Part shown: positions 1 through 37,499 of the stretch, one piece after another
How positions within the stretch are numbered: the stretch's first letter is position 1
Layout: each line of letters starts with the position of its first letter
NCBI RefSeq assembly: GCF_023256255.1
Contig: NZ_JAGDXD010000055.1
Span: 1-37,499, forward strand
Direction: 5' to 3'
Origin: Caldivirga sp.
GTDB lineage: Archaea; Thermoproteota; Thermoprotei; Thermoproteales; Thermocladiaceae
Length of the DNA stretch: 37,499 nucleotides
Notes under the pieces: model-generated
The model's database searches: none
What the model saw: the letters and a program-made list of their open reading frames with translations, nothing else
Told to the model about the DNA's origin: nothing
Program-made: the position numbers and the translations under genes

Positions 1-104
1 ATACGCTTAATTATCTTAAGGAACAACTCACCATTCCTATAGACCAGCCTAGCCTTAAGCCAATCGTAAAGCAAGGCATGTGCCTTACTTATACTCGAAC
101 CCCA
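1..104 (-). other. Open frame running off the left edge, unidentified
   Basis: On the minus strand a frame is open for about 34 codons from just after a TGA at 105-107 to the window edge. It has a protein-like composition (for example LLYDWLKARLVYRNG) but no ATG or GTG start. A second short open stretch in another frame precedes it (about 133-180, with VAVVGYDRFIRVGLG). Together they could be the start of a gene continuing to the left or a frameshifted remnant. I do not recognise the family. The interval up to 290 holds no other supportable gene. Confidence 0.25.
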
Positions 105-290
105 TCACCACCAGCGGCCATTAACGATTACCCCAAGCCAACTCTAATAAACCTATCGTAGCCTACCACAGCAACCCCACCCTAAAGAACGAGGCTTTAA
201 GTAATCATTGTAACATTAACGTGGATAAGTATTAAACCACTTCATGTAGATGAGGGCTAGATTACTCAGCTTCTAGATATTGGACCAGGC

Positions 291-755
291 TTATTTAGCT
301 TGGATTAACCTTTTCTCAAGCCTAATGAGCAGCTTAGACATAATACCCTTAGCAGTTTCATCATCAATAACTCTACTTGTACTATCCCTGCATGCGCCGG
401 CACACCAGTACTCACGGATGAGCAATGCTAAGGCGGTTAATTCCATTAATTCCGGGTCCCTATACCTTAAATGCTCAGCGATAGTCATCATTAGTTTAAC
501 GGGCATGGTAACTATGATTAATTCACTAGCGCTAACCTTAACATTACCTCTAATTCTCCTAAAGCCGCTTACCTTAATTAGGTCACTGTTGATACTGGCT
601 AAGTATGATAGGTAAGCTTGCCATGCTTGAACAGTCTTAAATGCGGCGTTTCTCAATAAACCGGATCTTAAGAAGACCTTGGCTAACTCTAATTCAATCC
701 TACTCTCACTTAATCTTAATTCACTGATTTCATTTATATTTAAGTGAATTCGCAT
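291..755 (-). CDS. PaREP1/HEPN-like family protein
   Basis: A 154-residue, mostly helical protein. The N-terminal stretch around residues 15-55 (ESRIELELAKVFLRSGLLRN, then AAFKTVQAWQAYL) matches the PaREP1 pattern of an acidic/aliphatic helix followed by a 'RNAA.K..QAW.A.L' segment, a family expanded in Thermoproteales and related to HEPN domains. The biochemical role of PaREP1 is not established; HEPN proteins are often RNases or toxin-like partners of nucleotidyltransferases, but no partner gene is visible here and no clear RxxxxH ribonuclease motif was found. The ATG at 755 has a TATA-like box about 25 bp upstream, supporting a leaderless start. Family call fairly good, function unknown. 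Confidence 0.6.
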   Translation of the reverse strand: MRIHLNINEISELRLSESRIELELAKVFLRSGLLRNAAFKTVQAWQAYLSYLASINSDLIKVSGFRRIRGNVKVSASELIIVTMPVKLMMTIAEHLRYRDPELMELTALALLIREYWCAGACRDSTSRVIDDETAKGIMSKLLIRLEKRLIQAK

Positions 756-773
756 AAGCTATTACTATGGCCT

Positions 774-785
774 AGTATTTATACC
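774..785 (-). promoter_or_regulatory. TATA-like box of the PaREP1-like gene
   Basis: Minus-strand GGTATAAATACT, centred about 25 bp before the ATG at 755, the spacing expected for a leaderless archaeal transcript. Confidence 0.5.
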
Positions 786-1040
786 AATTCCTATTTCTTA
801 TCCTTGATCATTAACATAACCTATAGTAAGATTACTGTATTCACGCATTGGCCTTAATCATATTAGTGCGATTCAGGCATGCAACATAAGGTAAGTGAAC
901 TGAAGTAAATGACTGAATTCATATCAATACTAAAGATGACGAGTATATTCCCTGAAAAGGAGCTGGTAAATCATGAATTTACTATATAGTGTATTTATGA
1001 ATTTATGTTATAATTGAGTAACTAAACCAGTAGCACCGAA
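786..1040. other. Intergenic region without a supported gene
   Basis: AT-rich spacer between two divergent promoters. It includes a 10-bp perfect palindrome ACTATATAGT at 981-990. A C-box-like AAGATGA at 933-939 is followed by CTGA at 952-955, but the second half of a C/D box RNA is missing. Nothing else could be supported. Confidence 0.5.
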
Positions 1041-1052
1041 AGCTATATAAAT
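1041..1052 (+). promoter_or_regulatory. TATA box and start choice for the small gene at 1086
   Basis: AGCTATATAAAT is centred near 1047, so transcription should begin around 1072-1075. That lies after the GTG at 1068, so the 5'-most possible start would be outside the transcript. A Shine-Dalgarno-like GAGGTGA at 1074-1080 sits 5 nt before the ATG at 1086, favouring that start. Confidence 0.55.
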
Positions 1053-1085
1053 GCCCAGCCCTATGATGTGGTTGAGGTGAGTAAA

Positions 1086-1292
1086 ATGAATATAAGGGGA
1101 TCAATAAGGGTCATGAGTAGTTTGTTAGGGGCAGGAAAAGAAACTAAGGCTAATGAAGTAGACTCATCAGTGGAGTTTAAGGGTGATGAGGAATTAAGAA
1201 GCAAGGTAAGTGAAGTACTAGTGATACCGAGCTTTAATGGCCCATTAGTGTTGATTTACGATAAGAGGAATAGAACCTATAAGTTAGCGTAA
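1086..1292 (+). CDS. Small protein of unknown function
   Basis: A 68-residue protein if begun at the ATG at 1086; a longer version from GTG 1068 would add six residues but is disfavoured by the TATA position and the GAGGTGA site. It has a basic N-terminus (NIRGSIR), an acidic centre and a C-terminal part (VIPSFNGPLVLIYDKRNRTY) that reads like a short beta-hairpin. No cysteine pair, transmembrane segment or recognisable domain. It precedes the GH31 alpha-glucosidase on the same strand, but that gene has its own TATA box, so co-transcription is not required. Function not recognised. Confidence 0.5.
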   Translation: MNIRGSIRVMSSLLGAGKETKANEVDSSVEFKGDEELRSKVSEVLVIPSFNGPLVLIYDKRNRTYKLA

Positions 1293-1366
1293 TATCTAGG
1301 TGAATTCCCTTACTGCTTAATGACCTAGCTTAATGCTTAAATATTGCACCTAATGGTACTGATTTA

Positions 1367-3598
1367 ATGGAATTCTCAATGAAAGTGAGCATGATAAATG
1401 ATGATGCGTTAAGGATAAGTGTAATTAGAAATGGAAGTAAGTATAGGGAATCCCCGGCTGTTGTTGTTAAGCCAAGCGTTGAATTAGTGAAGGGTGAGAA
1501 CAGACTTGGCCCATGGTTTGTTGACGTCACTGATGATTCCATTGACGTAAGTGTAAATAACATGAAGGTAACCTTAAGGTTTAGCTACAGTAATGATCAA
1601 ATAATAGTGAGGGGTAACTTAGGCCTTAATGATGTTGTTTATGGACTTGGCGAAAAGGCGCTGCCGCTTAATAGGAAGAGATTTAGGGTGACAATGTGGA
1701 ATACCGATGCCTATGGGTATAGGTATGGTTCAGATCCACTATACGTGTCAATACCATTCTTCATAGTTGCTAATAAGAATGGTGGAATAGGTCATTTTGC
1801 CGACTCCACAGCTAAGATAATAATTGACCTTGGTGCTGAGAGGGAGAATGAATTCACTGTTATTGTGAATGATTATCAACTGGATTACTATGTTATTAGG
1901 GGACCTAGACCTAGAGATGTTGTTACCAGGTTCATTAACTTAACAGGTAAGCCTACTTTAATGCCTAAATGGGCGCTTAGGCACCAGCAGAGTAGGTATA
2001 GTTATTACCCTCAGGATAGGGTTATTGAGGTTATTAAGAGCTTTAAGGAAAAGGGACTGGATAATGCTGCAGTTTACCTTGACATACATTACATGGATAA
2101 CTACAGGATATTCACTTGGAATAAGGACAGGTTCCCTAACCCCAGTGACCTAGCTAAAAATGCTCATGAACTTGGCGTTAAATTAATCACTATAGTGGAC
2201 CCATATGTTAAAGTAGATCCAGGCTACCAAGTGTTTAGAGAGGGTATTAATGGTAATTACCTATCGCTTGATGATGATGGTGGATTATCCATAGTTCAAG
2301 GATGGCCAGGTAAATCAGCATTACCGGACTTCTTCAATAAAGAGACTAGGGAGTGGTGGGCTGGTTTAATTGAACGTTGGGTTAAGGAGTATGGGATTGA
2401 TGGGATTTGGCTCGACATGAATGAACCAGCGGCCTTCGATCATCCTAACCACACTGTTTCAAGTAAAGTGATAACGCACAGGCTTGATGATGGTTCAAGG
2501 ATACCTCACGATTTCCTTCATAATGCATATGCGCTATATGAGGCTATGGCTACCTATGATGGTTTAATTAAGGCTGGTAAGAGGCCATTCGTACTGTCTA
2601 GGGCTGGGTACGCTGGAATTCAGAGGTATGCAGCTGTATGGACTGGCGATAATACTAGTAATTGGGAACACTTGAAACTGCAACTACAGATACTACTGGG
2701 CTTAAGCATGTCCGGTGTTACATTCATAGGGGCTGATGTAGGTGGCTTTGCTAAGTATGTCCCAGGAAGTGGTGGAAGCATGTTATTTACTCTAAGCCCT
2801 GAACTACTTGTTAGGTGGTATGAGTGGGCTATTTTCTTCCCATTGTTGAGGAACCATACTTCAATTGGTTCACCAGATCAGGAACCATGGGCTTTTGGGC
2901 CAAGGACCCTTGAATTAATTAGGGACCTCCTAAGACTCAGGGTTAAATTAATCCCATACCTGTATTCACTAATGTGGATTAGCCATATTGAGGGTGAACC
3001 AATAGTTAGGCCCCTTATTTACGAGTATCCTGATGATGAGGAGGTTCTTAACATTGATGATGAATTCATGGTTGGTCCCTTCATGTTGATAGCGCCAGTG
3101 TTAACCAGTGGGAACGTTAGGGAAGTTTACTTACCTGATGGGGAATGGGTTAACATGTGGACTGGGGAAGTACTAGGTAAAGGATTCCACATAATTGATG
3201 CGCCACTCGGTAAACCACCGGTGTTTCTTAGGAAGGGTTCACTCGTACCTATACAGGAGACTCAGGGTGTCTTAGGTATATTAACGGTGTTAGGTGATGG
3301 GGAGTTCAAGGTTTATGATGATGATGGGGAATCACCAACACCCACACCATCGATATTAGGCCTAAGGGTTAGTGGTGAATCAGTTACAATAGATAATTGG
3401 GTTAATCCAACGCCTCAATCACCCTCATCAATACTGCTTGAGGTTTACGTTAGCAAGGAACCAAGTAGCGTAACCATTAATGATACTGAAGTCGCCAAGG
3501 CTAAGTTTACTATGGAACCTGGACCACCATCATGGTACATGGATAAACTACTCTACGTTAGGACGATGACTGGGAGTAGGGTTAGAATAATTAACTAA
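1367..3598 (+). CDS. malA: GH31 alpha-glucosidase
   Basis: A 743-residue glycoside hydrolase family 31 enzyme, the size of the crenarchaeal MalA alpha-glucosidases. An N-terminal beta domain (about 1-180) precedes the (beta/alpha)8 barrel. The nucleophile motif WLDMNEP puts the nucleophile at D350, and the acid/base motif WTGDN gives D428. Beta-rich C-terminal domains follow from about residue 560. There is no signal peptide, so it should act in the cytoplasm on imported maltodextrins, releasing glucose; the glucose dehydrogenase at 18444 would then oxidise it. A TATA-like GCTTAAATAT at 1335-1344 is 27 bp before the ATG, so the mRNA is probably leaderless. The end overlaps the convergent DedA gene by 4 nt. 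An alpha-xylosidase specificity cannot be excluded from sequence alone; the symbol follows the Sulfolobus homologue. Confidence 0.88.
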   Translation: MEFSMKVSMINDDALRISVIRNGSKYRESPAVVVKPSVELVKGENRLGPWFVDVTDDSIDVSVNNMKVTLRFSYSNDQIIVRGNLGLNDVVYGLGEKALPLNRKRFRVTMWNTDAYGYRYGSDPLYVSIPFFIVANKNGGIGHFADSTAKIIIDLGAERENEFTVIVNDYQLDYYVIRGPRPRDVVTRFINLTGKPTLMPKWALRHQQSRYSYYPQDRVIEVIKSFKEKGLDNAAVYLDIHYMDNYRIFTWNKDRFPNPSDLAKNAHELGVKLITIVDPYVKVDPGYQVFREGINGNYLSLDDDGGLSIVQGWPGKSALPDFFNKETREWWAGLIERWVKEYGIDGIWLDMNEPAAFDHPNHTVSSKVITHRLDDGSRIPHDFLHNAYALYEAMATYDGLIKAGKRPFVLSRAGYAGIQRYAAVWTGDNTSNWEHLKLQLQILLGLSMSGVTFIGADVGGFAKYVPGSGGSMLFTLSPELLVRWYEWAIFFPLLRNHTSIGSPDQEPWAFGPRTLELIRDLLRLRVKLIPYLYSLMWISHIEGEPIVRPLIYEYPDDEEVLNIDDEFMVGPFMLIAPVLTSGNVREVYLPDGEWVNMWTGEVLGKGFHIIDAPLGKPPVFLRKGSLVPIQETQGVLGILTVLGDGEFKVYDDDGESPTPTPSILGLRVSGESVTIDNWVNPTPQSPSSILLEVYVSKEPSSVTINDTEVAKAKFTMEPGPPSWYMDKLLYVRTMTGSRVRIIN

Positions 3599-4206
3599 GT
3601 AACCTTAGTCCTATGGATCCTGACCACAATCATGAATGCTACTATTGCTATAATTAAAGCCAGGGCTAGGTAATCAATGTACTTTGATATTAATGTTAAC
3701 CCAGTCTCCCAGGCAGGGCCTAGGCTGAGGCCAATGTAGATTAATACTATGTTCCATATTGTTGAACCTATTATTGTGTAAACCATGAATAACCACACGT
3801 TCATCCTGGCTACTCCAGCAGGTATGGATATTAGAGCCCTAATGCCAGGTATGAATTTAGCTAACACTACAGATATACCGCCATATTTATTAAACCATTG
3901 TTCTGCGGCATCTAAGTGCTTCTTACTTATGCCAACATATCTGCCCAGCTTAAGGACAATACTATAACCAATGTAGTAGCTTAACAAGTATAGTATTAAT
4001 GATCCCACTAAGCTGGCTATTGTTGAATCAATGAGCGCAGGTATTAAGCTAAGGTGCCCAATGTAAATTAAGTACCCTGTGAATGGTAATATGACTTCGC
4101 TTGGTATAGGTAGTGATAGGGATTCTAAAACCATGAGGATGAATAGCCCTACGTAACCCATGTTCTCCATTACGAATATTACATTTACCAGGGACTGTAA
4201 AACCAC
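3595..4206 (-). CDS. DedA family membrane protein
   Basis: A 203-residue integral membrane protein of the DedA/SNARE-associated family. Typical landmarks are present: E28 and the following SLPIPSEV loop near residues 30-38, the re-entrant PFTGYL stretch, and FIPGIRALISIPAG in the C-terminal half with the conserved Arg and Pro. About five hydrophobic segments are visible. Family members are implicated in lipid flipping and proton-dependent envelope maintenance; the substrate here is unknown. The start is a GTG at 4206 with a minus-strand TATA-like box at 4226-4235 (centre 25 bp away), consistent with a leaderless mRNA. It is convergent with the alpha-glucosidase gene (4-nt overlap) and has no operon partner. 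Confidence 0.85.
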   Translation of the reverse strand: MVLQSLVNVIFVMENMGYVGLFILMVLESLSLPIPSEVILPFTGYLIYIGHLSLIPALIDSTIASLVGSLILYLLSYYIGYSIVLKLGRYVGISKKHLDAAEQWFNKYGGISVVLAKFIPGIRALISIPAGVARMNVWLFMVYTIIGSTIWNIVLIYIGLSLGPAWETGLTLISKYIDYLALALIIAIVAFMIVVRIHRTKVT

Positions 4207-4275
4207 GGGTGAGCTTAATATTGTGCTTTTTAAATGTTGCTTTATTGGTAATATGTCTTGGATGTATTTATTTAC

Positions 4276-5511
4276 TTACCTTTCGTTAAGTCTCTTAGTC
4301 ATCTTTAAAATTGCATTAATTCTGCTTAATGTAGTTGGGTGGCTAAGGAAGATACGTTTAACCAGTGATGAATGTATTGACGGGTAGGTCACCTTAACTA
4401 AGGCTGTAGCTAATGATTCCTTATAACCACTACTTAATGCGTATAGGTCGGCCTTGGTCTCATTAATCCTACTTAAGGCAAGTGAAGTTACTACTGCCAG
4501 CAATGCTATTAATGTGTAAGCGGTTATAGTCACTATGGTTAATCCAGCCCTTGGTATTACATAGAGTAGCATCATTGCTGAGGTTAAGGAGTAGGCTACC
4601 GACGCCGCTAACGCCTTGTAAGTATCCTTATTGACTATGTGGCCTAATTCATGGTGAATCACCGCTTTTAACTCATCCTCATTAAGACACGCCACTAATT
4701 TAGTACTAACTACGATTACTTTATTAATAAGGTTCAACGAAACAGCATTACATTCAGGGGATGGAACCAGGTAAACGTTGACTCCTTTAATTGAAGGTAC
4801 TAACACTCTCTCAATGCTAATGTTAAGTATCATTGAACCACCAATAGCTCTTAATCCTGATATTAATAATGCTAACTGATTCTTACTAATGCTTCTAATT
4901 GATGAAGCATAGGATATTAGCCTAGTAAGCGTGTCCTCAGGTACATCGATTGGTAATGTTGCCGTTACTTTAATTATGCTTGAGCCATTAACCCTTAGTT
5001 TAATCATACGTAGGAAGGAAACGTACGTGTAAGCTATATTAGTTAACAGTACCTGTGCTATAACAACTGTTAAGGTTAGTAATATGCCGTATTTAGTAAG
5101 TAGGAGGAATATGATTAAGGTTAGTATTGATGATGTGATGAATGATACTGCTGGATTCATTGTGATTGATGAACTAGGCCTAGTGGGTATCTTAACGTAT
5201 TCTTCACCCTCATCCCTAAATAACATGACTAACTTTTTACCATTTCCAATAACCGTGTCCCTTAACATGATTTTACTGAACTCCTCAGCCTTTCTCCAAT
5301 CACCGCGTATTCTAAGGGATCCATTAGTAACGGCTAAGTAGAACCTGGTGAAGTAAGCCTCAATACTAATGTCTGAGTTCAACGAATAAACAACGTAAAG
5401 TAGGCCATTACCATTCTTTTCGGCATTAGTGTTGAGGCTCCTCACTATGTCAGATACCTTAATTGAACCAAGCTTCATTAATGAGTCAAGTAGCTTACTG
5501 TACGCTCGCAT
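4276..5511 (-). CDS. M48 family (HtpX-like) membrane metallopeptidase
   Basis: A 411-residue membrane protease. The zinc-binding HExxH motif is H287-E-L-G-H291 in the sequence HHELGHIVNKDTY. The third ligand is probably E351 in NETKAD, with D355 also conserved. Two hydrophobic segments lie near residues 125-165 and two more between HExxH and the third ligand, as in HtpX/Ste24 proteases that face the cytoplasm and degrade misfolded membrane proteins. The first 115 or so residues are a soluble extension not typical of HtpX, with no domain I recognise. A minus-strand TATA-like box at about 5533-5542 is 27 bp before the ATG at 5511, again leaderless. Family confident, substrate unknown. Confidence 0.82.
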   Translation of the reverse strand: MRAYSKLLDSLMKLGSIKVSDIVRSLNTNAEKNGNGLLYVVYSLNSDISIEAYFTRFYLAVTNGSLRIRGDWRKAEEFSKIMLRDTVIGNGKKLVMLFRDEGEEYVKIPTRPSSSITMNPAVSFITSSILTLIIFLLLTKYGILLTLTVVIAQVLLTNIAYTYVSFLRMIKLRVNGSSIIKVTATLPIDVPEDTLTRLISYASSIRSISKNQLALLISGLRAIGGSMILNISIERVLVPSIKGVNVYLVPSPECNAVSLNLINKVIVVSTKLVACLNEDELKAVIHHELGHIVNKDTYKALAASVAYSLTSAMMLLYVIPRAGLTIVTITAYTLIALLAVVTSLALSRINETKADLYALSSGYKESLATALVKVTYPSIHSSLVKRIFLSHPTTLSRINAILKMTKRLNER

Positions 5512-5568
5512 TTACTAAGATACTGACGGAAGCCTTTTTAACTTGAACAGTCAAACATAATTAACGTG

Positions 5569-5596
5569 ACACTGACGTATTACTGTACGTCAGTGT
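5569..5596. promoter_or_regulatory. Perfect 11-bp inverted repeat, candidate operator
   Basis: ACACTGACGTA (5569-5579), six spacer bases, then its exact reverse complement TACGTCAGTGT (5586-5596). It lies between two divergent starts (5511 minus, 5643 plus), just upstream of the TATA-like box of the winged-helix gene at 5643. Position and symmetry suit a dimeric DNA-binding protein, possibly that winged-helix protein itself. The repeat is not followed by a T-run, which argues against a terminator. Confidence 0.5.
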
Positions 5597-5610
5597 ATTA
5601 TCACTCAACT

Positions 5611-5619
5611 GCTATAAGG
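5611..5619 (+). promoter_or_regulatory. TATA-like box of the winged-helix gene
   Basis: GCTATAAGG centred 28 bp before the ATG at 5643; the palindrome at 5569-5596 ends 14 bp upstream, so a bound protein could touch the TFB/TBP region. Confidence 0.45.
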
Positions 5620-5642
5620 GGTTAAGGTATCCAGGTTAACTT

Positions 5643-6008
5643 ATGGCTAGTGTTAAATTAATACGAGAAACCAGAATGAAGGTAACAACCCACAATAAGG
5701 CAGTACACATGAAGATAAGTGTGGTCACTAAGCTTAAGGAGTACGCATCCTCCTCTAAGGGAAACCTCATAACGGTTAGGCCAAGTAAGATAGCCCAAGA
5801 GATAAACACCGTAGGGAGGGTAACCAGGGCTGATGGGGTTGTTATAAGGAATTTCCTGGAGCAGTTAGTTGAGAGGGGGTACATGGAGGTTATTAAGAGG
5901 AGCGCTAGGGGTAAGGTATACGGAATACGAAAGGGGGGTGAATTCTGGAAGCTCTTAATGTCCCATAATCCTGAAGACATTCTTGACTTAGTAAACATAG
6001 AGGAGTAG
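5643..6008 (+). CDS. Small winged-helix DNA-binding protein
   Basis: A 121-residue basic protein that reads as a winged helix-turn-helix. A first helix follows the basic N-terminus (MKISVVTKLKEYASSSKGN). The helix-turn-helix lies at about residues 46-80 (RPSKIAQEINTV, then GVVIRNFLEQLVERGYMEVI), with a wing around KRSARGKVYGIRK. Crenarchaea carry many such small winged-helix proteins of unassigned role. It stands alone, with its own TATA-like box and a perfect palindrome upstream, which would suit autoregulation. The C-terminal acidic tail (PEDILDLVNIEE) has no recognised function. It could be a chromatin-associated rather than gene-specific protein. Confidence 0.6.
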   Translation: MASVKLIRETRMKVTTHNKAVHMKISVVTKLKEYASSSKGNLITVRPSKIAQEINTVGRVTRADGVVIRNFLEQLVERGYMEVIKRSARGKVYGIRKGGEFWKLLMSHNPEDILDLVNIEE

Positions 6009-6081
6009 AATCCTAAGTCTACAGCCGTAAAATATACGCAGATTCAAGTTTTTAAGCAACATGAACTACACCCTTCAAGTG

Positions 6082-6125
6082 AAGATGACGGGATGAACTG
6101 AATAGTGATGAGAACCCGGGCCTGA
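6082..6125 (+). ncRNA. Candidate C/D box guide sRNA
   Basis: The full box order of an archaeal C/D sRNA is present with correct spacing: a C-like box AAGATGA (6082-6088, 6 of 7 to RUGAUGA), 9 nt, D' box CTGA (6098-6101), 3 nt, C' box GTGATGA (6105-6111), 10 nt, D box CTGA (6122-6125). Such RNAs guide 2'-O-methylation at the base paired to the fifth guide nucleotide before D or D'. The D guide GAACCCGGGC complements nine bases of the T arm of the tRNA-Thr at 14736 (CCCGGGTTC), which by the rule would point to G51. It lies in a 283-bp gap between genes. A terminal stem is weak, so box spacing is the main evidence. Confidence 0.5.
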
Positions 6126-6291
6126 GATTGTCCTAATACTGCTATTAGCTAATAATGGTTTAATAATATGAAGTAGTACTTTTATTCTACATTTATGCTT
6201 AAATAATTAATAATATAAATGCTTAGTTTCACTGTAAAAATAACGAATAACGCATTAATGTTTAAAAACTCGGCATGTTAAGGTAAGTCTA

Positions 6292-7671
6292 ATGGGCAAA
6301 ATGTATGATGTGCTTATTGTTGGTGCTGGCACAGCAGGTTCATATGCAGCCTACCTAATGGCCAAGCAGGGATTAAGTGTAGCGTTAGTAGAGCGCAAGA
6401 GGGCTGAGGATGTTTTTAAAGTAACTGGCGATGCTATTGGGAAGCATCATATTGATGAGTTAACGAGAGCAGGTTTAAGCATCAGTGAGGATGTATTCAT
6501 GATTAGGTACGAGGGTGCTGAATTATATAGCCCAGACTTAAGTGTTAAGTACTTTGTGGCAGGTGAGGGTTTCGGCTTAGATATTAGTAAGTGGGCTCAG
6601 TGGCTCATTAATATTGCCAATAATAGTGGTGCAGACATAATAGATAAGCACACAGTCTCAGCGCCAATAATCGAGGGGGGCTTTGTTAGGGGTGTTAAGG
6701 CAAGTAGGAGTGATGGGACCCAGGTTGAATTGAGGGCTAAGGTTACCGTAGATGCCTCAGGCGCCACTGGGGTTGTAAGAACCAAGTTACCTCCCCAATA
6801 TAGGATTAGTGAACCACTACTACCTGAGGACGCCTCCTACGCCTATAGGGAGATTATTGAGGTTGATTATAGTATACCTAATCCGCAGAACATAAGGATA
6901 TACCTTGATAACAACATATCGCCAGGTGGCTATTGGTGGTTTTTCCCCAAGTCAAATAGGGTTGCTAATGTGGGTTTAGGTATCTGGGGTAAGTTGGTTA
7001 AGGAAAACGGCTTAAACCCCAGGGTTAACTATGAGAGGTATCTAGTACCCTCACCCTATGTTAAGGGTAGGAAAATACTGCATGCTGGTGGTGGGATAGT
7101 GCCAACGAGGAGGCCACTAGCTAGTATGGTTGGTCCAGGGATTGTTGCAGTGGGGGATGCCGCAGTGGCGGTTAACCCAATTCACGGTGGTGGTATTGGA
7201 CCCGCATTATTATCCTCAGAATTAGCCTCCAAAGCCATAGTTGAGGCCTTAGAGAAGGGTGACGTCTCGGAAACTGGCCTATGGAGGTATAACTTGGATT
7301 ATCTAAATGCATACGGCATTAAGCAGGCTCAACTAGATGTATTTAGGCTAATGCTACAGACCCTTACTAATGAACAATTAAATAGGGGATTAAGGGCTAG
7401 GATACTTACTGAAGATGAAGTCTTGAAGATGTCAATAAGCGGTAACCTTGACTTAAGTAGTGGTAAGAAGGTGATCATGGCACTTAGGTTGCTTAAAGTC
7501 CCTGATGTAGCTAGAAAATTATCATTAGCATTAAGGTACATGAATGAAATCAGGAAAATATACGTCAATTACCCAAACAACCCCAGTGACTTAAATAACT
7601 GGTTGGTGGCGTTAATAGCTAAGTACAATGAGTATAGGCTTAAACTTAAACTACCCTTAATGACCATTTAG
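6292..7671 (+). CDS. Geranylgeranyl reductase family flavoprotein
   Basis: A 459-residue FAD-dependent oxidoreductase. The N-terminal dinucleotide fold has GAGTAG at residues 11-16 and VVLVE-type strand end (VALVERK). The central GGYWWFFPKSNRVANVGLG matches the substrate-site 'Y.W.FPK' signature of archaeal geranylgeranyl reductases. The second FAD motif is GIVAVGDAA, followed by NPIHGGGIG. These enzymes saturate isoprenoid chains of archaeal ether lipids or free geranylgeranyl diphosphate. A TATA-like box TTTAAAAACT at 6261-6270 is about 26 bp before the ATG. A class II aldolase gene follows after 8 nt and is probably co-transcribed. The exact substrate (lipid-bound or free isoprenoid) cannot be told. 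Confidence 0.82.
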   Translation: MGKMYDVLIVGAGTAGSYAAYLMAKQGLSVALVERKRAEDVFKVTGDAIGKHHIDELTRAGLSISEDVFMIRYEGAELYSPDLSVKYFVAGEGFGLDISKWAQWLINIANNSGADIIDKHTVSAPIIEGGFVRGVKASRSDGTQVELRAKVTVDASGATGVVRTKLPPQYRISEPLLPEDASYAYREIIEVDYSIPNPQNIRIYLDNNISPGGYWWFFPKSNRVANVGLGIWGKLVKENGLNPRVNYERYLVPSPYVKGRKILHAGGGIVPTRRPLASMVGPGIVAVGDAAVAVNPIHGGGIGPALLSSELASKAIVEALEKGDVSETGLWRYNLDYLNAYGIKQAQLDVFRLMLQTLTNEQLNRGLRARILTEDEVLKMSISGNLDLSSGKKVIMALRLLKVPDVARKLSLALRYMNEIRKIYVNYPNNPSDLNNWLVALIAKYNEYRLKLKLPLMTI

Positions 7672-7679
7672 GTGATTTA

Positions 7680-8270
7680 ATGGATCCAAGGGATCAATTA
7701 GTTAAGTACTTTGTTGAGTCATATAATAAGGGATTAAACACACTAATGGGTGGTAATGCAAGCATTAGAATTAATGACGAAGTATTAATAACACCAAGCA
7801 ATGTACCTAAGACTGAGCTAGCAAGCAGTGATATAGTTAAGTTATCAATGAATGGTAGCATTATTGAAGGTACTAGGAAACCTTCAAGTGAATGGAGAAT
7901 GCACTTGTCAATATATAGAGTAAGTGATTATACGGCGGTAATTCATGCACATGCTCCTTCCATAATAACACTATACTTAGCTGGGTTAAGCCTAAACCTT
8001 GATACTGTAAGTGAGGCTAAATCATATATACGTAAGGTTAGTGATGTGAAATTCATTAAGCCCGGCACCCAGGAATTGGCTGATGAAGTATCATTAAGGA
8101 TTAAGGAGGGTGCTGATTTAATAGTTCTCAGGAATCATGGCGTAGTATCCGTTGGTTACTCACTCCCTGAAGCCTTGAATAAGATTGAGGTCGCTGAAGA
8201 TACGGCCAAGATCTTACTTTTCCTATACTTAAGGCAACTAAGTGATGAATCCCTAAAGCCTAGATACTAG
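7680..8270 (+). CDS. Class II aldolase (fuculose-phosphate aldolase-like)
   Basis: A 196-residue class II aldolase/adducin-type protein. The residues of E. coli FucA have clear equivalents: catalytic E71 (in PSSEWRMH), zinc ligands H89 and H91 (VIHAHAP) and H153 (RNHGVVSVG). The N-terminal GGNASIR and ITPSNVPK segments are the phosphate-binding region. It should cleave or form a phosphorylated ketose using zinc; candidates are fuculose- or ribulose-type phosphates. GGTGA upstream of the ATG and an 8-nt gap suggest translation from the same mRNA as the geranylgeranyl reductase, although the metabolic link is unclear. Its end overlaps the convergent membrane protein gene by 18 nt. Confidence 0.75.
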   Translation: MDPRDQLVKYFVESYNKGLNTLMGGNASIRINDEVLITPSNVPKTELASSDIVKLSMNGSIIEGTRKPSSEWRMHLSIYRVSDYTAVIHAHAPSIITLYLAGLSLNLDTVSEAKSYIRKVSDVKFIKPGTQELADEVSLRIKEGADLIVLRNHGVVSVGYSLPEALNKIEVAEDTAKILLFLYLRQLSDESLKPRY

Positions 8271-8531
8271 ATAAAGTATTAGAATACCGCTTAAATTCAT
8301 TACAGTTATAACTAATGCAGGTAAGGCGATGGTCGGCCCCATTCCGGCAACTGCCCAACTGTAGTAGGTTATGGTCATCACTATACTCTCCATGAGGAAT
8401 ACCACTGATACACCTATGAGCATCTTCCCGGTTCTAGTGAATCCAATACCTGTATAGTTCCTGATCATTAACCCAAGTATTAAAACTTGGATAATAGATA
8501 ATGCTATGTTAATACCCCATAGGTAGCCCAT
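8253..8531 (-). CDS. Small membrane protein paired with a winged-helix regulator
   Basis: A 92-residue protein with about three transmembrane helices (roughly residues 8-27, 36-62 and 68-90) and almost no soluble part. It begins with an ATG that shares one base with the TAA of the upstream winged-helix gene (TAATG at 8531), so the two are translated together. Family not recognised. Adjacent repressor/membrane-protein pairs in archaea are often sensor or transporter modules, but that is inference. Confidence 0.6.
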   Translation of the reverse strand: MGYLWGINIALSIIQVLILGLMIRNYTGIGFTRTGKMLIGVSVVFLMESIVMTITYYSWAVAGMGPTIALPALVITVMNLSGILILYLVSRL

Positions 8532-8899
8532 TACTCATCACCCCCAGAATCCTTTAAACCAATAATCCTAACAACATTGATTAAAATACTCCATTTATCA
8601 TTAAGCTCATCACTTATTAGATATGGTGCACCATATCCATCACCAGCCTTAGTAACTAAACCATTCCTCTCCAGTATCTCCAAGTGATATATAACAGTCC
8701 TATAGTTAACATTCAAGAACTTGGCTAATTGGTTAGGGTTCATTGGTCTCTCCCTAAGAGCCTTAAGAATCTTATACCTCATTAAACCACCCCTAGAGCC
8801 ACCTATTAGCCAAATCAACAATCTCCTTAAATCCTTATCGTAACCAATCATTATCAGTTTATTGCTCGTTAGTAGTTTATAAGCATTTATCCTTCTCAT
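8531..8899 (-). CDS. ArsR-like winged-helix transcriptional regulator
   Basis: A 122-residue protein with a winged helix at about residues 38-100: a first helix GGLMRYKILKALRE, a turn (RPMNPNQLAKFLNV), the recognition helix NYRTVIYHLEILERNGLV and a wing TKAGDGYGAPYLI. The pattern 'YRTV.YHL..L..NGLV' is typical of archaeal ArsR/MarR-like regulators. No cysteine metal site is visible, so the effector is unknown. It is the first gene of a two-gene operon with a three-helix membrane protein. The 18 or so residues before the helices may form a dimerisation segment. Specific targets cannot be inferred. Confidence 0.72.
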   Translation of the reverse strand: MRRINAYKLLTSNKLIMIGYDKDLRRLLIWLIGGSRGGLMRYKILKALRERPMNPNQLAKFLNVNYRTVIYHLEILERNGLVTKAGDGYGAPYLISDELNDKWSILINVVRIIGLKDSGGDE

Positions 8900-9036
8900 G
8901 CCGTTTAACCCTAATTAATGACACTTAATAATCTTTTTCACTAATTTATTACAATTCTAGAAACTGACTCATTGAGTGTTTGATTTATAATAAAAACTGA
9001 ATAAAGTTTATTTATACGTTAATGCAATGATGCATC

Positions 9037-10344
9037 ATGGATGCCAAATCCATTAGACTTACAGTTGCCATAGTGGCAGCAATAGTTGGGTTCGCCTTAG
9101 CCGGCTACTTAGCCATAAGGCCACCCATTACTATAACATCAACAGTAACTAGTACAATAACATCACCAGTGACAACAACAGTAACTACGACTACTACAGT
9201 GCCAGCTACGGTGACCACAACAGTCATGCCGCAGTCATCAAGTATGGCTCCTGAACTAATACCAGTTGGAGTTAGGACGATAATGGTTGACGCGGCTAAG
9301 GGGGCAACATTAAGGTTGGGCAACATAATAGTTATAATTAGGCCAGGGACTTACGTTATGACTCCAAGCGGACAGATGCTAAGTTCCTACAACTTCTCAA
9401 TAATAGATTATGAACTTGTTAATATTGGATCACCAATGATGGGTGGGGAACCAGTCTTCGCTTTCGCATATGCGGTCAATGGTAAAGTATCACCAGGCTA
9501 TACCTTCGTCAACCAGGAAGGTAAGCCGTATGCTGTAGTTACAGTGGTTAGAATGCCTAGTACTTGGACATCCTGGACCTGGTTAGGCTTTACACAGGAG
9601 TCTAATGGTACATTAGTTGGTGGTCACTACGTATTTATTGACTCATGGGCTTATGCAGGTTCTGGAATATTCGTCAATTACCAGTTTGTCAAGCCAGTAC
9701 CATGGGTATTCGTTAATACTGGTATGCCAGCATCATCACCGGTCGTTTACACAAAGCCCACTACACCTAACTCAACTGAGGTAACCACCATGACTCCTGA
9801 ATTAATACCAGTAGGTATTGGTACATTAATGGTTAATGCAACCCAGGGAGGTGCCGTGGCGGTTGGTAACATTCTAGCTATAATACTACCTGGTACATAC
9901 GTTAAGACTCCTAGTGGCCAGATTCTGAAGGAGTATAATTTCAGTTTAGTTTACCAAGCAATAATGAATATACCACCGTTAAACATGAGTGGAGTGTATT
10001 ACTGGCCATTGTTTTCATACGCCTTTGCCGTTAATAATCAAATCAACGCGGGTTATACCTTCGTTAATGCAAGTGGATCACCAGTGCCTGTGCTTACTAT
10101 TGCCTTCTTACCATCATGGTTCACTTCATGGACTTGGCTAGGGTACGTGCAATTGCCTGATGGCACGTTACTAGGTGGTAAATACACGTTCCCTAACCCA
10201 TGGATACCTGGGGACGATTACATAGTTAATGTAGTCTTCATAAAGCCAGTGCCTTGGGTATTCTTAGCTGTGGAACATGGCTACGTTAACATGACCAGTA
10301 CCACAACGACCACTACAACATCATCCAGCAGTGGGGGAAGTTGA
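9037..10344 (+). CDS. Thr-rich surface protein with two tandem copies of one domain
   Basis: A 435-residue exported protein. Residues 7-27 form a signal or anchor helix, followed by a linker rich in Thr and Val (about 31-66) likely to be O-glycosylated. Two homologous domains of about 155 residues follow (72-225 and 254-409), each running from PELIPVG to the closing KPVPWVF. A Thr/Ser tail ends the protein. Both copies keep matching landmarks such as GTYV.TPSGQ, GYTFVN and TSWTWLG. A TATA-like box at about 9008-9015 lies some 25 bp before the ATG. No enzyme motif is recognised; a structural envelope or binding role is likely. The neighbouring genes give no functional hint. Confidence 0.65.
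   Translation: MDAKSIRLTVAIVAAIVGFALAGYLAIRPPITITSTVTSTITSPVTTTVTTTTTVPATVTTTVMPQSSSMAPELIPVGVRTIMVDAAKGATLRLGNIIVIIRPGTYVMTPSGQMLSSYNFSIIDYELVNIGSPMMGGEPVFAFAYAVNGKVSPGYTFVNQEGKPYAVVTVVRMPSTWTSWTWLGFTQESNGTLVGGHYVFIDSWAYAGSGIFVNYQFVKPVPWVFVNTGMPASSPVVYTKPTTPNSTEVTTMTPELIPVGIGTLMVNATQGGAVAVGNILAIILPGTYVKTPSGQILKEYNFSLVYQAIMNIPPLNMSGVYYWPLFSYAFAVNNQINAGYTFVNASGSPVPVLTIAFLPSWFTSWTWLGYVQLPDGTLLGGKYTFPNPWIPGDDYIVNVVFIKPVPWVFLAVEHGYVNMTSTTTTTTTSSSSGGS
9250..9711 (+). repeat. Surface-protein domain copy 1
   Basis: First of two diverged direct repeats inside the surface-protein gene (residues 72-225). It is homologous at protein level to 9796-10263; the nucleotide similarity is patchy, so the duplication is old. 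Confidence 0.6.
9796..10263 (+). repeat. Surface-protein domain copy 2
   Basis: Second copy (residues 254-409), with a few more residues in the loop before YAFAVN than copy 1 and the same closing KPVPWVF. Confidence 0.6.
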
Positions 10345-10425
10345 TACGTGTGGGGATAATAATTAACATTTAAGGAACCGATAATTAGCCTCAAACATTT
10401 TTAAATTCATAATTCTTCAATAGGA

Positions 10426-11649
10426 TTATACCTTAATCATATTCAATGCCTTATCAAGAATTACCCTAGCTAACTCCCTTTTATGCGCTGGACCAATCTT
10501 CACGTGGGATCCCTTTTTATCAATAATGTGGTAAGTATCCATCATTGTACCAAAGCCTAATTCAAATACATCATGTGCAATAACCATATCCCATGATCCT
10601 TCCTTCATCCTATTTAATGCCCTTCTTAATAAGTCATCTTCACCCACATTAACCTCAGCCTTATAACCCACAACTACTGTACTTGGGGAGGCAGCCTTAG
10701 CGTCATTAATAATCTTGGGTGCCTTAACCAGGGTAATTGCAACATTCTCAACATCACTGCTTAACTTACCCTTAACCCTATCCCTAACGTAGAAGTCTAA
10801 TGGCGCAGCGGCGAAAATTGCCATATGTATTTGCCTACTCTTCAATAAATTTATTACGGCATCACGCATATCTAATACACTTGTTACATTAATAACCTTG
10901 ATACTGCTTGGATACCTTATGTTAACTGGCCCTGATATTACATAAACCTCAGCACCCCTTGCAGCAGCCTCTCTAGCAATGTAATAACCAGTTAATCCAC
11001 TACTTGGTGTAGTAATATACTTAACATCATCTATGTATTCCCTGGTTGGACCTGATGTAACTAATACCCTTAATCCACTCATGTTTTTAGGTGATGTTAA
11101 ATCTATGGTGGATTCAATAATTTCATCAGTAGGCGGTATTTTGGCCTTACCTTCCTCAATAACTGGCTCAATGAAGTTTACGCCAAGATTTCTTAATTTC
11201 TCCACATTACCTTTTACAATTGGGTTACTCCACATGTTGAGGTTCATGGCTGGAACCATTAGTATTGGCTTACCAGCACCCATAGCAACTGTTAAGCATA
11301 GTGATACTGGTGAATCAGTTATACCACCGGCAACCTTACCTATTAGGTTAGCTGTCGCTGGCGCTGTTACAATTACATCAGAGTTGGCGCATATGTTGAC
11401 ATGCTCAGCGTAACCACTTAACTCTGTCAATGGACTATTGCCAGTGGCCCACTGCATTATTAGTGGGTTTAATAGTCTTGAGGCGGTCTTACTCATGAAA
11501 ACAGTCACGAATGCTCCATGCCTAATTAATCCCCTTGCAACGTCAGGTATCCTGTATATTGATACACCACCAGTGATAGTTAGTACTATTCTCTTACCGT
11601 CAAGTAATTTACTTAAGCTGCCTCTAATGGTCTCAACATTCTCACTCAC
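10426..11649 (-). CDS. coaBC: Bifunctional CoaBC (PPC decarboxylase / phosphopantothenate-cysteine ligase)
   Basis: A 407-residue fusion for two steps of coenzyme A synthesis. The N-terminal flavodoxin-like CoaC half (to about 185) has the active-site His at H83 (AEHVNI), APATANLIGK and PAMNLNMW (residues 133-140). The C-terminal CoaB half begins near VLVTSGPTREYIDDVKYIT and carries TPSSGLTG for nucleotide binding and a Lys-rich VKGKLSS segment. It forms phosphopantothenoylcysteine and decarboxylates it to 4'-phosphopantetheine. The start is GTG at 11649, with a TATA-like box at about 11669-11680, 25 bp upstream. It stands alone. The product CoA serves the POR complex encoded at 15.4-18.4 kb. 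Confidence 0.9.
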   Translation of the reverse strand: MSENVETIRGSLSKLLDGKRIVLTITGGVSIYRIPDVARGLIRHGAFVTVFMSKTASRLLNPLIMQWATGNSPLTELSGYAEHVNICANSDVIVTAPATANLIGKVAGGITDSPVSLCLTVAMGAGKPILMVPAMNLNMWSNPIVKGNVEKLRNLGVNFIEPVIEEGKAKIPPTDEIIESTIDLTSPKNMSGLRVLVTSGPTREYIDDVKYITTPSSGLTGYYIAREAAARGAEVYVISGPVNIRYPSSIKVINVTSVLDMRDAVINLLKSRQIHMAIFAAAPLDFYVRDRVKGKLSSDVENVAITLVKAPKIINDAKAASPSTVVVGYKAEVNVGEDDLLRRALNRMKEGSWDMVIAHDVFELGFGTMMDTYHIIDKKGSHVKIGPAHKRELARVILDKALNMIKV

Positions 11650-11741
11650 GCTAGAGCGTTAATATGGCCTTTAATAAGAATTAGCATCATTATTACCAGA
11701 ACGATAAATTTATTTAGTTTCTATGCGGTAATTAATGCCTA

Positions 11742-12941
11742 ATGATAAGTACTGACGGCGTATTAATAACGCTCGCATTAATCATCTTGATTGGTTACGT
11801 TGGAGATTACCTATTCAGGTTAACTAGGGTACCTGAGGCAGTAATATTAATGCTCATAGGTGTATTACTCGTACCCATTGGACATGTTATCCCCGTGAAG
11901 TATGTTACGTTACTTAGGGATTTAGCCCCCCTCTTTGGTGATATAGCCCTAGTAATGATAATGTTTGATGGTGGACGTAGGATAAGCTTCAGGACCCCAA
12001 TATCATCAAGTGGCCTTGGTTTAGCATTAGCAACCCTAGATGTAGCCATACCATCCGTACTCTTAGCCGTTGTAATGTACTCCTTCTTCAACTGGCCTCT
12101 TGTGTACGGTGCAATACTAGGCGCAATACTAGGTGAAACAACCACAACCGTTATTGTACCATTAGCCACTAGGTTAGTTATAAATGATGAAACTTACAAT
12201 ACCATAGTTATAGAGGCTACGTTTAACTCAGTTGTATCCATTCTATTCTTTTACCTCCTAACCATACTTCTAACAGGGCATTTCTCAATCTTATCCTATA
12301 CTAGGTATGTTATATCCTACTTCAGTATTGCAGTATTCCTAGGCTTAATCGCAGGCATGCTGTGGTTACTGGCGTTAAACTGGATTAGGAGTACTAAGGC
12401 TTATGTGGTTACAATAGGGATAGCCTTCCTACTCTATGGTATAGTTGACTTACTAGGCGGTGCAGCAGTTGTTGCTGTCCTCATATTTGCAGTAATCATA
12501 GGTAATCACGAAGTCATAAGTGAATACATGGGGTTAAGGCTCAACATCAGTGAAGAGAGACTTAACATAGTTGAGAGCGAGTTGGAGTTCCTAGTTAGGA
12601 CATTCTTCTACGTCCTAATAGGCATGATCTCAATAATATCACTATACTATGCGCTTTTAGCATTAGTGGTCACTGGGGTTCTCTTAGCCATTAGGTACAT
12701 TGAAATATTCTCAGTAGTTAGGGATAGTAAAGCATCTAATTTACTATTTGCCCTAGCTCCAAGGGGTTTAACGGCGGCGGTATTGGCCAGTATATTCCTT
12801 AACATGAATTATCAACCATACTCAAGCTACATATTTCTAGTAACCTTCATGGTCATAATATTCACTAATATTGTCTCAAGTGGGTTACTATCAATTATGG
12901 TTAAGGCATCAGTGAAGAGTGAGGAGCAAAAAGTAGAGTAA
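11742..12941 (+). CDS. Cation/proton antiporter (CPA family)
   Basis: A 399-residue protein with about 11-12 transmembrane helices of the NhaP/Kef-type CPA superfamily. Landmarks are FDGGRRIS after TM3, GAILGETTTTVIVPLATR in the helix that usually carries the ion-binding acidic residue, and APRGLTAAVLAS near the C-terminus, a common CPA1 signature. In the ion-binding helix the usual Asp is replaced by Glu followed by threonines. It should exchange Na+ or K+ for protons across the membrane. No regulatory RCK/TrkA domain is attached. A TATA-like ATAAATTTATT at 11704-11714 precedes the ATG by about 30 bp. Confidence 0.8.
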   Translation: MISTDGVLITLALIILIGYVGDYLFRLTRVPEAVILMLIGVLLVPIGHVIPVKYVTLLRDLAPLFGDIALVMIMFDGGRRISFRTPISSSGLGLALATLDVAIPSVLLAVVMYSFFNWPLVYGAILGAILGETTTTVIVPLATRLVINDETYNTIVIEATFNSVVSILFFYLLTILLTGHFSILSYTRYVISYFSIAVFLGLIAGMLWLLALNWIRSTKAYVVTIGIAFLLYGIVDLLGGAAVVAVLIFAVIIGNHEVISEYMGLRLNISEERLNIVESELEFLVRTFFYVLIGMISIISLYYALLALVVTGVLLAIRYIEIFSVVRDSKASNLLFALAPRGLTAAVLASIFLNMNYQPYSSYIFLVTFMVIIFTNIVSSGLLSIMVKASVKSEEQKVE

Positions 12942-12989
12942 CCATTGGGGGAAGTAAGGTTTTTAACACCAACTATCCACTGAGGTTTA

Positions 12990-13202
12990 ATGAGTATTCC
13001 AGGTGAGACTGAACAAAGGATTGTCTGCCCATACTGTGGTTTAACAGACTGGGTTCTAGTTCAACCAATTAATAGGAGGGATAGTAGAGGGTTCCTAGTG
13101 AGCGTCATGCTCTGCAAGTGCAATAACTGTGGAAGAGTGTTCTATTTATTTAAGTATAGGTTTAGAAGCATACCGTATAAGCTTGAAAACCTGGCTGCCT
13201 AA
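12990..13202 (+). CDS. Small zinc-ribbon protein
   Basis: A 70-residue protein with two cysteine pairs, C13-P-Y-C16 and C44/C47 (CKCNNCG), the knuckles of a zinc ribbon. A basic segment follows (KYRFRSIPYK). Such small ribbons bind nucleic acids or proteins; the partner is unknown. It has its own TATA-like GTTTTTAAC at 12959-12967, 27 bp before the ATG, and is followed by the histone gene after 111 bp with a separate promoter. Confidence 0.65.
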   Translation: MSIPGETEQRIVCPYCGLTDWVLVQPINRRDSRGFLVSVMLCKCNNCGRVFYLFKYRFRSIPYKLENLAA

Positions 13203-13282
13203 TGTTAATTCAACGTTTACTACAATGTGATTACATTATAGATGATGGTTGAAAGAGATAGCACTAATGTTTTAAGAGTAAG

Positions 13283-13292
13283 GTTTATATAA
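13283..13292 (+). promoter_or_regulatory. Promoter of the histone-methyltransferase operon
   Basis: A strong TATA box, GTTTATATAA, centred about 26 bp before the histone ATG at 13314, so the mRNA is likely leaderless. No promoter is visible inside the histone gene for the overlapping methyltransferase gene. Confidence 0.6.
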
Positions 13293-13313
13293 TGTTAATT
13301 AATCTAACTAATC

Positions 13314-13538
13314 ATGCCTGAAATACCACTAGCTCCCATAGAGAGAATCTTCAAAAAAGCAGGAGCAGAGAGAGTCGGAGAGGATGCAGTGATTGCGTTA
13401 AGGGATGTGCTTGAGAACGTAGCTTACGAAGTTTCAGTTAAGAGCATTGAACTGGCGAAGCATGCTGGTAGAAAAACAGTAAGCGCGGATGACGTTAAGG
13501 CTGTTGTAAGGATTTTCAGGTGCATTAACTTATCATGA
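13314..13538 (+). CDS. Archaeal histone
   Basis: A 74-residue HMf-type histone. It contains the N-terminal PLAPIERIFKKAGAERV segment, loop 1 AERV (residues 18-21), the long central helix (about 25-51), loop 2 GRKT (52-55) and the final ADDVKAVVRIF helix. Histone dimers and multimers wrap DNA, and these loops contact the DNA backbone. Histones are found in some Thermoproteales lineages but not in Sulfolobus. Compared with HMf-type histones (about 66-69 residues) it has a short C-terminal extension, RCINLS, with a Cys at position 70. The stop codon overlaps the next ATG (ATGA at 13535), so histone and methyltransferase are probably translationally coupled. Lysines at 14, 15, 43, 49, 54 and 62 are possible modification sites. 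Confidence 0.93.
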   Translation: MPEIPLAPIERIFKKAGAERVGEDAVIALRDVLENVAYEVSVKSIELAKHAGRKTVSADDVKAVVRIFRCINLS

Positions 13539-14002
13539 ACGTTAAGGTACCCTACGTACCAACCCCAACGTCGGTAGCCATGGAGATTATTAGACGGGCT
13601 AAACCACAGCCGGGTGAAGTAATTGTTGATGCTGGAGCAGGGGAGTGTAACATTGTCATTGAGGCCGCAAGAATATTTGAATTAATCGGATTAGGTGTGG
13701 AGAGGGATCCAGTACTCGTTAAGAGGTGCCTTGAGAAGATTAATGCGGAGGGCTTACGTGGGAGAGTCTACGTTGTATGGGGTGATATCTTTCAATTTAA
13801 TTACTCAATAGCCGACATAGTTTACCTGTACCTAGGAACTGATGTTAATAAGGAGCTTGCGCCCATACTGTTCAACACACTTAAGAGGGGAGCGAGGGTA
13901 GTCTCTCATGATTTTGAAATACCAGGTTATAGGCCTGTTGAGTCAGGTTCAGTAAAGGGGCCCTTAAGGGAACATAGGTACTACCTGTATATTAAAACCT
14001 AG
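13535..14002 (+). CDS. aKMT-like protein lysine methyltransferase
   Basis: A 155-residue class I SAM-dependent methyltransferase. It starts VPYVPTP, has SAM motif I VDAGAGE (residues 31-37), the acidic E56 after strand 2, GD at 83-84, YLYLGTDVNKEL (98-108) and VVSHDFEIPGY (122-132). From memory of the family, these features closely match Sulfolobus aKMT4, a DOT1-like enzyme that methylates lysines of Cren7 and other proteins; no alignment was run. It acts in the cytoplasm, presumably on chromatin or abundant basic proteins. Its ATG overlaps the histone TGA by 4 nt, which places it under histone control. A different protein substrate, or a small molecule, remains possible. Confidence 0.75.
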   Translation: MNVKVPYVPTPTSVAMEIIRRAKPQPGEVIVDAGAGECNIVIEAARIFELIGLGVERDPVLVKRCLEKINAEGLRGRVYVVWGDIFQFNYSIADIVYLYLGTDVNKELAPILFNTLKRGARVVSHDFEIPGYRPVESGSVKGPLREHRYYLYIKT

Positions 14003-14013
14003 TGAATTCAAGC

Positions 14014-14661
14014 CTAATCCTCACCGTTGAATTTTGATTCTAGAATCCTCCTAATCATCAACATACTTGAGGATGAAAGCCCACTTAGCTTAATGGGCCA
14101 CTGCCTATAGTTATTTAACGCATTCAATGGTGTTCCATAGATTTTAAGTAACTTGACTGCTCTCTTAACCCCTATTCCTGGTAATGATGAAAGTAGGGAA
14201 ACCTGCATATAACTGGTTGATTCACTCTTCCTCCTATTACTTATCTTAATTAAGCCGGGTGACGCCAATGCAAGGGAGTAAAGTGCCTGAGCTGTATCCC
14301 GCTCATCCCTGGCCCAAAGGATCCTAAGCCCACTCCTACTTACCTTAACTAAGGCTCCAATTAACGCACCCCTACTAATGCCCCTCATCGATACTGTCGA
14401 CCATAAGTCACCCTCGATGATTATGTAGGGTTCTTGGTAAGACTCAATTAGGTTACTGGCCTGCTGAAATAACCTACCGTCAATAATAGAGTTAATTAAA
14501 TCCATAGTCCTCTTACGCTCCACAGCAACCTCGCTTGAAACCACGTAATCACCAACAGTTAAAGTGGATACTAGCACACTGCATCCAAGCTCCTTTAAAG
14601 CACTTATAACTGCTTGAGCAGTCTCATGCTCCCTCGAATCCACAACAATACTACACCCCAA
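14014..14661 (-). CDS. xpf: XPF/ERCC4-type structure-specific nuclease (short crenarchaeal form)
   Basis: A 215-residue nuclease without the helicase part found in euryarchaeal Hef, as is usual in crenarchaea. The ERCC4 domain carries VVDSRE (D8), GDYVV (37-41), the catalytic VERKRTMD (47-54) and the SIIDGRLFQQ segment. The C-terminal helix-hairpin-helix pair includes SLPGIGVKRAVKLLKIYG and LSGLSSSSMLMIRRIL. It cuts branched DNA and in Sulfolobus works with PCNA. A TGA lies two codons before TTG 14661, and the family motif begins almost at once, so the TTG is the most likely start. A TATA-like TTTAAATAA at about 14690-14699 would give a leader of roughly 8 nt. Confidence 0.87.
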   Translation of the reverse strand: MGCSIVVDSREHETAQAVISALKELGCSVLVSTLTVGDYVVSSEVAVERKRTMDLINSIIDGRLFQQASNLIESYQEPYIIIEGDLWSTVSMRGISRGALIGALVKVSRSGLRILWARDERDTAQALYSLALASPGLIKISNRRKSESTSYMQVSLLSSLPGIGVKRAVKLLKIYGTPLNALNNYRQWPIKLSGLSSSSMLMIRRILESKFNGED

Positions 14662-14735
14662 TTTAGATCAGGCGTGATCCCTCATGTGGGTTTAAATAAG
14701 TTTAACAATTAGGAAAACAATGTAGGTAATCATGA

Positions 14736-14809
14736 AGCCCCGGCCGGGATTCGAACCCGGGACCTCCTCATTACCAGTGAGGCGCTCCGCCAGGCTGAGC
14801 TACCGGGGC
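14736..14809 (-). tRNA. tRNA-Thr(GGT), no intron
   Basis: All arms fold: acceptor GCCCCGG/CCGGGGC, D stem GCTC/GAGC, anticodon stem CCTCA/TGAGG with loop CTGGTAA (anticodon GGT), variable loop AGGTC and T arm CCGGG-TTCGAAT-CCCGG. The discriminator is U73, usual for archaeal tRNA-Thr. CCA is not encoded. It is 74 nt. The upstream TATA-like TTTAAAAAAT at about 14841-14850 implies a short 5' leader for RNase P. Confidence 0.95.
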
Positions 14810-14873
14810 TATGCGGACCTTGCATCACTGATTCCCGTATTTTTTAAATTTTTCCCATTAAGTAGACCTTACC

Positions 14874-14911
14874 TACACTTATTGATCATGGTGCAAAACT
14901 GAGTAAGTGTA
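14874..14911. repeat. 8-bp inverted repeat between L12 and tRNA-Thr
   Basis: TACACTTA (14874-14881) and its exact complement TAAGTGTA (14904-14911) around a 22-nt loop. It lies about 40 nt downstream of the L12 stop codon in the direction of transcription, so it could be a 3' UTR hairpin. The loop is long and no T-run follows closely. Confidence 0.25.
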
Positions 14912-14949
14912 CATGTGATTTTAAGGCGTATTAAGGTGAGGTTATTTTA

Positions 14950-15273
14950 TTAACCGAATAGTGAGGCAAGGCTCTCCAATGTTTCCTCCTCCTTCTTCTC
15001 CTCAGCCTTCTTCTCCTCTGCCTTAGCCTCAGCCGGCTTAGCCTCGGCTGCCTGAGGTGCTGCCTGTGGGGCAGCTGATGGTGCAGTAACTGGTACTGCC
15101 GCCGCTGTCTTTATTGCCTCATCTATGTTAACCTCCTTTACTGCTGAGACTAGGGCCTTAACCTTAACTTCATCTACCTGTATACCTGCTGATTGAAGTA
15201 TCTTAGTTACATTATCCTCCGTTATTGGTTGCTTTGCGTAGTGCAGTAGTAATGCTGCATACACGTACTCCAT
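14950..15273 (-). CDS. rpl12: Ribosomal protein L12 (P1 stalk protein)
   Basis: A 107-residue archaeal P1/L12 stalk protein. The N-terminal dimerisation domain (MEYVYAALLLHY to about 58) is followed by an Ala/Pro hinge (about 60-80), a highly charged AEEKKAEEKK segment and the conserved factor-binding tail LESLASLFG. It recruits translation factors to the large ribosomal subunit. Two earlier in-frame codons (GTG-GTT at 15279-15274) could add two residues, but the TATA-like TTTAAAAAGG at about 15293-15302 lies 25 bp from the ATG at 15273, and family members start at MEY. It is encoded alone rather than with L10/L1. Confidence 0.93.
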   Translation of the reverse strand: MEYVYAALLLHYAKQPITEDNVTKILQSAGIQVDEVKVKALVSAVKEVNIDEAIKTAAAVPVTAPSAAPQAAPQAAEAKPAEAKAEEKKAEEKKEEETLESLASLFG

Positions 15274-15377
15274 AACCACCTTTACTGAAGAGCCTTTTTA
15301 AAGCTAACCACAATGATTGTTCGACTACTATTTATTACTATATAATATATATTTAATTATATTAATTTGTGAGAAAG

Positions 15378-15388
15378 ATTTATAAAAC
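15378..15388 (+). promoter_or_regulatory. Promoter of the porGDAB operon
   Basis: TTTATAAAACT centred about 31 bp before the first porG ATG. No other TATA box is needed, since porG, porD, porA and porB follow with gaps of 0-2 nt. Confidence 0.5.
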
Positions 15389-15413
15389 TTAGTAGACTAA
15401 CCTCCCGGTAGCT

Positions 15414-15980
15414 ATGCAGATGCTAATTAGTGATACTAGGGAATTAATAATACTCGGTAGAGGAGGCCAAGGTGGGGTAACTGCCGCTAGAATAATAGTG
15501 TCCGCAGCCGCTAAGGATGGTAAATGGGGCCAAGCAATACCGGAATTCGGCGCTGAGAGGAGGGGGGCTATTGTTAAGTCTTATGCGAGAATATCAAGTA
15601 AACCAATAATTACCCATAGTGGAGTAAAGAAGGCTGACGTACTATTAATCCTATCACCAGATATATTGAAGCTTGTTAACATTAGTGAATTAATGAAGGG
15701 ACAGGACTCAGTCATAGTAATTAATTCACCCACAGCGGTGAGGACAGGCTACAGGACATATTGGGTTGATGCGACTGGGATAAGTGAGAAGTTAGGCTTA
15801 GTAATGGCTGGTTGGCACATAGTGAGTACACCAATATTGGGCGCATTCGTTAGGGCTACTGACTTAGTTACATTGGATTCGGTGATATCATCAATAAGCG
15901 AATTTATTGGGAGAGGCGACTACGTTAAATTGAACATTGATGCTGTAAAGATGGGGTATAGTATGGTTAAGGGTGATTAA
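15414..15980 (+). CDS. porG: Pyruvate:ferredoxin oxidoreductase, gamma subunit
   Basis: A 188-residue gamma subunit of the archaeal four-subunit 2-oxoacid:ferredoxin oxidoreductase. It shows the GRGGQGGVTAARI nucleotide-like motif near residues 15-27, then IPEFGAERRGAIVKSYARIS, typical of the family. It is part of the complex converting pyruvate and CoA to acetyl-CoA, CO2 and reduced ferredoxin. It is first in the operon, with porD 2 nt after the stop. Closely related 2-oxoisovalerate enzymes share the fold, so the substrate is inferred from the overall cluster. Confidence 0.87.
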   Translation: MQMLISDTRELIILGRGGQGGVTAARIIVSAAAKDGKWGQAIPEFGAERRGAIVKSYARISSKPIITHSGVKKADVLLILSPDILKLVNISELMKGQDSVIVINSPTAVRTGYRTYWVDATGISEKLGLVMAGWHIVSTPILGAFVRATDLVTLDSVISSISEFIGRGDYVKLNIDAVKMGYSMVKGD

Positions 15981-15982
15981 AT

Positions 15983-16252
15983 GTGAACAGCGTGCACACT
16001 AAGTACTTATTATCAAGGCCAGCCATGGGTGCTGGCGGTAAGACAGGGACATGGAGGATACGTAAGCCTATTGTTAACCTGGATAAGTGCATTAAATGCG
16101 GCCTATGCTGGCTTTATTGCCCAGAAAACTCAATAGATTGGCTTGAGGATAAGACCGTGAGTATTAATTATGATTACTGTAAGGGTTGTGGTATATGTGT
16201 TGATGTTTGTCCAGTTAAGGCGATTACAATGATTGACGAGCGGGTGGTTTAA
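15983..16252 (+). CDS. porD: Pyruvate:ferredoxin oxidoreductase, delta (ferredoxin-like) subunit
   Basis: An 89-residue protein with two [4Fe-4S] cluster motifs: C36, C39, C42 and C46, then C66, C69, C72 and C76, each in CxxCxxCxxxCP form. It passes electrons from the beta subunit to ferredoxin. The start is GTG at 15983, with GGGTGA 6-7 nt upstream inside the end of porG. The N-terminal GKTGTWRIRKP segment is typical of the family. Confidence 0.9.
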   Translation: MNSVHTKYLLSRPAMGAGGKTGTWRIRKPIVNLDKCIKCGLCWLYCPENSIDWLEDKTVSINYDYCKGCGICVDVCPVKAITMIDERVV

Positions 16253-17476
16253 GTGATCAATCAGCAGAATGTAATTAGTAGAGGGGTTAGGAAAATAATG
16301 GTTGGTGATCATGCGGTTGCCGAGGCTGTTAAGATGGCTAGGGTAAACGTGGTTTCAGCATACCCAATAACACCCCAGACGCTAATAGTTGAGAAGTTAA
16401 GTGAGATTATTGATAAGGGTGAGTTAAAGGCAGACTTCATAAGGGTTGAAAGTGAATTCGCAGCCTTAGCATCAGTATACGGAGCATCAGCCGCAGGTGC
16501 AAGAGCCTTCACTGCTACTTCAAGCCATGGGTTATTCTACATGTATGAGATGCTTTGGTGGGCTGCAGCATCAAGACTACCACTAGTCATGGCTGTGGTG
16601 ACTAGGACACTTGGACCACCGTGGAACATTCATGATGAACACACTGACCTATTAGCAATAAGGGATAGTGGATGGATTATAGGTATGGCATCAAGTGTAC
16701 AGGAGGTTTTCGACATGACCCTTACGGCTTTTAGGATAAGTGAGGATGAGAGGGTACTATTACCAGTTGCAGTGGGGCTTGATGGATTCGTGTTAAGCCA
16801 TACCACCGAACCCATTTACGTCCCCTACCAGGAGGATGTGGATGCTTGGTTACCGCCAAGGAACCCTAAGGTACCTTACGTTATTGAACCTGGTGGTGAA
16901 CCAATAACGCTAGGTAACTTACCTAAGTCTGACTTATACCATGAGTTACATAAGGCTTATATGGATGAGTCAATGAGTGAGGCTAAGAGAGTCATAGCTG
17001 AGGCATATAATGAATACGGTAAGTTAACCGGGAAGGATTATGAACCATTAGTTGAATGCTATAGGTGCAGTGACGCTAAGTACCTTGCAGTAACCATGGG
17101 TGCGTGGAGTGGGGATGCTGAGGTTGCTATTGATGAGTTAAGGAATGAAGGATACCAGGTGGGGCTTATTAGAATCAGGTACATTAGGCCATTCCCTGAT
17201 GATGAGGTTTCAGAACGCGTCAACGGGGTTAGGGGGGTTATAGTGTTTGATAGGGATTATTCAATGGGCTTTGGAGGAATATTGGCAGGTGAATTAATGG
17301 GCTTAGTGCCGAGTAATGTATCATTTAAGGGTGTTGTAGCAGGCCTAGCTGGTGTTGATGTATCACCTGGTGAATTCCGTACCATTATAAGGGACTTCAT
17401 TAATGAAACTGAAGCTAATGGTATCATGAGGATTAGGAAGTGGTGGTACATACCTAACACTAATGGGGGTGATTAA
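16253..17476 (+). CDS. porA: Pyruvate:ferredoxin oxidoreductase, alpha subunit
   Basis: A 407-residue alpha subunit, begun by a GTG directly after the porD stop codon. It carries AYPITPQT near the N-terminus (substrate and TPP contact) and the long conserved stretch RVESEFAALASVYGASAAGA with TATSSHGL. The C-terminal transketolase-like domain (from about 275) includes VTMGAWSGD and the DRDYSMGFGG segment. It pairs with the beta subunit to hold thiamine diphosphate at the interface. Confidence 0.9.
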   Translation: MINQQNVISRGVRKIMVGDHAVAEAVKMARVNVVSAYPITPQTLIVEKLSEIIDKGELKADFIRVESEFAALASVYGASAAGARAFTATSSHGLFYMYEMLWWAAASRLPLVMAVVTRTLGPPWNIHDEHTDLLAIRDSGWIIGMASSVQEVFDMTLTAFRISEDERVLLPVAVGLDGFVLSHTTEPIYVPYQEDVDAWLPPRNPKVPYVIEPGGEPITLGNLPKSDLYHELHKAYMDESMSEAKRVIAEAYNEYGKLTGKDYEPLVECYRCSDAKYLAVTMGAWSGDAEVAIDELRNEGYQVGLIRIRYIRPFPDDEVSERVNGVRGVIVFDRDYSMGFGGILAGELMGLVPSNVSFKGVVAGLAGVDVSPGEFRTIIRDFINETEANGIMRIRKWWYIPNTNGGD

Positions 17477-17478
17477 TC

Positions 17479-18393
17479 ATGGTGACTATGAGTGAACTCC
17501 ACAAATACGGTAGGACTAAGGTAATAATGCCTGGTACAGCGGCATGCCCAGGTTGCCCACTTCAAATAGGCTTGAGGCAACTAATCATGGCGCTGGATGG
17601 TAAGTTAACCCTTATCATACCGGCCGGGTGCTCAAGCGTAATACCTGGCGTGGCACCATACACATCATTCACAGTACCTGTTATACACGTGCCCTTTGCC
17701 TCAAGTCCTTCCGTAGCTAGTGGTTTAGTTAGGGCGCTTAGAGCTAGAGGTATTGATGGCCACGTGGTTGTTTGGGCTGGTGACGGGGCAACGGCCGACA
17801 TAGGTTTCGCAGCCTTAAGTGGAGCTGCCTACAGGAATGAGGACATTATTTACGTTCTAGCAGATAATGAGGCATACATGAATACTGGTATCCAGGCCAG
17901 TGGAACTACGCCCCAGAAGGCTTGGACTACAACATCCCCAAGGGGGAAGACTGAGGGAAAGAAGAACGTTGCATTAATCATGCTTATGCATAAGATACCC
18001 TACGTAGCTACAGCTAGTATAGCTTACCCAATAGACTTCATTGATAAGGTCAGAAGAGCAGCTTCAATAAAGGGTTTCAAGTTCATACACCTTCATGCGC
18101 CATGCCCTCCAGGCTGGAAGTTCCCTGACGATTACACAGTTAAGGTGGCTAGGTTAGCCGTGGAGACTGGGGTGTGGGTGCTTTGGGAGTATTACCAAGG
18201 TAAGTTAACCATTAGTCCACCCAGCGCTCCGTATAGGGATAAGCAGAGGCGTAAGCCTATTGAGGAGTACCTTCGTATACAGGGTCGTTTCGCCCACTTG
18301 AGTAAGGATGATATTAATGAGATTAAGGCCATGGTTGATCAGGAGTGGGATACGTTAATGAACCTAGTTAACGCGCTTAATTACCATGCTTAG
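17479..18393 (+). CDS. porB: Pyruvate:ferredoxin oxidoreductase, beta subunit
   Basis: A 304-residue beta subunit that binds thiamine diphosphate through GDGATADIGF (residues 101-110) and the following LADNEAYMNTGIQ. Cysteines C23, C26 (ACPGC), C51 (AGCSS) and one in HAPCPPGW are placed as ligands of the proximal [4Fe-4S] cluster. GGGGGTGATT lies just before the ATG at 17479, a good ribosome site; an ATG three codons later is possible. It is last in porGDAB. Confidence 0.9.
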   Translation: MVTMSELHKYGRTKVIMPGTAACPGCPLQIGLRQLIMALDGKLTLIIPAGCSSVIPGVAPYTSFTVPVIHVPFASSPSVASGLVRALRARGIDGHVVVWAGDGATADIGFAALSGAAYRNEDIIYVLADNEAYMNTGIQASGTTPQKAWTTTSPRGKTEGKKNVALIMLMHKIPYVATASIAYPIDFIDKVRRAASIKGFKFIHLHAPCPPGWKFPDDYTVKVARLAVETGVWVLWEYYQGKLTISPPSAPYRDKQRRKPIEEYLRIQGRFAHLSKDDINEIKAMVDQEWDTLMNLVNALNYHA

Positions 18394-18443
18394 CCATTAA
18401 TTAAGACTTTAAGCTTTAAAAACAGGTAAAGGAGCGAACATGC

Positions 18444-19544
18444 ATGAAAGCTATCGTGGTTAAGCCCCCGAAACCTGGGGTGGAAATTAGGGATTTAAGT
18501 CAAGTAGTTAGGCATGGTTCGGGTACTGTTAAGGTGAGGATTCTTGAAAATGGCATATGTGGTACTGATCGTGAGATAGTGAGAGGTGAGTTATCCACAG
18601 CTAGACCACCGGAGGGTAGGGATTGGCTTGTCCTGGGCCATGAGGCCTTAGGTATTGTTGAAGATTCAAGTGACCCAAGGTTTAAGCCAGGTGACTTAGT
18701 GATGCCCATTAATAGGAGGAGTTACCATGGTAAGTGCCCTAACTGCCTTATAGGTAGGCCAGATTTCTGCGAAGCCAATGAGTTTGTTGAGGCGGGTATT
18801 ATAGGAATGGATGGTTTTATGGTTGAGTACTGGTATGATGATCCAAAGTACTTGGTTAAGGTGCCTAAGAACTTAGCTGATATAGCAATAATGGCTCAAC
18901 CCCTCTCAGATCTTGAGAAGTCCGTAGAGGAGATACTTAATGTTCAGAGGAGGTTAATTTGGACTTGCGATGATGGAACCTATAATTGCAGAAGGGGCAT
19001 AGTCTTCGGCACAGGCTCCACTGGAATATTAATTTCACTACTGCTTAAAACAGTGGGGTTTGAGGTGTATGTTGCTAATAGGAGGGATCCGCTTGAGAAT
19101 GAGGCTAAGATAACTGAGGAGGCTGGTATAACTTACTATAATTACTCTAAGGATGGTTTAGATAAGCTTAAGGCAATGGGCTTTGACCTAGTTGTAGACA
19201 CTACTGGTGCTTCCGCATCATTGATTGGGCATGAAGTTGAGATGCTTAAGCCAAATGGCATATTAGGCCTATTCGGCTTCCCAGCTGAGGGGGAGTTAAC
19301 GTTAAGGTATGATGTCATACAAAGGTTCATCTATAAATCCAATGCAATAGTAGGCCTAATAAATGGGCAAAAGCCCCACTTCCAACAAGCTCTTGCCCAC
19401 CTAGCCCAGTGGAAGTCCATTTGGCCTACTGTGGCTAACTCTTTAATATCGAGGATAGTTGACGTTAATGATGATAAGGAGCTAATGCAGGTTCTTAACC
19501 ATAAGGAGAAGGGGGAGATAAAGGTTAAGATAAGGTGGAGTTAA
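18444..19544 (+). CDS. gdh: Zinc-dependent glucose 1-dehydrogenase
   Basis: A 366-residue medium-chain dehydrogenase of the Sulfolobus GDH type, oxidising glucose (and perhaps galactose) to the lactone in Entner-Doudoroff-type pathways. Catalytic zinc residues align exactly with the Sulfolobus enzyme: C39, T41, H66, E67 and the Q of MAQPLSD near 150. The coenzyme domain carries GTGSTG and VANRRDP, the latter suggesting NADP use. The structural-zinc loop has H95, C98, C101 and C109, with His in place of the usual first Cys. A TATA-like GCTTTAAAAAC at 18412-18422 is about 27 bp before the ATG. The gene follows porB but has its own promoter. Confidence 0.9.
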   Translation: MKAIVVKPPKPGVEIRDLSQVVRHGSGTVKVRILENGICGTDREIVRGELSTARPPEGRDWLVLGHEALGIVEDSSDPRFKPGDLVMPINRRSYHGKCPNCLIGRPDFCEANEFVEAGIIGMDGFMVEYWYDDPKYLVKVPKNLADIAIMAQPLSDLEKSVEEILNVQRRLIWTCDDGTYNCRRGIVFGTGSTGILISLLLKTVGFEVYVANRRDPLENEAKITEEAGITYYNYSKDGLDKLKAMGFDLVVDTTGASASLIGHEVEMLKPNGILGLFGFPAEGELTLRYDVIQRFIYKSNAIVGLINGQKPHFQQALAHLAQWKSIWPTVANSLISRIVDVNDDKELMQVLNHKEKGEIKVKIRWS

Positions 19545-20501
19545 TCACTTTATTTCCCTAAGTCTCTCACCTAATAAGTCCTCAAGTTTGCTTATTATTA
19601 AGTTGAGAACCTTAACGTATGGTTGCTTTTCCTTAGTCACTAACATACCTGCACCCTCATGACCACCACCTTCACCACCCAATTCCTCGGCTATTTTACT
19701 TAGAATTACGGCAACGTTAATTGACCTTGACCTTGCAATAACCCTTAATTCATCACCGTGGTCAGACACTACGAAGACAGCATCGCAGCCAATATCAAGG
19801 AGCTTACCGGCAACTAAGCCTTCGTAGGCGTTTACATTAGTTACACAAACTATCATTGACCCAGCCCTATATGGTATAAGCCTTATTGAACCCTTAATTA
19901 GGGCTATTTTAGCGGAGTCATCGAGTTCCCTAACTAGTAACGCTAAGGCATCCCTGTAATTAACTCCACTAACCTTAAGTAACCAGGCCACTGTTTCAAA
20001 GGTTCCCTGAGTAGCTCTACTAAACCTATTTGTTTCACTTAATATGGCCGCTAAGGTTAACTTAACCATTAATTCACTGGGCGTGTAACCCATCTCCCTC
20101 AAGGCATTGATTACCACTTCGACTGTTGATGGTGATTCAGGATTAATGAACTCTAGGTCACCCCTAATCCCCCTAACCTCATGATGATCAAACACTACTA
20201 CCCTGCTACCCTGGCATATTTCAACTTCCAATTGAGCCTTATTCGCCACATCAAACATTATTGTTAAGTCACCGCAGGTACAGGTTTGAGAACAATCAAG
20301 CGTAATACCTAGCCTGTTAAGCACTTGCTTAGCCTCCTTATCAGCATTACAATTGTTAGCAAGGCAGCTTAACTTACCTAGACTATTTAAGTAATCCCTG
20401 AATAATAACGCTGAAGCAAGCGAATCTAAGTCAGGGTTCCTATGCGTTGCTAGTATTATTCTTTGCGAAGTCTCAATTAACTTCTTAAGTTCACTTATCA
20501 C
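19545..20501 (-). CDS. DHH/DHHA1 phosphoesterase
   Basis: A 318-residue DHH-superfamily phosphoesterase. Motif I is H20-R-N-P-D24-L-D26, motif II includes D84 (MFDVAN), motif III is D105-H-H107, and the C-terminal DHHA1 domain has GGEGGGHEGAG. All metal ligands are present, so it should be active, most likely as a nanoRNase/pAp-phosphatase or short-oligonucleotide exonuclease. A RecJ-like replication role is possible but the small size fits NrnA better. It starts with GTG 20501, abuts the glucose dehydrogenase stop (no gap), and shares a 52-bp divergent promoter region with the gene at 20554. Confidence 0.82.
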   Translation of the reverse strand: MISELKKLIETSQRIILATHRNPDLDSLASALLFRDYLNSLGKLSCLANNCNADKEAKQVLNRLGITLDCSQTCTCGDLTIMFDVANKAQLEVEICQGSRVVVFDHHEVRGIRGDLEFINPESPSTVEVVINALREMGYTPSELMVKLTLAAILSETNRFSRATQGTFETVAWLLKVSGVNYRDALALLVRELDDSAKIALIKGSIRLIPYRAGSMIVCVTNVNAYEGLVAGKLLDIGCDAVFVVSDHGDELRVIARSRSINVAVILSKIAEELGGEGGGHEGAGMLVTKEKQPYVKVLNLIISKLEDLLGERLREIK

Positions 20502-20520
20502 TAATCACGGTTCAACTAAA

Positions 20521-20531
20521 CACTTAAAAAT
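20521..20531. promoter_or_regulatory. Possible bidirectional promoter, one TATA-like box for two genes
   Basis: Only 52 bp separate the GTG starts at 20501 (minus) and 20554 (plus). In the middle lies CACTTAAAAAT, centred about 25 bp from the minus start and 28 bp from the plus start, the correct distance for leaderless transcripts in both directions. A second AT-rich stretch (AAATATAAT, about 20544-20552) is too close to the plus start to serve it. Confidence 0.45.
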
Positions 20532-20553
20532 CAAACCCTAAGTAAATATAATT

Positions 20554-20925
20554 GTGGTAGCTTTTATTGAATCCACGGTTAAGGATTACGTGAAATTACT
20601 TGACGAGAGGATAAGTAAGCTACGGGAACTTTCAAGTAGATTAAGTAGTAAAATATCTGATACTAACATTGAGAGCACTAGGCTAGGTGTTTTAAGGTTT
20701 GAGAACAGCGAAGTACTAATAGTTAATGGTAGTGATAATGAACAGTTAACCAGCGCATTATTCTTTATTCAGAAGCTAGCTAATCTCCAGGAGAAAATAT
20801 ATACATTAGTTAAGAATGACCTAAGTAAGATTTCTGATGATAATATTAAGATTGCGGTGATTGAACCCTTAGGTTTACCCACAAGGATAATTATGGTGCC
20901 CAATAATGTTACCACTAGTGGTTAA
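20554..20925 (+). CDS. Conserved-looking protein of unknown function, first of a pair
   Basis: A 123-residue protein starting with GTG. The first 50 or so residues are helical with heptad-like spacing (VKLLDERISKLRELSSRLSS), possibly a coiled coil. The rest alternates strands and helices, with EVLIVNG and a final IAVIEPLGLP. No motif recognised. Its 3' end overlaps the next gene by about 20 nt, so the two probably work together. The order helix-bundle/alpha-beta is repeated loosely in the neighbour, but no relation could be shown. Confidence 0.5.
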   Translation: MVAFIESTVKDYVKLLDERISKLRELSSRLSSKISDTNIESTRLGVLRFENSEVLIVNGSDNEQLTSALFFIQKLANLQEKIYTLVKNDLSKISDDNIKIAVIEPLGLPTRIIMVPNNVTTSG

Positions 20926-21514
20926 TACTGATGAACTTAGAAAGCATAGGCAAAGAATAGAGGAACTACACTCAGCAATAAGGGTTAGGCCAATTAGTAT
21001 TAATTGGAGTATAGTGAACACTATTAATAAGGCTCTCTCCGTTAAGAGTGATGAAAAGAAGATTATCTCTAGAGGTGATAAGAGATCATTTAAGATTGAT
21101 GATGTTGAAGTAGTTGTAGCCGACACTGTAAGTGTAGCGAGCAGCTACATGAGCATATACAGTACCTATGCAGTAAACATGATGAGGATAAGTAATGTTA
21201 TTGAGAATATTATCAACGGTAATAAATCACTCATATACATTGATCCATTCACAGGTACGGCAATAATAATATTAAATCACCCAACTAAGGTACCACTAGT
21301 TGACACAGAATCATTAAAGAACACTATTGATTCATTAATGATACTTAACATGGGTTATGTTGAGAAAGGCGAAATCACTACCACTCAGTTTGATTCCAAT
21401 ATTGATGTATCACCAATATTGGAATCATTATCGAGCAAATCGGATTCAGTATACATTGATGTAGATGATGATGTTTACTACATTATTAGGAAATACATGC
21501 ACCATGAGAAGTAG
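20906..21514 (+). CDS. Protein of unknown function, second of a pair
   Basis: A 202-residue soluble protein. ATG 20906 overlaps the upstream gene by 20 nt and has GGTG 7 nt before it; GTG 20918 is an alternative. The N-terminal helix (TDELRKHRQRIEELHSAI) resembles a coiled coil. A hydrophobic strand pattern (SLIYIDPFTGTAIIILNHP) and an acidic end (YIDVDDDVYYIIRKY) follow. No catalytic or metal motif stands out. It converges on the Mrp ATPase gene with a 23-nt gap. Confidence 0.5.
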   Translation: MLPLVVNTDELRKHRQRIEELHSAIRVRPISINWSIVNTINKALSVKSDEKKIISRGDKRSFKIDDVEVVVADTVSVASSYMSIYSTYAVNMMRISNVIENIINGNKSLIYIDPFTGTAIIILNHPTKVPLVDTESLKNTIDSLMILNMGYVEKGEITTTQFDSNIDVSPILESLSSKSDSVYIDVDDDVYYIIRKYMHHEK

Positions 21515-21537
21515 TGTCTTTAAAAACTGTATAATAA

Positions 21538-22479
21538 TTACTGCCTACCCTCCTCACTATCTTCACTTGAGGATTCCTCCTCGCCAGGTAGCTTCATTAA
21601 CCTTATCTCCCTCTTTGCCTGCTTACTTAACTCACCTTTAAATCTACCTATGAGTGAATCAATTATAACCATTAGGTTCTTAGAAGCTTCAATATCAGGG
21701 TACTTCAGCAGGAAGGGAGTTCCTGTATTATTAGCCTCGCTTATGCGTGGATCAAGAGGTATCTCGCCTAGGAATGGTACATTAGCCTCCTCGGCTATTC
21801 GTTTCCCCTCAGGTTCACCAAATACGTAATATGTCTTGCCTGTGTCTGGGCAAGTGAAGCAACACATGTTCTCAATAACACCAATCACAGGTACTTTAAC
21901 CTTCCTAGAGAAGTCAATAGCCTTCTTAACTATTCTACCTGAAACATCCCCTGGAGCGGATACAATTATGCTACCTGTTAATTGACCACTGAGGGCTTGA
22001 GCTATGGTTAATGGTGCATCACCAGTACCTGGAGGTAAATCAATCATCATTACATCTAAGTCACCCCAATCCACCTTAGAGAGGAAATCCTCAATAGCTT
22101 TAGTTACCAAGGCCCCTCTCCATATTACAGCTGAGTCTTCACTTGGAAGTAGGAAATCTATCGACACAACCTTAATGTTCAACGGGCCAGTGGCCGGTAT
22201 TATTAAATCCCTCTTATCATCGTAGTAAAGTGGACTACCCACAAGCCCCAGTAGCTTAGGTATTGTAGGCCCATAAATATCAGCATCAAGAATCCCAACC
22301 TTTAACCCCCTCAGGGCGAAGCCAACCGCTAATGAAGCAGTAACAAGGCTCTTACCAACCCCACCCTTACCGCTCATGACCGCGAACTTAAGCTTAACGT
22401 TACCTGCACCGAAGCCCAACTTAATCTGCTGCTTCTGGGGTTGCTGAACCTTAACGTTAATATTAGATTTATTACTCAT
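21538..22479 (-). CDS. Mrp/Nbp35-family P-loop ATPase (Fe-S cluster carrier)
   Basis: A 313-residue MinD/Mrp-type ATPase. The deviant Walker A is SGKGGVGKS (residues 36-44), Walker B-like DADIYGPTIPKLLG follows, then DLPPGTGDAPLT. The conserved C207-F-T-C210 pair (after an extra C206) is where a bridging [4Fe-4S] cluster binds in the dimer. It assembles and hands on Fe-S clusters in the cytoplasm, plausibly to ferredoxin-type proteins such as PorD. The ends are lower-complexity: Gln/Lys-rich at the N-terminus and Ser/Glu-rich at the C-terminus. A TATA-like GATTTATAAG at 22501-22510 is 26 bp before the ATG. Confidence 0.9.
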   Translation of the reverse strand: MSNKSNINVKVQQPQKQQIKLGFGAGNVKLKFAVMSGKGGVGKSLVTASLAVGFALRGLKVGILDADIYGPTIPKLLGLVGSPLYYDDKRDLIIPATGPLNIKVVSIDFLLPSEDSAVIWRGALVTKAIEDFLSKVDWGDLDVMMIDLPPGTGDAPLTIAQALSGQLTGSIIVSAPGDVSGRIVKKAIDFSRKVKVPVIGVIENMCCFTCPDTGKTYYVFGEPEGKRIAEEANVPFLGEIPLDPRISEANNTGTPFLLKYPDIEASKNLMVIIDSLIGRFKGELSKQAKREIRLMKLPGEEESSSEDSEEGRQ

Positions 22480-22645
22480 TAATGATCAGCCAACTAACCC
22501 CTTATAAATCCTTCCACATATCGAATCCAAGAGAAAATGCGTCTAGTATAATAGGTTAATTCAATTTATTATTTAAGGTAAATTTAAGCAACCTTAGAAT
22601 TCCGGGAGAAAAACTTAAAAAATAATGTAACCGGCATGTTAATGA

Positions 22646-22734
22646 GGGCCCGTAGCTTAGCCTGGTCAAAGCGCCCGGCTGATAGCCCAGCGTTAGAGAC
22701 CGGGAGAACGTGGGTTCGAATCCCACCGGGCCCA
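22646..22734 (+). tRNA. tRNA-Ile(GAT) with a 14-nt intron
   Basis: Acceptor GGGCCCG/CGGGCCC, D stem GCTT/AAGC, anticodon stem CCCGG/CCGGG, variable loop AGAAC, T arm GTGGG-TTCGAAT-CCCAC and discriminator A73. The anticodon loop reads CTGATA, then 14 extra bases, then A, so an intron after position 37 gives a normal 7-nt loop with anticodon GAT and a 75-nt mature tRNA. CCA is not encoded. A TATA-like CTTAAAAAATAA at about 22614-22625 lies about 26 bp upstream. Confidence 0.93.
22685..22698 (+). other. tRNA-Ile intron
   Basis: Fourteen bases (GCCCAGCGTTAGAG) between positions 37 and 38, the canonical archaeal site cut by the splicing endonuclease at a bulge-helix-bulge. The exact cut sites could shift by a base or so. 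Confidence 0.75.
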
Positions 22735-22862
22735 CTAAATTAATATTGAGGAATTTCACATAACTTTAAGCATAACCTGAGAATCAGGGAATTGAATTAA
22801 CATCGATGGGATTATGTTAATGAGACAATAACAAGGCTAGATGCAGTAGAGAATGCGCATTA

Positions 22863-23870
22863 TTATGCTCCTAACACTCTTCTAATAGCCTCCTTATATA
22901 ATGGTGCTTGCCAAGCATTATCCTTACCTACACCTATTTCAAGATCCTTCTCAGGTGGTGGGGTATCTATCCATAAGTGACTTAATCTTTCAGGTATAGT
23001 ATCAACAATTAAGTTTAAATCAACTAACCTATCCATTAATGGTATTCTCTCTCTCATTAGAAGAGTATCAGGATCCTCCACAGCCTCCTTAAGCCACTTC
23101 CTCTCTTCAGGCAGTAGTGATGATGTAAAGGCTTTAAGCCTCTTATCATTAATAATCCTCATTAATACAGCTTCAACGTTCCACCTAGCCTCATAGAGTT
23201 GACCTAATATTTTCGGATTTCCACCAGTTAGCCTCCAAGTCTCCTCGAAATCGGGCTTGCTTCCTGGTATATGCTCGTAGAGTTGTTTAAAGCCTTCCTT
23301 ACTCATGTTCCACATGGCATCTAAATAAGCCCACCTATGCCTACCAATCTCCCTTCTAGACAAACCCTCACTAGTGGCAGCAACAGTAACAATGACATCG
23401 TAATCAGCCGGTGGATACTCAATTAAACCAAGTATCCCTTTAACATATATGGCAGCCTTATCAATACCTATGGCTTTAAAGACATCATCAACCAACACAG
23501 CAACTCTTCTTTTCCTTCGTTTCAATGCCTCTTTGACGAATTCTAGAGCTAATGTTGCAAGTCGCACTTGAGCAACACCAAAGACCTCTGCAGCGGCTTC
23601 AGTTAATTGCTTAATAAGATCCTTCATGTCAGTATACGCTGTAAACTCCTGATGAAGAGGATTAATGTAAGTTACTTCGAACCCTAATTCCCGCAGAAGC
23701 TCCGTGGATTGCTTAAGCCAGGCAGATTTCCCACAACCCTCAGGGCCGTAAACCACATGAACCACAGCCATACCATGTTCAGCCCAATACTCAATACGCC
23801 TAAGCGCCAAATCCCTATCAGTGAATTCAACATTAAAGCCAGGAATTAGCGGAAACTCAAGTCTCTTCAC
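22863..23870 (-). CDS. Archaeal AAA+/STAND-type ATPase
   Basis: A 335-residue P-loop ATPase of the archaeal ATPase family that is expanded in hyperthermophiles. Walker A is GPEGCGKS (about 43-50), Walker B is VAVLVDD (about 123-129) and a sensor-like VIVTVAATSEG follows. The LTGGNPKILGQLYEA stretch is the GGNP-type motif common in this family, followed by a helical and winged-helix-like C-terminal region. The function of these ATPases is unknown; some are linked to mobile or defence loci. The start is GTG 23870, with a TATA-like box about 25 bp upstream (23891-23900). It ends close to the tRNA-Ile gene, but no integrase or attachment duplication was seen. Confidence 0.72.
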   Translation of the reverse strand: MKRLEFPLIPGFNVEFTDRDLALRRIEYWAEHGMAVVHVVYGPEGCGKSAWLKQSTELLRELGFEVTYINPLHQEFTAYTDMKDLIKQLTEAAAEVFGVAQVRLATLALEFVKEALKRRKRRVAVLVDDVFKAIGIDKAAIYVKGILGLIEYPPADYDVIVTVAATSEGLSRREIGRHRWAYLDAMWNMSKEGFKQLYEHIPGSKPDFEETWRLTGGNPKILGQLYEARWNVEAVLMRIINDKRLKAFTSSLLPEERKWLKEAVEDPDTLLMRERIPLMDRLVDLNLIVDTIPERLSHLWIDTPPPEKDLEIGVGKDNAWQAPLYKEAIRRVLGA

Positions 23871-24216
23871 GCAGTAATTACTGTAAAGTCATTAAAAATA
23901 CTTTCCCTACCCTAAGCTACTGAATTAATATCATTATCGCTGGATAAAACTGAAACCTCCACTAAACTATGTCCAAGTTATTATATATTCTAAGTCTTTT
24001 AAGAATTATTTTTAACATTATGGAAAATAACTTGAAGAGTACTGATAATTACTTAACTTAAATATATTTATTTAAAGATTCCTATACCCTAACCCTAATT
24101 CTGAACTCATCTCTCAAATAAATCCTGAGATAGAGAGCTTAAATACCTTTATCATATAATACTGAAGTTAATGTAATGTGAAGACTATTGGCTTCACTAT
24201 TTAGGTTAAGTTATGG
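23871..24216. other. AT-rich intergenic region, no gene
   Basis: A 346-bp spacer. It holds the minus-strand TATA-like box of the ATPase gene (23891-23900). Otherwise it is AT-rich, with several TATA-like runs but no open frame of useful length and no box motifs of a small RNA. It lies downstream of the truncated sulfatase, so it may be decayed coding DNA. Confidence 0.5.
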
Positions 24217-24762
24217 TTATTGTTGCTTGTTCTTGGATTCTTTGCCTTGGGAGTATATTAGGTTCATTAATGTGTCCCATTCACTCTTAGTTAAGCTTGA
24301 CCACCATCCTTGATATGGTGGTGTTAACTGTACCCTTGGTGGTGTTGGTTCCTCCCCCTTAAGTATCCTTAGTGCTTGGTAGTAGTGTGGTGATGGTATT
24401 GGTCCGTTTAGTATTGGGTCATTTGTTTCCTTTAGGAAGCCGTAAAGCCTACTGAGGAGATCTTTTAACACGCTTTCATATTCGGGGTCTCTTGAAACAT
24501 CATGTAACTCAAGGGGATCCCTCTCAAGATCATAGAGCTCAACAAATTCATTAGGTGTGGTTATCTCATCAACAACAACCTCATGGGCTGGGCTGAGCTT
24601 AGAGTCTATTGCAGCATCAGCAGTGTCCTGGGCTTCGAAATGCATTATGAGTTTAAACCTACTGGTCCTAATAGCCCTAATCGGATCATACCTCTCATGG
24701 TAAGTCTTCTCAGCGTAGACAGCATCCCTAACACTGGATACTGAACCCTTAAGTAAAGGCAT
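24217..24762 (-). pseudogene. Sulfatase, C-terminal stub
   Basis: The 181-codon frame encodes only the C-terminal part of an arylsulfatase-type enzyme: MPLLKG, then VRDAVYAEKTYHERYDPIRA, RTSRFKLI and ELYDLERDPLELHDVSRD. The N-terminal two thirds, with the formylglycine motif (CxPSR) and the metal-binding aspartates, are absent, so it cannot be an active sulfatase. The sulfatase-like reading continues slightly before the ATG (QGVSLMPLLKG), which overlaps the end of the solute-binding-protein pseudogene. This suggests a deletion that fused the remnants of two genes. The last 30 or so residues are Lys/Gln-rich and less family-like. Confidence 0.7.
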
Positions 24763-26609
24763 TAGACTAACGCCCTGAACAATGATGCAACAACCTGCTG
24801 AAGCATAGGGTCAGGCTTAGGAATACCTAGGAATGCGGCGTATTGGGGATACTTAACCCATAGCGAACCATTAATAATAGCCTCAGCCAAAGGAGGGGTA
24901 ATACCCCTTGGTGCAATAAGATCCCAGGTGGCTATTACTTGTAACATGCTGTATGCCCCATTGCCATAGCCTCATGTCATGACCTCAAGCTCATAAGTCA
25001 ACCAAGGATAATGATCAAGAATATAGCCTTGGAATAGCCAATTCGGATCCATTAACTCAACCCTATACTCATAGGGCTCAAGCTTCTCGAAGAATGGTAT
25101 TGTTGGTACGAAGTAGTGGAACCATGAGAAAATAACCTCCAAGGCTAGGTCGTAGTCTGATGTTCCTGGGTATGTCGCGTATAGGAGTGTTTGCCAACTT
25201 GTTAAATTAATGTATCCGAATGTTGAATTAATACACCGAACTATGGTTGCATTAGGTAACTCCACTGTGTTGAATGGGGTGTGCGCAATAGGCACATTAA
25301 CTGGTGTGCATGTGCCATTGGGCCATAGTAACCCCATGTACCTGGAATATCATTCCATGCACTACTATATGCGAAATTCACTGGAGCAACCCAGCCGGCG
25401 GTCTGATACTGGCCACTGGAAATATTTGGTGTGTACCAGTACCCATTAACCTTCTTGAAGCCTAAGCCCTCAAGTATTTCAGCAGCCTTAGTCACATTGT
25501 ACTCACACGGTATTATAAACTACCTAACGTCGGATGGGAATGTTGCCATTGAAGTAGGTGATACTGGTTCAGGGTAGTAACTTGGTAATGTTATGGCTAA
25601 GCCCCATGAAGCAGCCACAGCAGTCCTATTAATAACGTCGCATAGAGCCTCCCTAACCTGAGGAATATTGTATGGGTAAATCCTCGGATTGGGTGAAATG
25701 TCAACATTATTGAATGATGGTATTACGAAGGAGGACCAGCCTGGAGTCTTATTCAATGTTGCTAACTGGGATTGGGATAAGTATATCCACCCATAACTAG
25801 CCTTATTGACAAGCATTGCACTCAACGCCTGCGTATTACCACCAATCTCCCATAATGTTGCCGTTGGTGGGTAGTAGCCCCATGTTGCGAATGGGAAGAT
25901 TCTATACCATGATGCTAATAGTGGTACATCATTGAAGTACATAGGCTCTAACGCGTAATTAACGTATGTTGGGTTTATCGACGTCATGTAGTATGGGGAA
26001 TAACGCCCAGTATGGTGGTGTGAATTTCGTTATGTTATTGGCGAATAGTGATGCTTGGGTAGCATTCATTGTCTTCAACTCATCCACAATAGGCCTCCAC
26101 GCTTGCCATGGTGCGTCTATCCAAGTCGTCAGTAGGATTATCCACCTTGTCGGACTCCATTTCTGGAATAGGAACTGCACCGTGTAGTTGCTAATCACCC
26201 TCACATCATCAGCATACTGCGGCAGCATAAATGGGTAGAACCATTTAAATGCCTTAACGCCAATGTAGAATTCTGCGTAAACGTCCCAAGCAGTGAAGGG
26301 CATTACTGCTGAACCATTAAACCAATACAAGCCCCTACGCAAATAGACTGTTAAAATACCACTACCATTAGGCAAAACCTCAATAGTCCAATTCCTAGCC
26401 AAAACAGGCCAGAATTGACCAGTGAGTGGGTTAAAGGCCGCTAACGGTAACCATGTCCCAGTAGTCCCAATCACGTTACCAGGTGTGTATGGGTTCCAAA
26501 GTGGGATGCCAGGTGTTATTATTAGTGTTGTTGGATTTGGGTAAACTAGCGATGGTAGTGTTGATGAGTAGGCTAGGTATTGGGTGAGTGAAAGCAGTAC
26601 AGTAGCCAC
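24762..26609 (-). pseudogene. Family 5 extracellular solute-binding protein, degenerate
   Basis: Five reading pieces make one substrate-binding protein of a peptide/oligosaccharide ABC transporter. Reading from the N-terminus: 26609-25959, frameshift near 25970-25985, 25987-25520, in-frame TAG (25522-25520), piece to 25241, frameshift near 25320, piece to 24972, in-frame TGA (24974-24972), piece to 24762. The residues flow sensibly across each lesion (for example ILHDV / INPTYVN, VMT stop GYGNGAYS). The first piece includes NPLTGQFWPVLARNWTI and LRRGLYWFNGS, typical of the family. A signal-peptide-like segment continues upstream of the GTG 26609 (KTKYTLIAIAVATVLL) but is cut off by a TAA. No permease or ATPase gene remains next to it. 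A TATA-like TTATATAA lies at about 26642-26650. Confidence 0.82.
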
Positions 26610-26720
26610 TGCTATTGCTATCAGTGTATATTTTGTTTTAGGTTATATAATTATTAATTATTACTCCTAACTTATTAGTTTTATTCCAATAATTGGTTGG
26701 TATTCTATGGGTTGAATGTT

Positions 26721-26731
26721 TTTAAGGGGTG
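26721..26731 (+). promoter_or_regulatory. TATA-like box deciding the start of the HTH_10 regulator
   Basis: TTTTTAAGGGG is centred about 25 bp before the ATG at 26749. It overlaps the upstream in-frame ATG at 26716, so a start at 26716 would not be in the mRNA. Confidence 0.45.
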
Positions 26732-26748
26732 TGTTGTTTCTTGGTTTT

Positions 26749-27408
26749 ATGCCTATTGAGTTTGTTAGGCTTGTTGTTGAGCATGATGATTGGTCAACCT
26801 TCACTAGGGGTCTTGATGCTTGGGTTAATGTTGCATCCTCCGTGCCCATTTCTAATCGTGTTAAGAGGTCTATGCTTATCCTCAACGCCTCAAGCGTTGG
26901 GGTTGCTAAGACGTTGATTAATAGGGTTAGGGGGTTTAGGGGTGTTAAGGTTGTTGACGTTATTGGTAGGTATAACGTGAGGGGTAAGTCGATTACACTA
27001 CTCAGCACCATTAGGGCATTTAACGGTGGTGTCCTTGAAACAATCCTAGGCAGTAACGTGTACTATTATCATGAACTTATAGCTAATGGTGTTGAGTATT
27101 GGAGTATTGTGACTGGTGGTGCTGATGGGCTTATTAGTGAATTGGGCAGTAGGTTTAGTGTTAGGTTGGTTAGGAGGATTAACGTTAATGAACTAACTAA
27201 GAGTATTGGTGACCCAACGTTAACTAGGAGGGAGTTGAGGGTTCTTAAGACTGCCTATGAGTTGGGTTACTTCAATTGGCCTAGGAGGCGTAATGTGGGG
27301 AGTATTGCTGAGACTTTAGGCATCAGTAAGACTACTCTAATGCAGGAGTTGAGGAGTATACTGAGGAAGCTTGCCCTAAGGGAGTTGAGGAATGATTACC
27401 CTTACTGA
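26749..27408 (+). CDS. HTH_10 (bacterio-opsin activator-like) transcription regulator
   Basis: A 219-residue regulator. The C-terminal about 60 residues are a bacterio-opsin activator-type helix-turn-helix: LTRRELRVLKTAYELGYFN, WPRRRNVGSIAETLGI and SKTTLMQELRSILRKL. The N-terminal 150 residues are a sensor region with no recognised ligand motif (MPIEFVRLVVEHDDW onward). The promoter favours the ATG at 26749 over an ATG 11 codons earlier. It is divergent from the solute-binding-protein pseudogene and 54 bp before a glycosidase-like gene, so it may once have controlled the whole glycan locus. No frameshift is visible. Confidence 0.75.
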   Translation: MPIEFVRLVVEHDDWSTFTRGLDAWVNVASSVPISNRVKRSMLILNASSVGVAKTLINRVRGFRGVKVVDVIGRYNVRGKSITLLSTIRAFNGGVLETILGSNVYYYHELIANGVEYWSIVTGGADGLISELGSRFSVRLVRRINVNELTKSIGDPTLTRRELRVLKTAYELGYFNWPRRRNVGSIAETLGISKTTLMQELRSILRKLALRELRNDYPY

Positions 27409-27462
27409 TTCTATGCTTGTTCGGGTTTATGCTTAAATAATACCTACGCCTAAAGCCTAATA

Positions 27463-28440
27463 GTGATTCGGATGGTTTGTCCGCAGTGCATCTTTAGGTT
27501 GAGGAGGTTTACTGGTGTTGTTTTGGATCCTCCAAGCTTCGAGCCTGGCTCATGGAGGGGTGCTGGGGATTTGCTTATTGACCCTGTTAACCGTGAGTAT
27601 TGGCTTACAAGTAGGCCTAGGGTTGCTGGTCCTAGGGGTACTGGTGTTGAGGTTTGGTACTCCAGTAATGGTGAGTATTATAGCCTAGTGAGCTTCATCC
27701 CTAAGGAGGTGGTTTCGGAGTGGGCTAAGGTTAATGTGCTTAGTATTGAGAATAATCAACTTATTCAAGACCCATTAACAGGTAGGTACTACTTATACAT
27801 GTCCCTTGACGTTGGTGGTGGTTGGGAGACATTCCTAGCAGCCTCAGATGACCCACGTGGCCCATGGGGTCCAGTTGGCTTCGTTATTAGGCGTGATCAA
27901 CCATACGATAGTGGTGAGGCTAGGGACTGCACGATAAACGTGATTGACGGTAGGTATATTGCATTATGTAAGGCTAGGGCTAGTAACGATAACAAGGTTT
28001 ACACTGAATTACTCACTAGTAGGGATGGGGTTAATTGGGTTAAGTTAGGCTTACCCACGATTAATGGGCAGCAGCAGAGGCCTCAACCAGACGCATTCCT
28101 ACTTAATGGTGACGTAGTGTCATCAACCTATGGGCCAATGTTCATTGGGACAGTGACAACATTCTTCCATAACGCGCACGTGACCAAGTACTTCGGTGCA
28201 TACATCATTGACCTGAAGGCTAATAACCTTGAGGAGGTTTTCATGACTGAATGGAGGCCGGGCTCAATGTACGAGCATCCACAATACCCAATACACACCT
28301 ACTGCAACGTAGTCAAAGACCCATTCACGGGAGAGTGGAGAATACTCATTGAGGCAATAGACCCCAAATACACGAAGGACATCGGAGTAAACACAGAAGT
28401 AGACAGAGTACTACAATACAAAGCAAAGGTGCCTGAGTAG
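27463..28440 (+). CDS. Five-bladed beta-propeller glycosidase-like protein (GH43/GH32-like)
   Basis: A 325-residue protein with repeated beta-propeller strands seen in GH43, GH32 and GH130 enzymes: GAGDLLIDPVNREYWLTSRP, GVEVWYSSNGEYYSL, LIQDPLTGRYYLYMS, FLAASDDPRGPW, ELLTSRDGVNWVKLG and VVKDPFTGEWRILIEAI. The 'DP.TG.YYLY.S.D' and 'S.DG..W..LG' blade motifs are clear, but I cannot assign catalytic acids with confidence. No signal peptide, so it acts in the cytoplasm. GTG 27463 lies about 27 bp after a TATA-like GCTTAAATAA (27431-27440). Its context, next to the degenerate glycan-uptake genes, suggests a sugar substrate. The specificity is open. Confidence 0.6.
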   Translation: MIRMVCPQCIFRLRRFTGVVLDPPSFEPGSWRGAGDLLIDPVNREYWLTSRPRVAGPRGTGVEVWYSSNGEYYSLVSFIPKEVVSEWAKVNVLSIENNQLIQDPLTGRYYLYMSLDVGGGWETFLAASDDPRGPWGPVGFVIRRDQPYDSGEARDCTINVIDGRYIALCKARASNDNKVYTELLTSRDGVNWVKLGLPTINGQQQRPQPDAFLLNGDVVSSTYGPMFIGTVTTFFHNAHVTKYFGAYIIDLKANNLEEVFMTEWRPGSMYEHPQYPIHTYCNVVKDPFTGEWRILIEAIDPKYTKDIGVNTEVDRVLQYKAKVPE

Positions 28441-28495
28441 TCTTAGGTTTTAACTTAAACAATCAGCCTATTAACCATTAGTATATCTCACTTTA

Positions 28496-30070
28496 GTGGC
28501 TAATCCAATTGGTATAATCCACGGTGTTGATGGGGTTAGGAGAATTAGGTTCAGGGTCTTTGATGGTGCCTCAGTGTGGATTGGGCAATACGTTATCACT
28601 AGTGAAGGTTACTTATGTAGGGTCTCTAGGATTGAGAGGAGGAATTATCTGACTGATGATAGGATTCTGGCTGAGATGAGTAGTTTTGAGAGAGTTGAGA
28701 GACTTAAGAAGTATGGCTTTAACCTTGAGTTCACATCAACAATAACCCTTGCTGAGGCTTTAATAATAGGTGTTGTTGAGGGTTCAAGCATAAGGCAACC
28801 GATGGCTCCGCCTCACCTGTACACTTACGTGAGTGAAGTCCCCAGTGAATTAATAAGCAATTTAACCATCATCAATGGAGTACCTATAACAATAGGTAAG
28901 GTTAAGGGTAGCGATACACCTGCTAGATTGGATGCTGAGAAATTAACTACTCACCACTGCGCCATATTGGCGTCTACAGGTTCAGGCAAGTCATGGTTAG
29001 CTGGTGTAATTGCTGAGGAGTTGACTTTAACCATTAAGATGCCTGTGGTCATAATTGATCCTCACGGTGAATACTCAAGCATGCAGTACCCAATGGTTGA
29101 TGATCCCTTAGCTAGTGAGGTTGCCAATATGGTTAACATATATGTGCCTGGTAGAGTTGATACTAGTGAAATAGATAAATACTACATAGCTAAGTTTGGG
29201 GAACCTAGAAGATATACCAGGGTTGGCGTTAACCCAAGGAACATGCCCCTGAGCGTGCTCATTAAGCTTCTTACGCATTACTACGGTATAACAGACACCC
29301 AGAGGAGGTTATTGGAGGAGGGGTGGCCTTATGATCCATCAATAGATGCCCCATTGACGACTATAGATGAACTGATAGGTGAGGTTATTGAAAGGAGTCG
29401 TAGCTCAGCCCCAAAGGGTTATGCCGGTGAGTCATCAATATCATCGTTAGTTTCAAAGTTGAGGTCTTTTCTTGAGAATAGGCCATTCTTCATAACGATG
29501 TATGGTGAGCACTATGGTGATGAACCCATAAGGTTACTTGACGTTGAAAACATGCTTAACAAACCTGGCATAAACGTACTAGACCTCTCCACGCTTGATT
29601 TAATGGATCAACAGGCCTTAGTAGCGTTAATGCTTGACTCCATGTTCAATCTAGCTAAGAGGAGGCGTATAATGCCAACCTTTGTGATAATTGAGGAGGC
29701 GCACAACTTCTCGCCATCAAAGGCATTATCAATTAGTAAATCATCAATACTCAGGATCGCTAGGGAAGGGAGGAAGTTTGGACTGGGCTTATGCATAGTG
29801 TCCCAAAGACCTTCTAGGATTGACCCAGACGTGCTTAGCCAATGCATGACCCAGGTTTTTAAGAGGATAATAAACCCACTGGACCTGAAGTACGTAGCCT
29901 CAGTTGCTGAGAATATTTCAAGTGATGAATTAACGACCCTTAAGTCACTTAATCCTGATGAAGCATACGTCACTGGGATGGCTACTCCAATACCCCTTCT
30001 AGTTAAGGTTAAGGAGAGGTTAACTCACCATGGTGGTGTAACAAGGTGGATGAGCACTGTTAGTTCCTAG
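28496..30070 (+). CDS. herA: HerA-type DNA translocase/ATPase
   Basis: A 524-residue HerA/FtsK-superfamily ATPase. The N-terminal HAS-barrel (about 1-95) is followed by the RecA-like core with Walker A STGSGKS (160-166), the IDPHGEYSS segment and Walker B FVIIEEAH with E400-E401. SQRPSRIDPDVLSQC is the typical sensor/arginine region. HerA hexamers with the nuclease NurA resect DNA ends, alongside Mre11-Rad50. Here no nurA, mre11 or rad50 gene is adjacent, which is unusual for archaea. The start is GTG 28496; it overlaps the convergent TGT-like gene by 4 nt. An uncharacterised HerA paralogue is possible. Confidence 0.83.
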   Translation: MANPIGIIHGVDGVRRIRFRVFDGASVWIGQYVITSEGYLCRVSRIERRNYLTDDRILAEMSSFERVERLKKYGFNLEFTSTITLAEALIIGVVEGSSIRQPMAPPHLYTYVSEVPSELISNLTIINGVPITIGKVKGSDTPARLDAEKLTTHHCAILASTGSGKSWLAGVIAEELTLTIKMPVVIIDPHGEYSSMQYPMVDDPLASEVANMVNIYVPGRVDTSEIDKYYIAKFGEPRRYTRVGVNPRNMPLSVLIKLLTHYYGITDTQRRLLEEGWPYDPSIDAPLTTIDELIGEVIERSRSSAPKGYAGESSISSLVSKLRSFLENRPFFITMYGEHYGDEPIRLLDVENMLNKPGINVLDLSTLDLMDQQALVALMLDSMFNLAKRRRIMPTFVIIEEAHNFSPSKALSISKSSILRIAREGRKFGLGLCIVSQRPSRIDPDVLSQCMTQVFKRIINPLDLKYVASVAENISSDELTTLKSLNPDEAYVTGMATPIPLLVKVKERLTHHGGVTRWMSTVSS

Positions 30071-31041
30071 GCATCAGCCTGCTCCATTAAGGCTCGAATC
30101 CTCTCATACATTAGCCTAAAGCTGCTTCCCCTAGGTTTACCATTATTCATTAAAGTCACCCATGCATTGACCAATGCCCTGTATTCGAAGCTTGAGTATA
30201 GGCCATCAGGGTAATTCCCAAGAAGGGGGAATTTAGTTTCCCTTAGGAATGTGTAAAGCTCCTCAAGCTCATCCTCCTTAATTGTCCTCTTACCGAAGTT
30301 AACCCTACGTCCAGTTACATGTCTCTCACCTCCACCTGGTAACATTACCTTACCATACGCTGCCTTAATCCTCCATGTTGAGGAGTCCGTTGAATAAACA
30401 CCCAGTAACTCAAGCGTTGGTGTTATTGATGGGCTACCTAACCCAAGTACGTGGATCTTACCATTAAATTCCCTCATCACCTTAGCTATGAAGAGTAATG
30501 CCCTCCATCTGCTATTCTTAGGCACATTCCTAGTCACTAGTACATAAGGTACTAATCCTCCTATCGCAATCTCCTTAGGATTATGATCAATAATATTCTC
30601 TAAAGTCCCTAGAACTATTTTCTCATCCCTATAGTAATGGATTACGGGCATAACCTCAATACTTTCCTTCTCCAAGGCCTTGCTTAACGCATCATATGCT
30701 TCAATAGTCTTACGAAACTTATTGAAGGCAACATTACTATCATCACTCGGTAGTGGTGGATAATCAAGGGCTAGATAAGTTGATGCATCCCAAAAGCGGG
30801 AGTATACTTTAGCTACATCATCAATACTTATTTCAATACCTCTACTTAAGAATTGGTAACCCCCTGAATCAACCCATATTTCACCACTGTGTTGAAGTAG
30901 TGAATGTAACGGGGCATCACCAGGGGATCTCATTTTCAGTAACTCAAAGGCACTTACTATGACTGGTACATTAATTATGCCGGTGAAGTCAATCCAAGGT
31001 CTCGGCGTAGCCCTTGGTGGTGTCCCAAGCAAAACCTTCAC
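30067..31041 (-). CDS. Short tRNA-guanine transglycosylase-like protein
   Basis: A 324-residue protein with the TGT barrel motif WVDSGGYQF; D58 matches the catalytic aspartate of TGT. Other TGT-like stretches are YLALDYPPLPSD, EIAIGGLVPYV and IHVLGLGSP. Archaeal TGT (TgtA) is far longer and ends with a PUA domain that binds tRNA; here the C-terminal extension is absent, and no CxCxxC zinc site is visible. It is therefore a paralogue of uncertain substrate, not a normal archaeosine synthase. GTG 31041 is the start. It is convergent with herA (4-nt overlap). Confidence 0.65.
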   Translation of the reverse strand: MKVLLGTPPRATPRPWIDFTGIINVPVIVSAFELLKMRSPGDAPLHSLLQHSGEIWVDSGGYQFLSRGIEISIDDVAKVYSRFWDASTYLALDYPPLPSDDSNVAFNKFRKTIEAYDALSKALEKESIEVMPVIHYYRDEKIVLGTLENIIDHNPKEIAIGGLVPYVLVTRNVPKNSRWRALLFIAKVMREFNGKIHVLGLGSPSITPTLELLGVYSTDSSTWRIKAAYGKVMLPGGGERHVTGRRVNFGKRTIKEDELEELYTFLRETKFPLLGNYPDGLYSSFEYRALVNAWVTLMNNGKPRGSSFRLMYERIRALMEQADA

Positions 31042-31090
31042 TGGAAGTACTCAAGCCTGAACCTTAAAGTTTCACCCATTTATAAACCAT

Positions 31091-31624
31091 TTAGGTAAAG
31101 TTACGTAACTTAAGACATAATTGACTAGCAACATTAACATCAAATGGCGTGTCAATATCCATAACTAGGGGTGAATCATAATTCACGTCAATCCACTCAC
31201 CCATTGATTCATTGAAAAGCGTAACACCTACATGGCCATATTTACCAATCATATTAACCACTGGTTTACCTGATTTAATACCCCTCTCAATGAAGTCCAC
31301 TATTAAGTCTGGGATTATTAATGGGGTATCAACAGGCATTACAAGTAGTGGCCTTACCCTAATTAACTTAAGCGCGAAGGAAAGATCAGTAACATAATTA
31401 ATACCACTACTGATGTATATATCATTATGGGTTTCCTTAAGTATCTTTAACGTATTATGATTATACCTTGATATAGATACTATAATCTTTTCAACACCAG
31501 CGTTAGTTAAATTACCCAACACCCACTTAATCATTGGCTTACCGCATATGTTTAATGAGCCCTTATCAACATTACCCAGCCTACTTCCCCTTCCCCCAGA
31601 CATAACTAGTGCAGCAACCTGCAT
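31091..31624 (-). CDS. CobY/MobA-like nucleotidyltransferase
   Basis: A 177-residue nucleotidyltransferase starting with the GGxGxR-type nucleotide-binding motif (MSGGRGSRLGNVDK), then LNICGKPMIKWVLGNL, LLVMPVDTPLI and the final MDIDTPFDVNVA. The arrangement resembles archaeal CobY, which makes GDP-cobinamide in cobalamin assembly, and MobA, which makes the molybdopterin dinucleotide. The D-I-D-T segment near the end and the size favour CobY. A TATA-like TTTTAAGTC at about 31647-31655 is 27 bp before the ATG at 31624. No cobalamin gene is adjacent, so the substrate is not settled. Confidence 0.65.
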   Translation of the reverse strand: MQVAALVMSGGRGSRLGNVDKGSLNICGKPMIKWVLGNLTNAGVEKIIVSISRYNHNTLKILKETHNDIYISSGINYVTDLSFALKLIRVRPLLVMPVDTPLIIPDLIVDFIERGIKSGKPVVNMIGKYGHVGVTLFNESMGEWIDVNYDSPLVMDIDTPFDVNVASQLCLKLRNFT

Positions 31625-31695
31625 TAATTCAACACATTATGGAAGACTTAAAACACATACGCTATAAAGTAGTAAAGGCTCTAAGGATGCATTAA

Positions 31696-32937
31696 TCAGT
31701 AGAGTGCTTCTATGAGTAGGTAAACTCCAAGGGCTATCATTGCAATTCCAGCAGCCTTCTCAATCAATGATCCTACCGAGGCTACCTTACTTATATTCCT
31801 CCTACCTAGGTTAGCTAAGGCTAGTACAATTGAAGCCATGGTTACAAAACCCAGCGAAAAGACCGTGGTAGTTAGAACACCCATTAATATATTATGAGTT
31901 AACTGAGAAGTTAGAATTGAACCTAAGGCTACACCAGCGAAGATTGGCCCAATACAAGGTAACCACAGTCCCGTTAATATAAGACCCATTGTTAAATCAG
32001 CTAGGATACCACCAGGCCTTACCCTGCTTCCCATGTTTTGTATCCTGGAAGTGAAGGTTATGAAGCCTCTATATAGAGATGGTATAATGAATATTAAACC
32101 CATTAAAATTAATACTACTGAGGATGCTACATATAGTGCTGACCTGGCTATGCCGCTAAGCCCAATGAGACTTAGCAATGAACCTAAGGCTATGTAGAAT
32201 ACTAGGAAGCCTCCGAATAAGGCTATTGGGTTTATCTTCTTATTAAGGGCCATTAATGCAATAGACACTAAGGCAGGTAATGCACAGGGCATTATTGCTG
32301 AACCAAGACCAGCAACATAGGATAAGGCTAGTGTGGTTATGTTAGTAAACGATGCGCCATTCTGCTCCTGTAACGAAGTCTCTACTGCTTTAGTGTGGAC
32401 CAGTGATAGTATGTTCATGAATATTTGAGGTGGGTAGGCTCCGAGTATTATTTCCTTAACTATTAATGCACCATTGTTGTCGTAGGCTATTAGTAGTGTT
32501 GGGGTTGCTTGAATTGAGAATGGGACTACTTGGGTGGTGTTGGTTCTATAGGCTCTTACGCTTACCTCATTACTGATTGGTTCAATCACGTAGACTGTTC
32601 CATTAATCATAATGTTAATGTTGGTTAAGGGTATTGCTGATTGATAATCCAAGTCAACGTAAACTGGAACATAATGACTCTGAACATAGTTAGCTATCGT
32701 ATAATTACTCAACACGTAGGATTTAAGGTAATTACAGGCAACGCATTGGGAGTCAGCGTAAATTATGAGAAGATACTTACCACTACTACTCATCAATAGA
32801 TTCTCAAAGGAAATAGGATCCGTCACCAAGTAAGCATTAACAGAACCAAACCTAACCATAGTCAATGAGTAAGCCAATAACGTAACCTCTGCAAGCATAA
32901 GGAGTACAATTACTATTATACGTCCCTTCACGGTCAT
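31696..32937 (-). CDS. Thioredoxin-like domain fused to CcdA-type membrane protein
   Basis: A 413-residue redox membrane protein if begun at ATG 32937; a longer frame to 33045 would begin inside the divergent gene. An N-terminal signal anchor (KGRIIVIVLLMLAEVTLLAY) leads to a thioredoxin-like domain with C65-V-A-C68 and a cis-Pro site QATPTLL. A CcdA/DsbD-type domain of about six helices follows, with the two key cysteines in MPCALPALVS and LPCIGPIFAG. The thioredoxin domain probably faces outside and receives electrons through the CcdA part from cytoplasmic thioredoxin. The domain order (thioredoxin first) is the reverse of bacterial DsbD gamma. A minus-strand TATA-like box lies at about 32951-32968. 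Confidence 0.82.
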   Translation of the reverse strand: MTVKGRIIVIVLLMLAEVTLLAYSLTMVRFGSVNAYLVTDPISFENLLMSSSGKYLLIIYADSQCVACNYLKSYVLSNYTIANYVQSHYVPVYVDLDYQSAIPLTNINIMINGTVYVIEPISNEVSVRAYRTNTTQVVPFSIQATPTLLIAYDNNGALIVKEIILGAYPPQIFMNILSLVHTKAVETSLQEQNGASFTNITTLALSYVAGLGSAIMPCALPALVSIALMALNKKINPIALFGGFLVFYIALGSLLSLIGLSGIARSALYVASSVVLILMGLIFIIPSLYRGFITFTSRIQNMGSRVRPGGILADLTMGLILTGLWLPCIGPIFAGVALGSILTSQLTHNILMGVLTTTVFSLGFVTMASIVLALANLGRRNISKVASVGSLIEKAAGIAMIALGVYLLIEALY

Positions 32938-32950
32938 TAAATGAGATAGG

Positions 32951-32968
32951 TTATTTAAAAACTTTTTC
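32951..32968. promoter_or_regulatory. Overlapping divergent promoter, CcdA fusion and DUF371 genes
   Basis: A stretch of AT-rich bases (TTATTTAAAAACTTTTTC) gives TATA-like boxes on both strands about 19-26 bp before ATG 32937 (minus) and about 24-36 bp before GTG 32980/ATG 32992 (plus). The starts are only 42-54 bp apart, so the two promoters must overlap. Confidence 0.4.
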
Positions 32969-32991
32969 CCAGGTAGCCAGTGGCAGGTAGG

Positions 32992-33423
32992 ATGGTGATT
33001 GATGTAGTTTGGGCTAGAGGTCATGGTAATGTGAAGGCTACCCATAGGAATACAATTGAAGTAACTAAGGATAATTACATTACTAAGAGGGGTGATTGTA
33101 TAATTGCTTGCTGCGCCGATAAGGCTGCCTTAGACCTAGACAATGACCTTAAGAGCGTGATAACTAATGATTACTCATTAGTCTTAATGATTATTGTGGC
33201 TGGTTCAAGCATTGACGTTATTGTTGGATTAGGGTTAAGGGGGTTAAGATTAACCGATGAGAGGAGGATCATAGTTAGGAGGAGTGGGTATATTGATAAT
33301 GCTACTGTTATGCTTCTTGCTAATAAGGCAGCAAGGGACTTAGATAGGGATCTTATTAATAAAGCCAGAGATAGTGAACCAATTGAGGTGATTTTAATTG
33401 GTACAGAACTTGAGCAGAATTAA
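32992..33423 (+). CDS. DUF371 family protein
   Basis: A 143-residue protein of DUF371, an archaeal family of unknown function. The start (VIDVVWARGHGNVKATHRNT) and EVTKDNYITKRGDCIIACCADKAALDLD are the typical family signature. ATG 32992 fits family starts and has GGTAGG before it; GTG 32980 would add four residues. No catalytic motif known, though the His/Arg/Asp pattern hints at an enzyme. The end overlaps the polyprenol-kinase-like gene by 26 nt, so the two are likely made together. Confidence 0.78.
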   Translation: MVIDVVWARGHGNVKATHRNTIEVTKDNYITKRGDCIIACCADKAALDLDNDLKSVITNDYSLVLMIIVAGSSIDVIVGLGLRGLRLTDERRIIVRRSGYIDNATVMLLANKAARDLDRDLINKARDSEPIEVILIGTELEQN

Positions 33424-34132
33424 CAGGGTTAAGGCGTTACTATACAGGAAGCTTATTCACCTACTATTGTCTATTCTACTAATAGTACCGTTAGTGGTTG
33501 GACTTGAGCAAGCATACATTGAAGCGTACTACACAGTACTTTTAATAGGCTCATCATTCCTATACATATACCAGGTTAAGAGGCCTTTAATATCAGTAGT
33601 TATTAGAGATACCCTTGAGGACGCTAGGAATAACGTTAGGTTAAACATACTGAGAGTTGCCGAAATGCTTAACATGACCAGTGTCAGGGAGTTAATAGCG
33701 TCAATGGATAAGCTTGAGTACACGTTCAGTGAATTCATTAAGAGTGTTGAGAGGGATTATGAGAGGAAATGGGGTTACCTAGGGGTTGTAATGGGTATGG
33801 TTGGTGTTTATGCATCCTACGTGCTGTTTAATACTTACGCCTACTATGGAGTGCTGGCGCTAATGTTCTATGACACATTCAGCGCATTGTTCGGCTCCCT
33901 CATTGGGAGAACTAAGATGCCCTACAGTAGTACTACAATTGAAGGTATTGTGATGGGGGCTTTAGTTTTCTCACTGGTGGTGGGCTTATTAGTGGGGCTT
34001 AGTTACTTCACATGGCTTTACCTAGTGGGTATAGCCCTTGGTGTTGTTGAATCATACAGTGGTGAAGATAACTTAGCGATTCCAGTAACGGCATCACTAT
34101 TAGCCTACTTCCTAAGGTTCCCCAGGATTTAG
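33398..34132 (+). CDS. Polyprenol (dolichol/phytol) kinase-like membrane protein
   Basis: A 244-residue integral membrane protein with the signs of the dolichol/phytol kinase and CDP-alcohol cytidylyltransferase superfamily: RKLIH (17-21), DTFSALFGSLIGR (from D159), then TTIEGIVMGA, and EDNLAIP with D224. These residues bind CTP and metal in Sec59/VTE5-type kinases. A predicted soluble helical segment lies at about 65-125. It may phosphorylate a polyprenol or geranylgeraniol for lipid or glycan-carrier recycling. The start is TTG 33398, supported by GAGGTG at 33385-33390, 7 nt before it. It overlaps DUF371 in another frame by 26 nt. Confidence 0.68.
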   Translation: MVQNLSRINRVKALLYRKLIHLLLSILLIVPLVVGLEQAYIEAYYTVLLIGSSFLYIYQVKRPLISVVIRDTLEDARNNVRLNILRVAEMLNMTSVRELIASMDKLEYTFSEFIKSVERDYERKWGYLGVVMGMVGVYASYVLFNTYAYYGVLALMFYDTFSALFGSLIGRTKMPYSSTTIEGIVMGALVFSLVVGLLVGLSYFTWLYLVGIALGVVESYSGEDNLAIPVTASLLAYFLRFPRI

Positions 34133-34169
34133 GTTACTTGCGGAGTTACCTTAAATTTTAAGGCATTAT

Positions 34170-34793
34170 TTAAAATAATCTCATGTTAGACATTCTTCTA
34201 ACCGTCCTCCAGCTTCTCCTAACTATTGGAGGTAAGGTACCATTATTAATCCACTTCCTTAAAGCGCTTATAGTCCTTGGATCACTTGGGTAACCACTTC
34301 CGAAATCCCCGTAAGTTTCCTTAAGTTTATTTATTATAGTGTCCCTAATTACCTTCGCTACTATGCTGGCTGCTGATACTAATGGTATTGTCTCATCAGC
34401 ATGGTTAAGTACTATTAGCTCAACGCCCTTAACATTAATGAATTCCTTAAACCTATTCGGGTCAGGGTCAGGTGAATCCACGTAAACCCTGGTGATACCA
34501 CTGCATGATTTTATGAGTTCACTCATCTTATTAGCCTCAAGTTCATTCAGCAACCCCCTATTGACGTATTCATCTATTTCACCCGGTTCAACAACAATAT
34601 GCCTAACACATGGTGCCTTACTTACTATTAGCCTATATAGCCTGCTTCTTCCACTTGGGGTTAATTGCTTAGAATCCTTAACTCCTATACCCTCAGCCTC
34701 TGAGTTACTCCAACCTACTATTGCTATTACCATTGGCCCTATTACTGGACCTCGTCCAGCCTCATCTATCCCTGCCTCAAGCTTGTTTACCAT
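34170..34793 (-). CDS. rnhB: Ribonuclease HII
   Basis: A 207-residue RNase HII that removes ribonucleotides and RNA primers from DNA-RNA hybrids. The first acidic pair lies in GIDEAGRGPVIGP just after the start, then VYVDSPDPDPNRF and HADETIPLVSAASIVAKVIRD give the other metal-binding acids. The tail contains GSGYPSDPRT. Frames reach back to 34820, but ATG 34793 (VNKLEAGIDEAG) gives the usual distance to the motif; 34799 is also possible. It overlaps the end of hemA by 17 nt with this start and is the last gene of the operon. Confidence 0.87.
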   Translation of the reverse strand: MVNKLEAGIDEAGRGPVIGPMVIAIVGWSNSEAEGIGVKDSKQLTPSGRSRLYRLIVSKAPCVRHIVVEPGEIDEYVNRGLLNELEANKMSELIKSCSGITRVYVDSPDPDPNRFKEFINVKGVELIVLNHADETIPLVSAASIVAKVIRDTIINKLKETYGDFGSGYPSDPRTISALRKWINNGTLPPIVRRSWRTVRRMSNMRLF

Positions 34794-35997
34794 CCCCATT
34801 AAGCTTAGCCCTGATCCCACTTATTATTGTTAATGCTTCATCAAACCTATCCTCCTCAGCAAGTTCCTTCAAGTACGTAATGAGAGGTAACATTACCTTC
34901 TTAACGGTTGATTTAACAGCTAACGCTGCACCATCCTCATCATTCCTTATTAAACCAGCCTTAACAGCCCTCTTAACCTCACCTTCCCCAATGCTTAACC
35001 CCCATTTAGTTAATTCACCTATCATACCTTCTATAATCCTCCTCGCAAAGAGCCTCCTATACTCAATTAGTCTATGTTCAATTAATTTACTTGCCTCATC
35101 TAATGCCCTCCTCTTGCTTTCCCTAACCTCACTCTCAAGATTCTTTAATTCATCTATTGAAACCACATTAGGGATTTCAGGGTCAACATTCCTAGGTATT
35201 CCAATATCAATTATTATTGGCTTACCGCTTAATTCCTCAGCATCCCTCTTACTCAATAGAGGCTTCATCGTGGACGTGGCGAAAACCACTACATCGCTTT
35301 CCCCCATAATGCTCCTCAATGAGTCAAGGGATGCGTACTTGAAATTGTACCTTAAAGCCACGGCCTTAGCCTTATCAAGGGTTCTGTTAACTACTGTTAC
35401 GTTCCTAAAGCCCTTTTCGGCAAGTCTCCTAACTATGTCGGATCCAATAGAACCTGCACCAACCACGATAACCTTAGAGTTAAGTCCCCTAAACCTATGC
35501 ACGTACTCAGCTACCAATGAACCAACGCTCGCTAACCCTATTGAAATCTCAGGAAACCTACCCCTGATCTCTTTCCCAGTCCTAATAGCCCTCTCAATAG
35601 TGAATCCCAGTAAACCACCCAGCGCCCCCCTCCTTCTAGCATCATTGAACGCATCCTCAACCTGGCCCAGTATTTCCGACTCACCCACCGCTGCTGATTC
35701 AAGACCTGCTGCAACCCTGAAAATGTGCCGTACTGCATTCATTCCTACTAATCTATCTACATAGTTAACAGTGCCCTTAACCCTATAAACGTCTTCTGCA
35801 ACTGAATAATCATCACCATAAACGTAGATCTCAACTCTATTACATGTCTGAAGTAGGAAGACCTCATTATAGTAGTTCATTAATTTACCATAAACCTCAT
35901 CACTGTTTAGGTATGTTTCAGACAACGTAATCGTATTAACCCTCTTATGGTTAAGCGTTAAGGCCTTTATCTTGCTTAAGTAGTCATCAATACCCAT
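34777..35997 (-). CDS. hemA: Glutamyl-tRNA reductase
   Basis: A 406-residue GluTR that reduces glutamyl-tRNA(Glu) to glutamate semialdehyde, the first step of tetrapyrrole synthesis. The catalytic Cys is C52 in LLQTCNRVEIY. GESEILGQVEDAF and the NADP-binding VIVVGAGSIGSDIVRRL follow. VNRTLDKA completes the nucleotide site, and the helical C-terminal dimerisation region starts near residue 290. Its start overlaps the precorrin-2 dehydrogenase gene by 11 nt. This pairing supplies siroheme-type cofactors. Confidence 0.93.
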   Translation of the reverse strand: MGIDDYLSKIKALTLNHKRVNTITLSETYLNSDEVYGKLMNYYNEVFLLQTCNRVEIYVYGDDYSVAEDVYRVKGTVNYVDRLVGMNAVRHIFRVAAGLESAAVGESEILGQVEDAFNDARRRGALGGLLGFTIERAIRTGKEIRGRFPEISIGLASVGSLVAEYVHRFRGLNSKVIVVGAGSIGSDIVRRLAEKGFRNVTVVNRTLDKAKAVALRYNFKYASLDSLRSIMGESDVVVFATSTMKPLLSKRDAEELSGKPIIIDIGIPRNVDPEIPNVVSIDELKNLESEVRESKRRALDEASKLIEHRLIEYRRLFARRIIEGMIGELTKWGLSIGEGEVKRAVKAGLIRNDEDGAALAVKSTVKKVMLPLITYLKELAEEDRFDEALTIISGIRAKLNGDGKQA

Positions 35998-36646
35998 GAT
36001 GCTTAATCACCTCATTAACGTACTTAACCACATTACTCATGTCCCCCCTCCTAGCTAGTTCAATAAAATTCTCATCATACTTAAGCTCAAAGTATATGCT
36101 CATCCTAATATGTGGATCATTAACCCTCTTCTTTATTAACTGCTTAACCTCATACCATGCGTTTATTAATGGATGAAGCTCACTCTTAGCCAACTCAGCC
36201 TGCAGGTAATCCCTAACTATTGATGCTGCAACACCACTTTTGCCTTCTGTTGTTACTGCGAATCTTATTCCATTAACCTCACCCTCAAAGGGGACCACTA
36301 CTTCTGTTTCATTGGCGTTGGTTGCGTCATTAAAGAGCACACGCCTATCCTTAATCATTCTCCTAAGCCTATTCTTAAGCTCAGTATTGGTTGGTATAGC
36401 GTAAACCAATAGATTAATTACTCCTATCACCCTACTGTAGTTGAACATGCCTGCATCAGCTATGATTAAATCAATATTACTTGTTGAATTAGCTCTAATA
36501 AGCTCACTTGATGGCTTAAGCGCTATTACAGTCACGTAGGCGCCTGCTTCAGAGAACTTAAGAGCTCTCCTTGTGCCAACATAGCCGCCGCCAATAACCA
36601 ATACCCTCTTATCACTGAATTCGATAAATAATGGTACTCTAGCCAC
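35987..36646 (-). CDS. Precorrin-2 dehydrogenase (siroheme synthase N-domain type)
   Basis: A 219-residue homologue of Met8p and the N-terminal part of CysG, converting precorrin-2 to sirohydrochlorin with NAD+. The Rossmann motif is VIGGGYVGTRRA (G19-G20-G21, G24). The catalytic-type Asp is D107 in LFNDATNANETEVVVPF, followed by the FAVTTEGKSGVAAS region. A methyltransferase part is absent, which is usual in archaea. The start is GTG 36646 with a TATA-like box 25 bp upstream. It is first in the operon with hemA and rnhB; whether it also chelates iron is open. Confidence 0.88.
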   Translation of the reverse strand: MARVPLFIEFSDKRVLVIGGGYVGTRRALKFSEAGAYVTVIALKPSSELIRANSTSNIDLIIADAGMFNYSRVIGVINLLVYAIPTNTELKNRLRRMIKDRRVLFNDATNANETEVVVPFEGEVNGIRFAVTTEGKSGVAASIVRDYLQAELAKSELHPLINAWYEVKQLIKKRVNDPHIRMSIYFELKYDENFIELARRGDMSNVVKYVNEVIKHHGY

Positions 36647-36664
36647 ACGGGCCTGTAATTAGTT

Positions 36665-36675
36665 AACTTATAAAG
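36665..36675 (-). promoter_or_regulatory. Promoter of the precorrin-2 dehydrogenase-hemA-rnhB operon
   Basis: Minus-strand CTTTATAAGTT centred about 25 bp before GTG 36646, so the operon mRNA is probably leaderless. No internal promoter is needed, since the three genes overlap. Confidence 0.55.
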
Positions 36676-36685
36676 CTCACTACCT

Positions 36686-37499
36686 TCAAATGGCTTTAGT
36701 TCTGAACAATAGTAGTGTTAATATAGCTAACCCAACAGCGAACAGTATTACCATTATTACTTCACTAATTGATATAATCCCCTCTTTCACAGGGCTTATG
36801 TGAAAACTGGGTATTACTTGAGATGTGGGTGTGTTGACCCCCATTGTGTAATTAATCTTCGTTATGAATGGTTCACCTAACAGTGTTGTAATATTATAAA
36901 CCACGTTTAATCCACCCCCTATCCAGTTACCCAGTACCGCGAAAACTGCGCCACTTAAGCCTACTGGTATTATAGTTGACCTACACTGATTAATATTAAG
37001 CACTGATAGGTATGGTTCCCAAGTGGCACCGTTAACAATACCTCCCCCAAGTAAGGCGGTGGTGGTGTTAATCCAATAAACGTCAAATATAACTGCGTTC
37101 GGGTTTATGCAATCAGTGTAGTTGAATAATGTACCATTATTGTAGTAGAGTAGCGTGCTACCCATTGTGTAGGCATTACTCATCCCAGAGAAATACGTTA
37201 CTGATATTGTTGGTGACTGCTGCTTAATAACCATTATTGGTATTAAGGCTTCATTATTAAATTGAAATAAACCAAGAGGTAAACCCTTAATCTGGGGTGT
37301 ACTTATTGTTCTAATACTATTACCACTAAGTAAGCCTAGAAGTGGTGTTAGGCTACTTGACATGGCTAAAATGAGCAGGGAATTACTCTTCATCACCGTG
37401 GCTGACACAGGTGTTGATGATGCCCAAACACCCTTGAATAGGCTTGTTAAATTAGTGATGCTTCCTTCACTTAAATTTATTAGGAATGCGGATGCATAC
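36686..37499 (-). CDS. Membrane-anchored surface protein, cut by the window edge
   Basis: The frame stays open to the right edge, so the ATG at 37408 is internal and the gene starts outside the window. At least 270 residues are visible. The residues before that ATG read on as protein (GSITNLTSLFKGVWASSTP). Much of it has the Asn/Thr/Gly-rich, beta-like composition of archaeal surface proteins, with several N-x-S/T sites (NNGT, NYTD, NTTT, NYTMG). One transmembrane helix near the C-terminus (about 37 to 10 residues from the end, EVIMVILFAVGLAILTLLLF) is followed by a short basic tail. No domain is recognised. Confidence 0.6.
   Translation of the reverse strand, partial: YASAFLINLSEGSITNLTSLFKGVWASSTPVSATVMKSNSLLILAMSSSLTPLLGLLSGNSIRTISTPQIKGLPLGLFQFNNEALIPIMVIKQQSPTISVTYFSGMSNAYTMGSTLLYYNNGTLFNYTDCINPNAVIFDVYWINTTTALLGGGIVNGATWEPYLSVLNINQCRSTIIPVGLSGAVFAVLGNWIGGGLNVVYNITTLLGEPFITKINYTMGVNTPTSQVIPSFHISPVKEGIISISEVIMVILFAVGLAILTLLLFRTKAI

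What the first reader, a model, noticed from the sequence alone, without database searches (positions are those of the whole stretch)
6078..6130. Candidate C/D box sRNA with a guide against a tRNA T arm
AAGATGA, CTGA, GTGATGA and CTGA occur in the correct order with 9-, 3- and 10-nt spacing in a gap without a gene. The D guide pairs with nine bases, CCCGGGTTC, of the tRNA-Thr in this window. By the N+5 rule the target would be G51, not a site I know as methylated; the same T-arm sequence occurs in many tRNAs.
Basis: partly seen in the sequence, partly recalled or inferred. Interest (0 to 1): 0.58.

Follow-up and report, generated by a model that had tools for sequence, protein, structure and literature searches.

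The report
Archaeal RNA guide for serine tRNA
A hot-spring archaeon (genus Caldivirga) very probably makes a tiny guide RNA of a well-known class that directs a chemical mark onto transfer RNA, most likely serine tRNA; the class is ordinary, but both arms of this guide seem aimed at the same tRNA, which is unusual.

Summary
In detail: a C/D box sRNA gene lies at 6079-6125 (+), in the gap between two genes. No other place in the window and none of 60 shuffled windows has this box arrangement. In all 5 Caldivirga genomes held, boxes and guides are 89-98% identical, although the next 47 nt are at chance level in most pairs. A TTTTTAA element sits 30-32 nt upstream of box C in all five. One correction: the conserved box C is RTGAAG(A/T) at 6079-6085, not AAGATGA, so the D' guide is 12 nt, not 9. 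Only the four tRNA-Ser pair with the whole D guide (10 of 10, 11 with the first D-box base). The D' guide also pairs with tRNA-Ser(GGA/CGA), 9 bp, N+5 = U39; no rRNA site of D' reaches 9 bp. Best reading: a tRNA-Ser double guide for Gm51 and perhaps Um39, on either side of the variable arm. D to tRNA-Ser is well supported. D' to U39 is moderate: three bases next to the D' box do not pair, and in this genome only 8 bp remain. Expression and methylation are untested.

The parts
6049..6055 (+). TTTTTAA, TATA-like element (putative own promoter; start of transcription predicted about 6078)
   Evidence: Present in 5 of 5 Caldivirga loci, 30-32 nt from its first base to box C; reading as TATA box is inference
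6079..6085 (+). box C, GTGAAGA (one departure from RUGAUGA)
6086..6097 (+). D' guide, 12 nt, TGACGGGATGAA; N+5 = A6093
   Evidence: 10 of 12 positions invariant; 9 WC bp (N4-N12) with ATCCCGTCC of tRNA-Ser(GGA) and (CGA) in G001, 8 bp with the own genome's
6098..6101 (+). box D', CTGA
   Evidence: invariant in 5 of 5
6102..6104 (+). D'-C' spacer, ATA; free to vary in sequence and length (3 or 5 nt)
   Evidence: ATA, AGA, GAA, GACGT, GGTGC
6105..6111 (+). box C', GTGATGA
   Evidence: RTGATGA in 5 of 5
6112..6121 (+). D guide, 10 nt, GAACCCGGGC; N+5 = C6117
   Evidence: N1-N9 invariant, N10 varies; 10 of 10 with the four tRNA-Ser, 9 of 10 with 25 other tRNAs of G001
6122..6125 (+). box D, CTGA
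   Evidence: invariant in 5 of 5

Best explanation
[quoted passage not shown] L7Ae would bind the C/D and D'/C' kink-turns, and Nop5 and fibrillarin would join. The D guide pairs with the 5' strand of the T stem and the start of the T loop of tRNA-Ser (the last variable-arm G to C56) and directs 2'-O-methylation of G51. The D' guide pairs with A38 to the second base of the variable arm of tRNA-Ser(GGA) and tRNA-Ser(CGA) and may direct 2'-O-methylation of U39. The two sites flank the base of the long variable arm, so the sRNP must bind the tRNA before or while it folds. Shown: gene anatomy, conservation and complementarity. Inferred: transcription, RNP assembly, methylation and any effect on folding.
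For: Only box arrangement of its kind in the window, none in 60 shuffles. Present in 5 of 5 Caldivirga genomes at the same place between the same two genes. Core identity 0.89-0.98 against 0.26-0.45 for the 47 nt downstream in 9 of 10 genome pairs (0.89 in the tenth, G001/G002). Guides and boxes are kept while the D'-C' spacer changes in sequence and length. TTTTTAA 30-32 nt upstream in 5 of 5. 17 of the 18 Rfam matches at E up to 5 in the region are archaeal C/D sRNAs on this strand. D guide: 10 of 10 WC with 4 of 43 tRNAs of G001, exactly the four Ser, and 11 with the first D-box base. GCCCGGGTTC is intact in 16 of 16 Caldivirga tRNA-Ser genes read. N1 of the D guide, which only tRNA-Ser can pair, is invariant in 5 of 5, while N10 varies. 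With the N10 of G002 or G004 only tRNA-Ser still reaches 9 bp (against the G001 tRNA set). D' guide: 9 WC bp covering N+5 with 2 of 43 tRNAs, both Ser, and no rRNA site of 9 bp. Chance that a random 12-mer of this window does as well with tRNA-Ser: 83 of 73,984; for a 10-mer matching tRNA-Ser 10 of 10: 7 of 74,000. Both meet, in G001, the published criterion of at least 9 consecutive WC pairs covering the +5 site (PMC4644070, section 16).
Against: No expression or methylation data. D' pairing leaves N1-N3 unpaired, so the target pair is second from the duplex end. In the window's own genome the D' duplex is 8 bp (N12 is T), and in G002 it holds a G-U pair. The D' site is absent from tRNA-Ser(TGA) and (GCT) (0 of 7 genes read). 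The D guide also makes 9 bp with 25 other tRNAs and with a conserved 23S rRNA stem-loop, so exclusivity for Ser is not shown. Box C departs from consensus. No Rfam gathering score is reached. 0 of 76 other genomes of the class hold the D half at up to 2 mismatches, although sister genera G006 and G007 have the same tRNA-Ser T stem. The tRNA-Ser thresholds were chosen after seeing the match.
Confidence: 0.62

Rival explanations
1. A C/D sRNA whose D guide serves many tRNAs at once (G51 in the shared T stem), with an orphan D' guide: the pattern reported for Pyrobaculum tRNA guides.
For: 29 of 43 tRNAs of G001 have at least 9 WC bp covering N+5. [quoted passage not shown]
Against: N1 = C is invariant in 5 of 5 although only tRNA-Ser pairs with it. 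With the N10 of G002 and G004 the non-Ser tRNAs have 8 bp and Ser has 9 (10 with the D-box base). The D' guide has a 9-bp Ser match rather than none.
Confidence: 0.27
2. A C/D sRNA whose D guide methylates 23S rRNA in the stem-loop AACCCGGGTTCAACCGGG (H68 tip by my placement, from recall), with tRNA matches a by-product of a shared sequence.
For: ACCCGGGTTC pairs 9 bp (N2-N10) with the D guide in the 23S of G001 and G003, the two held, and the stem-loop is in the archaeal LSU consensus.
Against: N1 mismatch to A; only 8 bp would remain with the guides of G002 and G004 (by reading); predicted duplex -18.1 against -20.4 kcal/mol for tRNA-Ser; no 9-bp D' site in the 23S to make a double guide.
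Confidence: 0.08
3. Not an sRNA gene: a protein- or L7Ae-binding element in an mRNA leader, or a conserved sequence of other kind.
For: No expression data; weak self-folding (z 0.62), which is also expected of C/D sRNAs.
Against: Conserved block stops just after the D box; both guides are constrained; own TATA-like element; the downstream gene has its own TTTAAAAA (6261-6268), 31 nt before its ATG, so the element is probably not in its leader (inference).
Confidence: 0.03

Closest known systems
Pyrobaculum tRNA-targeting C/D box sRNAs (Lui et al. 2018; known to me here only through the review PMC7994747)
   Same: C/C'/D/D' anatomy, guide lengths, conserved tRNA target region, related archaea
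   Different: Those are described as having one tRNA guide and one guide without target; here both guides match tRNA-Ser. No sequence comparison with the 110 families was possible (paper not held).
Pre-tRNA-Trp intron C/D RNA (Cm34 and Um39; PMC7994747 section 6)
   Same: Double guide with both targets in one tRNA, one of them U39
   Different: That RNA is the intron of its own target; this one is a free-standing intergenic gene aimed at tRNA-Ser
Pyrobaculum aerophilum Cm56 guide (Renalier et al. 2005, as told in PMC7912444, passages)
   Same: C/D sRNA acting on the tRNA T arm; Trm56 is not detected in 25 of 25 genomes of this family either
   Different: N+5 here is G51, five nucleotides from C56, so this is not the Cm56 guide. 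A narrow pattern for a Cm56 guide found none in the 5 Caldivirga genomes.
S. acidocaldarius guide predicted for C50 of tRNA-Gly(CCC) (PMC7668247 section 8)
   Same: Position-50 (T-stem) 2'-O-methylation attributed to a C/D guide, reported there as observed
   Different: Neighbouring nucleotide, another tRNA

Membership tests
[quoted passage not shown]
   GTGATGA, CTGA, CTGA; RTGATGA and CTGA in 5 of 5 genomes
[quoted passage not shown]
   GTGAAGA, one departure, TGAAG invariant in 5 of 5; the G-A pairs of the kink-turn would be kept and U-U would become A-U (from recall)
[quoted passage not shown]
   12 and 10 nt in 5 of 5; range from PMC4644070 (passage)
[quoted passage not shown]
   D guide 10 (11) with tRNA-Ser; D' guide 9 with tRNA-Ser(GGA/CGA) in G001, but 8 with the own genome's tRNA
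[quoted passage not shown]
[quoted passage not shown]
   needs RNA; presence of the three protein genes was not searched either
Rfam sR1, sR14, sR35, snoPyro_CD | Gathering score of the family | tested here: not met
   21.0/45, 22.8/38, 20.0/60, 23.0/45 bits: alike in architecture, not a member of these target-specific families
Cm56 tRNA guide | N+5 opposite C56 | tested here: not met
   N+5 of the D guide is opposite G51

The most novel reading that the evidence does not exclude
A free-standing double-guide sRNA dedicated to one tRNA family: it holds both strands at the base of the tRNA-Ser variable arm, methylates U39 and G51, and acts as a folding chaperone for this GC-rich tRNA at high temperature. 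Its D' guide may descend from one that read the intron-exon junction of pre-tRNA-Ser: it matches intron-bearing pre-tRNA-Ser(CGA/TGA) of sister genus G006 over 11 contiguous bp, better than the tRNA-Ser genes of its own genus (9).
Probability: 0.3. Interest if true: 0.55.

Novelty: new member of a known kind. Interest (0 to 1): 0.4.

Why it matters
It adds a genus-conserved tRNA guide in Caldivirga, a genus known for split and intron-rich tRNAs, and names specific, testable methylation sites (G51 in the T stem, U39) in tRNA-Ser. If both guides act on tRNA-Ser, tRNA guides need not be single-armed as described for Pyrobaculum, and C/D sRNPs could help fold long-variable-arm tRNAs as they are proposed to do for rRNA.

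Tried and rejected

Cm56 guide: considered because Trm56 (PF01994) is missing in 25 of 25 family genomes, rejected because N+5 is G51. The pattern TGATGA-N(2-10)-GAACCCTGA found 0 in 5 Caldivirga genomes and one match each in 5 of 81 class genomes, not followed up.

rRNA targets: my first scans (and the rRNA rows) read the loci L052-L054 on the wrong strand, because loci of the genome search are not turned; the 10-bp '23S match' there is on the antisense strand and is withdrawn. One search repeats the scan on the rRNA strand for LSU of G001 and G003 and SSU of G001, plus the two SSU pieces of G003 (which had been the right way round). The loci hold up to 1.5 kb of flank on each side, so hits in them need not be rRNA; the 23S stem-loop was confirmed as LSU. 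SSU of the window's own genome was not found, nor SSU or LSU of G002; LSU of the own genome and rRNA of G004 were not searched.

Homologues outside the genus: weak blastn hits were read by eye. L007 (G037) looks like a real C/D sRNA with a similar D' guide but not the same neighbours, so homology is not claimed. L142, the single exact match to the D half outside Caldivirga in genome contigs, lies inside a long open frame of a bacterial MAG: chance.

Secondary structure of the RNA alone: uninformative. 5S, SRP and RNase P RNA and mRNAs were not tested as D' targets.

Full report
WHAT IS THERE. Between an ORF ending at 6008 and one starting at 6292 the + strand reads GTGAAGA (6079-6085), 12 nt, CTGA (6098-6101), 3 nt, GTGATGA (6105-6111), 10 nt, CTGA (6122-6125). 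Both registers are literally present. A scan of both strands for the C-D'-C'-D arrangement, with one mismatch allowed in C and C', finds this place only, and 60 dinucleotide shuffles of the window give none. With no mismatch allowed it finds nothing, because box C departs from RTGATGA at one position.

WHOSE IT IS. The genome is a Caldivirga: the contigs of three same-genus genomes (G003:C78, 30,546 bases; G002:C43, 131,287; G004:C202, 16,381) have the lengths of records titled Caldivirga sp. MU80, UBA161 and RSNS23 in the named collection. G001, one contig of 2,077,567 bases, is C. maquilingensis by my recollection of its genome size; no call names it.

CONSERVATION. blastn against 101 genomes finds the element in all 5 genomes of the genus; hits elsewhere are weak (best E 0.0036). 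The D half with up to 2 mismatches is in 5 of 81 genomes of the class, the same five. An exact scan of genome contigs gives three Caldivirga records and one bacterial MAG, where the match lies within a long open frame. In the five genomes the boxes and guides are 0.89-0.98 identical; the 47 nt downstream are 0.26-0.45 identical, ungapped, in 9 of 10 genome pairs and 0.89 in the tenth. Within the element, the D'-C' spacer changes in sequence and in length (3 or 5 nt), while 10 of 12 D' guide positions and 9 of 10 D guide positions never change. The flanking genes are the same in all five: a 121-aa protein without Pfam match and a GGR_cat/FAD protein. TTTTTAA stands 30-32 nt upstream of box C in 5 of 5, which would place the transcription start at box C if it is a TATA box (inference).

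WHICH BOX C. TGAAG of the upstream register is invariant in 5 of 5. The upstream register also gives the usual guide length (10-12 nt, PMC4644070, passages seen).

RFAM. At the curated cut-offs only the two tRNAs are found in the window. At E up to 5 on 6040-6170 there are 18 matches; 17 are archaeal C/D sRNAs on this strand, 15 of them ending at 6125-6127. Over the whole window at E up to 10, four archaeal C/D families match this place and none matches elsewhere; one nematode C/D family matches weakly at 21411.

TARGET OF THE D GUIDE. Among 43 tRNA matches of G001 (41 recognised by ARAGORN as tRNA genes), 29 have at least 9 WC bp covering N+5; only 4 have 10, all of them tRNA-Ser (GCT, GGA, TGA, CGA), and these reach 11 if the first base of box D is counted, as the published procedure does. 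The other 25 are mismatched at N1. N1 is invariant in the five sRNAs while N10, which would pair with C56, is G, G, T, G, A. With N10 as in G002 or G004, tested against the G001 tRNA set, only the four tRNA-Ser keep 9 bp. GCCCGGGTTC is intact in 16 of 16 Caldivirga tRNA-Ser genes read (4 in G001, 4 in G000, 4 in G002, 3 in G003, 1 in G004). Two of the 16 (L126, L129) were given another name by ARAGORN and are called Ser by my reading; 2 of the 14 Caldivirga loci printed are tRNA-Leu and are not counted.

TARGET OF THE D' GUIDE. GGACGGGATGAA (G001) pairs over 9 contiguous WC bp (N4-N12) with ATCCCGTCC of tRNA-Ser(GGA) and tRNA-Ser(CGA), and with no other of the 43. By my cloverleaf numbering these are A38 to the second base of the variable arm, and N+5 is U39. 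The site is in 9 of 9 GGA/CGA genes read and in 0 of 7 TGA/GCT genes. Against it: N1-N3 do not pair; the own genome's guide has T at N12 (8 bp); G002 has one G-U pair. On the rRNA strands of G001 and G003 no D' site reaches 9 bp covering N+5; the D guide has one 9-bp site, a 23S stem-loop present in both and in the archaeal LSU consensus. Earlier scans of the wrong rRNA strand are withdrawn (see Tried and rejected).

CHANCE. Of 74,000 10-mers of the window (tRNAs and the element masked) 7 match a tRNA-Ser 10 of 10; of 73,984 12-mers 83 match tRNA-Ser with at least 9 contiguous WC bp covering N+5, 470 with at least 8. That both guides hit the same tRNA family is therefore unlikely by accident, but the thresholds were set after the match was seen.

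MECHANISM. Best reading: a C/D sRNP that methylates G51 of tRNA-Ser (well supported as a prediction) and perhaps U39 of two Ser isoacceptors. The two duplexes lie on either side of the variable arm and use bases of the anticodon stem, the variable-arm base and the T stem, so they can form only before or during folding (inference). Guided methylation at U39 is known from pre-tRNA-Trp (PMC7994747 section 6) and a guide site at C50 of tRNA-Gly(CCC) is reported for S. acidocaldarius (PMC7668247 section 8). The literature seen describes tRNA guides of Pyrobaculum as one-armed (PMC7994747 section 6). Searches of the paper library listed no paper that I recognised as describing a tRNA-Ser double guide or a Caldivirga C/D sRNA set; only listings and the passages and sections cited were seen, and the main Pyrobaculum paper is not held.

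VERDICT. A real, ordinary-class RNA gene with an unusual pair of guides. C/D sRNA about 0.97; D guide acting on tRNA-Ser G51, alone or with other tRNAs, about 0.85; Ser as the dedicated target about 0.62; D' at U39 about 0.4. These are judgements.

Noticed in passing
L007 (G037, same order) 1240-1310: A likely C/D sRNA with a similar D' guide (TGACGGGATGTG before CTGA) and a TATATAA upstream, in another gene context; its D side is hard to parse. By eye it could pair with the intron-exon junction of pre-tRNA-Ser of the kind seen in G027.
   Followed up: partly
L122, L130 (G006) and L123 (G007) tRNA-Ser genes: The Caldivirga D' guide matches these intron-bearing pre-tRNA-Ser genes over 11 (G006) or 10 (G007) contiguous bp across the 3' splice junction, more than any Caldivirga tRNA-Ser; no homologous sRNA was found in those genera by the searches run.
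   Followed up: partly
whole family (25 genomes): Trm56 (PF01994) is not detected in 25 of 25 genomes of the family, while four archaeal control genomes ring; Cm56, if present, would need another route such as a C/D guide not yet found here.
   Followed up: partly
G003 tRNA-Ser(CGA), locus L129: ARAGORN calls it tRNA-Phe; by my reading it is tRNA-Ser(CGA) with an intron in the 5' part of the anticodon stem, absent from the same gene in G000-G002.
   Followed up: no
window 6261-6268: TTTAAAAA 31 nt before the ATG of the GGR-like gene (6292), with similar letters in the relatives: probably its own promoter with a leaderless mRNA.
   Followed up: no
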